In this document: piece after piece, positions 1-64,000 of the stretch
Layout: every line of letters begins with the position of its first letter
How positions within the stretch are numbered: the first letter of the stretch is position 1
Assembly: GCA_017936785.1 (NCBI GenBank)
Contig: JAGBEV010000002.1
Coordinates: 1-64,000, forward strand
Source of the DNA: Lachnospiraceae bacterium
Lineage (GTDB): Bacteria > Bacillota > Clostridia > Lachnospirales > Lachnospiraceae
Length of the DNA stretch: 64,000 nt
Reading direction: 5' to 3'
The notes under the pieces: generated by a model
What the model was told of the DNA's origin: nothing
Seen by the model: only the letters and a program-made list of their open reading frames with translations
Database searches by the model: none
Position numbers and translations under genes: made by a program

Positions 1-1
1 G

Positions 2-3000
2 GTAAACCTAAGCACCGGCAACTTCATCTACGACAAAGCCGACCTGGAGATCAAAGGAAGCACCCCCTTTGCCTTCCGCCGCTTCTATAACTCAAGAAAC
101 CGCTACGAAGGAGCGCTGGGAACAGACTGGAACCACAACTATGAAGTATCCCTGACCTTCCAAAAAAGCGGCATATCCGGGGAAGAGGAAGTGACCATCC
201 TCTTAGAGGATGGAAAAGAAGAAACCTTCCTGCCCGTGGAAGGAAACCGCTATACACCGGGAAACCAGAGCCTGGGGGCCCTTAAGAAAACCGAAAAAGG
301 CTACATCTATACCACCCTGAGCGGAGAAAAAAGCATCTTTGACGAAAAAGGCACATACCTGCGCCACGAGGACAACAACGGACAGGGGTATGATCTGACC
401 TATGAAACCATAAACACCCGGACAGAAGAAACAGCGGAAACAACAGAAACAGAAAACCCTGTGCCTTCCCGGGAAGGAAACCGAACAAAACGCCTTACCC
501 GCATCCGGAAAGATACAGGAGAAACCTTTACCCTGGCCTATGACGGAGAAGGACACCTGAAAACCGTAACAGACCATACAGGAAGGACCTTTTTTTATGA
601 AATCAGGGACCGCCACCTGGTAAAAGCCGTGCGCCCTGACGGAGGAACCTTTACCTACAGCTATGACGGAAACGGGAAACTGGCTGCAGTGACCAACCCC
701 CGTGGGATCGTGACCGTGGAAAACGAGTTCGATGAAAAACACCGGACCACCCTCCAGAAATTCCCGGACGGGACAAGCATGAGCTATGAATACGACGATG
801 AAAACCACACCGTGACCCTGACGGAGAGGAACGGATCAAAGACCATCCATATCCATGACGATAAATACCGCAATATAAAAAATATCTATCCGGATGGGGA
901 AGAAAGCTTTGCCTATAACTCCCGGAACCAGAAGACAAAGATCACGGACAAACTGGGAAATGAGACCCGCCTAAGCTATGACAACCGCGGAAACCTGACA
1001 GGGATCATCAATCCCCTGGGGACGAAACTTACCATCACCTATGAGAACCACAACAAACCCACCAACATCAAGATCAACGGAAAAGAAAAACAAAAAAACA
1101 CCTTTGACCCTAAAGGAAACCTCTTAGAAACCAGGGATGCCCTTCTAAGAAAAACAGTTTTTACATACAATGAAACAGGACTCCTGGAGACCATCATCCA
1201 GCCGGATGGAAGCACACTGAAGCTGGCCTATGACGAAAAAGGAAATATCCGGGAGATGACCGATGCCGCAGGAGAAAAAACCGCCTATACCTATGATGCC
1301 CTGAACCGCGTCATAAAAGTGACCGACCCCAAAGGAAGCACCATGACCCTGACCTATGACAGTGCCGGAAACATCCACACCCTCAAAAACGCAGCAGGAG
1401 ATGTGCGGACCTACGAATACAACGAAAGCAACAAAGTCACAAAGATCACCGACTTTGACGGAAGCACCATACAAAGAACCTATAACGTCTTAAACAAACC
1501 GGAAAAGATCACCGACCAGCAGGGAAGGGAAACAAAACTGACCTATGATGCCATGTGGAACCTGGCACGCATCATCACGCCGGATGGGGCAAAGACCACC
1601 TACCTCTACAACGAAAACAACCGCTTAACCCGCATCAAAGATGCAGCCGGAAACGTGACCCGTTATACCTATGACGGAAACGGCAACTGCACAAAAAAAG
1701 AAGACCCGACCGGGGAGACCACCCGGTTTACTTATGATGCCATAGGACGCCTGACCCGTGCAGAAGGACCGGACGGGGCAGAAATAACCTATGCCTATGA
1801 CGAAGAAGGACATGTGACAGAAGCAAAAGATGCCCTTGGAAACACCGTAACCATGGAATACGACGAAGCAGGACAGCTTATAAAAGAAACAAACCCCTTA
1901 GGATACAGCAGGACTTATGCCTACACACCCTTAGGAAAAATAGAAAGCGTGACAGACGAAGCAGGACGCAGCACTACCTATGCCTACCTGCCCGGCGGAA
2001 GACTCTCTGAAGTCACCCACAGCGACGGCACAAGAGAAACCTATACCTATGACCCGAACGGAAACATAAAAACCCATACCACCAGAGAAAACTACACCCT
2101 GACCTATACCTATGACAGCCTGGACCGCATCGTAAAAATAGAAGGAAGCGGCGGGGAGAAAAAACAATACACCTACGATGCCGTGGGAAACGTGACCGCC
2201 ATGACCGACGCAGGAGGAAACACCACCCGCTATGAATACTCCCTGACCGGACAGCTCATAAAAGTCACCGATGCCATGGGAAATGAAACAGAATACACCT
2301 ATGACCTGTGTGACCGCCTGACAGAAATCCGCCAGTACGGGGAAGAGACAGAAAACATCCCCGGAATGGACCAGGACCTTCTAAAAGCACAAAGACAGAA
2401 CCAAAAGAACCGCTCCTGCCATGTGACCCGCTATGAAAGGAATACCCTGGGACAGGTGGAGAGCATCACGGACGCCCTGGGACAGACCGAACACTATACC
2501 TACGATGCCAAAGGACAGCTTCTTTTAAAACTGGATAAAGAAGGATATCTTACAAAATACGGCTACACAGGACAGGGGGACTTAAGCCGCATCCAGTATG
2601 CGGACGGAAAAGAAGTCAGACTCTCCTACAACCCCCTGAGACAGCTGGAAGAAATGAAAGACTGGCTGGGAACCACAAAGATCGAAAACGACCCCATGGG
2701 AAGAGCCGTAAAAGTACAATACCCGGATGGAAAAGAAGTCTCCTACACCTACGGAAAGACAGGAGAAAGGACCTCCATCACCTACCCTGACGGAAAAACC
2801 ATCCTTTATACATACGATGAACAGATAAGGCTTGTGGGACTCAAAGACGGAAAAGACACCATCACCTACAGCTATGATGAGATGGGAAGACTGACAGAAA
2901 AGACCTATCCTAACGGCTGCAGGACGGACTATACCTACAACCTGCAGGGACGCCTTGCCGGACTGGCCCACAGCGATGGGGAAGGCATCCTGGACCGCTA

Positions 3001-4837
3001 TGCCTACCGGTATGACCAGATGGGAAACAAGACCGCCATCGAAAAACAAAGAAGAGGACTGCCGGAAGAAAGCGGACTCTATACCTACGGCTATGACCCC
3101 CTGGGAAGACTGTCCGAAGTGACAAAAGACGGAGAGCCTTTAAGGACCTACGGATACGACGCCTTCGGCAACCGCACCCGCATGACGGAAGGAGACCACG
3201 AGACTGCCTACACCTACAATGCCTGCAACCAGCTCATGAGCAAAGTGGATGCCATGAACGAAGAAACCTATGCCTATGACAGACGGGGAAACTTAAGCCT
3301 GATCATGGAAAACGGAACCATGAAAAACAGCTACACCTACGGAGCCCTGAACCGCCTGGAACATGCAGTAAACGGAAAAGGGGAAGCGGCAGCCTATGAA
3401 TACAACGGGCTGGGACACAGAGTAGGAAAAACCACAAAAACAGCAGCCCCTGACCCCATGGGCAGGCTGAAAGAACAGAGCCTGGATCCGGAGACAAAGA
3501 TCCGGTATACCATCGACCTGACAAAGGGATACCATAACCTGTTACAGAAAGAAGAAACAGGAAGCATCCAGACCTACCTGTGGGACGGAAACGTGGCAGG
3601 AATGAAGGAAGAAGGAAGAGGAGAGAACGGACTGACAGACCGTTCCAATCAACCGGGCACCTGTTATTACTTCCAGGATGAACTGGGAAGCCCGGTCCGC
3701 CTGATGGATGAGGAAGGAACCCTCCGGGAAACCTACGGGTATGATGAATTCGGACAGGATCTGTACGGGAATCAGGGGGAAATACAGCCCTTCGGGTACA
3801 CAGGCTACCAGAGCGACCGGGTTACAGGGACCTACTATGCCCAGGCGAGGGAGTACAGGGCGGAATTGGGAAGGTTTGCTGGGAAAGATGTTTTACGATA
3901 TTCTTGTAAAAGAGATATTTTATCATTGAATTTATATATTTATTGTAGACAAAGTCCATTGTATTATACTGATTTTAATGGACACGAAACTATTGTTGTT
4001 TCAGGGGGAACAGCAGATTCTGATCAATTTGATTATCAATTTATTGAAACTGCAATTAAAAATATAAATGATTTAAAGGCAGAAGGGGTTCCAGAGGATG
4101 ACATCACATGGATGGTCGTTGAGGCGGGATATACTCAGAGTGACTTGAATAATTTTAAGAATACAGCTGCCAAATTAGGTGTTAATTATGTAGAGATATC
4201 GGATAAAGAACAAATGAAAGATTATATTAATAATAAAGATAGTGAAAACATAAGAGCAGAAGATCCGATTACCTATATGTCGTTTTTTGCACATGGGCAA
4301 TGTCCGAAATATTCTGGTTCAGCAGAAAATCAGTTATCATTTGCATATGATATTGCAGGTGTTGATCAAGATAGTATTAATTTTACGCAGAGTGATATAG
4401 AAAGATTGAATGCAGAGGCATTTTGCAATACTACTACTTTATTTTATTCGTGCAATTCTGGAACAAAAGATGATGATGGTATGAGTTTTGCACAGGCATG
4501 GAGTAACAAAACAGGTGGATTATCTCTGGGTATAGAGAATGGCAGAACATTTTATGGTATGATTAATGTTGCCGCTTCATGGGGATTGTATGGAGGACCA
4601 ATTTGTGTTGCACCTATGGAAGTCTGGAATATGATTTGGAATACTAATTTGTGGAAGGAGAAGCAGAGACGAAAGGCGGATAGAGCCGAAAGAGGATACT
4701 CAGAATATGGATCATTAAACTATCCTTGGATGGTATCTTTAGCGGGAGATTTAGATGTGCTTAATCCGTTAAACTTTGGTCTTTTTGATAGAGGATGGAA
4801 AATATTTTTTCCAGAATCTTGTGATAAGGAGGGATAA
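2..4837 (+). CDS. Rhs/YD-repeat polymorphic toxin, 5' end outside window
   Basis: The reading frame is open from base 2, so this is the C-terminal 1,611 residues of a longer protein. The first residues (NLSTGNFIYDKADLEIKG) match the DUF6531 entry to Rhs shells. Dozens of YD repeats follow (YTYD, LTYD, YEYDE types). The conserved core end lies near 3660-3890 (YYFQDELGSPVRL, GYTGYQSD, YYAQAREYRAELGRF). Rhs shells are known to enclose a toxic C-terminus that changes between strains. Here base composition becomes AT-rich at about 3890. The tip (about 3975-4837) has hydrophobic-FFAHG (His codon 4292-4294) and, 53 residues later, TLFYSCNSG (Cys codon 4451-4453). This resembles the His/Cys dyad of caspase-fold peptidases. 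No export signal is visible because the N-terminus is missing. The Rhs assignment is certain; the tip activity is inferred. Confidence 0.93.
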   Translation, partial: VNLSTGNFIYDKADLEIKGSTPFAFRRFYNSRNRYEGALGTDWNHNYEVSLTFQKSGISGEEEVTILLEDGKEETFLPVEGNRYTPGNQSLGALKKTEKGYIYTTLSGEKSIFDEKGTYLRHEDNNGQGYDLTYETINTRTEETAETTETENPVPSREGNRTKRLTRIRKDTGETFTLAYDGEGHLKTVTDHTGRTFFYEIRDRHLVKAVRPDGGTFTYSYDGNGKLAAVTNPRGIVTVENEFDEKHRTTLQKFPDGTSMSYEYDDENHTVTLTERNGSKTIHIHDDKYRNIKNIYPDGEESFAYNSRNQKTKITDKLGNETRLSYDNRGNLTGIINPLGTKLTITYENHNKPTNIKINGKEKQKNTFDPKGNLLETRDALLRKTVFTYNETGLLETIIQPDGSTLKLAYDEKGNIREMTDAAGEKTAYTYDALNRVIKVTDPKGSTMTLTYDSAGNIHTLKNAAGDVRTYEYNESNKVTKITDFDGSTIQRTYNVLNKPEKITDQQGRETKLTYDAMWNLARIITPDGAKTTYLYNENNRLTRIKDAAGNVTRYTYDGNGNCTKKEDPTGETTRFTYDAIGRLTRAEGPDGAEITYAYDEEGHVTEAKDALGNTVTMEYDEAGQLIKETNPLGYSRTYAYTPLGKIESVTDEAGRSTTYAYLPGGRLSEVTHSDGTRETYTYDPNGNIKTHTTRENYTLTYTYDSLDRIVKIEGSGGEKKQYTYDAVGNVTAMTDAGGNTTRYEYSLTGQLIKVTDAMGNETEYTYDLCDRLTEIRQYGEETENIPGMDQDLLKAQRQNQKNRSCHVTRYERNTLGQVESITDALGQTEHYTYDAKGQLLLKLDKEGYLTKYGYTGQGDLSRIQYADGKEVRLSYNPLRQLEEMKDWLGTTKIENDPMGRAVKVQYPDGKEVSYTYGKTGERTSITYPDGKTILYTYDEQIRLVGLKDGKDTITYSYDEMGRLTEKTYPNGCRTDYTYNLQGRLAGLAHSDGEGILDRYAYRYDQMGNKTAIEKQRRGLPEESGLYTYGYDPLGRLSEVTKDGEPLRTYGYDAFGNRTRMTEGDHETAYTYNACNQLMSKVDAMNEETYAYDRRGNLSLIMENGTMKNSYTYGALNRLEHAVNGKGEAAAYEYNGLGHRVGKTTKTAAPDPMGRLKEQSLDPETKIRYTIDLTKGYHNLLQKEETGSIQTYLWDGNVAGMKEEGRGENGLTDRSNQPGTCYYFQDELGSPVRLMDEEGTLRETYGYDEFGQDLYGNQGEIQPFGYTGYQSDRVTGTYYAQAREYRAELGRFAGKDVLRYSCKRDILSLNLYIYCRQSPLYYTDFNGHETIVVSGGTADSDQFDYQFIETAIKNINDLKAEGVPEDDITWMVVEAGYTQSDLNNFKNTAAKLGVNYVEISDKEQMKDYINNKDSENIRAEDPITYMSFFAHGQCPKYSGSAENQLSFAYDIAGVDQDSINFTQSDIERLNAEAFCNTTTLFYSCNSGTKDDDGMSFAQAWSNKTGGLSLGIENGRTFYGMINVAASWGLYGGPICVAPMEVWNMIWNTNLWKEKQRRKADRAERGYSEYGSLNYPWMVSLAGDLDVLNPLNFGLFDRGWKIFFPESCDKEG

Positions 4838-4839
4838 AT

Positions 4840-5529
4840 TTGAAAGGAAGAAAAATGGCGATTATTTTAATTGTAGTTGGATTTGTAATATGTGTTGGTG
4901 GTATTTATTTTTTTCAAATGAGTTTTTTTTATTATAATAAATATAATATTCATGCAAAAAAAGCAGTATTGGATAGGTTATATTATAAATATAATCAAGA
5001 GTTTAATTTAATATCAACAGAGTTTGATAGAAAAGAGACGACAACAGGGGGAGCTAGATATGTAAATGTATGGACTTTTGTCTTTAAAGATAATAGTGAA
5101 AGGCAATTTTATGCATATTTATGGATTTATGGAATGGTTGGAAAGGGAGATGGCAATTATAATGCTACAGATTATTATACTTATATAGCTGATACTTATG
5201 GGCAACTTCGTATTGAAGAAGATTTGGAAAACGAATTTGATTTAAATAAATATAGACAACAGAAAGATGCTAAAGCTCCGAATCAAGAAGATTATATATT
5301 TGTTTGTACAAATAATAATGCTGCTGAAATAGCAGAAATGTTAACTAAGATATATTTTAAAGAAAGAGAACTTAGTAAAGAGGGATGTTTGAATTGTATA
5401 GTAAACAATGAAGAAGGGAAAAAAATGTTTTCCTATCGTTGGAGAGAAATTACCAAAGAATTGCAAGATGAAAATAAAGAAATTACAGAGGAAACAGTTT
5501 GTAATTATATTTTGCAGAAATTACAGTGA
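4840..5529 (+). CDS. Putative immunity protein for the Rhs tip, membrane-anchored
   Basis: This is an unrecognised 229-residue protein starting at TTG 4840, chosen because AAGGAGG at 4826-4832 lies seven bases upstream; ATG 4855 is an alternative. It has one N-terminal membrane segment (about residues 6-24, IILIVVGFVICVGGIYFF) and no lipobox. The rest is a charged, Tyr-rich soluble domain. It starts 2 nt after the Rhs stop and shares the AT-rich composition of the Rhs tip, so both were probably acquired together. In Rhs systems the gene directly behind the toxin tip usually encodes the cognate immunity protein, and position is the only evidence here. An unrelated accessory gene is possible. 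Confidence 0.6.
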   Translation: MKGRKMAIILIVVGFVICVGGIYFFQMSFFYYNKYNIHAKKAVLDRLYYKYNQEFNLISTEFDRKETTTGGARYVNVWTFVFKDNSERQFYAYLWIYGMVGKGDGNYNATDYYTYIADTYGQLRIEEDLENEFDLNKYRQQKDAKAPNQEDYIFVCTNNNAAEIAEMLTKIYFKERELSKEGCLNCIVNNEEGKKMFSYRWREITKELQDENKEITEETVCNYILQKLQ

Positions 5530-5585
5530 TCAATTTATTGTGATAGTATAAAATGATAAATAAGAAAAGAGGAGAGCTTTCTCGC

Positions 5586-5609
5586 GAAAGCGGGCTCTAT
5601 ACCTATGGT
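5586..5609 (+). pseudogene. Short Rhs core remnant
   Basis: The stretch encodes ESGLYTYG, identical to eight residues of the intact Rhs core encoded near 3069-3092, with only silent differences. It is followed immediately by sequence that looks like an insertion-element end (from about 5612). Displaced fragments of older Rhs tips downstream of the active one are typical of Rhs loci. The fragment is very short, so chance similarity is not fully excluded. Confidence 0.45.
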
Positions 5610-5654
5610 CCTGTGTCAAGATTTAGAGCAAATTGAAATGAGAAGTTTTGTCAG

Positions 5655-5720
5655 CTAAGCCACTAATAGAGAATTTACCCTCTCATACAGTTTTTCAAAT
5701 TCGTCCGGTGATATGTAGTC
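5655..5720 (-). pseudogene. Remnant of an IS3-type transposase C-terminus
   Basis: On the minus strand this reads DYISPDEFEKLYERVNSLLV then Ala and a stop. The aromatic-x-SP-x-EFE pattern just before the stop is the usual end of IS3-family transposase OrfB. The sequence beyond the stop, up to TGTGTCAAG at 5612-5620, could be the terminal inverted repeat, abutting the Rhs remnant. No other part of a transposase is present, so the element has decayed or been mostly deleted. The assignment rests on about 20 residues. Confidence 0.4.
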
Positions 5721-5742
5721 AGAACACAAATAGATAAATAAA

Positions 5743-5792
5743 GGGCTATACTAGTTTGGAGTTAAATATTTCAAATTAGTATGGCTCTTTTT
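5743..5792 (+). terminator. Rho-independent terminator
   Basis: A long imperfect stem pairs GGGCTATACTAGTTTGG with CAAATTAGTATGGCTC and is followed by TTTTT. It could end transcription from the Rhs/immunity pair or from the lost insertion element. The remaining sequence from 5530 to 5925 holds only the Rhs and transposase remnants described here. Confidence 0.6.
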
Positions 5793-5925
5793 GATTGGAT
5801 AAAATTTTTTGATAAAGACATATTCAGTTGTCCTAAATGGAGCAAATTGAACGAGAATACTATTATATTTAAATATGCAATTTAAATGTATGTTTTGAAA
5901 TAAATAGTGAAAAACAACACTAAAA

Positions 5926-5940
5926 TATCGTAATACGATA
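5926..5940. promoter_or_regulatory. Perfect 7-1-7 palindrome, candidate operator
   Basis: TATCGTA-A-TACGATA is an exact palindrome ending eight bases upstream of a good -35 box (5949). Its size and placement suit a dimeric transcription factor acting on the promoter of the 6054 gene set. The regulator is not identifiable from the window. Confidence 0.5.
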
Positions 5941-5948
5941 AAAAAATA

Positions 5949-5977
5949 TTGACAAATACCAAAAGCACATGTATGAT
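5949..5977 (+). promoter_or_regulatory. Sigma-A type promoter for the 6054-9467 genes
   Basis: TTGACA (5949-5954) and TATGAT (5972-5977) are separated by 17 bases. The start codon at 6054 is about 77 bases downstream of the -10 box. Confidence 0.65.
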
Positions 5978-6053
5978 AAAACACATAGAAGTTGTGGCTA
6001 AATCCGGAAATTGAAATCTATCTGTTGAGAATCTAAAGGAAAAGGAAACTTGC

Positions 6054-6812
6054 ATGAGAAAGAAAATATTGTCAATACCCGAGTCAAAGCGGCGCATAAT
6101 TTTTACTATTGGTGCCCTGCTGATCGCAGGAATTTATGTTTGGAGGCTGAGTAATATTTTAACAGCAAAAAAGCAGACAATAACTGAACTGGCAGAATAT
6201 TACATGACACCGAGATATAGTTCATGTTGGGAAAAATTAAATAAAGAAACTTCAGGAACATACTATCGAGGGGGAATGCTTGACGATTTTGATTATAGAT
6301 GTTCTGTTGCAATAAAATGGAATGGGGAAACCTATCGTTTTTTCAGGGAGCAATATCCTTCTTCTTTTGAGTATGCCAAAAACGGAATCTGGATGGAAAT
6401 ATATCCGAAAGAAGTTTACAATCCGGATGTGAAGAAAGTCAGAATCCAATCCTATGGTAATAATCATCGGATATCTGTACGGATTTTTTATGATAATCAG
6501 GATGAGGAATGTTATGATATTGAATATGTGGATGGAAATTACATTCCTAATTTTGTGATGGAAAAAGAGATCCGGATGTCCAGTAAGGAAATTTGTGAGA
6601 TGGTTCAAACCGGTAATCAAATATTTGAACTGACTATGGATGATATGTGGCATTATCAAAGAAAACGTTCTCTGATAAGTGCCGTTTTGTGGGCAATTAT
6701 CGCATTGATGATCTGGATGATGATAATGCTGCCCCACAAAATTTTTATAAAGAAAAATTTTAATAAGGAAGAAACGGAAGAGGCAAGAGAGTTCTATGAA
6801 AAAGATCATTAA
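6054..6812 (+). CDS. Hypothetical membrane protein with two membrane segments
   Basis: This 252-residue protein is not recognised. A basic N-terminus leads into a first membrane helix (about residues 15-31, IIFTIGALLIAGIYVW). A soluble domain of roughly 170 residues follows, then a second helix near the C-terminus (SAVLWAIIALMIWMMIML) and a charged tail. The middle domain is probably outside the cell. ATG 6054 is preceded by a purine-rich AAAGGAAAAGGAAA site. The gene overlaps the next one by 17 bases, which suggests translational coupling, and its promoter carries a palindromic operator candidate. Composition is AT-rich like the Rhs tip. No function is proposed. Confidence 0.75.
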   Translation: MRKKILSIPESKRRIIFTIGALLIAGIYVWRLSNILTAKKQTITELAEYYMTPRYSSCWEKLNKETSGTYYRGGMLDDFDYRCSVAIKWNGETYRFFREQYPSSFEYAKNGIWMEIYPKEVYNPDVKKVRIQSYGNNHRISVRIFYDNQDEECYDIEYVDGNYIPNFVMEKEIRMSSKEICEMVQTGNQIFELTMDDMWHYQRKRSLISAVLWAIIALMIWMMIMLPHKIFIKKNFNKEETEEAREFYEKDH

Positions 6813-8586
6813 AATGCTGGAAATATTATGTCTGATATGCTTTTTAACAGGATTGTTATATGGTTGTGGTTATGCATATGAATACGGCTTGGAAAATATC
6901 GAAGAAACCGAAGAAGACAGGGAAGAGCAGATCAATATTAGAGTCAATGCAGATGATGCGCCTGTTTCTCTGGAAGAAAAACTTGCAGGTTGTGAGCAAT
7001 TGACTAAATTAACAATTTTTGTAGAAACAGGTACGGCAGAAGAAAAAATATTAGATTATGACTATTTAAGTAATTTTCCTAATCTTCAGTCTTTGACTAT
7101 ACACGATGAAAATTTGAGTGACATTTCATTTGTCACAGAGCTTCGTGAGTTGTATTTATTAGATTTAAGGGATTGTTCCATTAAGGATGTAACTCCTGTG
7201 TCTGAACTGGACCGGCTGTTATATTTATATTTGAGTAGAAATCAGATTTATGATGTCAGTCCCCTTGCTGAAATGAATTTGTTAATGGAATTGGAACTTG
7301 ATGGGAATCCTCTGGAAGATCCGGGGCAACTGGGATGCCTGTTGGAACACCTGCAGTATTTAAATATGGACAATACAGGAATAACGGATATTACTTCTTT
7401 AAGCAGGGCTACATTCATTAAGAAATTGTCATTAAAAAATAATCAGATTGCAAATTTTGATAGTCTGGGCGGCTTGGTTTATTTGACGGACCTGGATATC
7501 AGTGGGAATCCTGTTGAATCTTCTTCTGTGTTTTTATACGTTCCCAATACTAAATTATATTCTTTAGCAGATTGCGAAAAAGAACCATGGAAGCAGGAAA
7601 TTGATAAAGCTTTAAATGTTTATAATCCTATAGACATAGAGCAGGAAGCCATGATAAGTCTTGTTACAGATTGTGGCATTGGGGATTTTAATGGGGATGG
7701 AATTGCAGATCTGGGAATGAGTGTATGGTGGTGTGATTATAGTAAGGATGTGAATGAAAAAAGATTTTATCTTTATCCGGGAAATGGAAACGGGTACGAT
7801 CAGCCACTGGAACCCCTTGTTTTACAAACCTATTTAGGTCAGCAGCCGGAAGAATCTATTATGATAACCGGGGGGAAGGTGTATTTTTATAGTCAGATTT
7901 CTCAAGGGAGTGAGTGTGAAAAGGCGATCAGGGTAATGAATTATAAGGATGGAGTCTGGGGATGTGAAGTGTACAGTTGTTCCCGCTGGTATACCTGTTT
8001 TTCGGAAGAATCAGATAAAACTATACTGGGCATATTTGAATCAGCAGATTTTAGTACAAATCAGTATAAAGCGTATTTTTACATTGATGACAATAATGGC
8101 TTTTTTCATAAATATATCATGAAAAAAAATAAACTGACCAATTGTATCAGTCAGAGTACGGCAGCAGGAGAAAATATGGTTCCGGTCATTATTGATTATT
8201 ACCCGAAACTTCCTGATTTTACAAAGGCAGAGTATGGATTCAGACTGGCAGAAACTTTAGAAGAAAGAGAACACTATCCGGAAACGGCGCTGGATAAAAT
8301 CATTAAGGATTACTATCCAGATTATCCCGCACAAAAGATTTATTATGACAGAGAATGTATCAATAATCTGGAGGGAATCATGGGAATCATGCTTCCGGAA
8401 TATTTTTACAGGGTAGAAACGGAGGAAGGAACAATATCCATTGTTTTTTCAGAAGAATGTTATGCCACCAAGTATATATTCTACGCATACTTAAATGGTG
8501 ATATATATGAGGAATATGTTTACAATCAAAGAGAAAATGTGCTAATGTTGAGAAAGGATTATGACAATCTGGAATCTGTATGGTAA
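6796..8586 (+). CDS. Leucine-rich-repeat lipoprotein with FG-GAP-like segment
   Basis: This 596-residue protein has a signal peptide ending in LLYGC, so Cys24 is a likely lipidation site, although Tyr before Gly is not the commonest lipobox residue. Residues of about 45-255 form internalin-like leucine-rich repeats (for example LYLYLSRNQIYDVSPLAEM and LTDLDISGNPVESS). Next comes a Ca-binding-looking loop, IGDFNGDGIADLG, as in FG-GAP/VCBS repeats, and then a long C-terminal domain I do not recognise. It is probably anchored on the outer face of the membrane and binds protein or carbohydrate. It overlaps the 6054 gene and precedes the 8619 gene by 32 bases, making a three-gene unit. Confidence 0.8.
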   Translation: MKKIIKMLEILCLICFLTGLLYGCGYAYEYGLENIEETEEDREEQINIRVNADDAPVSLEEKLAGCEQLTKLTIFVETGTAEEKILDYDYLSNFPNLQSLTIHDENLSDISFVTELRELYLLDLRDCSIKDVTPVSELDRLLYLYLSRNQIYDVSPLAEMNLLMELELDGNPLEDPGQLGCLLEHLQYLNMDNTGITDITSLSRATFIKKLSLKNNQIANFDSLGGLVYLTDLDISGNPVESSSVFLYVPNTKLYSLADCEKEPWKQEIDKALNVYNPIDIEQEAMISLVTDCGIGDFNGDGIADLGMSVWWCDYSKDVNEKRFYLYPGNGNGYDQPLEPLVLQTYLGQQPEESIMITGGKVYFYSQISQGSECEKAIRVMNYKDGVWGCEVYSCSRWYTCFSEESDKTILGIFESADFSTNQYKAYFYIDDNNGFFHKYIMKKNKLTNCISQSTAAGENMVPVIIDYYPKLPDFTKAEYGFRLAETLEEREHYPETALDKIIKDYYPDYPAQKIYYDRECINNLEGIMGIMLPEYFYRVETEEGTISIVFSEECYATKYIFYAYLNGDIYEEYVYNQRENVLMLRKDYDNLESVW

Positions 8587-8618
8587 AGGAAAGAAAGTAG
8601 CAGAGAGGAAGTGCGCAC

Positions 8619-9467
8619 TTGGAAAATCTACATAGTAAATACTATCAATACGATGCAAAAAATGCAATGAAACATTATATAAAAGAGCTGCGCATTCGCA
8701 AGGGTGTCTGGATAGTAGTTTGCGCTTTTTTACTCATAAGTCTGATCATGATACTGTTAGAACAAAAAAGAGTCTGGCTGTTTTGGGGAATCTATATTCT
8801 GATAATATTAACAATGTTTGCATATATACTGGGGCAGCAAATCTGTTTTAGAAAGTTGATGAATATATTGCTTTTGGATTGTGACCCCCAAAAAATGTTT
8901 GAGATAATTGCCATGATAGAGCAGCGGGATAAACAGGGAAAGGCAAGAAATAATTGTGCCATGCTCAAAGCCCAGTGTTGTTTTTATATTTTAGGACGGG
9001 AAGAGGAAGGATATACATATTTAAACAAGGTTTCTTTTAAAAAGAAACGGCTTGGAAATGAGACGAGACGTCTGTTACTATATGCTAACTATTATAAAAG
9101 AAAAAAAGATTGGCAAAATTTTGAACTTGTAAAAAAGGATTTGCTCAGCCTGCCCCAACTTATCAGGCATAAACATTTTGAAGAAAAAGACTATGATGTG
9201 GCAGTACAATTTATCAATCTTTATGAACTTCAAAGAGATGGCAGGACACAGGAAGCAAGAACCTTGCTCAACAAATTATTGTGTGGAAATTGTAGTATGT
9301 TGAATCGGGTGTGCTTTCAAATGTGTCTGGCTGAACTCGATCTGATGGAGGGAGAGTATCATAATGCAAAGCAGCATCTGGAATTTGTAATACGCAACGG
9401 AAATACATTATATCATGTATCCGAAGCAAAAGAAAAAATGGCGATGTTACAGCAGCAACTTTTATAG
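8619..9467 (+). CDS. Hypothetical membrane protein with helical-repeat cytoplasmic part
   Basis: This 282-residue protein starts at TTG 8619 behind an AGAGAGGAAG site. Two closely spaced membrane helices lie at about residues 30-48 and 53-71 (VWIVVCAFLLISLIMILL; LFWGIYILIILTMFAYIL). The remaining 200 residues are predicted helical, with alanine/leucine spacing like TPR-type repeats (AQCCFYILGREEEGYTYLN; CLAELDLMEGEYHNAKQHL). It is the last gene of the 6054-9467 set and is convergent with the nuclease gene at 9489. It may be a scaffold for the LRR lipoprotein; this is inference only. Confidence 0.7.
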   Translation: MENLHSKYYQYDAKNAMKHYIKELRIRKGVWIVVCAFLLISLIMILLEQKRVWLFWGIYILIILTMFAYILGQQICFRKLMNILLLDCDPQKMFEIIAMIEQRDKQGKARNNCAMLKAQCCFYILGREEEGYTYLNKVSFKKKRLGNETRRLLLYANYYKRKKDWQNFELVKKDLLSLPQLIRHKHFEEKDYDVAVQFINLYELQRDGRTQEARTLLNKLLCGNCSMLNRVCFQMCLAELDLMEGEYHNAKQHLEFVIRNGNTLYHVSEAKEKMAMLQQQLL

Positions 9468-9488
9468 AAATGGGGGGAAGAGTGTGAA

Positions 9489-10592
9489 TTATTTCGCATG
9501 CGCCATCATATCCAAAATATGAAGCGCATACTGCCTGAAAATCTCCGGCTGTTTTTTCATCTCCTCCGTCAGCTCAAAAAAGCACAGACTATCCTCATAA
9601 GTCCTCTTAAAGATCGGCGTAAATAAAATGTCCCACTGAGGCAGATACAAAGACTCCTTCCTGGTATAGCAATTAGAAGCCTTCGCCTGTTTCCGATGCT
9701 CCTTATCCACAAAAGAAGCAACGGATTTATGAAGCGCCACATCTTCCAGCGGAAGATAGTAGTAATCCTTATAATTGGCATAAAAATACTTCATTTCCTC
9801 ATGATATAAAGGCACCTTCAGAAAGCCTTCCATTCCTTCCGCACTGAAATAGCAGTCTGCCCTATTCATGGAAACAGGCTGTGGAAAAGGCGCAAAAAAC
9901 CGTATTTTCATCAAAACTTCATCTCTTGCATTTCCGTTTTCATCTGCATAATGATTGGCTTGTACTTTCACAACCCGGAAAGGCTGTAAAAAAATATCCG
10001 CATAAGTCAAAACCGGAAGCAGCTTTAACATGCCTTTCATATCATCCCTATTATGTAAAACCAGCAAATCCTCAGCTTCTTTAGAAGGATTTTTACAGTA
10101 TTCATGATAAACCTCGATCAACTGTCCTCCATTAAACTGATCTTCCCTGTCAATGCCCAAAAACCGTTCCACAGTTTTCTGCTTGCAGTTTTCCAGTCCC
10201 AATATCTTTTTATAAGGAGAAATCCGTTTAAAAATATCAATCCCTTCCATCCGGTCAAAAGGATGATCCAGTCCGTATTGAACTGCCTTAGCCTTCATAA
10301 ACGGAATATCAAAAGTATTCCCATTATAATGGATTAAAACAGCCCGTCCTTCACACAGCGCAAAGAAAGCTTCTAAAACCTGCCTTTCTTCCTCCGGTTT
10401 TTCTGCAAAATACTGCACCAGCTTAGGCTGTTCATTTTCAAAATAAATACACCCGATCTCATATAAAGCTGCACTTCTTGCCGAAAATCCCGTAGTTTCA
10501 ATATCCACAAATAAAATATCCCCCAAATCCCGAACCTGATCCAACGGATAACTATTTAAATCTAAAGTTAATTCATCATAATAAGTTTTCAT
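9489..10592 (-). CDS. YprB-like DEDD-type exonuclease (ribonuclease H-like)
   Basis: This 367-residue protein has the ribonuclease H-like exonuclease fold. Visible acidic motifs are DIETTG (near residue 25), YNGNTFDIPF and HNRDDMKGM, matching the DEDD metal ligands of the YprB/RNase_H_2 group. The start is placed at ATG 10592 because GGGAGTGAGGG lies just upstream; an in-frame TTG at 10610 would include the ribosome-binding site. The family is thought to degrade nucleic acid 3' to 5', but the substrate is not established. The C-terminal 170 residues are specific to this group. It stands alone, divergent from rnfC and convergent with the 8619 gene. Confidence 0.8.
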   Translation of the reverse strand: MKTYYDELTLDLNSYPLDQVRDLGDILFVDIETTGFSARSAALYEIGCIYFENEQPKLVQYFAEKPEEERQVLEAFFALCEGRAVLIHYNGNTFDIPFMKAKAVQYGLDHPFDRMEGIDIFKRISPYKKILGLENCKQKTVERFLGIDREDQFNGGQLIEVYHEYCKNPSKEAEDLLVLHNRDDMKGMLKLLPVLTYADIFLQPFRVVKVQANHYADENGNARDEVLMKIRFFAPFPQPVSMNRADCYFSAEGMEGFLKVPLYHEEMKYFYANYKDYYYLPLEDVALHKSVASFVDKEHRKQAKASNCYTRKESLYLPQWDILFTPIFKRTYEDSLCFFELTEEMKKQPEIFRQYALHILDMMAHAK

Positions 10593-10896
10593 GATTTCCC
10601 TCACTCCCAAACAAATAGAAGATAGTCCATATATAAATCATACTTAAGTCATCATACCACATTTTGCAAATTCCGTCTTTATAAAAATTCTCATTTAAAT
10701 TTCCCCTTTTCTCCATAGTGAAAAAATTGTACTTTTTTATCAATCCCTGTGGTAAAGAGTTCAAAAAAATAGTATAGTAAAGTAGATGTAGTGTATACAT
10801 TATAAAAAGGCGATAACACAAGCTGTATCAACAAATTTTTTTATTCAGCCAGCTGATATTATCTGCCATGAAATACATAGAAAAGAGGGAAAACAT
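10593..10896. other. Divergent intergenic region between nuclease and rnfC
   Basis: This AT-rich 304-base gap must contain promoters for both the nuclease gene and the Rnf operon. Several TATA-like hexamers lie at 10770-10810 (for example TATAGT and TATACA) but none has a convincing -35 partner. No RNA gene or riboswitch is recognisable. Confidence 0.5.
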
Positions 10897-12219
10897 ATGG
10901 GAGCAAAGGGAACTTTCAAAGGCGGAATCCATCCCTATGACGGTAAGGATTTAAGCAAAGATAAGCCCATTAAGGACGTTCTGCCCAAGGGGGATCTGGT
11001 ATACCCGCTGTCTCAGCACATCGGGGCACCGGCGGTTCCGATTGTAAAGAAGGGGGATCATGTACTGACAGGGCAAAAGATTGCGGAAGCGGCAGGTTTT
11101 GTTTCAGCGCCGATTTACGCAACGGTATCCGGTACAGTCAAAGCCATTGAGCCCAGACGAGTTACGGTGGGAGATAATGTCAATGCCATTGTAATTGAAA
11201 ATGACGGGCAATATGAAGAAGTGGATTACGGCAAATGCAAAGCCCTGGAAGAACTGACCAAGGAAGAAATCATCAAAAAAGTCCAGGAAGCAGGCGTTGT
11301 AGGTATGGGTGGAGCCGGTTTTCCCACCCATGTAAAGCTGTCTCCCAAGGACCCGGATAAAATAGAGTATGTCATCGGTAACTGTGCAGAATGTGAGCCC
11401 TATCTTACTTCGGACTACCGCAGGATGATAGAAGAGCCCCAAAAGGTTATAGACGGCTTAAAATGTGTACTGGCTTTATTTGACAATGCCAAAGGAATTC
11501 TGGCTGTAGAAAATAATAAGCCGGATTGTATCAAGCTGTTAAAGGAACTGACAAAGGATGAGCCGCGGATCATGGTAAAGGGATTAAAGACCAAATATCC
11601 TCAGGGAGCGGAGCGCCAGTTGATTTATGCAGCTACGGGAAGAGCCATTAATTCCGATATGCTTCCTGCCGATGCAGGCTGTATCGTCGATAACGTAGAT
11701 ACCCTTGTGGCGATCAATAGTGCTGTCAGGGAAAATAAGCCATTGATGTACCGTATTGTTACCGTAACAGGAGATGCCGTTGCGGACCCCAGGAACTTCC
11801 GGGTGCGTATCGGTACCAATTATCATGAATTGATAGAAGAAGCCGGAGGATTTAAGGCAGATCCGGAGAAGATCATAAATGGCGGTCCCATGATGGGATT
11901 TGCAATCTTTGATCTGGATGTACCAACCACAAAGACTGCATCAGCATTGTTGTGTCTGACACATGATGAAGTTTCTGAGAAACCGGAAAGCCCCTGTATC
12001 AACTGCGGGCGGTGCGTGGATGCATGTCCGGGAAGGGTTGTTCCCAGCAGGCTTGCTGATTTTGCAGCAAGAGGAGATAAAGAATCTTTTCAGAAGTGGA
12101 ATGGGATGGAATGCTGTGAATGCGGCTGCTGCAGCTTTGTATGTCCTGCAAAGAGACAGCTGACACAACAGATCAAATCCATGAGAAAAATGGTCCTGGC
12201 AGACCGCAGAAAGAAGTAG
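10897..12219 (+). CDS. rnfC: Electron transport complex subunit RnfC
   Basis: This 440-residue protein is the peripheral NADH-side subunit of the Rnf ferredoxin:NAD+ oxidoreductase, which couples electron flow to Na+ or H+ export. The N-terminus has the family motif GGIHPYDGK. A nucleotide/flavin-binding region follows (GMGGAGFPTHVKL, NCAECEPYLTSDYRRM). The C-terminus has two four-Cys clusters for 4Fe-4S centres (CINCGRCVDACP; CCECGCCSFVCP). Clostridial RnfC proteins are about this length. It is the first gene of a six-gene operon, with a good site (AGAGGGAAAAC) before ATG 10897. Confidence 0.97.
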   Translation: MGAKGTFKGGIHPYDGKDLSKDKPIKDVLPKGDLVYPLSQHIGAPAVPIVKKGDHVLTGQKIAEAAGFVSAPIYATVSGTVKAIEPRRVTVGDNVNAIVIENDGQYEEVDYGKCKALEELTKEEIIKKVQEAGVVGMGGAGFPTHVKLSPKDPDKIEYVIGNCAECEPYLTSDYRRMIEEPQKVIDGLKCVLALFDNAKGILAVENNKPDCIKLLKELTKDEPRIMVKGLKTKYPQGAERQLIYAATGRAINSDMLPADAGCIVDNVDTLVAINSAVRENKPLMYRIVTVTGDAVADPRNFRVRIGTNYHELIEEAGGFKADPEKIINGGPMMGFAIFDLDVPTTKTASALLCLTHDEVSEKPESPCINCGRCVDACPGRVVPSRLADFAARGDKESFQKWNGMECCECGCCSFVCPAKRQLTQQIKSMRKMVLADRRKK

Positions 12220-12232
12220 GGAGGTAAAGAAA

Positions 12233-13165
12233 ATGAGTGATTTAATGAAAGTTTCATCTAATCCCCATATTCGCTCAAAAGCCAGCACAAGCAACATTAT
12301 GCTCTGTGTTGTACTTGCTTTATTGCCTGCGGCAGCTTTTGGTGTATATAATTTCGGGACAGATGCACTGCTCTTAATTCTGATCACTGTAGCAGGCAGT
12401 GTATTCAGTGAGTTTATTTTTGATATGATCTGCCATAAGAAAAATACCATCGGAGATTTTTCGGCAGTGGTAACAGGTCTGCTTCTGGCATTAAACCTGC
12501 CACCAAGTGCGCCCTGGTGGATCGGGCTCATCGGCGGGGCTTTTGCCATTATCGTAGTGAAGATGTTGTTTGGAGGATTGGGACAGAACTTTATGAACCC
12601 GGCTTTGGGAGCAAGATGTTTTCTGTTGATCTCTTTCACATCCATTATGACTGATTTTGAATGTGATGCTTACACCGGAGCAACACCTCTTGCAGCATTA
12701 AAGGCGGGAGAAAGTGTCAATGTATTTGATATGGTGGTGGGACATACAGCCGGAACCATCGGTGAAACATCCATGATCGCCATTATCATCGGGGCATGTT
12801 TCCTGATCCTGTTGGGAATCATCGATCTAAGGATTCCCGGCAGCTATATTGTCACATTTGTGATCTTTATTTGTATTTTCGGCGGACACGGCATTGATTT
12901 TGACTTTATTGCAGCTCATCTGGCAGGCGGCGGATTAATGCTGGGAGCCTTCTTTATGGCAACGGATTATGTTACAAGACCGATCACCATCAAAGGGCAG
13001 TATTTATATGGCATCCTTTTAGGAATATTAACGGGTATATTCCGAATTTTCGGAGCAAGTGCAGAAGGCGTTTCTTATGCCATCATCATAGGCAATATTC
13101 TGGTACCCCTTATTGAGAAGATCACACTTCCCAAAGGCTTTGGAAAAGGAGGGGAAAAGATATGA
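12233..13165 (+). CDS. rnfD: Electron transport complex subunit RnfD
   Basis: This 310-residue polytopic membrane protein carries a covalently bound FMN. The attachment motif appears as YTGATPLAALK, where the threonine of TGAT is the expected linkage site. Most of the protein is hydrophobic helices. It starts 14 bases after rnfC behind GGGAGGTAAAG and overlaps rnfG by 4 bases. RnfD lies in the membrane core that passes electrons between RnfG, RnfE/RnfA and RnfC and contributes to ion transport. Confidence 0.97.
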   Translation: MSDLMKVSSNPHIRSKASTSNIMLCVVLALLPAAAFGVYNFGTDALLLILITVAGSVFSEFIFDMICHKKNTIGDFSAVVTGLLLALNLPPSAPWWIGLIGGAFAIIVVKMLFGGLGQNFMNPALGARCFLLISFTSIMTDFECDAYTGATPLAALKAGESVNVFDMVVGHTAGTIGETSMIAIIIGACFLILLGIIDLRIPGSYIVTFVIFICIFGGHGIDFDFIAAHLAGGGLMLGAFFMATDYVTRPITIKGQYLYGILLGILTGIFRIFGASAEGVSYAIIIGNILVPLIEKITLPKGFGKGGEKI

Positions 13166-13815
13166 AAAGTATGTTAAAAGAAGCGGCGATCCTGTTTGCG
13201 ATCACCCTGGTTTCCGGCTGCCTGTTAGGTCTGGTTTATCAGGTGACAAAAGAGCCTATCGCCCAGGCACAGGAGAGTGCCAAAGAGGAGGCATATAAAG
13301 AAGTATTCCCAGATGCGGCAGCTTTTGCCCGGGTAGGATGGACTACCGGTACGGTTCCGCCATCGATGGAGTCAGCAGAGTACGAATACAAAACCACCAT
13401 TGATGAAGTGATGGCGGCTCAGGGCGCAGATGGAAGCGTGCTGGGCTATGTGATAACAGTGACAAACCATGAAGGATATGGCGGAGATATTCAATTTTCC
13501 GTAGGTATACAAAATGATGGGACGATCAATGGCATTTCCATTCTGAGTATTTCCGAAACAGCAGGTCTTGGTATGAAAGCTGACCCGGTATTAAAAGAAC
13601 AATTCCCGGGAAGAAATGTGGAAAAATTTTCTTATACAAAAACGGGAGCAGCTTCCGATGATCAGATCGATGCCATTTCAGGAGCAACTATTACCACAAA
13701 TGCAGTTGTGGATGGAATAAATGCTGCCCTGAACCATTTTCAGGCAATTCAGCAGGACCCATCTATAGCGGTCGTTGTGGAAAATCCGGAGGAAGGGGGC
13801 AGTGTAAATGAATAA
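13162..13815 (+). CDS. rnfG: Electron transport complex subunit RnfG
   Basis: This 217-residue protein has one N-terminal membrane helix and an external FMN-binding domain. The covalent flavin site is ISGATITTNAV, the SGATxT motif of the FMN_bind family. It overlaps rnfD by 4 bases and rnfE by 8 bases, so translation of the operon is tightly coupled. RnfG hands electrons on the outer face within the Rnf complex. Confidence 0.97.
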   Translation: MKSMLKEAAILFAITLVSGCLLGLVYQVTKEPIAQAQESAKEEAYKEVFPDAAAFARVGWTTGTVPPSMESAEYEYKTTIDEVMAAQGADGSVLGYVITVTNHEGYGGDIQFSVGIQNDGTINGISILSISETAGLGMKADPVLKEQFPGRNVEKFSYTKTGAASDDQIDAISGATITTNAVVDGINAALNHFQAIQQDPSIAVVVENPEEGGSVNE

Positions 13816-14650
13816 GATCGGCGAAAGATTATTTAACGGTATTATCAAAGAAAACCCTACACTGGTTCTGATGCTGGGCATGTGTCCTACATTGGCGGTT
13901 ACCACATCGGCGATCAACGGTCTGGGCATGGGACTGACCACCACTGTGGTGCTTGCTTTATCCAATGCGATCATTTCCTTACTTCGTAAGATCATTCCCG
14001 ATAAAGTAAGAATCCCTGCATTTATCGTCATCATCGCTTCCTTTGTTACTGTGGTGGAACTTTTGCTGGAAGGTTTTATTCCTTCCCTCTATAGTGCATT
14101 GGGACTTTACATACCGTTGATCGTTGTAAACTGTATTATTTTAGGACGTGCGGAAAGTTATGCTTATAAAAATCCTGTGATTCCATCTTTCTTTGATGGT
14201 GTGGGAATGGGACTGGGCTTTACCTGTTCCCTGACCATTATCGGTCTGATCAGGGAGATCATCGGAGCGGGAGAAGCATTTGGATTTCATTTCATGCCGG
14301 AATCCTATGTGCCGGTAAGCATTTTCGTTATGGCACCGGGAGCATTCTTTGTTCTTGCAATTCTGGTTGCAATTCAGAATAAGGTTAAGATGGAAGGCGA
14401 GAAGAAGGGCAGGGATATGAGCAGGATCGGTTCCGGATGCAGTGAGGACTGCATGAACTGTGGAGAATCCGGCTGTTCGGCTCGGAAATTTTATGATAAT
14501 TCCGATAAGCAGGAAACGAAAGCCGAAAATCAGGAAGAATCAAAAGCAGAAACCGAAGGAAAAGAAAATGAACAGGTTGAAGCAGAAACTGATGAAAAGA
14601 ACGAAATAGATTCAAAGGCAGAAACAGAGGAGGTAAGTGCAGATGAGTGA
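13808..14650 (+). CDS. rnfE: Electron transport complex subunit RnfE with Cys/acidic tail
   Basis: The first 200 residues are the six-helix RnfE membrane protein (GMCPTLAVTTSAINGLGMG near the start). RnfE and RnfA are homologous inverted membrane subunits that hold an Fe-S centre between them. This copy is 280 residues, longer than the roughly 200-230 usual for the family. After the last helix comes a Cys-rich segment (CSEDCMNCGESGC) and then about 50 residues made mainly of Glu, Lys, Ala and Asp. Clostridial RnfE proteins often have a Cys motif here, but the long acidic tail is less usual. Confidence 0.95.
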   Translation: MNKIGERLFNGIIKENPTLVLMLGMCPTLAVTTSAINGLGMGLTTTVVLALSNAIISLLRKIIPDKVRIPAFIVIIASFVTVVELLLEGFIPSLYSALGLYIPLIVVNCIILGRAESYAYKNPVIPSFFDGVGMGLGFTCSLTIIGLIREIIGAGEAFGFHFMPESYVPVSIFVMAPGAFFVLAILVAIQNKVKMEGEKKGRDMSRIGSGCSEDCMNCGESGCSARKFYDNSDKQETKAENQEESKAETEGKENEQVEAETDEKNEIDSKAETEEVSADE

Positions 14651-15218
14651 GTTGATTATCATTGCGTTAGGCTCCGCCCTGGTCAATAACGTAGTATTAA
14701 GCCAGTTTTTAGGACTGTGTCCCTTCCTTGGTGTATCCAAAAAGACCAATACGGCAGCAGGAATGGGAACTGCGGTTATTTTCGTTATTACCCTTGCATC
14801 CTTTGTGGCGGCAATTATTTATAAGTTTGTACTGGACCCCTTGGGACTGGATTATTTAAAGACTATCGTATTTATCCTGGTCATTGCGGCACTGGTGCAG
14901 TTTGTGGAAATGTTTTTAAAGAAGTTTATGCCTTCCCTGTATGAAGCATTGGGCGTATATCTTCCTCTGATCACAACCAACTGCGCAGTTTTGGGCGTGG
15001 CATTGAACAACGTACAGGATTCCTATGGCATTCTGGAAAGCGTAGTAAACGGATTTGCTACGGCAGCAGGCTTTACCATTGCCATTGTGATCTTAGCAGG
15101 TATCAGGGAAAAGATCGAATACAATGATATTCCCGGTCCATTTAAAGGAATGCCCATTGTACTTGTAACTGCGGGACTGATGGCAATTGCGTTTTGCGGC
15201 TTTTCAGGTTTGTTATAG
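14643..15218 (+). CDS. rnfA: Electron transport complex subunit RnfA
   Basis: This 191-residue, six-helix membrane protein pairs with RnfE. Typical motifs are NNVVLSQFLGLCPFLGVSKK and TTNCAVLGVALNN, whose cysteines are the expected Fe-S ligands. The start is set at ATG 14643 because AGGAGG lies nine bases upstream; the in-frame GTG at 14637 is too close to that site. It overlaps the end of rnfE by 8 bases. Confidence 0.97.
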   Translation: MSELIIIALGSALVNNVVLSQFLGLCPFLGVSKKTNTAAGMGTAVIFVITLASFVAAIIYKFVLDPLGLDYLKTIVFILVIAALVQFVEMFLKKFMPSLYEALGVYLPLITTNCAVLGVALNNVQDSYGILESVVNGFATAAGFTIAIVILAGIREKIEYNDIPGPFKGMPIVLVTAGLMAIAFCGFSGLL

Positions 15219-15230
15219 GAGGTGTGGCAG

Positions 15231-16028
15231 ATGAATTTTGGCGGAATTTTAATTGCAGCTGCTTTGGTAGGCGGAATCGGATTATTTATCGGTTTGTTTC
15301 TGGGCGTTGCAGGTATCAAATTTAAAGTGGAAGTGGATGAAAAGGAAGAAGCGATCCTGGCGGAACTTCCGGGAAATAACTGCGGAGGCTGCGGTTTTGC
15401 AGGCTGTTCCGGGTTAGCAGCGGCTATTGCAAAGGGAGAGGCGGAAGTAGGCACCTGTCCCGTAGGCGGAGAGCCGGTTGCAAAAAAGATCGCAGAGATC
15501 ATGGGCGTGGAGGCAGGCGAGAGCGTGCGCATGACAGCTTTTGTAAAATGTCAGGGCGATTGTGGAAAGACCAGTGTGGATTATGACTATACAGGTGTGG
15601 AAGACTGCGGAATGCTCAGCTTTGTTCCAAACGGCGGACCAAAATCCTGTAATCAGGGATGTCTGGGATACGGCACCTGCGTAAAAGCATGTCCCTTTGA
15701 TGCCATAAAGATAGAACTGGGCGTAGCAGTGGTGGATAAGGAAAAGTGCAAGGCGTGCGGCAAATGTGTGGCAGCATGTCCCAAGCACTTGATCGAGCTG
15801 ATTCCTTATGATGCAAAATATGCGGTGGCATGTAACAACACGGAAAAAGGTCCTGTTACCATGAAGGCATGTGAAGTGGGATGTATCGGCTGTACGCTTT
15901 GTGCAAAAAACTGCCCCCAGGATGCAGTGACCATTGAAAGCTTCAATGCCCATATCGATCAGGATAAATGTGTGGGATGCGGCATCTGTGCTTCCAAATG
16001 TCCCAAAAAGGCAATTGTGGAAGTATAA
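15231..16028 (+). CDS. rnfB: Electron transport complex subunit RnfB (ferredoxin-side)
   Basis: This 265-residue protein accepts electrons from reduced ferredoxin. It has an N-terminal membrane helix, a 4Fe-4S domain with CGGCGFAGCSG, and then ferredoxin-type clusters (CLGYGTCVKACP, CKACGKCVAACP, CIGCTLCAKNCP, CVGCGICASKCP). The number of clusters suits clostridial RnfB. ATG 15231 is chosen because AGGAGG ends eight bases upstream; the GTG at 15222 overlaps that site. It ends the Rnf operon; the gap to the next gene (117 bases) shows no clear terminator. Confidence 0.97.
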   Translation: MNFGGILIAAALVGGIGLFIGLFLGVAGIKFKVEVDEKEEAILAELPGNNCGGCGFAGCSGLAAAIAKGEAEVGTCPVGGEPVAKKIAEIMGVEAGESVRMTAFVKCQGDCGKTSVDYDYTGVEDCGMLSFVPNGGPKSCNQGCLGYGTCVKACPFDAIKIELGVAVVDKEKCKACGKCVAACPKHLIELIPYDAKYAVACNNTEKGPVTMKACEVGCIGCTLCAKNCPQDAVTIESFNAHIDQDKCVGCGICASKCPKKAIVEV

Positions 16029-16145
16029 GGAATGAAACTGTGGCAAAACTAAAAAACAGATATGTGTCAAAAAAGAACAAATCCCCGGACAGGATTTGAA
16101 GGCAAAAGGCACAATGAAATCAATTATAAAGGCAGGTAAGGTAGA

Positions 16146-17525
16146 ATGAAGACAGAAAATGTCTGGGAAAAATACAGTGACAAACAATTAAAGGAAGTGG
16201 AAGAATTAAGCGCTTCCTACCGCAGCTTTCTGGATAAGGGAAAAACAGAGCGGGAATGTGTCAGCGAGATCGTAAACCGCATAGAAGAGGAAGGCTATGT
16301 TGAGTTAGCAAAGGTGATAAAAGCCGGACGAAAATTAAAACCCGGCGATAAGGTGTATGCAGTCAATATGGAAAAATCCGTTGTTATGTTCCAGATCGGA
16401 AAGGCGCCTATTGAAGAAGGCATGAATATTTTGGGTGCACACATTGATTCCCCCAGACTGGATATCAAGCAGAACCCTTTATATGAAGAAGGAGATTTTG
16501 CATATTTTGATACGCATTATTACGGCGGCATCAAAAAATACCAGTGGGTTGCAATTCCTTTGGCACTTCACGGCGTAATCGTGAAAAAAGATGGAACTAC
16601 GGTTATCGTTAATGTCGGTGAGGAAGAGGATGATCCGGTATTTTTTGTTTCCGACCTGCTCATTCACCTTGCGGCAGAGCAGATGGAAAAGAAAGCAAAT
16701 AAGGTGATCGAAGGAGAAGCCCTGGATATTATCGTTGGCAACAAACCTTTAAAGGGCGAAGAGAAAGAAAAGATCACGGCAGGCATCTTAAAAATATTAA
16801 AAGAACAATATGATGTGGAAGAAAGTGATTTTATTTCCGCAGAGCTGGAAGTGGTTCCCGCAGGAAAGGCAAGAGAGGCGGGCTTTGACAGGAGTATGGT
16901 GCTTGCCTACGGACAGGATGACAGAGTGTGCGCTTATAGCTCTTTGGAAGCTATGCTTTCTGTTAAGAGTCCTGAGAGAACGGCATGCTGCCTGTTAGTG
17001 GATAAGGAAGAGATCGGCAGTGTTGGAGCAACGGGAATGCAGTCTAAATTCTTTGAAAATGCTTTTGCGGAAGTGCTGGATCAGATGGAGCAGTTCAGTG
17101 AGCTGACCATAAGAAGGGCGCTTGCAGCATCCAGAATGTTATCTTCTGATGTAAGCAGTGCATTTGATCCTTCTTACGCTTCCAGTTTTGATAAGAAAAA
17201 TGTGGCTTATCTGGGACATGGCATGGTATTTAACAAATTTACCGGTTCCAAAGGAAAATCCGGTTCTAATGATGCCAATGCGGAATATCTTGCATTTATC
17301 AGAAAAGTCATGGATGATGCAGGGGTTTCCTTCCAGACCGCAGAGCTTGGCAAGGTGGATCTGGGAGGCGGAGGAACCATTGCCTATATTCTTTCCTTAT
17401 ATGGTATGAACGTCATCGACTGCGGTGTGGCAGTCCTTAATATGCATGCCCCTTATGAGGCAACCTCCAAAGCCGACCTTTATGAAGCAAAATGCGGCTA
17501 TGGGGCATTTTTAATGGCTGAGTAA
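16146..17525 (+). CDS. M18-family zinc aminopeptidase
   Basis: This 459-residue protein belongs to the M18 dodecameric aminopeptidases, which remove N-terminal residues from peptides in the cytoplasm. Metal-binding regions visible are LGAHIDSPRL (His and Asp ligands), LVDKEEIGSVGATGM (catalytic and metal Glu pair), and a late C-terminal His in NMHAPYEATS. It is co-directional with the Rnf operon and has its own AGGTAAGGTAGA site. Substrate preference cannot be read from the sequence. Confidence 0.92.
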   Translation: MKTENVWEKYSDKQLKEVEELSASYRSFLDKGKTERECVSEIVNRIEEEGYVELAKVIKAGRKLKPGDKVYAVNMEKSVVMFQIGKAPIEEGMNILGAHIDSPRLDIKQNPLYEEGDFAYFDTHYYGGIKKYQWVAIPLALHGVIVKKDGTTVIVNVGEEEDDPVFFVSDLLIHLAAEQMEKKANKVIEGEALDIIVGNKPLKGEEKEKITAGILKILKEQYDVEESDFISAELEVVPAGKAREAGFDRSMVLAYGQDDRVCAYSSLEAMLSVKSPERTACCLLVDKEEIGSVGATGMQSKFFENAFAEVLDQMEQFSELTIRRALAASRMLSSDVSSAFDPSYASSFDKKNVAYLGHGMVFNKFTGSKGKSGSNDANAEYLAFIRKVMDDAGVSFQTAELGKVDLGGGGTIAYILSLYGMNVIDCGVAVLNMHAPYEATSKADLYEAKCGYGAFLMAE

Positions 17526-17561
17526 GATAATTTGTGAAATGGAAAGGATCATATCTATAAC

Positions 17562-18758
17562 ATGGCAATCGTAACATTAAAAAAGGGAGAAGGCAGAGCC
17601 CTGAAAGCCGGGGGAAGCTGGATTTATGATAATGAAATTGCTTCCATAGCAGGTTCCTTTGAAAACGGAGAAATCGTCATCGTCCATGACTTTGACGGTT
17701 TTCCTTTGGGACGGGGATTTATCAACACTCATTCCAAAATCCGGATTCGTATGATGACAAGGAAAAGGGATCAGGAAATTGATGAAGCATTTTTATATAA
17801 AAGAGTAAAAGAAGCCTGGGAATACCGTAAAAAGACGGTGGACACCTCAAGCTGCCGCATTATATTCGGAGAGGCGGACTTTCTGCCGGGCATGGTGGTA
17901 GATAAGTTTGAGGATGTGCTGGTAGTACAGTCTTTAGCCCTTGGAATCGACAGATTAAAACCCGTTATTTTGGAACAACTGAAAAAAGTATTGGCAGAGG
18001 ATGGCATCATGATCCGGGGCATTTATGAAAGAAGCGATGCCAAGGTCAGAAGCCAGGAAGGCATGGAGCAATATAAGGGTTTCATTGGAGAAGCTTTTGA
18101 TACCAGGGTGCAGATCACAGAAAACGGCGTAAAATACATAGTAGATGTAAAGGACGGACAAAAGACGGGATTTTTTCTGGATCAGAAATACAACCGCCTT
18201 GCTGTGCAAAAGCTTTGTAAGGATGCAAGAGTGCTGGATTGCTTTACCCATACCGGTTCCTTTGCCTTAAATGCGGGAATTGCCGGAGCAAAAGAAGTAA
18301 CGGGGGTGGATGCCTCTCAGTCAGCGGTGGATCAGGCAACAGAAAATGCTGAATTAAACGGACTTTCAGATCGTGTCAGATTTATCTGTGAGGACGTTTT
18401 CGAGCTGCTTCCGAGACTGGAGGAGCAGAAGGAAAAATATGATGTGGTCATTTTGGACCCGCCTGCATTTACAAAATCCCGCAATTCCGTTAAGAATGCT
18501 ACAAAAGGCTATCGGGAAATCAATTTAAGAGCCATGAAGTTAGTGAAGGACGGTGGATATCTTTGCACCTGTTCCTGTTCCCACTTTATGAGCTATGAAC
18601 TGTTTACCCAGACCATCGGTCAGGCGGCAAGAAATGTACATAAGCGTCTTAAGCAGGTGGAATACCGCACCCAGGCACCGGATCATCCTATTCTCTGGGC
18701 AGCGGATGAATCCTATTATCTGAAGTTTTATATATTTCAGGTTTGTGATGAACACTAG
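17562..18758 (+). CDS. rlmI: RlmI-like class I rRNA (cytosine-C5) methyltransferase
   Basis: This 398-residue protein has an N-terminal PUA domain (about residues 2-75) and a C-terminal Rossmann methyltransferase. S-adenosylmethionine motifs include LDCFTHTGSFALNA and VTGVDASQSAVDQA. Catalytic motifs are VILDPPAFTKS and CTCSCSHFMS, where the Cys of the latter is the expected nucleophile of m5C enzymes. E. coli RlmI methylates C1962 of 23S rRNA. It lies 36 bases after the aminopeptidase. Confidence 0.88.
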   Translation: MAIVTLKKGEGRALKAGGSWIYDNEIASIAGSFENGEIVIVHDFDGFPLGRGFINTHSKIRIRMMTRKRDQEIDEAFLYKRVKEAWEYRKKTVDTSSCRIIFGEADFLPGMVVDKFEDVLVVQSLALGIDRLKPVILEQLKKVLAEDGIMIRGIYERSDAKVRSQEGMEQYKGFIGEAFDTRVQITENGVKYIVDVKDGQKTGFFLDQKYNRLAVQKLCKDARVLDCFTHTGSFALNAGIAGAKEVTGVDASQSAVDQATENAELNGLSDRVRFICEDVFELLPRLEEQKEKYDVVILDPPAFTKSRNSVKNATKGYREINLRAMKLVKDGGYLCTCSCSHFMSYELFTQTIGQAARNVHKRLKQVEYRTQAPDHPILWAADESYYLKFYIFQVCDEH

Positions 18759-18771
18759 GCTGTGCTATAAT
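18743..18771 (+). promoter_or_regulatory. Promoter for the ACT/PFL pair
   Basis: TTGTGA (18743-18748) and TATAAT (18766-18771) are 17 bases apart. The -35 overlaps the end of the methyltransferase gene. The leader contains an imperfect hairpin, AACCTG pairing with CAGGTT at about 18784-18805, with no T-tract. Confidence 0.6.
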
Positions 18772-18873
18772 GAGCGTTAGCAAACCTGATAGAAAGAACA
18801 GGTTGTTAATTTGCAGGACAAAATTTGTCTGGCATATGTTTAAATATACGAAAATACAAAGAGGAGAATCAAT

Positions 18874-19146
18874 ATGAAAAGAGCGATTATTACTGTTTTA
18901 GGTAAGGATACCGTAGGCATCATTGCCCGTGTCTGCACTTATCTTGCAGAGCATAAGATCAACATTCTGGATATTTCCCAGACCATCGTACAGGATTATT
19001 TCAATATGATGATGATCGTGGATATGAACCAGTCAACGGCAGCCTTTGATACTGTTGTTGATGAGCTGGCAAAGCTTGGAGAGGATATCGGCGTTATGGT
19101 CAAATGCCAGAGAGAAGATATTTTCCATATGATGCATCGTATTTAA
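18874..19146 (+). CDS. ACT-domain protein (UPF0237)
   Basis: This 90-residue protein is a single ACT domain of the UPF0237 group. The regulatory-domain pattern is clear ([27 protein letters not shown]). ACT domains bind small ligands, usually amino acids, and this gene is nearly always beside the PFL-family gene found here 13 bases downstream. It presumably senses a ligand for that partner; the ligand is unknown. AGAGGAGAA precedes ATG 18874. Confidence 0.9.
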
Positions 19147-19159
19147 CGGGAGAGAAGAC

Positions 19160-20524
19160 ATGATTAATATTTATGAAGTAAAAGAAACCAATGAGATGAT
19201 CGAAAAGGAAAATCTGGATGTGCGTACCATCACACTGGGTATCAGCCTTTTGGACTGCATCGATTCCGACCTGGAAGTATTGAAACAGAAGATTTATACA
19301 AAAATAAAGGAAACAGCCAAAGATCTGGTGGCAACAGGAGAGGAGATTGAAAAGGAATTCGGAATCCCCATTGTAAATAAGAGAATTTCTGTTACGCCTA
19401 TTGCCCTCATAGGCGGTTCTGCATGTAAAAGTCCGGAGGATTTTGCCCAGATCGCAGAAGTTTTGGATCAGGTGGCAAAGGAAGTGGGAGTGAATTTCCT
19501 TGGCGGTTATTCCGCTTTGGTTGCAAAAGGAATGACCAAAGCCGATGAGATGCTCATTCGTTCCATTCCCCTTGCATTGTCTAAGACGGAACGTGTCTGC
19601 AGCAGCGTCAATTTAGGTTCTACCAAGACCGGTATCAATATGGACGCAGTTAAGCTCATGGGTGAGATCGTAAAGGAAACTGCAGAATATACCAAAGATA
19701 ACAGTTCCATGGGCTGTGCAAAGCTGGTGGCATTTTGTAATGCACCTGACGACAATCCTTTTATGGCAGGAGCGTTTCATGGCGTAACAGAAGCGGATAA
19801 GATCATCAATGTAGGTGTTTCCGGCCCGGGCGTTGTAAAGACTGCGCTGGAAAAGGTACGCGGCGAGAATTTTGAAGTGCTGTGTGAGACCATTAAAAAG
19901 ACAGCATTCAAAGTAACAAGGGTAGGACAGTTAGTAGCAAGAGAAGCTTCCCGAATGTTGGGAATTCCTTTTGGCATCATTGATTTGTCACTGGCGCCGA
20001 CACCTGCCATCGGAGACAGTGTTGCTGATATTTTGACAGAAATCGGTGTGGAATATCCGGGAGCACCGGGAACAACAGCAGCACTTGCCTTGTTAAATGA
20101 CCAGGTAAAGAAGGGCGGCGTTATGGCATCTTCTTATGTAGGCGGTTTAAGCGGGGCATTTATTCCTGTCAGTGAGGATCAGGGCATGATCGATGCAGTC
20201 AATGCAGGAGCCCTGACTCTGGATAAATTGGAAGCAATGACCTGTGTCTGCAGCGTGGGACTTGATATGATTGCCATTCCCGGTGACACAAAGGCAACAA
20301 CGATTTCAGGAATTATTGCTGACGAAATGGCAATCGGCATGGTCAACCAGAAGACTACGGCAGTCCGTATTATTCCGGTGATCGGTAAAGGAGTAGGAGA
20401 AACGGTAGAATTCGGCGGGCTTTTGGGCTATGCACCTATTATGCCGGTCAATCAGTTTGCCTGTGACAACTTTGTGAACAGGGGCGGACGGATTCCTGCA
20501 CCTATTCACAGCTTTAAAAATTAG
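19160..20524 (+). CDS. PFL-family (UPF0210) protein
   Basis: This 454-residue protein belongs to UPF0210, related in fold to pyruvate formate-lyase-type barrels but without a demonstrated reaction. Conserved parts include [33 protein letters not shown] and [13 protein letters not shown] at the C-terminus. Length is normal for the family (about 450). It forms an operon with the ACT-domain gene. GGGAGAGAAG precedes ATG 19160. Confidence 0.9.
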
Positions 20525-20595
20525 AAGGTTATATTCACATAAAAGACTGCATGAGGATAAAGCAGTCATAAAGAAAGTCAGAGACAGGAGATAAT

Positions 20596-21348
20596 ATGCA
20601 GCTTGTGTTTTTAACGGCTTTGGGAATCGGAGGTGCAACGGTGGCAGGAGCCATTATGGGCTTTCTGATCCCAAACTGTTCGCAGAAATTAAATGATGTT
20701 CTCATGGGCTTTGCTGCCGGTGTTATGATGGCGGCAGCAGTGGTCGGACTGATTTTGCCGGCAATCCAGGGAACAGGAAAAAGAGGAATCCCCATTGTTG
20801 GGTTGGGACTTTTGTGCGGAGCGTTGATCCTGAATCTGTTAGATAAGGTGACGCCCCATCTGCACCATTTATCAGGGGTGGATTCCGAAAGCCACCACAA
20901 TGGGAATATAGATAAGGTTTTATTGTTTGTTTTTGCTATCGGGCTTCACAATCTGCCGGAAGGTCTTGCAGCGGGAGTTTCCTTTGGCGGAGGAAATATC
21001 GGAAACGCCATGAGCGTTGCATTGGGAATTGCCCTTCAGAATATTCCGGAAGGAATGATCATCATTTCTCCTATGTTGATGGCTGGAATGAGTAAAAAAC
21101 GGACTTTTTTGATCGCTTCATGTACAGGACTGGTAGAAGTAATAGGGACATTTCTGGGATATGCCGCAACCAGTGTGGCGGCATCCATACTTCCTTTTGC
21201 CCTCAGTGTGGCAGGAGGAACCATGCTCTATGTGGTCAGCGATGAAATGATACCTGAAACCCACAGCCATGGAAATGAGCTTGCCGCAACCTATGCTTTG
21301 ATGGCAGGATTTTTCCTGATGCTGGTCATGGATACCTGTATTGGTTAA
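20596..21348 (+). CDS. ZIP-family divalent metal transporter
   Basis: This 250-residue protein has about eight membrane helices and both ZIP metal-binding motifs: HNLPEGLAAG in helix 4 and QNIPEGMI in helix 5. ZIP proteins import Zn2+, Mn2+ or Fe2+. A His-rich loop (HLHHLSG, SHHNG) lies between helices 3 and 4, as usual in the family. It reads toward the XRE regulator and shares a terminator with it. Confidence 0.92.
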   Translation: MQLVFLTALGIGGATVAGAIMGFLIPNCSQKLNDVLMGFAAGVMMAAAVVGLILPAIQGTGKRGIPIVGLGLLCGALILNLLDKVTPHLHHLSGVDSESHHNGNIDKVLLFVFAIGLHNLPEGLAAGVSFGGGNIGNAMSVALGIALQNIPEGMIIISPMLMAGMSKKRTFLIASCTGLVEVIGTFLGYAATSVAASILPFALSVAGGTMLYVVSDEMIPETHSHGNELAATYALMAGFFLMLVMDTCIG

Positions 21349-21351
21349 AAC

Positions 21352-21385
21352 AAAGAGGAAGGCTAAATGCCTTCCTCTTTTGCAT
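21352..21385. terminator. Bidirectional terminator (ZIP transporter / XRE)
   Basis: AAAGAGGAAGGC (21352-21363) pairs perfectly with GCCTTCCTCTTT (21369-21380) around a five-base loop, with T-rich flanks in both directions. The stem covers the stop codon of the XRE gene on the minus strand. Confidence 0.9.
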
Positions 21386-21602
21386 CTGGTGGAATGTATT
21401 CCAGCAGATCGCTTAATTCACAGTGAAGTACACTGCAAAGCCGTGCCAGAACATCAATGTCCAATCTTGTTACTTTATTATTGCAATAGTTGTTGATCTG
21501 TGTCCGCTGCATTTCTGCCCGGTGGCTCAGCTTATTTTTGCTGATTCCCGCATCTTTGATCAATTTATCTAAATGTATGATAACCGTGCCGTGATTTTCC
21601 AT
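21363..21602 (-). CDS. Small XRE/Cro-type helix-turn-helix regulator
   Basis: This 79-residue protein is a single helix-turn-helix domain of the Cro/C1 type (GISKNKLSHRAEMQRTQINN; TRLDIDVLARLCSVLHCELS). There is no effector or oligomerisation domain. It is convergent with the ZIP transporter and divergent from the REC-GGDEF-EAL regulator. Its target is unknown; regulation of a neighbour is only a guess. Confidence 0.88.
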   Translation of the reverse strand: MENHGTVIIHLDKLIKDAGISKNKLSHRAEMQRTQINNYCNNKVTRLDIDVLARLCSVLHCELSDLLEYIPPDAKEEGI

Positions 21603-21715
21603 TTTTCGCCTTCCTTAGTTTATTGGAAAATATTACCAGTTCCATACTTAGTGTACATTTCTTCGAGTAGAGAAATAAGCTCTAAAAAGTATTGTCTAAG
21701 AAATTACACATTTTG

Positions 21716-21744
21716 TTGAAAAAAGTAAAATGAACCGATATAAT
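21716..21744 (+). promoter_or_regulatory. Promoter for the REC-GGDEF-EAL gene
   Basis: TTGAAA (21716-21721) and TATAAT (21739-21744) are 17 bases apart, 45 bases before the start codon at 21790. Confidence 0.65.
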
Positions 21745-21789
21745 AGAATTGTATAGTATTTTCAAATAAAACGGAAGTCTGGATGGTTT

Positions 21790-23451
21790 ATGATTGAATT
21801 AAAAAGAACGGTTTTGGTTGTTGATGATCAAAAACTGAATCGGGAAATTCTGCATGATATATTAGAAGATGAGTATGTGGTTGTCTGTGCAGGGAATGGA
21901 CAGGAAGCAATGGATATTCTCATGGAGAAAGGAAAGAAATTTGCGGCTGTGCTTCTGGATATTCTCATGCCGGTCATGGATGGTTATGAGGTTATGGAAA
22001 AGATGCAGAAGACACCGGGACTTTCCGAAATTCCGATTTTGGTGACCAGCCAGATCATTGAAAAAGAATATGAACTGAAAGCTTTAAATATGGGAGCAAG
22101 TGATTTTGTCTCCAAGCCTTTTAATGGGGAAATTCTCAAAAAACGTCTTTATAACTTAATACAAATGCATGAAAGTGCTGCGGCAGTGGGAGTCATGGAA
22201 CGGGATAATCTGACAGGACTTTACAGTAAAGAAGGTTTCTGCTGCAGAATGAAAGAAGTATTGAAAAGCGGACAGGATATTTTATATGATGTGATCGCAG
22301 TTGACATTGAACATTTCAAATTATTTAATGATACCTACGGAGTGGATGAAGGAGACAGGCTCCTGAGATATGTGGCATATAAGATTGTGGCTGAATCTGA
22401 AAGATGTAACGGAATCTGTGCAAGGGTTTATGCGGATCAGTTTTTGATCTTTTTAGAAAGACAGGAAGGCTATGCCATAGGTATGGTCAACAATATCAAC
22501 CGGATTATGGAAAATTATCCCCTGGATATGAAAATCCATGTAAAAATGGGAGTATATGAGGTGCATGATGGAACTGTTCCCGTAAACAGTATGTGTGACA
22601 GGGCATTTATAGCTGTAAAGGCGGCAAAAGGACATTATGAAAATGATGTGGCATATTATGACGATTCCATTCGTGAAAAGCTTCTTTTGGAACAGCAGAT
22701 CGGAGATGACATGGTCCATGCACTGCGCAATGAGCAGTTCAATGTATATTTTCAGCCCAAGTATGATCTGACTACAGGTGAAATGGCAGGGGCGGAGGCA
22801 TTGGTCAGATGGCAGCATCCCACTAAGGGATTTATGTCTCCGAAAGAGTTTATCCCTATTTTTGAAAAGAACGGTTTTATTACGGAACTGGATATGTTTG
22901 TCTGGAATAAAGGCTGCAATTATATTGCTGACTGGCAGAAAAAATATGGCGTGACAGTGCCTGTTTCCGTTAATGTTTCCAGAAAGGATATTTATAAACA
23001 GAATCTTCCGGAAATTCTAAAGGAAATTGTAGAAGAGAACGGTCTGAAGCCGGAAAATCTTCATTTGGAAATAACAGAAAGCGCTTATACGGAAAATCCT
23101 GAACAGTTGATCTTAATTGTGGAGCAGTTAAAAAAGGAAGGCTTTATTATAGAAATGGATGATTTCGGCAGCGGCTATTCTTCGTTGAATATGCTTGCAG
23201 AGCTTCCTATTGATGTTTTAAAGCTGGATATGAAGTTTTTGCAGAATAAGGGAGAGCAGAGCAAAATCGAAAATATCATGAGCTCCATAGTGGAACTGGC
23301 AAAGAAGATCAATTTGTTTGTCATTGCCGAGGGTGTGGAAATGGAGAAGCAGATATCCATGCTGAAATCCATGAAATGCGATATGGTACAGGGATATTAT
23401 TATGCAAAGCCCATGCCGGCCGCACAATTTGAAAAGATGTGTCTGCAATAG
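21790..23451 (+). CDS. Response regulator with degenerate GGDEF and EAL domain
   Basis: This 553-residue protein has three domains. A receiver comes first (LVVDDQKLN; phospho-acceptor Asp in AVLLDILMPVMDG; Lys in VSKPFNG). The GGDEF domain at about residues 140-290 lacks the signature: the loop reads RVYADQFLIF, so cyclase activity is unlikely. The EAL domain (about residues 300-550) keeps the active-site motifs EALVRW, EITESAY, DDFGSGYSS, KLDMKFL and AEGVE. It should therefore be a phosphorylation-controlled c-di-GMP phosphodiesterase, perhaps with GTP sensing by the GGDEF remnant. No partner histidine kinase is nearby. Confidence 0.9.
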   Translation: MIELKRTVLVVDDQKLNREILHDILEDEYVVVCAGNGQEAMDILMEKGKKFAAVLLDILMPVMDGYEVMEKMQKTPGLSEIPILVTSQIIEKEYELKALNMGASDFVSKPFNGEILKKRLYNLIQMHESAAAVGVMERDNLTGLYSKEGFCCRMKEVLKSGQDILYDVIAVDIEHFKLFNDTYGVDEGDRLLRYVAYKIVAESERCNGICARVYADQFLIFLERQEGYAIGMVNNINRIMENYPLDMKIHVKMGVYEVHDGTVPVNSMCDRAFIAVKAAKGHYENDVAYYDDSIREKLLLEQQIGDDMVHALRNEQFNVYFQPKYDLTTGEMAGAEALVRWQHPTKGFMSPKEFIPIFEKNGFITELDMFVWNKGCNYIADWQKKYGVTVPVSVNVSRKDIYKQNLPEILKEIVEENGLKPENLHLEITESAYTENPEQLILIVEQLKKEGFIIEMDDFGSGYSSLNMLAELPIDVLKLDMKFLQNKGEQSKIENIMSSIVELAKKINLFVIAEGVEMEKQISMLKSMKCDMVQGYYYAKPMPAAQFEKMCLQ

Positions 23452-23452
23452 T

Positions 23453-23501
23453 AAACTGCACTGAGGATGTTTTTATTTGACATCTGAGGTGCAGTTTTTT
23501 T
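23453..23501 (+). terminator. Rho-independent terminator
   Basis: AAACTGCAC pairs with GTGCAGTTT, with an inner GATG/CATC helix, followed by TTTTTT. It starts just after the stop of the EAL gene. Confidence 0.85.
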
Positions 23502-23533
23502 GACAATTATATAATAACTTTAATTTGGGGTGA

Positions 23534-24769
23534 TCAGATTTTAACCAATTGCCTGCGGTATTCGTCGCGCATACCTGCATGATATTTGGTTCCGGCAATA
23601 CATTCATATACGTGAGCAGCATGAACATCATGTTCAAATTGTTTTCTTCCCAGAGGATACAGGTTCGCTGCTGCTGATGTTGTCTTGGTGATCAGCGGAA
23701 TGGAAGTATTCTTTTTGATCTTCTTTGTAAGGGATGCTGCATTTTCGTTAAAGCCCAATGCCCTGGCATAAAATACAATGCCTGAATCCATGTATTGCTT
23801 AACTTCATCAGTATAGATGTCCAGTAATATATGTGACAGGCAACGGCTGATCCGGGCATAGGTCACATCTTTCGTCTTTAATATATCACAGAATTCATCA
23901 AATCCCTGCATCAAAAAAGTATCCCGGACCAGTTTGTCGGAAATCGCTTTTGTCACATCCTGATATTGGGTAAAGCCTTTTTCACGTTCACAGATCAATT
24001 TGAATTTCAGCATGGAAGAAAAATCCGCAGCATATACAGGAAAGGTCTTATGAAAATCTTCCTGCATGATCCCGTAAGTGGCACTGGGAAGCTGGGCATG
24101 TACCATTTCCAGATCGTCCTGCATGGAAAGAGATTGCCTGATGGAAATGGCAGAACTGAATGCATCTGCCAATTTGTAGGAATGATAATCAGAACCGATT
24201 CTCATATTGGTAAAGGGTTCAATGGTGCTGTTCTGGCGGAGAATTGCTTTTATGTATTCAATGCCTAAAATATTATTGGGGTATCCGAGAATCGTGTCAA
24301 AGGATACAAATCCGTCCAGAGTTTCTGCAAGGGCGGCATTGCGTGCTACAGGAAATGTGCTTCCGTTTTTAATATTTGCCCTTAAGGCTTTCTGATAATC
24401 GGTAGATTCATTGACCAGGGCACGGGCAATATTTTTAAGAGGAATGATATCACCACATTCACTGCCAAAGCAGATGGAGTCCACACACCCCAGCTGGGTA
24501 AGCAGGGCAATGGAACCGGCGGCAAAATATTCTGCACTTCCGGTCGCATAGCAGGCCGGAAGCTCCAGTACCAGGTCGGCACCACCCATAAGTGCCATTT
24601 TTGCACGGCTGTATTTATCGATGAGAGCCGGTGTTCCCCTTTGAGTAAAATTGCCGCTCATGACTATGATGATATAGTCGGCACCTGTTATTTCCCGGGC
24701 TCTTTGAATCTGATACCGGTGACCGTTATGGAACGGATTATATTCTGCTATGATACCTGTTATTTTCAT
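23534..24769 (-). CDS. tmcAL: tRNA(Met) cytidine acetate ligase
   Basis: This 411-residue protein is the TmcAL/YlbM family enzyme. It activates acetate with ATP and acetylates the wobble cytidine of elongator tRNA-Met. The nucleotidyltransferase motif HNGH occurs in IIAEYNPFHNGHRYQI at the N-terminus, followed by MSGNFTQRGTPALIDKYSRA. Length agrees with B. subtilis YlbM. It is transcribed divergently from pta, an apt neighbour because both use acetate metabolism, although a functional link is not shown. Confidence 0.93.
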   Translation of the reverse strand: MKITGIIAEYNPFHNGHRYQIQRAREITGADYIIIVMSGNFTQRGTPALIDKYSRAKMALMGGADLVLELPACYATGSAEYFAAGSIALLTQLGCVDSICFGSECGDIIPLKNIARALVNESTDYQKALRANIKNGSTFPVARNAALAETLDGFVSFDTILGYPNNILGIEYIKAILRQNSTIEPFTNMRIGSDYHSYKLADAFSSAISIRQSLSMQDDLEMVHAQLPSATYGIMQEDFHKTFPVYAADFSSMLKFKLICEREKGFTQYQDVTKAISDKLVRDTFLMQGFDEFCDILKTKDVTYARISRCLSHILLDIYTDEVKQYMDSGIVFYARALGFNENAASLTKKIKKNTSIPLITKTTSAAANLYPLGRKQFEHDVHAAHVYECIAGTKYHAGMRDEYRRQLVKI

Positions 24770-24933
24770 AAAATAAAATCTCCGATTAGTATATTGATAC
24801 TTTTTTAATAGTTTATTGTCCTAACAGAACAAAGATAACACGTTTTGAAGATTCCAACAACCAAAAGTGAAAAAATTCATAAATTGTTCATTGAATTGTA
24901 CAGAAATAAGGACATAATTTGGAAATAGAAAAC

Positions 24934-24962
24934 TTGAGGTTCCCAAGGGAATGTTTTATAAT
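24934..24962 (+). promoter_or_regulatory. Promoter for pta
   Basis: TTGAGG (24934-24939) and TATAAT (24957-24962) have a 17-base spacer. The -10 lies 31 bases before the chosen start. Confidence 0.7.
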
Positions 24963-24993
24963 ATGGACAGGTGTAGCGAAAGGAGATATGTAT

Positions 24994-25995
24994 ATGTCAT
25001 ACATAGATTTAATTAAGGAAAAAGCAAAAGCAGATCGTAAAACTATTGTATTGCCTGAGACCAATGATAAGAGGACTTTGATAGCGGCGGCACATATTAT
25101 TCGGGAAGGTATTGCGGATATTATCATGATCGGCAATAAGGAAAAGATCATGGACGGTGCGCGCTGGCTGGAGGTTGAACTGGATGATGTTACAGTGATC
25201 GATCCTGAAGAATGTGATAAGTTTGATGAATATGTGGAATTATTGTATGAAACAAGAAAGGCAAAAGGCATGACTGTGGAAAAAGCCACAGAAATTTTAA
25301 AGAAAGATTATCTGACTTTCGGCGTTATCATGGTTAAGGCAAATGATGCCGACGGTATGGTTGCAGGGGCATGTCATGCTACTGCGGATACATTAAGACC
25401 TGCATTACAGATATTAAAAACAGCACCGGGTGTAAAACTGGTTTCCGGCTTTTTTATTCTGGATGTACCCGATTGTGAATATGGTGAAAACGGAACCTTC
25501 CTTTTTGCAGACTGCGGTCTGAATCAGGACCCTACTGCGGAGGAGTTGGCGGATATTGCGGAGACCTCCGCGAAGAGCTTCAAGAGTCTGGTGGGAGCAA
25601 AGCCTATTATTGCCATGCTTTCCCATTCTACCAAAGGCAGCGCAAAACATGCGTTGGTTGATAAAGTGGTAGAAGCGACAAGGATCGCCAAGGAAACCTA
25701 TCCGAATCTTTGTGTGGATGGAGAATTGCAGGCAGATGCGGCATTAGTGCCCCATATTGCAAAATCCAAAGCGCCGGGCAGTGAAGTTGCCGGTAAGGCA
25801 AATGTACTGGTATTCCCTAACCTGGACTGCGGTAATATTTCTTATAAGCTGGTTCAGAGACTTGGCAAGGCAGAGGCATATGGACCGATGCTGCAGGGAA
25901 TTGCAAAGCCGGTTAATGATTTATCCAGAGGATGTTCCTGGGAGGACATCGTGGGCGTTGTTGCGTTGACAGCGGTGCAGGCGCAGTTGGTTTAA
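24994..25995 (+). CDS. pta: Phosphate acetyltransferase
   Basis: This 333-residue protein converts acetyl-CoA and phosphate to acetyl-phosphate, feeding acetate production. It matches the short clostridial Pta without the N-terminal domains of E. coli Pta. Family motifs include [40 protein letters not shown] and [21 protein letters not shown] 24994 is chosen because AAAGGAG is eight bases upstream; earlier in-frame codons precede the promoter -10. The acetate kinase gene, which normally follows pta, is not in this window. Confidence 0.95.
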
Positions 25996-26016
25996 GAACT
26001 TTTTAAATGTAAAGAC

Positions 26017-26048
26017 AGACCGGGCAGCTATTAGAGGCTTCCCGGTCT
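26017..26048. terminator. Hairpin between pta and the convergent membrane gene
   Basis: AGACCGGG pairs with CCCGGTCT around a 16-base loop. The downstream T-tract is weak (TAATCTTT). It probably serves both convergent genes. Confidence 0.6.
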
Positions 26049-26069
26049 TAATCTTTAATGGGGAATTTT

Positions 26070-27665
26070 TTATTTTTTTGATGTCAGTTCCAGTCCGGCA
26101 AGTGCCGAGCAGAAATATCCTGCCAGATAAAAGCAGAAATAGTACATAAAGAACATGGCAGGTGCAGTCAGGAAGATCAGCACCACCTGCGCACCGGTCA
26201 GAAACAGAATGCCGGCGGAAACAAACTTTTTCCTGATGAGACACAGGATCATAATGAACAAGGCAATCACGAAAGTGGGCAGGCAGTTGTAAAAGACCGG
26301 ATATAAAATATTGGTCTTAATATTGTCTTCTGTATAATCCCGACAGGAGAGAACTTCGATAACCGCATTTCGGACCCTTTCTCCGAAAACAGGTTTCATG
26401 AAATAATAGCTGTTTTTATAATCTTCTCCGTAGTAGGTCAGATTATAAATCGTTTCCGAAGTAGGAGCGGTGGGATGGTTGATCTCATCGGGGACCATTC
26501 CGTTGGTGTGCATAAAAGTAAGCCAGCGGTAATATAAGAAGTGGTCAAAATTATTGAAGATCAGGCGCATGGATGCCGCCATAAATTCATTTAACTGTTC
26601 CTTTGGCAAGATATCAGGGATATTCCAGTACTGGCTGATATTTCGTACCGAAGGATGAAGGCGCAGAGCCTGTACGTCGATCAATTCATTGATGGTCATA
26701 ATGTCATCATAGGCAGTTTCCCCGCGGATTTCCTCCTGGGCAAAAATATTTCCCAAAGGATTGATCACGAGGGAAATAGGATATTTATTACTGCCATTTA
26801 ATGCAATCTTATTGGGAATGTTAAATCCCTGGAAAGAGAGCAGTATGATCAGGAAACAGAGTAAAACCTGTTTCCAATTTTTTTTATAGACCAGTCTGAC
26901 TGCCAGAGGAATAAATAGCAATAAATAAATATATTCACTTCTCCAGGCAATAATAAGCCCACAGAGAAGGGAAATGATAACTGACTGTTTAGAAGATAAT
27001 ACCTGTTTTTTCCATGTAAAAAAGCACATGCACATGATGAGAAGAAAGATCCATCCCACCAATGTGGCGCGCAGGGTAAAGAGATTTCCGTCCAACACGG
27101 GCAGAAGAAAGCATACGAGGCGGCAGAGGATTAAATTTCTGCCGGGATATATGATTTTCAACTGATAAAAAATGTAAGCATAAATACAGCAGATGATCAC
27201 GATCTGAAAAAAGGCAATGGAAACCATGGAAGGGAAAAATCTCAGGCAGGCAATATAAAACAGGCTGGTGATCCCTGTCTGTGCAGGGGAAAAGGTCAGC
27301 TTGCGGACTGCCTGCAGCACATAAAATTCATCGCCTTTAAAAATGCCCGGCCATGTGCATAATAATAGAAGAAACATGGGAATGAAATAAATCAGAAATT
27401 CCTTTAAAAGTCTCAAAAATACAGGATTTCTGGTCCATAATAAATGAAGAGCGGCAAGAGCGCACACATAGATGCCGTATCCGAACAATAAGGATAATCC
27501 TATTACTGCATACTGGGTTTTGCCCCAGACAATATCCTGGGAAAAGATGTTATTTACCTGATTGCGCAGCAATAAAGTGTGAATGATATATATGGTCAAT
27601 GCTGCAACAGGAAGCAGAAACCTGATCTTCCTATTATTGTATTTTTCAAAATTCCATGTATTCAT
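26070..27665 (-). CDS. Polytopic membrane protein, GT-C-like/DUF6020-like
   Basis: This 531-residue protein has about a dozen membrane helices spread along its length. After helix 3 comes a loop with TWPGIFKGDEFYVLQ, an acidic motif reminiscent of the first external loop of GT-C glycosyltransferases and of DUF6020-type proteins. A large external loop lies at about residues 300-420. It may transfer or flip a lipid-linked sugar, but this is inference from shape. It lies on the opposite strand in the place where ackA would be expected. Confidence 0.6.
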   Translation of the reverse strand: MNTWNFEKYNNRKIRFLLPVAALTIYIIHTLLLRNQVNNIFSQDIVWGKTQYAVIGLSLLFGYGIYVCALAALHLLWTRNPVFLRLLKEFLIYFIPMFLLLLCTWPGIFKGDEFYVLQAVRKLTFSPAQTGITSLFYIACLRFFPSMVSIAFFQIVIICCIYAYIFYQLKIIYPGRNLILCRLVCFLLPVLDGNLFTLRATLVGWIFLLIMCMCFFTWKKQVLSSKQSVIISLLCGLIIAWRSEYIYLLLFIPLAVRLVYKKNWKQVLLCFLIILLSFQGFNIPNKIALNGSNKYPISLVINPLGNIFAQEEIRGETAYDDIMTINELIDVQALRLHPSVRNISQYWNIPDILPKEQLNEFMAASMRLIFNNFDHFLYYRWLTFMHTNGMVPDEINHPTAPTSETIYNLTYYGEDYKNSYYFMKPVFGERVRNAVIEVLSCRDYTEDNIKTNILYPVFYNCLPTFVIALFIMILCLIRKKFVSAGILFLTGAQVVLIFLTAPAMFFMYYFCFYLAGYFCSALAGLELTSKK

Positions 27666-27751
27666 ATGGCATTCTCCAAAACAAATGTGATTATGATACT
27701 CATTGTACCATAGTCAGGGAAAAAAGTAATTAAAAAATCTAAGTATCATTG

Positions 27752-27780
27752 TTGACAAATAACCTCAAGTTATGTATAAT
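27752..27780 (+). promoter_or_regulatory. Consensus promoter for DUF177-rpmF
   Basis: A perfect TTGACA (27752-27757) and TATAAT (27775-27780) are separated by 17 bases, as expected for strong ribosomal-protein expression. Confidence 0.85.
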
Positions 27781-27806
27781 CGTTTGAGTGTGGATAGGAG
27801 TATGAA

Positions 27807-28328
27807 ATGTTACTGAACCTGACAGACATCTTATCAAATGAAGGCAAAACAGAAGAAATACCTGTTACTTATGAGGCGGATTTTTTTAAATCGGCGCAGG
27901 GACAGTTCAAGGTGCTGGAAAACGGACCCATTGTACTGACCTTAAGCAATCAGGGAAAAGGAAAGATGAGCGTGACCGGAGAAGGCAGTCTGAAATTCCG
28001 GGCAAGGTGTGACCGCTGTCTTACCCGTGTGGATGTTACCGTTGAAATTTGTATTGATGAAACCATAGGAACAGAGCAGATTGAAAATCCTGCCGATGCT
28101 GATGAGTATCCTTATTTGGATGGATATCAACTGGATACCCGGGTTCTCATTGGCAATGAAATTTTGATAAACTGGCCTGGTAAAATCTTATGCAAAGAGG
28201 ATTGCAAAGGTATTTGCACGAAATGCGGTAAAGATTTGAACCAAGGGGAATGCGGATGCGATACTTTCGTTCCCGACCCCAGAATGGCAGTATTAAAAGA
28301 TATCTTTAACGCGAATAAGGAGGTGTAA
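27807..28328 (+). CDS. DUF177 (YceD-like) protein
   Basis: This 173-residue protein belongs to DUF177, which is almost always encoded upstream of rpmF. In bacteria and plants the family is linked to 23S rRNA accumulation and ribosome assembly. Visible metal-site candidates are CDRC at about residue 70 and a C-terminal CKEDCKGICTKCG...CGC cluster. It ends 2 bases before the rpmF start and shares its consensus promoter. Confidence 0.9.
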   Translation: MLLNLTDILSNEGKTEEIPVTYEADFFKSAQGQFKVLENGPIVLTLSNQGKGKMSVTGEGSLKFRARCDRCLTRVDVTVEICIDETIGTEQIENPADADEYPYLDGYQLDTRVLIGNEILINWPGKILCKEDCKGICTKCGKDLNQGECGCDTFVPDPRMAVLKDIFNANKEV

Positions 28329-28330
28329 CG

Positions 28331-28510
28331 ATGTCTATCTGTCCTAAAAACAAATCTTCTAAAGGTAGAAGAGATAAGAGAAGAGCAAACTGGAAGATGA
28401 GTGCTCCTACTTTAGTAAAGTGCAGTAAATGTGGTGCTTTAATGATGCCTCACAGAGTATGCAAATCTTGTGGCGCATACAATAAGAGAGAGATCATCAG
28501 CGTAGACTAA
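28331..28510 (+). CDS. rpmF: 50S ribosomal protein L32
   Basis: This is a 59-residue protein beginning MSICPKNKSSKGRRDKRRAN. It is the zinc-binding form of L32, with CSKC and CKSC pairs forming the zinc ribbon (residues of about 30-46). AAGGAGGTG precedes ATG 28331. It is the second gene of the DUF177-rpmF operon and is followed by a strong terminator, so plsX is transcribed separately. Confidence 0.97.
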   Translation: MSICPKNKSSKGRRDKRRANWKMSAPTLVKCSKCGALMMPHRVCKSCGAYNKREIISVD

Positions 28511-28527
28511 TAAATCATGTGAATTTA

Positions 28528-28557
28528 AAAAGCCATCGGCAAAAGCCGGTGGCTTTT
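28528..28557 (+). terminator. Rho-independent terminator after rpmF
   Basis: AAAGCCATCGGC pairs with GCCGGTGGCTTT around a four-base loop (one G-T pair) and runs into TTTT. Confidence 0.88.
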
Positions 28558-28653
28558 ATCATAACCAGAATTTTCATAAACCTGTAAAAATCCGTTCTCC
28601 CGCTAAAATGCCGGACTTTCCTAACAGTCGAGTGGTAAGTTTGGCTCTTTTCA

Positions 28654-28682
28654 TTGACTTTTTAAAGTTCACTTTTTATGAT
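28654..28682 (+). promoter_or_regulatory. Promoter for the broken XRE gene
   Basis: TTGACT (28654-28659) and TATGAT (28677-28682) have a 17-base spacer, 44 bases before the start at 28727. Confidence 0.6.
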
Positions 28683-28726
28683 GAGGACAATCTTGCAGGA
28701 TAATTTTATCATAGGAGAGTGGTTTG

Positions 28727-30015
28727 ATGGAAAATAAAGAGAATAAAAAATCTTTTGGTGCATTTATATGCCAGCGGCGGAAGGAATTAAATATGACCCA
28801 GAAGGAATTTGCCCAGAAACTGTTTGTGACGGATTCCGCAGGGCGGAAACCCTTGCAAAAAAGTATATGCGGCTGTTACGTAACTATCAGGTGTTTTGGT
28901 ATATTCTTTATGGCTTGATTGCACTGAGCTGCGGTATTGGAAATGTAGCAAAACAGCATACGCTTGACTGGTTCTGGATCGTCATAGGGGCAGAAGCAAT
29001 GGCAGCTTCCCTGACGCTGTTGCCGTCGCTGGTCTCTACCGGCAAAAAGTGGGTATGCAGTCTGGCAGGCTTTACCGTCTCATTGCTGTTTCTGTTGTTA
29101 GTATGCTGTGTGTATAGCGGCGGCACATGGTTTTTTACAGCGGCATCCAGTGTACTTTTGGGCATGGGAGTTGTCTTTTTAGGACCGGTACTGAATACAT
29201 TGACATTACCTGACAGCTTAAAAGATCAAAAATTTTCCTTATATCTGTGCATAGTTCTTATTCTGTTATATGTACAGCTTGAGGTGATCTGCATTCAGAC
29301 AGGCGGAAGATGGTACTGGATGGCTTTTGTCAGCATTTTATTTGCAGCATGGCTTCTTTTTGGAGCTTTGGTCATTAGAAAACTGCCGCTGGAAGCGGAA
29401 TGGAAGAACCGGAAAGCCCTGCTTTACTTTGGGGGCGTACTGTTATTATTGCTGCTGATTTATGGCGTATACTGCCTGCAATACGGCAGAGGCTGGTTTG
29501 TCAGTGCGGCTGTCTGGACTGTATTTGGCGTTTCTTTGGTCATACTGCCGTTTCTGTTATTTAAGAACCAGATTTCTTTAAAGCCTCATAGAGCCCTGGC
29601 TTATCTGGGATTTGAGACTGTTTGGCTGTTTTTGGGACTATTCTGGGAAGGCGCCACGGTGGCAGGTGTTCTTACTGCATTGCTTTCCGTTTTACTTCCG
29701 TGGGGATGGCTGGGAGCATTGCGCTATCTGCCCATCGGCAAGTGGTTCCGGACGGGAATCGCATTTTTCTGGACCGGCTTGTGGTGCTGGCTGTATCCAT
29801 GGATATTGGACCGGGTTTATGTATTATGTTATGGCTGGGATTCGGATAATCTGTCTTCCCTGATCATTCCGGTTGATTTTTCAAACTGGCAGGATTTTGC
29901 AACACGGGGAAACAATATATTTTTGCTGTTTTTGCTTGCCATGGGGCTGTTGGGGGCAGGTTGTATGGCTGTCGGCATTTGGAAGCGTCAGAAAGACGAA
30001 GAGAAAGAAAAGTGA
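28727..30015 (+). pseudogene. XRE-family regulator with membrane domain, internal deletion and frameshift
   Basis: The first frame (ATG 28727) encodes the start of an XRE helix-turn-helix: GAFICQRRKELNMTQKEFAQ then KLFVTDSA. Complete relatives continue with a recognition helix and the rest of the domain, about 40 residues. Here the sequence jumps at about 28836-28845 to RAETLAKKYMRLLRNY, which normally follows that domain, in the +2 frame. The rest (to 30015) stays open and encodes about ten membrane helices. A deletion not divisible by three therefore removed the recognition helix and broke the frame. Upstream promoter and ribosome-binding site (AGGAG) look intact, so the loss may be recent. 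The membrane part could still be made only from an internal start. Confidence 0.8.
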
Positions 30016-30163
30016 AAGATCATCTGCCCTGATTCATATTCTTTGGATAAAAACCATATCAGAAAAGAAGAGTTTCTTTGCAAAGCATAGGATTCGTATG
30101 TTAGAATAAATGAAACAAATAAGGCTTTTTAAGAAAAAAGCCCTGAATCGGCGGTAAAGCAAC

Positions 30164-31714
30164 ATGAATGATATGAAAAGTGATATGGACAAAAAATTAA
30201 AAGAGGGAAAAACAGATATCAGCAGAGCTGCCTATTATGGTTTAAGGATATTGCGAATTGTTGCGCTTGTCATATGCCTGCGCAATCTGACTTTTTGCTT
30301 TAAAGGTAAAAATCTCTTTCCATCCTATTCAAAGTATAATGTATTGATGTATCGAAAACAATTCTGGCTGTCTTTTGACTCTCATATGCTGCGATCAGTT
30401 ACAGTGGTACTGATCGCAGCAGTATGTTTCTATGTAATAGCTTCATGGTTTGTGAAGAAAAAACGGATTGTGGGAGCATATTTAGATATAGCGGCAGATA
30501 TTGCTGTTGTAGTTGTGCTGGTTGTCCATCTGTTGATGCTGCTGTATTGCAGCCGTTCTTACATAAAGCCTGAAACAGGTACGATCCTATATTTTGCCTG
30601 TATAGGGCTGATGCTGCTCATATTGTTGATCCACATACTTGTATATAAAAAGAACGCAGCAGGCTTTGACAGGACTATTTCCAAATATGGAAAGATCGTT
30701 TTGATTGCTATAAGCGGGGCAGTCATTGTAACAGCAGTATTTTTTGTTATTTGCGGGTTCAAAGACTATCTCTCTTTTAAGAAAAACTATGGGATATATG
30801 ATCAAATTGATCATGAAAGATATACTGAGCTGGAAGACAGAATGGGAAATCACCGTAATGATGCTGTAAATGTGGATGGGAACATCTATTATGCGGAGTG
30901 TTTTTTTAAAGGCAATGATGGGATCATGTGCATAGATGACAGGAAGGAAATACAGTTGTTCTATGAACTGGATAAAGAACAGGGGGAGATACGGGAGATC
31001 GCCTATGACCAGAGATGGATCTATGTCAATATCTATCAGTTTGAAGATGACTGCCGTATTATCAGGATCAATACAGATACCCAAAATGTAGAAACCTTAG
31101 TGGAAGCAGATTATATACCGTGTATGGAAGTTAAGGAACATTATTTGTATTATATGAGCCGGAACAATGAAGATCCCGATTATCGTTATTTATATGATAT
31201 ATATCGGATGCCTTTAACCTCTGTGGTGAGCATGGATGAACAGGAGTTATATATCGGATGCGTAGATGGCGGCTGGGCTTCTGAATGGCTTGATTTTTAT
31301 ATGATCTATATGTATGACTATTATGATTATGACCGTGTTTCAAGCCTGGAACTTCAACGGTATCAACAATATTATGAAGATTATACTTACGTGCTTGAGG
31401 AGGGAAATTACGGCGGACTGGAACAAGGATGGCGTATTGAACCAAAGGATCTGTGTATCAGTAAAGAAGAGATGCAGGTTAAACTTGAAAATGTAACGGA
31501 CTATAATATTTACCAGGGGGTTCTTTATTATGCAAAAGTAACCGATGATGGAGCGGTTATTTATTCCGCAGGGCTGGATGGAAGCGATGCCAAAGTCATA
31601 GCCGGCTATGATGATGTGCTGAAATGTTCACAGATGATCGTAGGGGAAAACTGCATTGTATGCGTTTTGATAGACCAGGATGCAGATCGCAGAGTTGAAA
31701 TTATCGATAGATGA
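30164..31714 (+). CDS. Membrane protein with C-terminal propeller-like domain
   Basis: This 516-residue protein has five membrane helices in the first 205 residues (for example SVTVVLIAAVCFYVIASWF and IAADIAVVVVLVVHLLMLLY). The remaining 310 residues are soluble and probably external. They contain repeated blade-like strands (VDGNIYYAECF, YDQRWIYVNIYQ, VKEHYLYYMS, YQGVLYYAKV, and IYSAGLDGSDAKVI), similar to the DUF5050-type beta-propellers of clostridial surface proteins. No catalytic motif is visible. It is preceded by an inverted repeat of GGCTTTTT/AAAAAGCC at 30123-30142. Confidence 0.65.
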   Translation: MNDMKSDMDKKLKEGKTDISRAAYYGLRILRIVALVICLRNLTFCFKGKNLFPSYSKYNVLMYRKQFWLSFDSHMLRSVTVVLIAAVCFYVIASWFVKKKRIVGAYLDIAADIAVVVVLVVHLLMLLYCSRSYIKPETGTILYFACIGLMLLILLIHILVYKKNAAGFDRTISKYGKIVLIAISGAVIVTAVFFVICGFKDYLSFKKNYGIYDQIDHERYTELEDRMGNHRNDAVNVDGNIYYAECFFKGNDGIMCIDDRKEIQLFYELDKEQGEIREIAYDQRWIYVNIYQFEDDCRIIRINTDTQNVETLVEADYIPCMEVKEHYLYYMSRNNEDPDYRYLYDIYRMPLTSVVSMDEQELYIGCVDGGWASEWLDFYMIYMYDYYDYDRVSSLELQRYQQYYEDYTYVLEEGNYGGLEQGWRIEPKDLCISKEEMQVKLENVTDYNIYQGVLYYAKVTDDGAVIYSAGLDGSDAKVIAGYDDVLKCSQMIVGENCIVCVLIDQDADRRVEIIDR

Positions 31715-31749
31715 AAAACCGGGTTTTGCTTACGGGAGAACGTCCCTAC

Positions 31750-31778
31750 TTGATTTTTCTTCCTTATTCTAGTATATT
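31750..31778 (+). promoter_or_regulatory. Promoter for plsX
   Basis: TTGATT (31750-31755) and TATATT (31773-31778) have a 17-base spacer. The -10 lies about 28 bases before the chosen plsX start. Confidence 0.6.
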
Positions 31779-31805
31779 TATAAAAGGTATGGAGGTATGA
31801 ATATC

Positions 31806-32819
31806 ATGGGAGAAATGGTAAAAGTTGCATTAGATGCAATGGGTGGAGACAATGCACCGGGAGAAATTGTAAAGGGTGCAGTTGAAGCAGTTAATGAAAG
31901 AGATAATGTAAAAGTGTTTTTACTGGGAAAAGAAGATCTGGTAAAAGCAGAACTGGCAAAATATACTTATGACCAGAGCAGGATCGAGGTCATACATACG
32001 GAAGAGGTCATTGAAATGGCAGAAGCGCCTGTAAATGCCATCCGTAAGAAAAAAGATTCCTCCATCGTAAAGGGAATGGCAATGACCAAAGACGGCAGGG
32101 CAGATGCTTTTGTTTCCGCAGGAAGTACGGGAGCGGTACTGGTAGGCGGAACCGTTTTGGTGGGAAGGATCAAAGGGGTGGAAAGAGCGCCTCTTGCGCC
32201 ATTGATTCCTACAGATAAGGGTGCGGCACTGTTGATCGATTGTGGTGCAAATGTAGATGCCAGGCCATCCCATTTATTACAGTTCGCAAAGATGGGTTCC
32301 ATTTATATGGAAAGTGTTATGGGTATCAAAAATCCCCGTGTTGCTTTAGTCAGCAACGGCACTGAGGAAGAAAAGGGCAATGGGCTGGTAAAGGAAACCC
32401 ATCCTCTGTTAAAGAGCTGTCCTGATATAAATTTTATCGGCAATATTGAAGCAAGAGACATTCCTATGGGAGCGGCGGATGTGGTTGTCTGTGAGGCCTT
32501 TACGGGAAATGCTATTTTGAAAACCTATGAAGGTGTAGGAGCGGTTCTGATCAATAAGATCAAGGGAAGCCTGATGACAAATCTTCGGACTAAGATCGGT
32601 GCTTTATTGATCAAACCGGCATTAAAGAAGACCTTAAAAGAGTTTGATGTGGACAGATACGGCGGAGCTCCCTTGCTGGGGTTAAACGGTCTGGTAGTAA
32701 AAACTCATGGAAATTCCAAAGCAGTTGTGATCAAAAACTGTATTTTCCAGTGTGCTGTTTTTAAAGAGCAGAGAATTAACGAAAAGATAAAAGAAAGAAT
32801 TGTTCCGGCAAGCGAATAG
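31806..32819 (+). CDS. plsX: Phosphate acyltransferase PlsX
   Basis: This 337-residue enzyme makes acyl-phosphate from acyl-ACP, the first step of phosphatidic acid synthesis in Gram-positive bacteria. Motifs include VALDAMGGDNAPGEIVKGA, FVSAGSTGAVL, LIDCGANVDARP and CEAFTGNA. GGAGG at 31791-31795 is only one base from ATG 31797, so ATG 31806 (ten bases away) is preferred; ATG 31815 is also possible. It begins the plsX-acpP-rnc-smc-ftsY gene order common in Firmicutes. Confidence 0.95.
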   Translation: MGEMVKVALDAMGGDNAPGEIVKGAVEAVNERDNVKVFLLGKEDLVKAELAKYTYDQSRIEVIHTEEVIEMAEAPVNAIRKKKDSSIVKGMAMTKDGRADAFVSAGSTGAVLVGGTVLVGRIKGVERAPLAPLIPTDKGAALLIDCGANVDARPSHLLQFAKMGSIYMESVMGIKNPRVALVSNGTEEEKGNGLVKETHPLLKSCPDINFIGNIEARDIPMGAADVVVCEAFTGNAILKTYEGVGAVLINKIKGSLMTNLRTKIGALLIKPALKKTLKEFDVDRYGGAPLLGLNGLVVKTHGNSKAVVIKNCIFQCAVFKEQRINEKIKERIVPASE

Positions 32820-32835
32820 GAAGGAAGTCATTCAG

Positions 32836-33081
32836 ATGGAATTTGAAATGTTACGGGATATTCTGGTAAAGATTCTGGGAGTTGCTCCTGATGAAATTAC
32901 ACCGGATACTACATTTGAAGGGGACTTGGGTGCTGACTCATTAGATATGTATCAAGTGGTGCTGCAAATGGAGGAAAATTTCGGGATCGAAGCGGTTCCG
33001 GAGGAAATCCAAAAAATCAGCCGGGTTTCGGAAGCTGTGGATTATATCATAGCCGCAAAGAAAAATCCCGTCGGAAACTGA
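32836..33081 (+). CDS. acpP: Acyl carrier protein
   Basis: This 81-residue acidic protein has the phosphopantetheine site GADSLDMYQ, where the Ser carries the prosthetic group. ATG 32836 gives the standard ACP length and lies after AGGAAGGAAG; an upstream in-frame start at 32800 would overlap plsX and add a non-family extension. It follows plsX by 16 bases and supplies that enzyme's acyl-ACP substrate. Confidence 0.95.
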   Translation: MEFEMLRDILVKILGVAPDEITPDTTFEGDLGADSLDMYQVVLQMEENFGIEAVPEEIQKISRVSEAVDYIIAAKKNPVGN

Positions 33082-33112
33082 TGAAAAAATCAAAATAGGA
33101 TAGATGTGAAAT

Positions 33113-33132
33113 AAGCCCGTCCGGGGCTTTTT
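33113..33132 (+). terminator. Weak hairpin between acpP and rnc
   Basis: AAGCCC (33113-33118) pairs with GGGCTT (33124-33129) around a five-base loop and is followed by TTTT. The short stem may act as a partial terminator that raises acpP over rnc expression. Confidence 0.5.
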
Positions 33133-33158
33133 CATTGTTTTGGCAATGGAGACAAAAA

Positions 33159-33851
33159 ATGGATTCTTTAGAAGAACTGGAACAGAAAATTGGATACTAT
33201 TTTCAGGATAAAAGCCTGCTTCGTCAGGCACTGACCCACAGCTCTTTTTCCAATGAGCAAAAGATCAACAAATGGAAAAATTATGAGCGCATTGAGTTTT
33301 TGGGCGATGCGGTGCTGGAGCTGGTAAGCAGCGACTATTTTTATCATGAGTACCCGGAAGAGACCGAAGGAAACCTGACCAAAATGCGTGCGGCGGCAGT
33401 TTGTGAGCAGGCGCTTGCCATTACTGCAAGGGAACTGAAGTTAGGAAACTACATGGTCTTTGGAAAAGGCGAAGAGCAAAACGGCGGCAGGGACAGGGAT
33501 TCCATTATTGCCGATGCAGTAGAAGCCGTGATCGGAGCCATTTATCTGGATGCAGGTATTGATGAGGCAAAGAAATTCATTTATGGTTTTGTTTTAAATG
33601 ATCTGGAAAATAAAAGACTTTTTTATGACGCAAAATCTGTTCTGCAGGAGCAGCTGCAGGAAGCAAAGGCAGGAGAACTGACCTATGAACTGGTCAGGGA
33701 AGAAGGACCGGAGCATGAAAAGATTTTCGTTATGGAAGCGCTGTTAAACGGTAAGGTGATCGGAACCGGACAGGGCAAAAGCAAAAAAGCGGCGCAGCAG
33801 CATGCGGCATATGATGCCCTTATGAAACATAAAAGGGCATGTGAGGGGTAA
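33159..33851 (+). CDS. rnc: Ribonuclease III
   Basis: This 230-residue double-strand RNA endonuclease processes rRNA precursors. The family signature is ERIEFLGDAVLELVSSDY, with the second metal-binding region in DAVEAVIGAIYLDAG. A C-terminal dsRNA-binding domain covers about residues 155-225 (GKSKKAAQQHAAYDAL). ATG 33159 is used because it follows GGAG; the TTG at 33135 lies within the hairpin T-tract. Confidence 0.96.
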   Translation: MDSLEELEQKIGYYFQDKSLLRQALTHSSFSNEQKINKWKNYERIEFLGDAVLELVSSDYFYHEYPEETEGNLTKMRAAAVCEQALAITARELKLGNYMVFGKGEEQNGGRDRDSIIADAVEAVIGAIYLDAGIDEAKKFIYGFVLNDLENKRLFYDAKSVLQEQLQEAKAGELTYELVREEGPEHEKIFVMEALLNGKVIGTGQGKSKKAAQQHAAYDALMKHKRACEG

Positions 33852-33854
33852 AGT

Positions 33855-36800
33855 ATGTATTTAAAAAGCATTGAAGTTCACGGATTTAAATCCTTTGCAA
33901 ATAAAATATTATTTCAGTTTCATCCGGGCATTACGGGAATCGTAGGTCCTAACGGAAGCGGTAAGAGCAACGTTGCTGATGCAGTACGCTGGGTATTAGG
34001 TGAGCAGCGTATCAAGCAGCTCCGTGGAGCAAGTATGCAGGACGTTATCTTTTCCGGTACGGAAAACCGCAAGCCTCTGGGTTATGCTTATGTGGCAATT
34101 ACACTGGATAACAGCGACCATTCCCTTGCTATCGATTTTGAAGAGGTTACGGTGGCAAGAAGAATCTACCGTTCCGGTGAAAGTGAGTATCTCATCAATG
34201 GCGCTCCCTGCAGGTTAAAAGATGTCAATGAATTGTTTTACGATACCGGTATCGGTAAGGAAGGTTATTCCATTATCGGTCAGGGTCAGATTGATAAGAT
34301 CTTAAGTGGTAAGCCCGAAGAACGCCGGGAATTGTTTGATGAGGCAGCAGGTATCGTTAAATTTAAAAGAAGAAAAGTGACTGCCCAGAAAAAGCTGGAG
34401 GATGAAAAGGCAAATATGCTCCGTATCAGCGATATTCTGGCAGAATTGGAAAAACAGATCGGACCTTTGGAGAAACAGTCCGAGAAGGCAAAGATTTATT
34501 TAAAACAGAAAGAGGAATTAAAAACTCTGGATGTGAATATGTTTTTATTGGAGAATGCACGTCTCAAGGACCAGTTTGAAGGGGTACAGGAGAAATTAAA
34601 AATTGCTTCTGATGATCTGGATCAGACAACAAAGAAGTATGAAAATATCAAGTCCGAATATGATAGGATCGAAGGAGAACTGGAAGAACTGGAGAGAAAC
34701 ATTGAGGAAGAAAGAACGGCACTTTCCGATACCAGCGTTATGCGCGGCAGGCTGGAAGGTCAGATCAATGTTTTAAAGGAACAGATCTTGTCCGCTACGG
34801 GCAATGAAGAGCATTTAAAGAACAGACAGGCTTCCTTAAATGAACAGATCGCAGGGAAGGATAAAGAAAAAGAGGAGATACTTGCAGATAAAAAGCAGTT
34901 TGATGACGCTCTTTCGGAAATGGAAACCAAAAAGGCGGAAGCAGTTTCCCTGTTGGAAGGCTTACAAAGCCGCATGGAGGAATTGAACGAACAGATCGAG
35001 GCGGGAAAAAACTCCATTATACAGGCGTTAAATGACAGAGCAGGTATCAAATCCCGCATCAGCAGCTATGACACCAGACTGGAACAGATTCAGATCCGTA
35101 AAGCGGAATTGAATTCCCGTCTGCTGCGTGCCAAATCCGATGAGGCAAAGCATGAAGAGACCATTTCCAAACTGCAGGGCGAGTTTGAAGCCATCAATGA
35201 GGAAATCAGACAGTTAAATGAGAAACAGACTTCTTTAGAAGAAAGAAATCATGAAATAACCGATGAGCTGTCCGCTAAGGATCAGAAACTTCGTGATACC
35301 CAGGTCCTTTATCATCAGTCAAAATCCAAGCTGGAGGCAATCAGCAACCTGACAGAGCGCTATGACGGTTACGGCAACAGTATCCGCAAGGTCATGGAAC
35401 AGAAGGAAGAAAATAAAGGTATCATCGGTGTTGTTGCGGATATTATCAAGGTAGAGGAAAAGTATGAGACTGCCATTGAAACAGCGTTGGGCGGCAATAT
35501 TCAGAACATTGTTACCGATGATGAAGAAACGGCAAAGAAGATGATTTCCTTTTTAAAGAAAAATAAGTTCGGACGTGCTACCTTTCTGCCCCTGACCAGT
35601 ATTACCAAGCCCCAGGAATTTAAGACTCCTGAAGTCTTAAAGGAAAAAGGCGTCATCGGTATGGCAAATGAACTGGTGAGTACCAAAAAGGAATACCGCA
35701 ATGTGGCAAAGGCGATGTTGGGACGTATTGTTGTAGTGGATAACGTGGACAATGCCGTTAAGATCGCCAGAAAGTTTGACTATGGTATCCGTATGGTCAC
35801 TGTGGAAGGCGAACTGCTGGTGCCGGGCGGCGCTATCAGCGGCGGTGCTTTCAAAAATTCCAGCAATCTCTTAGGCCGCCGGCGCGAGATGGACGAGCTG
35901 GAGGCAAAGGTAAAAGGATATCTGAAAGAAATTGATGATCTCCTTGATGATATTGAAAAGACTAAGAGTGAAAGAATGCAGGTAAGACGTAATCTGGAAG
36001 AAGTGAAAGCCACTCTTCAGGAACGTTTTATCGCACAAAATACTGCCCGTTTGAACGTTATTCAGGCGGAGGAAAAGAAAAATGAAACAGGAAAAGGATA
36101 TTCCCAGTTAAAAGAAGAACAGGAAGAAATCGAAGGACAGCTTCGTGAAATTGCCGAAGGCAAGGAAAATGCGGCAACAGAGCTTGCCAATTCCGAGCAG
36201 ATGGAAAAGAATGTTCAGGTACAGATCGGAGAATTCCAAAAGGAACTGGATGCTGTCAGAGTGGAGGAAAGCCAGCAGTCAGCTAAAAATGCTGAGATGG
36301 ATGTGGAAATGGAAAAAGTGATCCAAAAGCAATCCTTTGAGCAGCAGAATCTGGATCGTATTCTTATGGAACGGAGCAGATATGAAGAGGAACTGGCGGA
36401 GATCAATTCCGGCATGGAAAGAACTGTGGAAGATATCCGGCAGAAAAAGGCAGATATTGCAGAAATAGAGAAAACCATTGCGGCTTCCCATGACAGCCAG
36501 AATGAAAATGAAGAGAAGCTGGCGGCAAATACAAAGCGCAGGGAAGAACTGACGACAAAACAAAAGAGTTTCTTTACAGACAGGGAAACATTGTCAGAGC
36601 GCATGACTGCCCTGGATAAAGAAGTATACCGCTTAAATTCCCAGAAGGAACGTCTGGAGGAATCCATTGAATCCCAGATCAACTATATGTGGAATGAGTA
36701 TGAGATCACCCTTTCTGACGCAGCGGCGCTGCGCAATGAGGAAATGACCGATCTGACGGTTATGAAGCGGGATGCGGCTGCCATCAAGGATGCCATCAAA

Positions 36801-37412
36801 CGTCTGGGAGATGTTAATGTCAATGCCATTGAGGATTATAAGAGCGTTATGGAACGTTATACCTTCTTAAAAGGGCAGTATGACGACCTGATCGAAGCGG
36901 AAAAACAGCTTCTTGGCATTATTGAGGAACTGGATACTGCCATGAGAAAGCAGTTTGAAGAAAAGTTTGCTGAGATTACCAGAGAGTTTGATAAAGTATT
37001 CAAAGAAATGTTCGGCGGCGGAAAAGGAACCCTGGAGCTCATTGAAGATGAGGACATTCTGGAAGCGGGCATCCGTATTATTGCACAGCCTCCGGGAAAG
37101 AAGCTGCAGAATATGATGCAGTTATCCGGCGGAGAAAAGGCTTTAACAGCCATTGCCCTGTTGTTTGCCATCCAGAATCTGAAGCCTTCGCCTTTCTGCC
37201 TTCTGGACGAGATCGAGGCGGCACTGGACGAATCCAATGTAGGACGATTTGCAAATTATCTACATAAGCTGACTAAGCATACGCAGTTTATTGTCATTAC
37301 ACACAGACGTGGTACAATGGAAAAGGCAGACAGGCTTTATGGTATTACCATGCAGGAAAAAGGGGTGTCCACATTGGTAAGTGTGGATCTCATTGATAAG
37401 GATATCAAATAA
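33855..37412 (+). CDS. smc: Chromosome segregation protein SMC
   Basis: This 1,185-residue ATPase is the core of the bacterial condensin and organises the chromosome. The N-terminal head has Walker [10 protein letters not shown]. Two long coiled coils (about residues 170-500 and 670-1000) flank the hinge, which contains GGAISGGAF. The C-terminal head has the signature LSGGEKAL and Walker [16 protein letters not shown]. Length is typical. It begins 3 bases after the rnc stop, indicating an operon. Confidence 0.98.
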
Positions 37413-37432
37413 ATTATTTCCGGGAGGTGCCC

Positions 37433-38371
37433 ATGGAAGAAGAAAAATTAGGTTTTTTTGGCAGACTGAAAGCAGGACTGACAAAAACAAGAGACAATAT
37501 CGTTCATGGTATTGATAATGTATTTAATGGCTTTTCTAATATTGACGAGGATTTCTATGAAGAACTGGAAGAAATCCTGATTATGGGAGACATCGGTGTC
37601 AATGCCACCACAAAGATTATTGAGCGGTTAAAGGAACAGGTAAAAGAACAGCATATAAAAGAACCCTCAGAGTGCAAGCATCTTTTGATAGAAAGCATCA
37701 AAGAGCAGATGCGGGTAGAGACTACGGCTTATGATTTTGAAACAGAACAGTCTGTTGTACTGGTCATTGGGGTCAACGGAGTGGGAAAGACAACTTCCGT
37801 AGGAAAGCTTGCCGGAAAGCTGAAAGATCAGGGAAGAAAAGTATTGCTGGCGGCGGCAGATACCTTCCGTGCTGCGGCAATTGAACAGTTGGAAGAATGG
37901 TCCCACAGAGCCGGGGTGGATATTATTACCGGAAGTGAGGGCGCTGATCCTGCAAGCGTTATTTTCGATGCGGTAAGCGCTGCAAAGGCAAGACATGCGG
38001 ACGTGCTTTTGTGCGATACGGCAGGAAGGCTTCACAATAAGAAAAACCTTATGGAAGAGTTAAAGAAGATCAACCGTATCATAGACAGAGAGTTTCCGGA
38101 CGTCCATCGGGAAAATCTGGTGGTCCTGGACGGAACCACAGGTCAGAATGCCTTAAATCAGGCAAGGGAATTTGCCCAGGTAGCTGATCTGACCGGAATC
38201 ATCCTGACCAAGCTGGATGGAACTGCAAAAGGCGGAATTGCCGTGGCGATCCAGTCCGAATTGCAGATACCCGTAAAATATATCGGTGTGGGAGAAAGTA
38301 TTGAAGATTTACAGAAATTTGATGCAGATCAGTTTGTAAATGCGTTGTTTGATGTGGCTCCACAAGCATAG
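37433..38371 (+). CDS. ftsY: Signal recognition particle receptor FtsY
   Basis: This 312-residue GTPase receives ribosome-SRP complexes at the membrane. GTP motifs are GVNGVGKTTSVGKLAGKL, DTFRAAAIEQL, DTAGRLHNKKNLM, and TKLDGTAKGG. The acidic N-terminal A domain is short, as in other Firmicutes. ATG 37433 is chosen; the in-frame GTG at 37427 overlaps the GGGAGG ribosome-binding site. Confidence 0.97.
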   Translation: MEEEKLGFFGRLKAGLTKTRDNIVHGIDNVFNGFSNIDEDFYEELEEILIMGDIGVNATTKIIERLKEQVKEQHIKEPSECKHLLIESIKEQMRVETTAYDFETEQSVVLVIGVNGVGKTTSVGKLAGKLKDQGRKVLLAAADTFRAAAIEQLEEWSHRAGVDIITGSEGADPASVIFDAVSAAKARHADVLLCDTAGRLHNKKNLMEELKKINRIIDREFPDVHRENLVVLDGTTGQNALNQAREFAQVADLTGIILTKLDGTAKGGIAVAIQSELQIPVKYIGVGESIEDLQKFDADQFVNALFDVAPQA

Positions 38372-38391
38372 GGAGCAGGAAGAAGGATAAA

Positions 38392-39615
38392 ATGAACAGT
38401 GAAATGTTGACGTTGGAAAGATTTGAAGAGGCTTCGGAAAAGGTTAAAGAGGCGACTTTGCCTACAGAGCTGGTCTACAGCGAATATTTAAGTGCCCAGA
38501 CCGGCAACAAAGTATATTTAAAACCGGAAAATATGCAGTTTACAGGTGCCTATAAGGTAAGGGGCGCTTATTATAAAATGAGTACCTTAAGTGAGGAGGA
38601 GCGTAAAAAAGGAATTATTACCGCTTCTGCAGGAAATCATGCCCAGGGCGTTGCATATGCGGCGAAATGTTATGGTGCAAAGGCAGTGATCGTTATGCCT
38701 ACTACAACCCCTTTAATTAAAGTCAACAGGACCAAAAGCTATGGAGCAGAAGTAGTGCTCCATGGCAATGTTTATGATGAAGCATGTGAGAAAGCATTAG
38801 AGCTTGCAAAAGAACATGGGTATACTTTTATTCATCCTTTTGATGATCCGGCTGTTGCTACCGGACAGGGCAGTATTGCCATGGAAATCGTAAAGGAGCT
38901 TCCTTTGGTAGATTATATTTTAGTACCTATCGGGGGCGGTGGACTTGCCACGGGCGTTTCTACATTGGCAAAATTGTTGAATCCCAAGATCAAAGTGATC
39001 GGTGTGGAACCGGCAGGAGCTAACTGCCTTCAGGAATCCTTAAAAGCAGGAAAAGTGGTAACATTGCCTTCTGTTAATACCATTGCGGACGGTACGGCAG
39101 TCAAAACCCCGGGAACCAACATTTTCCCATATCTTCAGGAAAATCTGGATGATATCATTACTGTGGAAGATGAAGAACTGGTTGTTGCTTTTCTGGATAT
39201 GGTGGAAAACCATAAAATGATCGTAGAAAATTCCGGATTGCTGACTGTTGCGGCACTGAAGCATCTGAATGTGAAAAATAAAAAGATCGTTTCCATCTTA
39301 AGCGGCGGAAATATGGATGTGATCACCATGTCCTCCGTTGTACAGCAGGGATTGATTTTCAGGGACAGAATCTTTACCGTTTCCGTACTGCTGCCTGACA
39401 AGCCGGGCGAGCTTTGCCGGGTATCAGGCATTATTGCTGAGGCAAGCGGTAACGTTATCAAGCTGGAGCACAACCAGTTTGTCTCTACCAACAGAAATGC
39501 GGCTGTGGAGCTGCGCATTACTTTGGAAGCATTCGGAACAGAGCATAAGGAAGAGATCATGAAGGCTCTGGAAAAGAATGGTTATAAACCGAAACTGGTA
39601 AGAACGAATATTTAA
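38392..39615 (+). CDS. ilvA: Threonine ammonia-lyase
   Basis: This 407-residue PLP enzyme converts threonine to 2-oxobutanoate. The PLP lysine lies in FTGAYKVRGAYYKM, and the phosphate-binding glycine loop is PIGGGGLATG. A single ACT regulatory domain occupies about residues 330-405 (VSVLLPDKPGELCRVSGII). The layout is that of the medium-length form, which may be catabolic or biosynthetic. No other isoleucine genes are nearby. Two hairpins follow. Confidence 0.93.
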   Translation: MNSEMLTLERFEEASEKVKEATLPTELVYSEYLSAQTGNKVYLKPENMQFTGAYKVRGAYYKMSTLSEEERKKGIITASAGNHAQGVAYAAKCYGAKAVIVMPTTTPLIKVNRTKSYGAEVVLHGNVYDEACEKALELAKEHGYTFIHPFDDPAVATGQGSIAMEIVKELPLVDYILVPIGGGGLATGVSTLAKLLNPKIKVIGVEPAGANCLQESLKAGKVVTLPSVNTIADGTAVKTPGTNIFPYLQENLDDIITVEDEELVVAFLDMVENHKMIVENSGLLTVAALKHLNVKNKKIVSILSGGNMDVITMSSVVQQGLIFRDRIFTVSVLLPDKPGELCRVSGIIAEASGNVIKLEHNQFVSTNRNAAVELRITLEAFGTEHKEEIMKALEKNGYKPKLVRTNI

Positions 39616-39628
39616 TGATTTTTAAACG

Positions 39629-39662
39629 GAGCTGTTGCTAATGGGTAACAGCTCTATTGTTT
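39629..39662 (+). terminator. Rho-independent terminator after ilvA
   Basis: GAGCTGTT (39629-39636) pairs with AACAGCTC (39647-39654), followed by TATTGTTTTTT. Confidence 0.8.
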
Positions 39663-39751
39663 TTTGGAAATTACTGTTTAGACTTTTCAGGCTGTACCTT
39701 ATGAAGATATGTGGGGCAGCAGAGGAATTTTATCAACAAAAATCTATTACA

Positions 39752-39787
39752 AAATCAAGCCATTTGGTTACATCCGGCTTGATTTTT
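39752..39787 (+). terminator. Second hairpin with T-tract
   Basis: AAATCAAGCC (39752-39761) pairs exactly with GGCTTGATTT (39776-39785), followed by further T residues. It may end a short transcript or insulate the next gene cluster. Confidence 0.65.
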
Positions 39788-39868
39788 GCATAATGGATGA
39801 CGAAATAGCAGTAACAAGGATAGGTTTTAAATATAAAATTCTTATGAAAAGTAGGGAAGGTAATTCAT

Positions 39869-40576
39869 ATGCTAATGGAGATCAATAATATATATAACAG
39901 TTATACGGCAGAAACTGATTGCAGTAAAAAAGATATATCCAATGAGGAAAGCGCCACAAAGGAAAATGTACAGTATAGCAGTGTAAAGGAGTATTATGCA
40001 GTATTATCTGAAAAATTTGCATTTTTTAATAAAACAACTTCCATACAAGGTGTTCCCACTACGGTTTCCGTTTCCCCTGCATTTAAAAAAAAATGCCTGA
40101 ATGATCCGGAAAAAATGAAATATCTGGAAAGCAATCTGAAGGCTATTCCGGACTGTGTAAAAAGCCTTGTAGATTATACAAAAACTATGCCTGGAAATCC
40201 GGTAACCACCTACACCAGCTATTCCATTGATGAAAACGGCAATATTTCCTGTATGAGTGGCTGTACTAATGATCCTGATGGAAAAATAGCAAGAGAGAAT
40301 GCGAAAAGAAAAATGCAGGAGAAAAAAGCAGCAGAAGAAAAGGCGGACAGAAGAAGAGCAGATAAGAAAGCGATGGAAGAAAAAACGGCTGAAAAAAGAG
40401 CAGAAAGAAAGGAAATAAAAAAACAGGCAGTTGAGAGGGCGGCGGAAAGTAAAAAAATAAGAGAATATAATATAAGAATTATGGGAAGTGATGTAAAAAC
40501 CATTACACAAAGTATTGCAATGAAATTGTTTGGAACATATACATCTTCCATATTAAGTTTTGATGTAAAAGCATAA
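39869..40576 (+). CDS. Unknown protein with Lys/Glu/Ala coiled coil (DUF6033-like?)
   Basis: This 235-residue protein has no signal peptide or membrane helix. The first 130 residues are a folded-looking domain with PAFKKKCLNDPEKMKYLESN and YSIDENGNISCMSGCTNDPD. This recalls a Lachnospiraceae family I associate, with low certainty, with DUF6033. Residues of about 135-200 form a highly charged helix (KKAAEEKADRRRADKKAMEE). It is the first of three co-directional genes (to 42654). Function is unknown. Confidence 0.65.
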   Translation: MLMEINNIYNSYTAETDCSKKDISNEESATKENVQYSSVKEYYAVLSEKFAFFNKTTSIQGVPTTVSVSPAFKKKCLNDPEKMKYLESNLKAIPDCVKSLVDYTKTMPGNPVTTYTSYSIDENGNISCMSGCTNDPDGKIARENAKRKMQEKKAAEEKADRRRADKKAMEEKTAEKRAERKEIKKQAVERAAESKKIREYNIRIMGSDVKTITQSIAMKLFGTYTSSILSFDVKA

Positions 40577-40640
40577 GAGGCAGAGAAGGCATTTCATAAA
40601 AAAGACAAAGCACTTTTGTATAAGGAAGGATCAGATAAAT

Positions 40641-41282
40641 ATGAATATCATGAATATGGAAAATAAAATAGAAGTATATGACAGATATACGCAAACATAT
40701 TTCTCACAGACAGCAGAAAATAATCGGAATGTCAAAGAAAACAGTGAGAAAGTTTCCGGCAATATGAAAGATTCAGTGGAAATTTCAGGGGAAGGACTTT
40801 ATGCCATGGAGGAATATAAAGCTGCACAGATGAGGGATTTTGTGCAGCAAATAAAAAGTTCAATGTCCAACCGGCTGACTGTGACTTTTGATCCTAAAGG
40901 CGAAATTGAAAATTCCATTTATTGGGAAGAATATGCCAGACAGCTTAATGAAATGATAGATACAATTAAGGACTATTATGCAAAGGAGCATGAGAAAAAC
41001 TTAAATTGTAAAGAATTAAGTCCGTATAATTATATAGTTGCAAAATATAAATTTCCCGATTCGCCTTATTACCGTTTTGATATGTCAATGGAGGAAAGAG
41101 AAATGGCATTTCGGCAGGAGAGAGCTTTGTTGTGGGGGAGTGGTCTGAATCTGAATGATCCCTATGCATTAGCTGCAACAGGAGGAGTCCGTGACATTGA
41201 CAAACTGGCAAGACAGGCAACAGAAGAAAGATTAAAACAACTGGCTCATGAGTTTGCCAAAGGAGGGGAAAATCATGAGTAG
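40641..41282 (+). CDS. Unknown soluble protein in three-gene cluster
   Basis: This 213-residue protein is not recognised. It has no signal peptide or membrane segment. The start region is polar, and a central part (IYWEEYARQLNEMIDTIKDY) is helical. The N-terminal MENKIEVYDRYTQTYFSQTA and the motif DSVEISGEGLYAMEEYK resemble the starts of other Lachnospiraceae cluster proteins in style. ATG 40641 follows GGAAGGA. Its stop overlaps the start of the next gene by 8 bases, so the two are translationally coupled. Confidence 0.65.
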   Translation: MNIMNMENKIEVYDRYTQTYFSQTAENNRNVKENSEKVSGNMKDSVEISGEGLYAMEEYKAAQMRDFVQQIKSSMSNRLTVTFDPKGEIENSIYWEEYARQLNEMIDTIKDYYAKEHEKNLNCKELSPYNYIVAKYKFPDSPYYRFDMSMEEREMAFRQERALLWGSGLNLNDPYALAATGGVRDIDKLARQATEERLKQLAHEFAKGGENHE

Positions 41283-42654
41283 ACTGGTACGCACAAATTA
41301 TAATACCTATATCTGTACCATTCCTTATGAAAAGCCGCAAACGAAAATGAAAGATTTACGTGCGACAGTAGTTCTGACAGAAAAAAATGATACGGATAAT
41401 AATGTTTACCGCAATGCAGCAGTAAAAGCAGCGGAAATTGCAGATATAGACCGTTATAGCCAGGGAACATTTGATCTGGGGCTTCTTGTGGCAGGGAGAA
41501 ATGCGGAAAGCTATTTTACGGGAACTATGAGCAGCGCTTGCGACATAGACTATTTTCATGTGGATACCTCATCACAGATTTTAAGTAGAAGACCCGTTAT
41601 TGTGAATATGGAGATGCCAAAAGGAGCAGATTATGACTTAACAGTCTATGATGATCAGGGAAATCAGGTAGGAATGGCAGTGAACAATGAAGATGGCACA
41701 AAAACGCTTGTGATACCATGTAATTGGTCCAACTGCCGTAATTTTGTCATAAAAATAAGTCAGCATGATCCGGATAAAAATGTAGAAGGTGCATATAAGC
41801 TCACTTTTACACAAGGAGATATGCCCCGTGAGACAAGTGAGTGGATGGAACGAATGAAAACAGCCAACATGGTGGAAATTGCTCCAAAGGAACGAGGTGT
41901 ACTTGGAAAAGCGGTAAAAGAAAAAAATGATGCAAAGAATGCAGAAGGAATCAGTGCGCTTCATCAGGCACAATATGATGCATTGCCTGAAGCATTAAAG
42001 TATACCGGAACTCTGAGTGCGTCAGAACTGCTGGAAAAAGAAAAAAGTGGTGGGATACTATCGGAAGCGGAAAGGGCTTATATAGCTATTTATGGAAAAC
42101 AGGATGAAATATATCAAACAGAAAGCATGGCGGGGAAATGCAGACTGGAACAGGAATTTGCTGAATTTTTAGACTCTATGGAGTTTTTGGATAAATCCTT
42201 TGAATTTTATCTTACAACTTCAGGAGATATTGAAATCAGAGGATTGGAGGGGGAATGGCGCAAGCAGGTGGAGGATTATGTCACAGCCCGTTGGAACGAT
42301 TTTAAAAATGTATATCTGTCAACTTCAGATGAAACAGCAGCAATGACAAATGAGGAGTATCGGATTGCCGGCTATGTGGAAGAATGTAACCGTTTTTTAA
42401 AAAATGTGTCCGGTGGAAGCGTTTCCGTTCATGAGCTGGAAATTCAACGAAAACAATTAGGACAGCATATGTACAGCGAGGAAATTGCAGGGCTTCCTTC
42501 AGGGGTGGCATCATTTGTAAATAATGCAGACAGTACAACCCCATTTTATGATTATAAACAAATGCTGTATAGCATATTGGAATATGGGAAGATTCATGGG
42601 GAAATACCACAATATCACATGAAATTTAGCTGGAACAGACAAAAGCTCCAATGA
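41275..42654 (+). CDS. Unknown protein with PPC-like beta-sandwich
   Basis: This 459-residue protein starts at ATG 41275, eight bases after AAAGGAGG. Residues of about 70-190 resemble a bacterial pre-peptidase C-terminal (PPC) beta-sandwich, with CDIDYFHVDT and ADYDLTVYDDQGNQVGMAVN. Such domains are usually found in exported proteins, yet no signal peptide is visible. The C-terminal 260 residues are helical and unrecognised. It ends the three-gene cluster, directly before eno. A secreted role by a non-classical route is possible but unproven. Confidence 0.65.
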   Translation: MSRLVRTNYNTYICTIPYEKPQTKMKDLRATVVLTEKNDTDNNVYRNAAVKAAEIADIDRYSQGTFDLGLLVAGRNAESYFTGTMSSACDIDYFHVDTSSQILSRRPVIVNMEMPKGADYDLTVYDDQGNQVGMAVNNEDGTKTLVIPCNWSNCRNFVIKISQHDPDKNVEGAYKLTFTQGDMPRETSEWMERMKTANMVEIAPKERGVLGKAVKEKNDAKNAEGISALHQAQYDALPEALKYTGTLSASELLEKEKSGGILSEAERAYIAIYGKQDEIYQTESMAGKCRLEQEFAEFLDSMEFLDKSFEFYLTTSGDIEIRGLEGEWRKQVEDYVTARWNDFKNVYLSTSDETAAMTNEEYRIAGYVEECNRFLKNVSGGSVSVHELEIQRKQLGQHMYSEEIAGLPSGVASFVNNADSTTPFYDYKQMLYSILEYGKIHGEIPQYHMKFSWNRQKLQ

Positions 42655-42710
42655 AAGAATAAAGTGAAATGAAAATGGACACCCTTTGTAAAAAAGGAGG
42701 TCCATTTTTT

Positions 42711-44114
42711 ATGAAATCATTGATGAGAATTACAGGAGTGCGTGGAAGGGAAATCTTAGATTCAAGAGGAAATCCTACAGTAGAAGCGGAAGTTACCGTA
42801 ACGGATACCATGACGGGACATTTTTATAGAGGAAGGGCTGCTGTGCCCAGCGGGGCAAGTACGGGACAGTTTGAAGCGGTTGAACTCAGGGACGGAGAAA
42901 CCAGATATATGGGTCTGGGAGTGAGAAATGCAGTCAATAATATTGAAACCAAAATTGCTGATGCGATCATGAATATGAATGCTCTAAACCAGATTGAAGT
43001 GGATCGAATACTGCAGAGAACGGATGGAACGGACAATAAGGGAAATCTGGGTGCAAATGCCATGCTTGCCGTATCCATGGCAGTGGCAAGAGCAGGTGCA
43101 GAAGCTTTGCATATCCCTTTATATCAGTATCTGGGAGGTGTGCATACCAGTTTGCTTCCCTGTCCTATGATGAACATTTTAAACGGCGGAAAACATGCAG
43201 ATAATACGGTGGATTTTCAGGAATTTATGATCATGCCCGTTAAAGCAGAGGATTTTGGCGATTGTCTGAGAATCTGTGCCGAGGTCTATCATAATCTGAA
43301 ACAGCTTTGTAAGCAGAAAGGTTTATCTACCGGCGTAGGCGATGAGGGTGGTTTTGCTCCGGATCTGCCGGATGCAGAAGCTGTATTGTCACTGATCGTA
43401 GATGCCATTACAGCAGCAGGTTACACTCCGGGAGAAGATATAAAAATTGCTATGGATGTGGCGTCCAGTGAATTGTATGATGAAACCGACGGCATGTACC
43501 ATTTTCCGGGAGAAACGGAAAGCCGCAGGCGCAAAAATATTGAAGGAACTGCAGATGCCATTCCAAACGGAGCCTATGAAGCAGGAACCACACAGGAATG
43601 TCTGGCGGATACCCAGGAAGTCATCAGGGATGCCAATGAGATGATTTCCTATTATGAAGAATTGATCGGTAAATATCCTATTATCTCCATTGAAGACGGA
43701 TTGGCAGAAGACGATTGGGAAGGCTGGAAGGAGATGACCAGACGTATCGGAGATAAAATACAGCTTGTGGGGGATGATCTTTTTGTTACCAATACCAAGC
43801 GTCTGGATGCGGGCATCAAATTAGGTGTTGCCAATGCTATTCTGGTCAAGGTAAATCAGATCGGAACGGTCAGCGAAGCAATGGAAGCCATTGAAATGGC
43901 GCATAAAAACGGATACAAAGCGGTGATCAGCCACAGGAGCGGAGAAACGGAAGATGCCTTTATTGCAGATCTGGCAGTTGCCACCAATGCAGGGCAGATC
44001 AAAACAGGAGCACCCTGCCGTACAGACCGTGTGGCAAAATATAACCAGCTTTTACGTATAGAAGAGGAATTGGGAAATGTGGCAGAATACCGCAATCCTT
44101 TCCAGAAAAGATAG
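42711..44114 (+). CDS. eno: Enolase with internal insertion
   Basis: This 467-residue enzyme interconverts 2-phosphoglycerate and phosphoenolpyruvate. Diagnostic parts are [72 protein letters not shown] (catalytic Lys) and SHRSGETED. It is about 35 residues longer than the usual 430. The extra stretch follows [15 protein letters not shown] and contains [13 protein letters not shown] and [14 protein letters not shown] 42711 is ten bases after AAGGAGG; an in-frame ATG at 42723 is an alternative. Confidence 0.95.
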
Positions 44115-44148
44115 GCTGGAAATCATTTTCTGATAAAGAAAATAGAAT

Positions 44149-44194
44149 CAGGGGCTGACGGCTTTAGCAATATTACTAAAGTTATCAGCCCCTG
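44149..44194. terminator. Strong hairpin after eno, no clear T-tract
   Basis: CAGGGGCTGA (44149-44158) pairs exactly with TCAGCCCCTG (44185-44194), and inside it CTTTAG pairs with CTAAAG. The sequence after it (TGAAATTTCCC) is not a normal T-tract, so it could be an RNA-stabilising 3' end as well as a terminator. Confidence 0.6.
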
Positions 44195-44271
44195 TGAAAT
44201 TTCCCATAGCATTTTCCAAAGGGTCTTGCTATAATGGTCGGGTATGATATGTTATACAGGGGAGAAAAAGT

Positions 44272-45615
44272 ATGTTATCAAAGAAAGATTTTTACAAAAT
44301 GGTCATTTCCATGGTGATTCCCATTGCCCTGCAGAATCTGATCAATGTAGGAGTACAGGCAGCGGATGTTTTAATGCTTGGTAAGGTTTCAGAGACAGTA
44401 TTATCTGCCTCTTCTCTGGGTGGGCAGATTTCCTATATTATGACATTGATCTTCTTTGGGACCACTTCCGGGGCTACCGTATTGACTGCCCAGTATTGGG
44501 GCAAGCAGGATATGGATTCCATAGAGAAAATTTTGGGAATTGCGCTGAAAATCGCAATGATCGTAGGCTGTGCGTTTATGGCAGCGGCTATTTTGATTCC
44601 CCGCCCCTTAATGCAGATCTATACATCAGAGCCGGATGTTATGGCAGAAGGCATTAAATATTTGCGGATCGTATGCTTTTCCTATGTTTTGATGGCAGTC
44701 AGCATGGTATATCTGAATGTGCTAAAAAGTATGGAAAGAGTCATTGTGGCTACTGTATGCTATGGGGCATCCTTTGTTGCCAATGTTGTGATCAACTGGC
44801 TGTTGATCTTCGGTATCGGACCCTTTCCCAAAATGGGAATCATGGGAGCAGCGGTTGGTACTGTGTGTGCCAGGGCAGTGGAAGTATTGATCGTCTGCAT
44901 TTATGCAGGAAAGAAAACAGTTCCTGTTCATTTCAGGTGGAACTATTTTGTCCGTATGGATAAGGTGCTGTTTAAGGATTTTCTTGTTTTTTCTCTGCCG
45001 GTTGTATTAAATGAGCTGATGTGGGGACTGGGAACCTCCATGAATACTGCCATTATGGGGCATTTGGGAAAAGCAGTAGTTGCAGCTAACTCTGTGGCAC
45101 AGGTGGTCAGACAGCTGGTAACGGTAGTGGGATTCGGCATCGCTTCCGTAGCGGCAATCCTTATTGGCAAGACCATTGGACAGGGAGAAATGAAAGCGGC
45201 AAAGGTTTATGCAGGGTATCTGGTAAGGCTGGCAATGTCAGTCAGCGTTGTAGCTGCAGCAATTGTTCTTTTGCTTAGACCAATACTGGTAAGCCAGTTG
45301 GAATTAACACCTCAGGCACAGGAATATTTGTCCATGATGATGTTTGTTATGAGTTATTTTGTAATCTGTCAGACTTATAATACGACTATGATCGTGGGAA
45401 TTTTCAGAGGCGGGGGAGATACAAAATTCGGACTGGTCATGGATGTGGTAACTATGTGGTGCTGCTCCATTATCATTGGCGCATTGGCGGCATTTGTATG
45501 GAAGCTGCCGGTAACTGTTGTCTATATGATCCTGCTGGGAGATGAAGTGATCAAAATTCCTCTTTCCACATGGCGTTATAAAAAGCAGAAATGGTTGAGA
45601 GATGTAACAAGATAA
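44272..45615 (+). CDS. MATE-family efflux transporter
   Basis: This 447-residue protein has twelve membrane helices in two homologous halves. MATE proteins export cationic drugs or metabolites using Na+ or H+ gradients. Family features are the N-terminal IPIALQNLINVGVQAADVLM and the second-half equivalent LPVVLNELMWGLGTSMNTAI. GGGGAGAAAAAG precedes ATG 44272. Substrate is unknown. Confidence 0.92.
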   Translation: MLSKKDFYKMVISMVIPIALQNLINVGVQAADVLMLGKVSETVLSASSLGGQISYIMTLIFFGTTSGATVLTAQYWGKQDMDSIEKILGIALKIAMIVGCAFMAAAILIPRPLMQIYTSEPDVMAEGIKYLRIVCFSYVLMAVSMVYLNVLKSMERVIVATVCYGASFVANVVINWLLIFGIGPFPKMGIMGAAVGTVCARAVEVLIVCIYAGKKTVPVHFRWNYFVRMDKVLFKDFLVFSLPVVLNELMWGLGTSMNTAIMGHLGKAVVAANSVAQVVRQLVTVVGFGIASVAAILIGKTIGQGEMKAAKVYAGYLVRLAMSVSVVAAAIVLLLRPILVSQLELTPQAQEYLSMMMFVMSYFVICQTYNTTMIVGIFRGGGDTKFGLVMDVVTMWCCSIIIGALAAFVWKLPVTVVYMILLGDEVIKIPLSTWRYKKQKWLRDVTR

Positions 45616-45622
45616 AATTTAT

Positions 45623-45637
45623 TGAGAAATGTTCTCA
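45623..45637. promoter_or_regulatory. Fur-like box 1
   Basis: TGAGAAATGTTCTCA is nearly identical in pattern to the Fur 7-1-7 form TGAGAATNATTCTCA (two differences) and is an exact inverted repeat outside its three-base centre. It lies upstream of the -35 box. Confidence 0.65.
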
Positions 45638-45646
45638 ATTTTATTG

Positions 45647-45675
45647 TTGACAAATGAAAACGGTTATCATATACT
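45647..45675 (+). promoter_or_regulatory. Iron-type promoter for the Cys-rich membrane protein
   Basis: TTGACA (45647-45652) and TATACT (45670-45675) have a 17-base spacer. The spacer contains Fur-like box 2, so bound repressor would block RNA polymerase directly. Confidence 0.8.
45655..45669. promoter_or_regulatory. Fur-like box 2 in promoter spacer
   Basis: TGAAAACGGTTATCA resembles the Fur consensus TGATAATNATTATCA with three differences, and lies exactly between the -35 and -10 boxes. Confidence 0.6.
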
Positions 45676-45687
45676 TACAGTAACAAA

Positions 45688-45702
45688 TGAAAACAATTCT
45701 CA
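45688..45702. promoter_or_regulatory. Fur-like box 3 downstream of -10
   Basis: TGAAAACAATTCTCA resembles the same consensus with three differences. Starts of the three boxes are 32 and 33 bases apart, about three helical turns, so all face the same side of the DNA. Confidence 0.6.
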
Positions 45703-45755
45703 TTTCCAAATAGAAAATTGGAGATTGTTACATAAAATGATAGGAGCGGATAAAT

Positions 45756-45896
45756 ATGGGTACGATTATCGTCGGTGCTATATTAGTCGTGATTGTCGGA
45801 GGGGTCATTTTCAGTATGATACGCGACAAAAAATCAGGTAAGTCATTACAATGCGGCTGTGATTGCAAAAACTGCAGCCATCATTGTGGACAATAA
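45756..45896 (+). CDS. FeoB-associated-type Cys-rich membrane protein
   Basis: This 46-residue protein begins MGTIIVGAILVVIVGGVIFS, a single membrane helix, followed by a basic stretch and the Cys/His cluster CGCDCKNCSHHC. That layout is the FeoB-associated Cys-rich membrane protein family, normally encoded after feoB. TAGGAGCGG precedes ATG 45756. Here it is alone: no feoA or feoB is in the window, and a terminator follows. The Fur-like boxes upstream support an iron-related role. Confidence 0.85.
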   Translation: MGTIIVGAILVVIVGGVIFSMIRDKKSGKSLQCGCDCKNCSHHCGQ

Positions 45897-45919
45897 ATTG
45901 AATGCCATAATCCATGAAG

Positions 45920-45957
45920 AACTGCCTCAGGGAAATTTCCCCGGGGCAGTTTTTTTG
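45920..45957 (+). terminator. Rho-independent terminator
   Basis: AACTGCC (45920-45926) pairs with GGCAGTT (45945-45951), with an inner GGGAAATTTCCC helix, and runs into TTTTTT. It ends the Cys-rich gene transcript. Confidence 0.88.
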
Positions 45958-46008
45958 TACGGTTTATGAGGTGGGGAAGAAATACAGAAGAACAAAAATT
46001 CTCCATGA

Positions 46009-46037
46009 TTGACATTTTTCTCCCCAGGGTTTATGCT
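46009..46037 (+). promoter_or_regulatory. Promoter for the EamA permease
   Basis: TTGACA (46009-46014) and TATGCT (46032-46037) are separated by 17 bases, 31 bases before the start codon. Confidence 0.7.
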
Positions 46038-46067
46038 TTCACCAAAAAAGAAGAATAGAGGAGCATT

Positions 46068-46946
46068 ATGAAAAAAGAGTATGGACTGGCTATGGTGGCG
46101 GTAATATTATGGTCTACATTATCGCCGGTAACAAAAATCGTACTAAATACTCTTCCCAATATGGAAGTATTGTGTGTAGCAAGCTTTGTGGCGTTTCTTT
46201 TCCTTTTGGCACTGAATCTTATAAAGAGAAAATTTAAGGGAATCAGAGACTGGAAAGCAAAGGATTATCTTACGGTGTGCGGGCTGGGATTTTTGGGATT
46301 GTTCCTGTATTCCGCTTTATATTATTACGGAATTTCCGTTATGTCGGCGCAGGATGCGTGTATCATCAATTATCTGTGGCCGCTGATGATCGTCCTTTTC
46401 TCCATTTTTGTATTGAAGGAAAAAATGAATTTCCGAAAAGCCATTGCCGTTCTTCTATCCTTTGTAGGTGTGGTATTGGTTGCTACCAAGGGTAATTTTA
46501 CGGAAATGGATATGACAAACCTGAAAGGTATTATCAGTTGTATGGGAGCGGCGGTTTGTTATGGGATTTTTTCTGTCTACAACAAGAAGAAGGCTTATGA
46601 TCAGAATATCAGCATGATGTTTTTCTTTGGAGTCAGTGCTCTTTTTGCAGGAGTCTGCTCTCTTTTAACGGAAGAAAGGGCTCCGATTGCTTCTGGACAG
46701 TTTTTGGGAATCCTGTGGATCGGGGTTTTTGTCAATGCTATCGGTTATTTGTCCTGGTGCATGGCGTTGAACAGGGGAGAGACGGCACAGATATCCAACC
46801 TTGCTTATATTACGCCTTTCATGGCAATGGTACTGTCTCATTTCATGCTGGGAGAAGAATTGAGCATTTGGTCCTTTTCCGGTTTAGTGCTGATCATTGG
46901 AGGAATTTTGATTCAGGTTCATGTAAAAACAGGACAGAAGGTGTGA
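46068..46946 (+). CDS. EamA/DMT-family permease
   Basis: This 292-residue protein has ten membrane helices forming two EamA repeats (first half ending near GVVLVATKG, second near GLVLIIGGILIQV). The drug/metabolite transporter superfamily exports amino acids, metabolites or drugs; the substrate here cannot be predicted. AGAGGAGC precedes ATG 46068. The FliB-like gene starts 7 bases after its stop, which suggests co-transcription. Confidence 0.9.
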   Translation: MKKEYGLAMVAVILWSTLSPVTKIVLNTLPNMEVLCVASFVAFLFLLALNLIKRKFKGIRDWKAKDYLTVCGLGFLGLFLYSALYYYGISVMSAQDACIINYLWPLMIVLFSIFVLKEKMNFRKAIAVLLSFVGVVLVATKGNFTEMDMTNLKGIISCMGAAVCYGIFSVYNKKKAYDQNISMMFFFGVSALFAGVCSLLTEERAPIASGQFLGILWIGVFVNAIGYLSWCMALNRGETAQISNLAYITPFMAMVLSHFMLGEELSIWSFSGLVLIIGGILIQVHVKTGQKV

Positions 46947-46952
46947 GTATTT

Positions 46953-48107
46953 ATGGAATATATTTATCCCGATTATTATAAAGAATTTCATTGTACGGCA
47001 GATAAATGCCCCGATACCTGTTGCGCAGGCTGGCAGATTTATATCGACAAAAAGAGTCTGAAAAAATATCTGCGCAAAAAAGGACCCTTTGGAAGCAGGT
47101 TGAAAAATTCCATTGACATAAAGGAGGGCTGTTTTTACCGTTATGACAACCGTTGTGCCTTTCTCAATGAAGATAATCTGTGCGATATTTGTCTGGAAAT
47201 GGGAGAAGAACATCTTTGCAGGACTTGTGCCCGCTATCCCAGACATATTGAGGAGTATGAAAATGTCAGGGAGATTTCCCTGTCCCTATCCTGCCCTGAG
47301 GCAGCACGGATCATGCTGGACAAAAGGGATAAAACAGAATTTATAACTGAAGAAATAAGCGGCAGAGAAGAAAGCTATAAAGATTTTGATTTCTTCCTTT
47401 ATACCAAGCTGTCAGACATCAGAACCCTGTTTTTTGAAATTCTGCAGAAAAGAGAGTTGTCGGTTGCTAACCGAATGGCAATGGTTACGGCAATGGCACA
47501 TGATCTGCAGAAAAAAATATCCGCAGACCGCCTTTGTGATCTGGATGAGATGATGGAGCGATTTGGAAATCCTCTGTTTGCGGAAAAAGCCATGAAACGC
47601 TTTCAGGTTTATCTGGGACAGGAAGAGAGAAGATATGACCTGATTCAGGAAATGCTCATGACCCTTCATGAACTGGAAGTTTTGCAGGATAACTGGAGCG
47701 CAGCTCTCTGGAATGATGAGTGGATATTGTATGGCACTATGACGAAAAAGGAATATATCCAAAAGAGAAATCTGTTTTTGTGTGAATATGATGAGTGGGA
47801 AATTCAAAAGGAACAGCTTTTGATATATTTTATTTTTACTTATTTCTGCGGAGCTGTTTACGACGGAAGAGCATATGCAAAATTGAAAATATCCATAGTG
47901 CACATTTTGCTGATGGAAGAATTGCTTTTTGCAGGCAGGCTTCAAAAGGGAGAGTGCTTAAGCAGGGTGGAACAGACAGACATCATTCATCGTTATGCAA
48001 GGGAAGTAGAGCATTCCGACTGGAATCTGGAATATATGGAAAAGATCGTTCAGAAAAGAAATGTTTTTTCTCTGGAAAATATGCTGACGGCTGTTTTGAA
48101 CGGATAA
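46953..48107 (+). CDS. FliB-like flagellin lysine-N-methylase homologue
   Basis: This 384-residue protein begins with the family pattern YPDYYKEFHCTADKCPDTCC and continues with CAFLNEDNLCDICLEMG and HLCRTCARYPR, a set of cysteines typical of FliB proteins and likely to bind a metal cluster. FliB methylates lysines of flagellin in Salmonella. No flagellar gene is in this window, and many gut Firmicutes carry this family without flagella, so the substrate here may differ. It probably shares the EamA promoter. Confidence 0.85.
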   Translation: MEYIYPDYYKEFHCTADKCPDTCCAGWQIYIDKKSLKKYLRKKGPFGSRLKNSIDIKEGCFYRYDNRCAFLNEDNLCDICLEMGEEHLCRTCARYPRHIEEYENVREISLSLSCPEAARIMLDKRDKTEFITEEISGREESYKDFDFFLYTKLSDIRTLFFEILQKRELSVANRMAMVTAMAHDLQKKISADRLCDLDEMMERFGNPLFAEKAMKRFQVYLGQEERRYDLIQEMLMTLHELEVLQDNWSAALWNDEWILYGTMTKKEYIQKRNLFLCEYDEWEIQKEQLLIYFIFTYFCGAVYDGRAYAKLKISIVHILLMEELLFAGRLQKGECLSRVEQTDIIHRYAREVEHSDWNLEYMEKIVQKRNVFSLENMLTAVLNG

Positions 48108-48167
48108 TCATGTATAATTTGTATTGAAAAGCATGAAAAAACGTTTTATTTTCAGTAAAAAGACACA

Positions 48168-48196
48168 TTGAGAATTTACCGGACTAAAGATATAAT
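48168..48196 (+). promoter_or_regulatory. Promoter for the SCP2-domain gene
   Basis: TTGAGA (48168-48173) and TATAAT (48191-48196) have a 17-base spacer, 34 bases before the start codon. Confidence 0.7.
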
Positions 48197-48230
48197 AATT
48201 GCAGGCAGATGTTAGAAGGAGGTAACTAAT

Positions 48231-48755
48231 ATGACCTATGAAGAAATTGTTGCTTATACAAAAAATAAAATTGCAGATGTTGATGTAAGTGATTATAAAG
48301 GACATCTGGCAGCTCAGGTAAATATTACCGGTGAAGGCGAAGGTGCATTTTATGTTGAAATAAATGATGGTGCGGCAGCTGTTGAGCCATATGAATATTT
48401 TGACAGAGATGTTGTGCTGATCGCTTCCGCAGATGTATTTGTTGCAATTGTTGACGGTAAGAAAGATGCAGTAGCTGCATATTTAACAGGTGGATTGAAA
48501 GTCGAAGGAAGCCTTGATAAGGCAAAAGAATTCGGAGAGCTTTTAAAGAAAAGCAAAAAGAAAGCAGTGAAAAAAACAGCAAAAACACCTTCCGCAAAAG
48601 CAGCTAAGACAACAAAGAGTACAAAAACAACAAAGACTGCTGCAAAGAAAGAAACAGTAGAAAAACCTGCAGAGGCTGTTAAGAAAGCTGCTGTTGCAAC
48701 TGCGAAAAAAGTCGTAACAAAGAAAACCACAGCGAAAAAGGCAGAAACAAAATAA
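48231..48755 (+). CDS. SCP2-domain protein with histone-H1-like Lys/Ala tail
   Basis: This 174-residue protein has two parts. Residues 1 to about 103 resemble an SCP2 sterol-carrier-type domain (LAAQVNITGEGEGAFYVEIN, AAYLTGGLKVEGSLDKAKEF), a fold that binds hydrophobic molecules. Residues of about 104-174 consist almost only of Lys, Ala, Thr, Val and Ser, with AAKTTKSTKTTKTAAKK and KKVVTKKTTAKKAE. That tail has the composition of eukaryotic histone H1 and bacterial H1-like nucleoid proteins. AGAAGGAGG precedes ATG 48231. It is monocistronic with its own terminator. Lipid binding and DNA binding are both inferred. Confidence 0.8.
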   Translation: MTYEEIVAYTKNKIADVDVSDYKGHLAAQVNITGEGEGAFYVEINDGAAAVEPYEYFDRDVVLIASADVFVAIVDGKKDAVAAYLTGGLKVEGSLDKAKEFGELLKKSKKKAVKKTAKTPSAKAAKTTKSTKTTKTAAKKETVEKPAEAVKKAAVATAKKVVTKKTTAKKAETK

Positions 48756-48777
48756 TACATAATTCGAGTCAAAAGAC

Positions 48778-48809
48778 GGGCTGTTTATAGTTTAAACAGC
48801 TCTTTTTTT
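48778..48809 (+). terminator. Rho-independent terminator
   Basis: GGGCTGTTTA (48778-48787) pairs with TAAACAGCTC (48793-48802; one G-T pair), followed by TTTTTTT. Confidence 0.88.
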
Positions 48810-48880
48810 GTGCAAAAAAATATTTTATCCGAGATTAATGTACCGATTCAAAAGGATATAATAGCAGATAACATGACAGC

Positions 48881-48945
48881 AAAGTGCAGACTATTTTGCA
48901 TAACTTGCGAAAGTTTAGCGAAAGTGCAGATTTTCTGCGATAAGT
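48881..48945. repeat. Imperfect 40-bp-spaced direct repeat upstream of Spo0A-like gene
   Basis: AAAGTGCAGA occurs at 48881 and again at 48921, each followed by a related TTTTGCATAA or TTCTGCGATAA element. The second copy includes GCAGATTTTCTGC, an inverted repeat. The exact 40-base spacing (about four helical turns) just upstream of a promoter suggests binding sites for a regulator. Confidence 0.45.
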
Positions 48946-48950
48946 AGGAC

Positions 48951-48980
48951 TTGAATCATAAAAAGTCCTTTTGTTATAAT
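48951..48980 (+). promoter_or_regulatory. Promoter for the Spo0A-like gene
   Basis: TTGAAT (48951-48956) and TATAAT (48975-48980) have an 18-base spacer, 27 bases before the start codon. Another TATAAT at 48857 has no clear -35. Confidence 0.6.
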
Positions 48981-49007
48981 CCATGTCAAAAGAATGGAGG
49001 GATTGAC

Positions 49008-49529
49008 ATGGAACAACGAAATGTTGTCAACACCAAGGATGAAGAAGGCGTTTACAAAATGCTCCAAAGTTTACTCAGTCAGAATAAGGAATTTCAGATC
49101 ATGATTTCCGTACCGTCCGGCGGAAAAGATGAAGATGTGACAGTAATTTCCCCAAAAGCAGAAGAAAAACCTGTCAAAAGAGATCTGGAAAAGGATGTTA
49201 CGGATATGATCCATGAACTGGGTGTTCCGGCGCATATTAAGGGATATCAGTATTTGAGAGAAGCGATTATGATGTCGGTGGAAGATATGGATATGCTCAA
49301 TTCCATTACCAAAGTTTTATATCCAACTATCGCCAAAAAATTTCAGACCACGCCCAGCCGTGTGGAAAGAGCCATCAGACATGCCATTGAGGTTGCATGG
49401 AGCAGAGGAAGAATGGAAACACTGGATGCACTTTTCGGCTACACCATCAATACAGGAAAAGGAAAACCCACCAATTCCGAATTTATTGCGCTGATTGCGG
49501 ACAAAATCAGGCTGCTATACAGAAATTAA
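49008..49529 (+). CDS. Receiver-less Spo0A-type DNA-binding protein
   Basis: This 173-residue protein starts at ATG 49008 behind GGAGGGATTGAC. Its last 110 residues are a Spo0A effector domain. The recognition helix [20 protein letters not shown] and the later LFGYTIN and [19 protein letters not shown] match Spo0A closely. The first 60 residues are not a receiver: there is no phospho-Asp region, only a short polar segment ([20 protein letters not shown]). It could bind 0A-type sites without phosphorylation control and either compete with or assist Spo0A. It is not the true spo0A, which is much longer and normally follows spoIVB. Confidence 0.88.
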
Positions 49530-49628
49530 GACTTTTAAATTAACCTGTTGCATGATATAATAAATGCAGGCGGCGGTTGTGTGATTGCCCATAGGGCATT
49601 GCCGAAGAAGGTTAATTGGAGGGATATG

Positions 49629-51074
49629 ATGAAAAATATACTGTTTGTGGCATCTGAAGGAGTTCCGTTTATTAAGACAGGAGGACTGGCAGATGTTGTC
49701 GGATCATTGCCGAAGTGTATTGATAAAAAATACTTTGATGTCAGGGTCATGATTCCCAAATATTCATGTATCAAACAGGAATTAAAAGATAAAATGAAAT
49801 ATAAAACTCATTTTTACATGGACTTTAACTGGAAAAGTGAGTATGTAGGTATTCTGGAAGCCAAGGTTGACGGCATTATCTATTATTTTATTGATAATGA
49901 ATCTCTTTTTACGGGATTTAAGATTTACAGCGACAATGTGATCGATGAGATTACTAAATTTTCATTTTTCAGTAAGGCGGCTTTATCAGCACTGCCGCTG
50001 ATCGGGTTCAGACCGGATGTGATTCACTGCCATGACTGGCAGACAGGATTGGTTCCCGTATATTTAAAAGAGCGTTTCCAGGGAAATGAATTTTTCAGGG
50101 GAATCAAAACGGTTATGACCATCCACAATCTGAAGTTTCAGGGAAAATGGGATGTAAAAACGGTTAAGAGCATTACCGGGCTGCCGGATTATTTCTTTAC
50201 GCCGGATAAACTGGAAGCATATAAGGATGCCAACCTGTTAAAAGGCGGCATTGTTTATGCAGATGCGGTTACAACCGTTTCACCTACATATGCGGAAGAG
50301 ATCAAGACAGCATTTTATGGGGAGGGCTTAGACGGACTGCTCAATGCAAGGGCAGGTTCCCTGAGAGGTATCATCAACGGAATTGATTATGATGATTTCA
50401 ATCCGGAGACCGATAAAAATATTGTATGTCCCTATAATGCAGTAAACTTCCGCAAGGAAAAGATCAAGAATAAGAGAGCTCTTCAGGCTGAGCTTGGTTT
50501 GGAGCAGGATGATAAGAAATTTATGATCGGTATCGTATCAAGACTGACAGACCAGAAAGGCTTTGACCTGATCGCATATATCATGGATGAACTTTGCCAG
50601 GAGGATGTACAGATCGTTGTACTGGGAACAGGTGAAGAACGCTATGAAAATATGTTCCGTCATTTCGACTGGAAATATAATCAGAAGGTTTCTGCCAACA
50701 TATATTATTCCGATGAGTTGTCACATAAGATCTATGCGGCAAGCGATGCGTTCTTAATGCCGTCCTTATTTGAGCCATGCGGACTCAGCCAATTGATGGC
50801 GCTGCGTTACGGAACTATTCCCATTGTCAGGGAGACAGGCGGTCTTAAGGATACGGTAGAGCCTTACAATGAGTATGAAAGCACAGGTACAGGTTTCAGT
50901 TTCCGCAATTACAATGCCCATGAGATGCTTGCGACCATTCGATATGCAAAATATGTATTCTATCAGAAAAAACGCGAATGGAACAAGATGATCGACAGAG
51001 CTATGGCGGCAGATTTTTCCTGGCATGTATCGGCTAAGAATTATCAGGAAATGTATGACTGGCTGATTGGTTAA
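49629..51074 (+). CDS. glgA: Glycogen synthase (ADP-glucose type)
   Basis: This 481-residue GT5 glycosyltransferase extends alpha-1,4-glucan from ADP-glucose. The N-terminal substrate motif is KTGGLADVVGSLPK. The C-terminal nucleotide-sugar region has GIVSRLTDQKGFDLI and PSLFEPCGLSQLMALRYGT. ATG 49629 is favoured because TTGGAGGG ends about six bases upstream; ATG 49626 is adjacent. It is not beside other glg genes. The leader includes a GCCC/GGGC hairpin (about 49587-49598) of unknown role. Confidence 0.95.
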   Translation: MKNILFVASEGVPFIKTGGLADVVGSLPKCIDKKYFDVRVMIPKYSCIKQELKDKMKYKTHFYMDFNWKSEYVGILEAKVDGIIYYFIDNESLFTGFKIYSDNVIDEITKFSFFSKAALSALPLIGFRPDVIHCHDWQTGLVPVYLKERFQGNEFFRGIKTVMTIHNLKFQGKWDVKTVKSITGLPDYFFTPDKLEAYKDANLLKGGIVYADAVTTVSPTYAEEIKTAFYGEGLDGLLNARAGSLRGIINGIDYDDFNPETDKNIVCPYNAVNFRKEKIKNKRALQAELGLEQDDKKFMIGIVSRLTDQKGFDLIAYIMDELCQEDVQIVVLGTGEERYENMFRHFDWKYNQKVSANIYYSDELSHKIYAASDAFLMPSLFEPCGLSQLMALRYGTIPIVRETGGLKDTVEPYNEYESTGTGFSFRNYNAHEMLATIRYAKYVFYQKKREWNKMIDRAMAADFSWHVSAKNYQEMYDWLIG

Positions 51075-51087
51075 GTGAATAGCTGTA

Positions 51088-51117
51088 AAAGACCGGTTGT
51101 AAGATCGGTCTTTTTTT
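51088..51117 (+). terminator. Rho-independent terminator after glgA
   Basis: AAAGACCG (51088-51095) pairs with CGGTCTTT (51106-51113), followed by TTTT. Confidence 0.88.
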
Positions 51118-51150
51118 ACGAGTGCAGTTTTATGGAAGAAAGGAAAGAAT

Positions 51151-52908
51151 ATGGCTTTTGACGGAATTACCGTGGCAGCATTGACGAAGGAACTGACAGA
51201 AAAACTGGTGGGAGGAAGAGTTTATAAAATTGCCCAGCCGGAAAAGGATGAACTGCTGCTGACTATAAAGAATAATGGAAATCAATACAGGCTTCTGATG
51301 TCTGCTGATGCATCGCTGCCTCTTTTATATCTGACAGAAGATAATAAGAAAAGCCCTATGAATGCTCCTAATTTCTGTATGCTTCTCAGGAAACATGTTC
51401 AAAATGCGAGAATATTATCCATAACCCAGCCGGGACTGGAAAGGGTCGTCCATTTGAAGCTGGAGCATTTGAATGAAATGGGTGATCTGTGTCAGAAAAT
51501 TCTCACTGTGGAACTGATGGGAAAATACAGCAATATTATTTTCCGGGATGAGGAAAAAATCATTGATAGCATGAAGCATGTTTCGCTGGCAGTCAGCAGT
51601 GTCAGGGAGGTCCTTCCCGGCAGAACTTATTTTATTCCCGGGGCAGAGGAAAAATTGAATCTGTTGGAGGAAGATGGAGAGGAACTGAAAAGAAAATTTT
51701 TGGACAGGATACAGGAAAAGAGTGTAGGGATCAACAAATTTCTGTATCAGAATTACACCGGTCTTTCCCCTGTCATGGCTGCGGAAATCTGTTTTGAAGC
51801 AGATGTGGATGGAGATAAGCCTACCTTGGCTTTGGAGGATGTAGAAAAAGAAAACTTATTAAAGAGAATCTCAGATCTTGGAGAAAACATAAAAAAGGGA
51901 GATTTTATTCCTCACATTGTTTATACAGGCAAAGAGCCAAAGGAATTTGGGGTACTGCCTTATAAGATTTTCCCGGGGACAGAGCAAAGGGGTTTTGATT
52001 CCGTTTCTGCCATGCTGAAGCAGTATTATGAAGAAAAAAGCACTGTTACCAGAATCCGTCAGAAATCCGTAGACCTGCGCAAGATCGTGCAGACTGCCAT
52101 AGAGCGTAACAGCAAGAAACTGGATCTGCAGCAAAAACAGTTAAAGGATACGGATAAAAGGGATAAGTATAAGGTTTATGGGGAATTGCTGCATACCTAC
52201 GGATATGAGGCAGAGGAGGGAGACAGATCTCTTACGGTCATCAACTACTATGACGGAAAAGAACTGACGATTCCTTTGGATCAGGACCTGACAGCTATGG
52301 AAAATGCAGCAAAGTATTTTGACCGGTATGGCAAATTAAAAAGAACCTATGAGGCGTTAACGGTTCTGACCAAAGAAACGGAGGATGAGCTGCATTATCT
52401 GGAATCCGTTATGATGGCACTTGATCTGGCAAGGGATGAAGAGGACCTTTTGCAGATCCGTGAGGAATTGATAAAAAGCGGTTATATCAAAAAGAAGGGA
52501 ATGGGTAAAAAAACAAAACTGGTCAGCAAGCCCCTTCATTATATCAGCAGTGACGGTTTTCATATGTATGTGGGCAAAAATAATTACCAGAATGAAGAAA
52601 TCACCTTCCAGATGGCAGAAGGCGGGGACTGGTGGTTTCATGCCAAAGGAATGCCCGGTTCCCATGTGATCGTAAAATGCAAAGGAGCGGAGCTTCCCGA
52701 TGCCACATTTGAGGAAGCTGCAAGGCTGGCAGCCCATTATTCCAGAGGCGGCAGTCAGGATAAAGTGGAAGTGGATTATATTCAGAAAAAGCATGTAAAG
52801 AAGCCGGGAGGAGCAAAGCCGGGATTTGTTGTTTACTATACCAATTATTCCATGATGATCGATACGGATATCAGCGGAATTCAACTGGTAAATGAAGGGC
52901 AGCCTTGA
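51151..52908 (+). CDS. rqcH: NFACT-family ribosome quality control protein RqcH
   Basis: This 585-residue protein binds stalled 50S subunits and directs alanine tailing of blocked nascent chains. It has the NFACT-N domain (FDGITVAALTKELTEKL), a middle coiled coil (about residues 290-440), and the C-terminal NFACT-R domain (GGDWWFHAKGMPGSHVIVK). Older annotations call it fibronectin-binding protein. GGAAGAAAGGAAAG precedes ATG 51151. It is co-directional with the yicC-gmk cluster but 79 bases away. Confidence 0.93.
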   Translation: MAFDGITVAALTKELTEKLVGGRVYKIAQPEKDELLLTIKNNGNQYRLLMSADASLPLLYLTEDNKKSPMNAPNFCMLLRKHVQNARILSITQPGLERVVHLKLEHLNEMGDLCQKILTVELMGKYSNIIFRDEEKIIDSMKHVSLAVSSVREVLPGRTYFIPGAEEKLNLLEEDGEELKRKFLDRIQEKSVGINKFLYQNYTGLSPVMAAEICFEADVDGDKPTLALEDVEKENLLKRISDLGENIKKGDFIPHIVYTGKEPKEFGVLPYKIFPGTEQRGFDSVSAMLKQYYEEKSTVTRIRQKSVDLRKIVQTAIERNSKKLDLQQKQLKDTDKRDKYKVYGELLHTYGYEAEEGDRSLTVINYYDGKELTIPLDQDLTAMENAAKYFDRYGKLKRTYEALTVLTKETEDELHYLESVMMALDLARDEEDLLQIREELIKSGYIKKKGMGKKTKLVSKPLHYISSDGFHMYVGKNNYQNEEITFQMAEGGDWWFHAKGMPGSHVIVKCKGAELPDATFEEAARLAAHYSRGGSQDKVEVDYIQKKHVKKPGGAKPGFVVYYTNYSMMIDTDISGIQLVNEGQP

Positions 52909-52986
52909 CGGTTTTGCCCCTGTGATTTATAATAATTAGAAGTGTGCGGCAAAAGAAAAGGTCGTGACTGGATTCGAGGTTTATGT

Positions 52987-53865
52987 ATGATTAAAAGTAT
53001 GACAGGCTTTGGCAGGGCAGAGGTATCGGAAGGCCAGCGGAAGTTTACGGTTGAAATGAAGGCAGTAAATCACCGCTATCTGGATGTATCCGTTAAGATG
53101 CCGAAAAAATTAAATTTTTTTGAAGCATCTATCCGCAATTTATTAAAGGAATATATGCAGAGAGGAAAAGTAGACCTTTACATTACCTATGAGGATCTTT
53201 CCGAACAGACGGTCAGTGTCAGATATCATGCGGATGTTGCTGCTTCCTATATGAATTATTTAAAGGAAATGGCAGAAACCTTTGAGTTGGAAAATGATGT
53301 GAGAGTATCCACCTTATCCAGGTATCCGGAAGTCTTTTCCATGGAAGAACAGGAAATTGATGAAGAGGGAATCTGGAAGGATCTGGAAAAAGCCATCCGT
53401 CTTGGGGCAGAGGCATTTGTGGAATCCAGGGTAAAAGAGGGAGAGAATTTAAAGAATGATCTTTTGGATAAGCTGGATGGAATGCTTGCCCATGTGGCAT
53501 ATATAGAAGAAAATTCACCTAAGATCATTGATGAATACAAACAAAAGCTTCAAAGTAAGGTGCGGGATCTGATGGAGGATAACCGTATCGATGAAAACCG
53601 GCTTTTGATGGAAGTGACGCTTTTTGCAGATAAGATCTGCGTGGATGAAGAGATCGTCCGGCTGAAGAGCCATATTGAAATGGTAAAGAATACCTTGATC
53701 GAAGGCGGCAGCATTGGCAGAAAGCTGGATTTTATCGTTCAGGAGATGAACCGGGAAGCAAATACGATCTTGTCCAAGTCCACAGATCTGGAAATCTCCA
53801 ACAGGGGAATTGAATTAAAGACCGACATTGAAAAAGTCAGAGAACAGATTCAGAATATTGAGTAG
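52987..53865 (+). CDS. yicC: YicC/YloC-family endoribonuclease
   Basis: This 292-residue protein begins with the family signature MIKSMTGFGRAEVSEG and ends with the conserved SIGRKLDFIVQEMNREANTI segment. YicC-family proteins are RNA endonucleases reported to act in mRNA turnover in E. coli and Bacillus. ATG 52987 matches the family start; an upstream in-frame ATG at 52942 gives a non-conserved extension. The remA gene starts 7 bases later, so it opens the yicC-remA-gmk-rpoZ operon. Confidence 0.93.
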   Translation: MIKSMTGFGRAEVSEGQRKFTVEMKAVNHRYLDVSVKMPKKLNFFEASIRNLLKEYMQRGKVDLYITYEDLSEQTVSVRYHADVAASYMNYLKEMAETFELENDVRVSTLSRYPEVFSMEEQEIDEEGIWKDLEKAIRLGAEAFVESRVKEGENLKNDLLDKLDGMLAHVAYIEENSPKIIDEYKQKLQSKVRDLMEDNRIDENRLLMEVTLFADKICVDEEIVRLKSHIEMVKNTLIEGGSIGRKLDFIVQEMNREANTILSKSTDLEISNRGIELKTDIEKVREQIQNIE

Positions 53866-53872
53866 GAGAAAC

Positions 53873-54115
53873 ATGAATACTTTGATCCATATCGGATTTG
53901 GAAATATTGTCAATAAGGATAAGATCATTGCCATTGTCAGTCCGGATTCGGCGCCTATCAAGCGGCTGGTACAGCACGCCAAGGAAGACGGCAGTGTGGT
54001 GGATGCCACTCAGGGCCGTAAAACAAAATCCGTGATTCTGATGGAAAATAATAAAGTGGTGCTGTCGGCATTGATGCCGGAGACCATAGCAGGAAGGGCA
54101 AGTCTTAAGGAGTAA
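53873..54115 (+). CDS. remA: RemA-type (DUF370) regulatory protein
   Basis: This 80-residue protein matches RemA/DUF370 (LIHIGFGNIVNKDKIIAIVS; SAPIKRLVQ; DATQGRKTKS). In B. subtilis RemA is a DNA-binding activator of matrix genes. Arg residues in APIKRLV and TQGRKTKS belong to the DNA-binding face. ATG 53873 is six bases after TAGGAG. The position between yicC and gmk is conserved in Firmicutes. Confidence 0.93.
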   Translation: MNTLIHIGFGNIVNKDKIIAIVSPDSAPIKRLVQHAKEDGSVVDATQGRKTKSVILMENNKVVLSALMPETIAGRASLKE

Positions 54116-54118
54116 ACC

Positions 54119-54757
54119 ATGAAACGAACTGGAGTATTGATGATCGTGTCAGGATTTTCCGGAGCGGGAAAAGGCACGTTGATGAAAAGACTTCTGGAAA
54201 GCCATGATAATTATGCGCTCAGTATTTCCATGACCACCAGAGCTCCCAGACCGGGAGAAATCCATGGAAAGCATTACTTTTTTGTAGAAAAAGATGAATT
54301 TGAGAAAACCATTGCAGAAGACGGACTGATAGAATATGCGCAGTATTGCGGAAATTATTACGGTACGCCCAAATCCTATGTAGAGCAGTGTTTAAACGAA
54401 GGCAGGGACGTGATTCTGGAAATTGAAATCCAGGGTGCGCTGAAGGTAAAAAAGAAATTTCCCGAAGCGGTGCTGGTATTTGTTACGCCTCCCAGTGCCA
54501 TGGAGTTGAGAAACCGTCTTATAGGACGGGGAACCGAGACAAAAGAAGTTATTGACAAACGGCTGTCCAGAGCAGTAGAAGAGGCTCAGGGAATTGAAAA
54601 TTATGACTACATTGTCATAAATGATGAGCTGGACCGGTGTGTGGAAGACATCCATGCAATCGTTATGGCATTACATTGCAAGACAAATCGGTCAATTTCA
54701 ATCATAGAAGAAATCAGTAAAGAATTAAATGAAATTTCGAAAGGAGAAGAAAAATGA
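54119..54757 (+). CDS. gmk: Guanylate kinase
   Basis: This 212-residue enzyme phosphorylates GMP to GDP. The P-loop is SGFSGAGKGTLMKRLL and the GMP-binding region is SMTTRAPRPGEIHGKHYFFV. It overlaps rpoZ by four bases (ATGA) and begins 3 bases after remA, indicating a single transcript. Confidence 0.96.
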   Translation: MKRTGVLMIVSGFSGAGKGTLMKRLLESHDNYALSISMTTRAPRPGEIHGKHYFFVEKDEFEKTIAEDGLIEYAQYCGNYYGTPKSYVEQCLNEGRDVILEIEIQGALKVKKKFPEAVLVFVTPPSAMELRNRLIGRGTETKEVIDKRLSRAVEEAQGIENYDYIVINDELDRCVEDIHAIVMALHCKTNRSISIIEEISKELNEISKGEEK

Positions 54758-54999
54758 TACATCCATCTTATTCAGATTTAATGAAAGTAGTAAACAGCGA
54801 GGTTGAACCGGGAGAAGCAAAGGTTGTAAACAGCCGCTATTCCATTGTTATGGCAACCAGCAAAAGAGCAAGACAGATCATTGACGGAGAGGAACCTATG
54901 GTAGAAGAAGTTGCAGGAAGAAAACCCTTATCCGTGGCAATTGATGAGCTGAACCAGGGAAAGATCAAAATTTTAGGAGACGAAGAGGAAGAACAATAA
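54754..54999 (+). CDS. rpoZ: RNA polymerase omega subunit
   Basis: This 81-residue protein has the omega motif YSIVMATSKRARQI and the later KPLSVAIDELNQGKI. It assists assembly of RNA polymerase and in many bacteria forms part of a ppGpp site. The start codon overlaps the gmk stop. The gmk-rpoZ order is widespread in bacteria. Confidence 0.94.
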   Translation: MIHPSYSDLMKVVNSEVEPGEAKVVNSRYSIVMATSKRARQIIDGEEPMVEEVAGRKPLSVAIDELNQGKIKILGDEEEEQ

Positions 55000-55073
55000 G
55001 AAACAAAGGGATTGGTGTATTGTGAATGGAAAATACTTATCTGCATCAATCCTTTTTGCTATTTGGAGAATAT

Positions 55074-56399
55074 ATGAAGATAGTTTTTATTTCACTGGGC
55101 TGTGACAAAAATCTGGTGGATACGGAAATGATGTTAGGTATGCTTTCTGAAAAAGGTTACAGCTTTACGGATGATGAAGATGAGGCGGATATTGCAGTTG
55201 TCAATACCTGCTGCTTTATTAACGATGCCAAGGAAGAGAGCATTAACAGTCTCATAGCCCTGGGAGAAAAGAAAAAGACAGGAAACCTGAAAGGACTGAT
55301 TGCTGCCGGGTGTCTGGCGCAAAGGTATGCAAAGGAAATCAGGGAAGAAATTCCGGAAGTGGATGCCATTGTGGGAACCAATGCTTTTGATAAGATCGCA
55401 GAAGCAGTAGAAGAAGTAGTTTCCCAAAATCATCCTGATTTTATGAAGGATATCAATGAGGTTCCGGTTTTTGGCAAGAAAAGGCTGGTCACTACAGGCG
55501 GGCATTATGCTTATCTGAAAATAGCCGAAGGCTGCAATAAGCATTGTACCTATTGTATCATTCCCAAGGTTCGGGGCAATTACCGGAGCGTTCCCATGGA
55601 GACGCTGGTTGAGGAAGCAAAGGGACTGGCAGAAAGCGGCGTAAAAGAATTGATCCTGGTGGCACAGGAAACCACCATTTACGGCATGGATCTGTACGGA
55701 GAAAAGAAACTGCCGAAGCTGTTAAAGGAGCTTTGCAAAATACCGGGGCTTTACTGGATCAGAATTTTATATTGCTATCCTGAAGAAATTACGGAAGAAT
55801 TGATTTCTGTTATAAAAGAAGAAAAGAAAATCTGTCATTACCTGGATATTCCCATTCAGCATGCAAGTGATGCTGTATTAAAAAGGATGGGAAGAAAGAC
55901 TTCCAATGAGGATCTGAGGAATATTATCGGACTGTTGAGAAAAGAAATACCGGACATCTGTTTAAGAACTACTCTGATCGCAGGATTTCCGGGAGAAAGC
56001 GCAGAAGACCATGAGAAGGTCATGGAATTTGTGGATGAAATGGAATTTGACAGACTGGGGGTATTTACCTATTCTGCTGAAGAAAATACACCGGCTGCGG
56101 AATTTCCTGACCAGATAGAGGAAGCACAGAAGGAACAATGGCAGGGAGAACTGATGGAACTGCAGCAAGAGATCGCTTTTGACAAGGCTGCTGATATGAT
56201 CGGACAGGAAAGCTATGTGATGATCGAGGGCAGGGTGACAGATGAAAATGCCTATGTGGGCAGAACTTATAAGGATGCACCTAATGTAGACGGTCTGATC
56301 TTCATCAATACAGATGAGGAACTGATCAGCGGGGATTTTGTAAAAGTAAAGATCACAGGATCTTATGAATATGATTTGATTGGAGAAATAATAAAATGA
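55074..56399 (+). CDS. rimO: Ribosomal protein S12 methylthiotransferase RimO
   Basis: This 441-residue radical-SAM enzyme adds a methylthio group to an Asp of ribosomal protein S12. The UPF0004 N-terminal domain begins VFISLGCDKNLVDTE with three cluster cysteines. The radical-SAM motif is CNKHCTYC, and a TRAM domain is at the C-terminus. ATG 55074 follows TTGGAGAA and fits the family start; the ATG at 55026 adds a foreign extension. A weak hairpin (GGGATTG/CAATCCT, about 55008-55056) lies upstream and may separate it from rpoZ. Confidence 0.95.
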   Translation: MKIVFISLGCDKNLVDTEMMLGMLSEKGYSFTDDEDEADIAVVNTCCFINDAKEESINSLIALGEKKKTGNLKGLIAAGCLAQRYAKEIREEIPEVDAIVGTNAFDKIAEAVEEVVSQNHPDFMKDINEVPVFGKKRLVTTGGHYAYLKIAEGCNKHCTYCIIPKVRGNYRSVPMETLVEEAKGLAESGVKELILVAQETTIYGMDLYGEKKLPKLLKELCKIPGLYWIRILYCYPEEITEELISVIKEEKKICHYLDIPIQHASDAVLKRMGRKTSNEDLRNIIGLLRKEIPDICLRTTLIAGFPGESAEDHEKVMEFVDEMEFDRLGVFTYSAEENTPAAEFPDQIEEAQKEQWQGELMELQQEIAFDKAADMIGQESYVMIEGRVTDENAYVGRTYKDAPNVDGLIFINTDEELISGDFVKVKITGSYEYDLIGEIIK

Positions 56400-56986
56400 A
56401 TCTACCCAATAAGCTTACTTTGACAAGAGTGATCATGGTGCCTTTTTTTGTGGCATTTTTGCTTCTGACACCCAAGTTTCTTTATTTTAAATGGATCGCC
56501 CTTGGAATTTTTATTGTGGCAAGCCTTACGGACCTGCTGGATGGAAAGATCGCAAGAAAATATAATCTGGTAACCAATTTTGGCAAATTTATGGACCCTT
56601 TGGCGGATAAGCTGCTGGTATGCTCTGCGCTGATCGGCATGTCCTCACTGGGTGTAATCCCGGCATGGATTACCATTATCATTATTGCAAGGGAATTTAT
56701 TATCAGCGGGTTCAGGCTCATTGCGGCAGAAAAAGGCGTTGTCATTGCCGCAAGCATGTGGGGCAAATGGAAGACCACCTTCCAGATGGTCATGCTGTGT
56801 GTAAAGATGGTAGTTATGAATTACTATTTTGAACCTTATATTATAGGGATAAAAATAATTCCCTTAAATGTTTCCATTGTTATGCTGGTGGGAAATGTGA
56901 CCATGTATATTGCATTGGTCTTGACAGTGGTTTCTTTGATTGATTACCTTGTAAAAAACAAGGATGTATTAAAGGATGTGGACTAA
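56396..56986 (+). CDS. pgsA: CDP-diacylglycerol-glycerol-3-phosphate 3-phosphatidyltransferase
   Basis: This 196-residue membrane enzyme makes phosphatidylglycerol phosphate. The CDP-alcohol phosphotransferase motif is present: DLLDGKIARKYNLVTNFGKF followed by MDPLADK, containing the catalytic aspartates. It has several membrane helices. It overlaps rimO by four bases and cinA begins at the base after its stop; this rimO-pgsA-cinA order is common upstream of recA in Firmicutes. Confidence 0.95.
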   Translation: MNLPNKLTLTRVIMVPFFVAFLLLTPKFLYFKWIALGIFIVASLTDLLDGKIARKYNLVTNFGKFMDPLADKLLVCSALIGMSSLGVIPAWITIIIIAREFIISGFRLIAAEKGVVIAASMWGKWKTTFQMVMLCVKMVVMNYYFEPYIIGIKIIPLNVSIVMLVGNVTMYIALVLTVVSLIDYLVKNKDVLKDVD

Positions 56987-58270
56987 ATGATCGTAGAATT
57001 GATCAGTGTAGGCACTGAGATTTTGTTGGGCAATATTGTAAATACCAATGCAGCTTTTCTGGCAGAACAATGTGCGGCGCTGGGGCTGTCCTGCTATTAT
57101 CAGACCGTTGTGGGGGATAATGAGGCAAGGCTTTTGGAAACGGTAGAGCTGGCAAAAAGCCGGGCGGATATTCTGATACTGACCGGCGGACTGGGACCCA
57201 CACAGGATGACTTGACCAAGGAGACTGTTGCAAAGGCATTTGGGAAAAAGCTTTCTGAGGATCAACACACCAGGGAAAGAATAGAAGAATATTTTAAGAG
57301 CCGTGGTAAAAAGATAGCGGATAATAACTGGAAACAGGCAATGGTTCCTGAGGGAGCAATCGTGCTGGATAATGATAACGGGACAGCTCCGGGAATTATT
57401 TTGGAAGAACAGGGAAAAACAGCAATTCTGCTGCCGGGACCTCCAAATGAATTGAAGCCCTTGTTTTCAGAACAGGTTTATCCTTATTTACAGGCAAAGG
57501 CGGACCGCGTGATCAGATCCCAGACAGTGAAAGTGTGCGGGATCGGTGAAAGCATGGCGGAAAGTATGATCGAGGATATGATCACAGGACAGGATAATCC
57601 TACGATTGCCACCTATGCCAAGACCGGAGAAGTCCATATCCGGGTTACTGCGGGAGCAGAAAGCGAAAAAGAAGCTATGAAGCTGATAAAACCGGTTATT
57701 AAGGAATTAAAGAACCGGTTTCAGGAATATATTTACACTACCAATGAAAACGTTACTTTGGAGCAGGCATGTGTGGACCTGCTGCTGGCAAATGATCTGA
57801 CGATTTCCACTATGGAATCCTGTACCGGAGGCATGATCGCCGCAAGGCTTATTAATGTACCGGGCGTGTCGGAGGTGTTTAAGGCAGGATATGTTACCTA
57901 TTCCAACAAGGCGAAGCGAAAAGTACTTGGCGTAAAGCAGACTACCTTAAAGAAGCATACGGCTGTCAGCGCTAAGGTTGCTGAGGAAATGGCTCAGGGA
58001 GTTTCCCTGTTGACCAAAGCAGATGTGACTCTTTCGGTTACAGGGCTTGCGGGACCTGACGGGGGGACGGAGGAAAAGCCTGTGGGACTGGTATATATTG
58101 GATGCAGTGTAAAAGGAAAAACAAAAGTGGCAGAATATCATTTCAGCGGCAGCCGCATGAAGATCAGGGAATCAGCAGTGGTAGCGGCGCTGACACTTCT
58201 CAGGCAGTGCGTGCTGGAATATTTCAGTGAAGTGACTTTTGGCAACGGAAAACAGAAAAAGAACCGATGA
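56987..58270 (+). CDS. cinA: CinA-family protein with nicotinamide-nucleotide amidase domain
   Basis: This 427-residue protein has an N-terminal molybdopterin-binding-like (COG1058) domain (ISVGTEILLGNIVNTNAAFL; LTGGLGPTQDDLTKE) and a C-terminal amidase domain (STMESCTGGMIAARLINVPG; VTGLAGPDGGTEEKPVGLV). CinA cleaves nicotinamide mononucleotide in NAD recycling and is often linked to recA. It follows pgsA without a gap. Here one unfamiliar gene separates it from recA. Confidence 0.95.
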   Translation: MIVELISVGTEILLGNIVNTNAAFLAEQCAALGLSCYYQTVVGDNEARLLETVELAKSRADILILTGGLGPTQDDLTKETVAKAFGKKLSEDQHTRERIEEYFKSRGKKIADNNWKQAMVPEGAIVLDNDNGTAPGIILEEQGKTAILLPGPPNELKPLFSEQVYPYLQAKADRVIRSQTVKVCGIGESMAESMIEDMITGQDNPTIATYAKTGEVHIRVTAGAESEKEAMKLIKPVIKELKNRFQEYIYTTNENVTLEQACVDLLLANDLTISTMESCTGGMIAARLINVPGVSEVFKAGYVTYSNKAKRKVLGVKQTTLKKHTAVSAKVAEEMAQGVSLLTKADVTLSVTGLAGPDGGTEEKPVGLVYIGCSVKGKTKVAEYHFSGSRMKIRESAVVAALTLLRQCVLEYFSEVTFGNGKQKKNR

Positions 58271-58285
58271 GAAAGGGAGATGGAA

Positions 58286-59758
58286 ATGGATAATCAATTT
58301 TACAACGGATTTTGCCCCAATTGCGGAGCGCTTCTAAGAGACGGAAAGTGTCCAAGCTGTGGATTTGGTGAGAATCCTGCAAATGAAGAAACAGATACTG
58401 CAGGTACAGAAAATGTAAATGTGGAAAATAATGGCGGCATGACAGGCAACACTTCGGATGAAGGACAAAAACCCCGTAACTATGAGCTGTATCAGAACAA
58501 CTATATGAATAACGGAAATTATACAGACAATACCAATTATAATAATGCCCAGGACGGATACCAGCAAAGCGGCATGAACCAGAATGCCTATTATCAAAAC
58601 GGAGCGGGACAGAACGGTTATTACCAGAACGGAACCGGTCAAAATGGTTATTACCAGAACGGAGCGGGACAGAACGGTTATTATCAAAACGGAACCGGTC
58701 AAAACCAGTATTATCAGAACGGTAATATGCAGGGTGGTTATTATCAGCAGAATGGGAACGGCTATTATGGACAGCCGCCCCGGAAAAAAAGTTCTAAAGG
58801 CGGCGTAATTGCGGCTGTCATCGGTGGAATATTGCTTTTGCTGCTGATCATTGCTGCATTAGTAATGGTTTTTGTTGCTGCCCTTGGTGCAAAATCTGAT
58901 GCAGAGGATAACTATTCATACGATTATGATTACGATGATTATGACTATGACTATGATGATTACGACGATTATGATTACGACGATGACTATGACGATTATG
59001 ATGATGACTATGATGATCTGTTGGCGTTTGTAGATGATATTGATTGGGATGATGAGGATTGGAAAGAAGAGCCATACAATTATGATCCCGATGAGGTAGG
59101 AGACGATTACTATTATGAATTGGTCAACTGTATAGATGAAAGCGTATCCTATCAGATGGTTCATGAAAACTATGAAGAACTGGATGAGGACCGGAATATA
59201 TGCATTCGCATAAATTATTACCAGATAGAAGGCGATATTCCTAATCTGGAAGTTATCAACGAAACATTAAAAGAACAGGCTATGTGGGCTGGTGAGCGTT
59301 TCCACGAAGAAAAAGAGGATTTTGAATTTGAATTTGAGAATTATGGTGAAGGCTATGTAGCAGAAGTAGAGTCCTATGTTACCTACAATGATGAACAGAC
59401 TATCAGTGTAGTATCGGATATTTATTATGAAAGCGCAACAGAAGTGAAAAAATCCATTCATGCTGTAAATGTGGATGTGGAGACAGGAACTATTCTCAAT
59501 AATACTGATATCTTAGATATTTCCGATGAATTTCTGGAAGATTACAGGGATATCTGTGAGGATCAGAACGGAACAGTTGCGGCAATGAATATCTTTGATA
59601 ATGATGAGCTGAAAGAGTTCTTTGAATCTGAAGATGATCTGATCATTTACTATAATCCCTGCGGTTTAGAGGTTGGTATCAATTACGAGACAGAGGAAAG
59701 ATACGGCTGGGTTACTGCAACACTGACGGATTATGAACAATATATGATGTCTTATTAA
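58286..59758 (+). CDS. Zinc-ribbon, Q/N-rich, single-pass protein with DUF3298/RsiV-like domain
   Basis: This 490-residue protein has five zones. A zinc ribbon (CPNCGALLRDGKCPSCGFG) starts it. A Gln/Asn/Gly/Tyr-rich segment at about residues 70-165 contains tandem YYQNGAGQNG and YYQNGTGQNG repeats. One membrane helix follows (about residues 172-200, VIAAVIGGILLLLLIIAA). Next is a stretch of about 35 residues made almost only of Asp and Tyr. The external C-terminal domain resembles DUF3298/RsiV, with VNVDVETGTILNNTDILD. ATG 58286 is seven bases after GGGAG. It probably senses an envelope signal; the ligand is unknown. Confidence 0.82.
   Translation: MDNQFYNGFCPNCGALLRDGKCPSCGFGENPANEETDTAGTENVNVENNGGMTGNTSDEGQKPRNYELYQNNYMNNGNYTDNTNYNNAQDGYQQSGMNQNAYYQNGAGQNGYYQNGTGQNGYYQNGAGQNGYYQNGTGQNQYYQNGNMQGGYYQQNGNGYYGQPPRKKSSKGGVIAAVIGGILLLLLIIAALVMVFVAALGAKSDAEDNYSYDYDYDDYDYDYDDYDDYDYDDDYDDYDDDYDDLLAFVDDIDWDDEDWKEEPYNYDPDEVGDDYYYELVNCIDESVSYQMVHENYEELDEDRNICIRINYYQIEGDIPNLEVINETLKEQAMWAGERFHEEKEDFEFEFENYGEGYVAEVESYVTYNDEQTISVVSDIYYESATEVKKSIHAVNVDVETGTILNNTDILDISDEFLEDYRDICEDQNGTVAAMNIFDNDELKEFFESEDDLIIYYNPCGLEVGINYETEERYGWVTATLTDYEQYMMSY
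58589..58738 (+). repeat. Five tandem 30-bp units in the Q/N-rich coding segment
   Basis: Units starting TATTAYCARAACGG occur at 58589, 58619, 58649, 58679 and 58709. Units 1 and 3 (GGAGCGGGACAG) and units 2 and 4 (GGAACCGGTCAA) are most alike, so the array arose by duplication of a 60-bp block. All lengths are multiples of three, so copy number can change in frame. Confidence 0.9.
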
Positions 59759-59790
59759 GAACTATGTGAAATGAACTGTAAGAGGTATTC

Positions 59791-59830
59791 ATGGGGCTGT
59801 GATTTTAAGCGCACAGCCCCATTGCTATTT
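59791..59830 (+). terminator. Rho-independent terminator before recA
   Basis: ATGGGGCTGTG pairs exactly with CACAGCCCCAT (59791-59801 with 59812-59822), followed by TGCTATTTT. Confidence 0.8.
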
Positions 59831-59988
59831 TAAGAAATCTATGATAAAGTAATGGCATCTGAAAGCATTCTGCTTAAGGCATTTCGCCGAAATTTTCCAG
59901 ATTATTGATAAAAAAGAAAGATGTGATGCCATTGAGGGAGTTTTAATGGACAGTTATGCTGTTATACTGAATTTATAAAAAAGAAATG
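59823..59988. other. Spacer between terminator and recA promoter
   Basis: No gene is visible. AATGGCATC (59851-59859) and GATGCCATT (59925-59933) form an exact nine-base inverted repeat 65 bases apart; its role is unclear. Confidence 0.4.
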
Positions 59989-60017
59989 TTGACAAAATCG
60001 AACGTTTGTTTTATTCT
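59989..60017 (+). promoter_or_regulatory. recA: recA promoter
   Basis: TTGACA (59989-59994) and TATTCT (60012-60017) have a 17-base spacer that contains the first LexA-type box. Confidence 0.8.
59999..60012. promoter_or_regulatory. LexA/SOS-type box 1
   Basis: CGAACGTTTGTTTT matches the Gram-positive form CGAACNNNNGTTYG at all but the last bases and occupies the promoter spacer. Confidence 0.6.
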
Positions 60018-60027
60018 ATTATAAGAA

Positions 60028-60041
60028 CGAACAAATGTTCC
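60028..60041. promoter_or_regulatory. LexA/SOS-type box 2
   Basis: CGAACAAATGTTCC matches CGAACNNNNGTTCG except for the last base and lies just downstream of the -10 box. With box 1 it brackets the recA transcription start. Confidence 0.8.
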
Positions 60042-60058
60042 TTGTAAAGGAGATCGCT

Positions 60059-61132
60059 ATGGAAAGAGAAGAAAAATTAAAAGCATTGGATGCTGCCATT
60101 TCTCAGATCGAGAGAGCCTACGGAAAAGGTGCGGTAATGAAACTGGGAGATCCCAGCAACCAGATTAATGTTGAGACGATTCCTACAGGTTCCTTAAGCC
60201 TGGATATTGCTTTGGGGCTGGGAGGAATTCCCAAGGGACGTATTGTTGAGATATATGGACCGGAATCCAGTGGTAAAACTACAGTAACCCTGCATATGAT
60301 CGCAGAGGTGCAGAAGAGAGGCGGAATAGCCGGATTTATTGATGCTGAACATGCCTTAGATCCCAGTTATGCCAAGAATATCGGAGTTGATATTGATAAT
60401 CTTTATATTTCTCAGCCCGACTGCGGTGAGCAGGCATTGGAAATCTGTGAAACCATGGTAAGGTCCGGAGCAATCGATATTGTTGTAGTAGACTCTGTTG
60501 CGGCATTGGTGCCCAAAGCTGAAATTGACGGAGATATGGGTGATGCCCATGTGGGCTTGCAGGCTCGTTTAATGTCTCAGGCTCTGCGTAAGCTGACTGC
60601 TGTTATCAGTAAATCCAATTGCACAGTAATTTTTATCAACCAGCTTCGTGAAAAGGTAGGTATTATGTTCGGCAATCCGGAAACTACTACCGGCGGTAAT
60701 GCGTTAAAGTTCTATTCATCGGTCAGACTGGATGTCAGAAGAAAAGAACAGCTTCTTGTAAACGGAGAAGCAGTAGGTAACAGAACCAAAGTAAAAGTGG
60801 TTAAAAATAAGATCGCACCGCCTTTTAAGATCGCAGAATTTGATATTATGTTCGGAAAAGGCATTTCTGCCGTAGGAGATATCCTGGATCTGGCTGCTGA
60901 GTGCAATGTGGTAAATAAAAGCGGTGCATGGTATGCCTATGAAGGGGAAAAGCTGGGACAGGGACGTGAAAATTCCAAAATGTTTTTGCAGGAGCATCCT
61001 GAAATGTGTGCCGAAATTGAAAGGAAAGTACGTGAACATTACGGGCTGGTCAAAACAGAGGGCACAGATGAATCCGGAGCAAATGAAAAGAAAAAAGCTG
61101 CCGGAGAAAAAGAGGCAGTAAAAGAAAAGTAG
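60059..61132 (+). CDS. recA: Recombinase RecA
   Basis: This 357-residue ATPase performs strand exchange in recombination and triggers LexA self-cleavage. The P-loop is GPESSGKTT and the conserved [18 protein letters not shown] segment is present. The C-terminus is Lys/Glu-rich. ATG 60059 follows AAAGGAG; the in-frame ATG at 60035 lies within LexA box 2. RecX follows 13 bases downstream, so the SOS promoter probably drives both. Confidence 0.98.
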
Positions 61133-61145
61133 GTAAAATACTTTT

Positions 61146-61790
61146 ATGGTTGTGACGGATATTATAGAAATATCAAAAAAGCAATGTAAGATCATGGTCG
61201 ATTACGAGTTTGCCTTTGTATTGTACAAAGGCGAACTTCATTTATACGGGATTAAATCCGGAGAGGATCTGAAGAAAGAAAATTATGACCGGATCATCAA
61301 TGAAGTGCTGATGAAAAGAACAAAGCTGAGGGCAATGAACCTGTTAAAGAGCAGACCATATACAGAAAAGAAGCTGAGAGAAAAGCTGCAAATGGGACAG
61401 TACCCAAAATGCTGTATTGAGGAAGCAGTTTCCTATGTGAAATCATATGGGTATATAAATGATGAACAATATGCGGCAGATTATCTTTTTTATCATGGAA
61501 ATCAATGGAATAAGGTCCAAATTTTTCGAAAGTTAAAAGAAAAAGGCATTGATGATGTATTGATTGAAAGAGCTTATGAGAACTATTGCCAAAATGGGGA
61601 TGCTCCTAAGGAAGAAGAACTGATCCTTGGATTTCTGAAAAAGAAAAGAATATCAGCAAATAACGTCAAAGAATGGGAATTCCGCAGCAAAATCATAAGA
61701 AGCCTGCTGCAAAAGGGCTTTTCCTATGACCGAATTTTGCCTGTCCTTGATTCATATGGTAAAAGTGACGAAGAAACAGGTGATTTATAA
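61146..61790 (+). CDS. recX: RecA regulator RecX
   Basis: This 214-residue helical protein matches RecX, with the typical motif MNLLKSRPYTEKKLREKL and repeated three-helix units to the C-terminus (INDEQYAADYLFY; KGIDDVLIERAYENY). RecX proteins limit RecA filament growth. The N-terminal 50 residues are the beta-rich extension seen in clostridial members. It is co-transcribed with recA, so SOS induction would supply both activator and brake. Confidence 0.9.
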   Translation: MVVTDIIEISKKQCKIMVDYEFAFVLYKGELHLYGIKSGEDLKKENYDRIINEVLMKRTKLRAMNLLKSRPYTEKKLREKLQMGQYPKCCIEEAVSYVKSYGYINDEQYAADYLFYHGNQWNKVQIFRKLKEKGIDDVLIERAYENYCQNGDAPKEEELILGFLKKKRISANNVKEWEFRSKIIRSLLQKGFSYDRILPVLDSYGKSDEETGDL

Positions 61791-61831
61791 AAAGAGTTTG
61801 GATAAATTGCGACCTATATTTGCTCTGGTAC

Positions 61832-61860
61832 TTGACATAACTAACAAATAAGTTTAAAAT
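61832..61860 (+). promoter_or_regulatory. Promoter for rny
   Basis: TTGACA (61832-61837) and TAAAAT (61855-61860) have a 17-base spacer. The start codon at 61964 leaves a leader of about 95 bases. Confidence 0.75.
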
Positions 61861-61925
61861 TTAAGTGTTGTAAAATCGCGCCTTAGAATGAATTGAAGTT
61901 ACATATCATTCTATTTTGAGATATT

Positions 61926-61966
61926 TGTACAATGAAAATTAAATAAGGAGGTGCTCCTGTACAATG
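61926..61966 (+). promoter_or_regulatory. rny leader: duplicated start context and hairpin over the ribosome-binding site
   Basis: TGTACAATG occurs at 61926-61934 and again at 61958-61966, where its ATG is the rny start. The first copy's ATG opens a four-codon frame (ATG AAA ATT AAA TAA) ending at 61946, against the AGGAGG site. AGGAG (61946-61950) can pair with CTCCT (61954-61958) around a three-base loop, which would hide the ribosome-binding site. Confidence 0.5.
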
Positions 61967-63514
61967 GTTGTTGGAATCATAATAGCCGTTGTAGTGACAC
62001 TTGTCATTGCCATTCCGGTTACATCGCTGATTGTTACCAGTTATCACAAAAAGGTAACAGAAGCAAAGCTGGGGAATGCGGACGAAAAAGCCAGAGAAAT
62101 CATTGATGAAGCTTTAAAGACCGCTGAGGCAAAGAAGCGAGAGGGTCTGCTTGAAGTGAAAGAAGAATCCATTCGTACCAAAAACGAGTTGGATAAAGAA
62201 ATCAAAGAGCGTAGAGCAGAAGCACAGCGCTATGAGAGACGTGTTCAGCAGAAGGAAGAGAACATTGACAAGAAAGCTGATGCGATCGAAAAGAAAGAAG
62301 CAAGTATCATTGCAAGGGAAGAGCAGCTGTCAAAGCAAAAGGCTGAGATAGAGAAGCTCAACGAACAAAGAGTACAGGAACTGGAACGAATCTCAGGTTT
62401 AACCTCCGAACAGGCAAAAGAATATTTATTGAAAATTGTTGAAGACGAAGTAAAACATGAAACTGCTGTCATGATCAAAGAAATGGAGAGCAGGGCAAAA
62501 GAGGAAGCGGACAAGAAGGCAAAGGAATATGTGGTCAATGCGATTCAGAAATGTGCTGCAGACCATGTTTCTGAGACAACCATTTCGGTTGTACAGCTTC
62601 CTAACGACGAAATGAAAGGTCGTATTATTGGTAGAGAGGGTAGAAATATCAGAACCCTTGAAACATTGACCGGTGTTGATCTGATCATTGATGATACACC
62701 GGAAGCGGTAATTCTTTCAGGATTTGATCCGATCCGAAGAGAAGTAGCCCGTATTGCCTTGGAAAAGCTGATTTTAGACGGACGTATTCATCCGGCAAGA
62801 ATCGAAGAAATGGTTGAAAAGGCTCAAAAAGAAGTAGAAGTTATGATCAGGGAAGAAGGAGAAGCTACAATACTGGAAGTCGGTGTTCATGGCATCCACC
62901 CCGAGCTTGTACGTTTACTTGGTAAGATGAAATTCAGAACCAGTTATGGTCAAAATGCTTTGAAGCATTCTATTGAGGTTGCTCAGTTGTCCGGCTTACT
63001 GGCGGCAGAAATGGGACTTGATGTAAGAATGGCAAAGCGTGCAGGTCTGCTTCATGATATTGGTAAGGCTGTTGACCATGAAATGGAAGGTTCCCATATT
63101 CAGTTAGGATCTGAGTTATGTAGAAAATATAAGGAATCTGCAACGGTCATCAATGCGGTTGAATCCCATCATGGAGATGTTGAACCGCAGACCCTGATTG
63201 CGTGCATTGTTCAGGCTGCTGATACGATTTCTGCAGCAAGACCGGGCGCAAGAAGAGAAACCTTGGAAACATATACAACCAGATTAAAACAATTAGAAGA
63301 TATCGCAAACAATTTCAAAGGTGTAGAAAAATCTTTTGCTATTCAGGCAGGTAGAGAGATTCGTGTTATGGTAGTTCCAGATCAGATTACAGATACAGAT
63401 ATGGTTCTGTTGGCGCGTGATATTTCCAAGCAGGTTGAGGCTGAGCTTGAATATCCGGGACAGATCAAGATCAATGTAATCCGTGAATCAAGAGTAATTG
63501 ATTATGCAAAATAA
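61964..63514 (+). CDS. rny: Ribonuclease Y
   Basis: This 516-residue membrane-anchored endoribonuclease starts mRNA decay in Firmicutes. It has an N-terminal membrane helix ([20 protein letters not shown]), a long coiled coil (about residues 30-190), a KH domain with [20 protein letters not shown], and an HD domain whose metal motif is [12 protein letters not shown]. Length is typical. The ribosome-binding site lies in a small hairpin (see leader feature). Confidence 0.97.
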
Positions 63515-63541
63515 CATAGCATAATAATGATGAATTTAAAG

Positions 63542-63577
63542 GAAGCTGTTTTTATTAGAAAACAGCTTCTTTTTTTC
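63542..63577 (+). terminator. Rho-independent terminator after rny
   Basis: GAAGCTGTTTT (63542-63552) pairs exactly with AAAACAGCTTC (63559-63569), followed by TTTTTTT. Confidence 0.92.
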
Positions 63578-63606
63578 TTGTATTTCCCTCTTACATAGTG
63601 TACAAT
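63578..63606 (+). promoter_or_regulatory. Promoter for the AspB-type aminotransferase
   Basis: TTGTAT (63578-63583) and TACAAT (63601-63606) have a 17-base spacer, directly after the rny terminator. Confidence 0.55.
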
Positions 63607-63657
63607 ATACGAGGTGTATGATTGTATACAATTAAACAATTTCAGGATGGTGTTAAG

Positions 63658-64000
63658 ATGAAAGCTTACAAGAACATGTCAAAAGAAGAATTACAACAGT
63701 TACAGAAAGAGTTGTCCGAAGCCTATGAGAATGCAAAAGGCAAGGGATTGAAGCTGGATATGTCCAGAGGAAAACCTTCTGCGGAACAGCTTGATTTAAG
63801 TAAGGAAATGCTGGACGTTGTCAGTTCCGAATCCAACTGTAAGACGGAAGACGGAGTAGAGTGCCGTAATTATGGTCAGATGGAAGGAATTTATGAGGCA
63901 AGAAAGCTCATGGCAGATATGATGGATACAAAGCCGGAAAATGTCATTGTATGCGGAAACGCAAGTCTTAATGTTATGTTTGATACAATTTCACGTTCCA
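63658..64000 (+). CDS. AspB-type (MocR-like) aminotransferase, 3' end outside window
   Basis: Only the first 114 residues are present. They begin MKAYKNMSKEELQQLQKELS and include KLDMSRGKPSAEQLDLS, RNYGQMEGIYEARKLMADMM and ENVIVCGNASLNVMFDTIS. These are typical of the N-terminal part of fold-type I PLP aminotransferases of the Aminotran_MocR/AspB-4 group, which lack the DNA-binding domain of MocR regulators. The PLP lysine would lie beyond the window. AGGATGG precedes ATG 63658. Confidence 0.82.
   Translation, partial: MKAYKNMSKEELQQLQKELSEAYENAKGKGLKLDMSRGKPSAEQLDLSKEMLDVVSSESNCKTEDGVECRNYGQMEGIYEARKLMADMMDTKPENVIVCGNASLNVMFDTISRS

What the first reader, a model, noticed from the sequence alone, without database searches (positions are those of the whole stretch)
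3890..5529. Rhs tip with caspase-fold-like His/Cys pair, followed by candidate immunity gene
Directly seen: the tip has hydrophobic-FFAHG (His codon 4292) and, 53 residues on, TLFYSCNSG (Cys codon 4451), each after a hydrophobic strand. Clan CD peptidases (caspases, CHAT) use a His-Gly and a strand-terminal Cys with similar spacing. The tip and the next gene share AT-rich composition, unlike the Rhs core. Inference: the exchangeable tip is a peptidase-like toxin neutralised by the 4840 membrane-anchored protein. Rhs C-termini with a protease-like fold are far less described than nucleases or NADases.
Basis: partly seen in the sequence, partly recalled or inferred. Interest (0 to 1): 0.78.

Follow-up and report, generated by a model that had tools for sequence, protein, structure and literature searches.

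The report
Caspase-like protease toxin on Rhs tip
The exchangeable end of this large bacterial Rhs protein looks like a weapon that cuts proteins, related to caspases and gingipains, and it is made together with a membrane-anchored protector protein, which suggests that it attacks rivals at the outer face of their cell membrane.

Summary
The Rhs frame (2-4837) switches at about 3890 from 51% to 34% GC, and its tip carries FFAHG (His 4292) and FYSCNSG (Cys 4451). In 11 distinct homologues (25-59% identical) this His, its Gly and this Cys are invariant. One homologue passes Pfam's cut-off for DUF4347 (E 1.9e-6); two give sub-threshold hits to gingipain family C25, with the family Cys near that family's Cys column. 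The domain sits on Rhs carriers (9 of 11), in a VgrG locus, and near a SUKH gene, as polymorphic toxins do. Twelve of 12 neighbouring candidate immunity proteins, in four groups without clear mutual similarity, have one N-terminal hydrophobic segment, one of them with a lipobox. This suggests an extracytoplasmic site, like TelC/TipC, though orientation is unproven. 'Tox-Caspase' was predicted in 2012 (PMC3482391), so the kind is known. New are this Bacillota subfamily and its anchored partners.

The parts
2..3985 (+). Rhs core (DUF6531, 25 RHS-repeat stretches, Rhs-associated core at about 3740-3985); 5' end lost at the contig edge; GC step at about 3890 inside it
3974..4837 (+). tip domain (287 aa and stop), predicted clan-CD-like cysteine peptidase toxin; first residues overlap the end of the core match
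4292..4294 (+). predicted catalytic His (H107 of the tip), 11 of 11 homologues
4451..4453 (+). predicted catalytic Cys (C160 of the tip), 11 of 11 homologues
4544..4546 (+). R191 in [GA][RK][TS]xY; basic in 11 of 11; speculative S1-pocket residue
   Evidence: the role is inference
4826..4833 (+). Shine-Dalgarno-like AAGGAGGG inside the toxin frame, six bases before the TTG of the next gene
   Evidence: read by eye
4840..5529 (+). candidate immunity gene, 229 aa, one N-terminal hydrophobic segment, no Pfam family over its cut-off
5565..5612 (+). likely relic of the Rhs core downstream of the immunity gene, a trace of cassette exchange

Best explanation
The tip is a polymorphic-toxin domain: a caspase/gingipain-type (clan CD) cysteine peptidase with a His107-Cys160 dyad. 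It is exported on the end of a surface Rhs protein, meets a neighbouring cell and cleaves an essential protein or protein segment exposed on the outer face of the target's cytoplasmic membrane. The 4840 protein, anchored by its N-terminal helix with its soluble domain outside, binds and blocks the toxin in sister cells. Shown here: conservation, carrier exchange and gene pairing. Inferred: the fold (about 0.75), proteolysis (about 0.7), extracytoplasmic site (about 0.6) and immunity by binding (about 0.75). The target is unknown.
For: H107, G108, C160 and 12 other residues are invariant in 11 of 11 homologues at 25-59% identity. L023 matches DUF4347 above its cut-off (28.2 against 24.6 bits, E 1.9e-6), L026 at 3e-4 and L029 at 0.015; C25 hits are L023 6.7e-4 and L029 0.0047-0.0049, both below its cut-off. 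Counted from the C-terminal end of the match, the Cys maps to DUF4347 position 97-98 in all three and to C25 position 272-273 in both; a true C25 protein (L032) has its Cys at 273-274. Counted from the other end the values spread: DUF4347 98-104, C25 271 and 281. The same domain ends Rhs-type frames (9 of 11; Pfam RHS repeats in window, L021, L023, L026, L029, the other four read by eye), sits in a VgrG/FHA/PP2C locus (L003 in L049) and stands alone near a SUKH gene (L013 in L048). Twelve of 12 downstream proteins have a single N-terminal hydrophobic segment, one with a lipobox by eye, in four groups not linked by BLAST at E below 0.1. PMC3482391 says that all but few immunity proteins are cytoplasmic. 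L023 begins with a signal-peptide-like stretch (by eye; the frame runs off the locus) and the L025 carrier has SLH domains, both fitting a cell-surface Rhs.
Against: No structure could be predicted. The window tip itself passes no family's cut-off; of the 11 homologues scanned 1 passes one. The family HMM scored one C25 and three C14 proteins no better than shuffles: the real protein was reached or beaten by 62 of 205, 147 of 239, 25 of 234 and 13 of 235 reported shuffles (of 300 each), and a control frame scored higher than all four; HHalign likewise. Membrane orientation by charge is not decisive: N-side over C-side in 6 of 12, equal in 2, lower in 4, or 5, 4 and 3 by a second count, and it depends on the start codon chosen. 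A SUKH gene, a cytoplasmic immunity type (recalled), lies near the G714 copy. L013 lacks about the first 45 residues.
Confidence: 0.6

Rival explanations
1. The domain is a releasing (self-processing) peptidase that cuts the Rhs protein, not the toxin itself.
For: PMC3482391 states that most caspase-like domains in polymorphic toxins are releasing peptidases.
Against: Those usually lie just upstream of another toxin domain (same passage); here the domain is the last one in 11 of 11, followed only by a tail. It also occurs without Rhs (L003, L013), and beside an anchored candidate immunity gene in 11 of 11.
Confidence: 0.12
2. The toxin acts in the cytoplasm, and the anchored partner only intercepts it at the membrane on its way in.
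For: PMC3482391 suggests this for two immunity proteins made of two membrane helices. Protection by membrane proteins against an extracellular toxin form is known for EsxX, with a separate cytoplasmic immunity pair (abstract of PMC12744356).
Against: Four partner groups without clear mutual similarity share the same single-anchor layout, which is simplest if the site of action is outside. I did not search systematically for second, cytoplasmic immunity genes.
Confidence: 0.2
3. The domain is another alpha/beta enzyme (Rossmann or HUP-like), and the His and Cys have a different role.
For: The N-terminal half resembles designed Rossmann-like proteins (E 4e-4). Two ATP-PPi-loop-like proteins gave weak hits to model positions 44-123 of 246 (E 7.5e-4 and 9.2e-4), a stretch that probably reaches the His, and L021 gave a weak Arginosuc_synth hit (0.25).
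Against: None of these hits reaches the Cys or the invariant block up to Tyr194, which is what DUF4347 and C25 match.
Confidence: 0.15
4. The tip in this window is a decayed, inactive remnant.
For: Contig edge, an Rhs-core relic and an insertion-sequence relic downstream; copies with stops or only fragments exist elsewhere (L005, L015).
Against: The frame is open over 1611 codons and keeps every residue that the ten other homologues all share.
Confidence: 0.08

Closest known systems
Tox-Caspase of polymorphic toxin systems (PMC3482391; passages read)
   Same: Caspase-like H and C domain, C-terminal in polymorphic toxins, RHS carriers, Firmicutes among the hosts; predicted toxin
   Different: The immunity partner named there is Imm36 (DUF600); here the partners scanned match no Pfam or NCBIfam family over a cut-off and are anchored. 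The window's tip passes no profile's cut-off.
DUF4347 (PF14252), including PA0256, a putative T6SS toxin (PMC8262886; one passage read)
   Same: L023 passes the family's cut-off; the H and C region is aligned
   Different: The other ten homologues, the window's included, do not pass it. For PA0256 the authors say the genomic organisation does not suggest an immunity gene.
Peptidase family C25 (gingipain type)
   Same: HG motif and C-x-T-G motif (by eye in L032); Cys register agrees when counted from the C-terminal end
   Different: Below the cut-off; profile comparison with one C25 protein was negative
TelC/TipC of Streptococcus intermedius (PMC6193138; abstract and passages read)
   Same: Gram-positive toxin acting in the inner wall zone, neutralised by a protein with one N-terminal transmembrane segment and an outward domain
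   Different: TelC is a lipid II phosphatase exported by a T7SS; no sequence link to this domain was looked for
VgrG2b of Pseudomonas aeruginosa (PMC6899460; abstract and outline read)
   Same: A peptidase-family toxin acting outside the cytoplasm, with an immunity protein
   Different: Zinc metallopeptidase, Gram-negative, T6SS

Membership tests
Rhs polymorphic toxins | RHS repeats and conserved core followed by a variable C-terminal tip | tested here: met
   the tip is not present elsewhere in the own genome, where other Rhs-like frames occur
Rhs polymorphic toxins | same tip found on unrelated carriers | tested here: met
   Rhs-type 9 of 11, VgrG-type locus 1, stand-alone near SUKH 1
Rhs polymorphic toxins | adjacent gene gives immunity | not testable with these tools
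   only gene pairing shown
Tox-Caspase | invariant H and C | tested here: met
   11 of 11
Tox-Caspase | caspase-like alpha/beta fold | not testable with these tools
   structure prediction unavailable
Tox-Caspase | C-terminal position (toxin versions) | tested here: met
DUF4347 (PF14252) | score over the curated cut-off | tested here: inconclusive
   1 of 11 homologues (L023) over it; the window tip not
Peptidase family C25 | score over the curated cut-off | tested here: not met
   best 19.4 against 23 bits
Clan CD peptidases in general | detectable profile similarity to a caspase (C14) or C25 protein | tested here: not met
   against four single proteins, against one; weak test
Clan CD peptidases in general | proteolytic activity that needs the Cys | not testable with these tools
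   needs an experiment

The most novel reading that the evidence does not exclude
A family of caspase-fold protease toxins works outside the cytoplasm of Gram-positive bacteria, cutting membrane proteins from their outer face, and is held in check by several unrelated families of membrane-tethered inhibitors. The invariant basic residue after the fifth predicted strand (R/K191) would give it a preference for acidic residues at the cut site, like eukaryotic caspases.
Probability: 0.25. Interest if true: 0.75.

Novelty: new variant of a known kind. Interest (0 to 1): 0.52.

Why it matters
Caspase-like toxin tips have been proposed since 2012. In the listings I saw, no experimental study of one appeared (open-licence PubMed Central only, and the longer listings were capped at 10-15 papers). 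This family gives a compact, testable case: an invariant dyad, several natural homologues and tethered candidate inhibitors from four groups. If right, it adds a proteolytic weapon acting at the Gram-positive cell surface, and a set of natural inhibitors of a caspase-type enzyme.

Tried and rejected
Family scans of the window tip in Pfam, NCBIfam, PADLOC and PHROGs gave nothing over a cut-off, and a PDB sequence search nothing significant. NCBIfam on the 8 members of A4 gave only weak single hits (best E 0.0082). Plasmid, phage and viral-contig searches with the tip, the alignments or L023 gave no match. DUF4347 was not found in 199 genomes of the phylum (the control genomes were silent too, so this proves little).

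Direct comparison of the family with a C25 protein (L032) and three C14 proteins (L033-L035) was no better than shuffles or control frames (44 controls; the same selection), nor by HHalign with L032. I report this as a negative. Single-sequence targets make it a weak test.

Weak hits rejected as unrelated, from the frames around them: L006, L007 and L008 (E 0.0047-0.008), L020 (E 1e-4, a deacetylase-like frame by eye), L030 and L031 (ATP-PPi-loop-like frames by eye). Fragments left out of the 11: L005, L015, L016 and L017, which lack one or both motifs or are broken by stops. Duplicates merged: L012=L021, L019=L022, L014 and L018=L025, L004=L026, L028=L024; L009 and L011 belong to L003.

I considered R94 (invariant) as an S1-pocket residue and dropped it. 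It lies before the His strand, probably at the far end from the active site (inference).

One literature search was badly set (213,139 papers) and is not used.

Full report
WHAT IS THERE. The window starts inside an Rhs gene at the first base of its contig (G000:C5), so the export signal is lost. The frame 2-4837 has DUF6531 and 25 RHS-repeat stretches. GC drops from 0.506 (2-3889) to 0.343 (3890-4837) and 0.271 (4840-5529). The step falls inside the Rhs-associated core match, which covers residues 1247-1328 of the frame, about 3740-3985 (49.1 bits against a cut-off of 32.5). The aligned tip is 3974-4834, 287 residues. It contains ITYMSFFAHG (His codon 4292) and TTLFYSCNSG (Cys codon 4451), 53 residues apart. 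The next gene (4840-5529, TTG start, AAGGAGGG six bases before it) encodes 229 residues with one N-terminal hydrophobic segment.

RELATIVES. The tip has no second copy in its own genome. Searches of related genomes gave matches in 7 of 397 (family, E 0.01), 8 of 392 (order, E 0.001), 3 of 398 (phylum) and 5 of 391 (class), own genome included each time; some are fragments or false hits (listed under tried and rejected). A pattern scan of the collection of 84,980 species genomes gave 42 candidate stretches, 6 of them relatives. Merged, there are 11 distinct full or nearly full sequences: the window, Butyrivibrio sp. INlla21 (L021), Peptococcaceae UBA5356 (L022), a Bacillota MAG (L023), an Oscillospiraceae MAG (L024), a Clostridiales MAG with two (L025), a Johnsonella MAG (L026), and nameless genomes G172 (L003), G714 (L013) and G1379 (L029). 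Pairwise identity is 25-59%. The named relatives are all Bacillota; the nameless ones come from searches limited to the window's own phylum. Plasmid, phage and viral collections gave none.

CONSERVATION. Of 161 gap-free columns 15 are invariant in all 11: Y84, R94, H107, G108, A149, F150, F157, C160, G163, F172, A173, Q174, W176, Y194 and P251. The window tip's other His is shared by 4 of 11 and its four other Cys by at most 3. The His-Cys distance varies from 43 to 58, so the two motifs are kept while the loop between them is not. Position 191 is Arg or Lys in 11 of 11 within [GA][RK][TS]xY.

FOLD. Among the 11, all scanned in Pfam, L023 passes the cut-off for DUF4347 (28.2 against 24.6 bits, E 1.9e-6), L026 reaches 3e-4 and L029 0.015. 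Peptidase_C25, the gingipain family, is hit below its cut-off by L023 (6.7e-4) and L029 (0.0047-0.0049). From the reported ranges I computed where the residues fall. Counted from the C-terminal end of the match the Cys lies at DUF4347 position 97-98 in all three (98-104 from the other end), and at C25 position 272-273 in both (281 and 271 from the other end); a true C25 protein (L032, E 4.4e-15) has its Cys at 273-274. The His of L023 falls at 238 counted from the N-terminal end (true member 236), while that of L029 lies outside its C25 match. That DUF4347 and C25 belong to clan CD is recalled, not looked up. Against this: the window tip itself passes no cut-off. The family HMM does not separate one C25 and three C14 proteins from their shuffles (beaten or equalled by 62 of 205, 147 of 239, 25 of 234 and 13 of 235 reported shuffles; one control frame outscored all four), and HHalign gave nothing. 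The N-terminal half matches designed Rossmann-like proteins (E 4e-4), which fits a parallel alpha/beta sheet but is not specific. I put the caspase-type fold at about 0.75.

CARRIERS. Nine of 11 lie at the end of Rhs-type frames: Pfam RHS repeats are confirmed for the window, L021, L023, L026 and L029; the core-end motif was read by eye in L022, L024 and both L025 copies. L023 begins with a signal-peptide-like stretch (by eye; the frame runs off the locus) and one L025 carrier has SLH domains, both fitting a cell-surface protein. In G172 the domain is fused to a different 112-residue N-terminus in a locus with two VgrG-like genes (Phage_GPD 30.6 bits, over the cut-off of 30.1, and 26.9, under it) and FHA and PP2C genes. 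In G714 it stands alone and lacks about its first 45 residues; upstream lie two small genes, one coiled-coil-like with a weak YwqH-like hit (E 0.029), and then a SUKH gene (SMI1_KNR4, E 8.2e-13). One toxin domain on several delivery vehicles is the hallmark of polymorphic toxins.

PARTNERS. I examined 12 proteins encoded directly downstream: one for each of the 11 domains, and L016, which follows a tail fragment. All 12 have a single N-terminal hydrophobic segment and no other above the threshold; the G714 one ends it in LVGC, a lipobox (pattern recalled). BLAST puts them in four groups not linked at E below 0.1: window, L012 and L016; L003, L004, L014, L019, L023, L024 and L029; L018 alone; L013 alone. 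PMC3482391 says that all but few immunity proteins are cytoplasmic, and that a subset of those paired with the surface-acting L,D-peptidase are secreted or TM proteins. I infer that the toxin acts outside the cytoplasm, as TelC does, whose inhibitor TipC has the same layout (PMC6193138). Charges around the helix do not settle the orientation: N-side higher, equal and lower in 6, 2 and 4 of 12, or 5, 4 and 3 of 12 by a second count. The lipobox case does argue for outside.

MECHANISM. Most likely: a surface Rhs protein presents the tip to a neighbour, the peptidase cleaves an outward-facing part of an essential membrane protein, and siblings are protected by the tethered partner. Shown: the sequence facts above. 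Inferred: fold, proteolysis, site, binding. Unknown: target and export route in this strain.

KNOWN OR NEW. Tox-Caspase is in the 2012 catalogue, with C-terminal versions called likely toxins and Imm36 as partner (PMC3482391, passages). PA0256, a DUF4347 protein, has been called a putative T6SS toxin (PMC8262886, one passage). The listings showed no experimental study of a caspase-like toxin tip; they cover open-licence PubMed Central only, and searches listed only the top 10-15 of 68-673 papers. A papain-type protease toxin (PMC12136450, passages) and a periplasmic metallopeptidase toxin (PMC6899460, abstract) are known, so proteolysis as a weapon is not new. This is therefore a new variant of a known kind.

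Noticed in passing
window 5565-5612 (+): A likely relic of the Rhs core (RGELSRESGLYTYG against RGLPEESGLYTYG) lies after the immunity gene (19 of 20 bases identical at 5586-5605, E 5e-4), as expected if tip cassettes were exchanged or stacked.
   Followed up: partly
window 5655-5720 (-): C-terminal relic of an insertion-sequence transposase (YISPDEFEKLYERVNSLL); the IS3-type name is recalled, no search was made.
   Followed up: no
window 6054-9467 (+): Three further genes with hydrophobic N-terminal stretches follow, one with leucine-rich repeats (LRR_4 E 1.2e-16); possibly more immunity or surface genes.
   Followed up: no
L004 2824-3234: In the Johnsonella MAG the same kind of Rhs core sequence restarts after the immunity gene, a tandem tip arrangement (by eye).
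   Followed up: no
L049 1-17001: A locus with FHA, PP2C, an 853-residue frame and two VgrG-like genes carries the toxin with two copies of its immunity gene: a contractile-injection-like system in the window's family.
   Followed up: partly
L003 1138-1473: A 112-residue N-terminal domain with no Pfam or NCBIfam match in front of the toxin in the VgrG locus; a possible loading domain.
   Followed up: no
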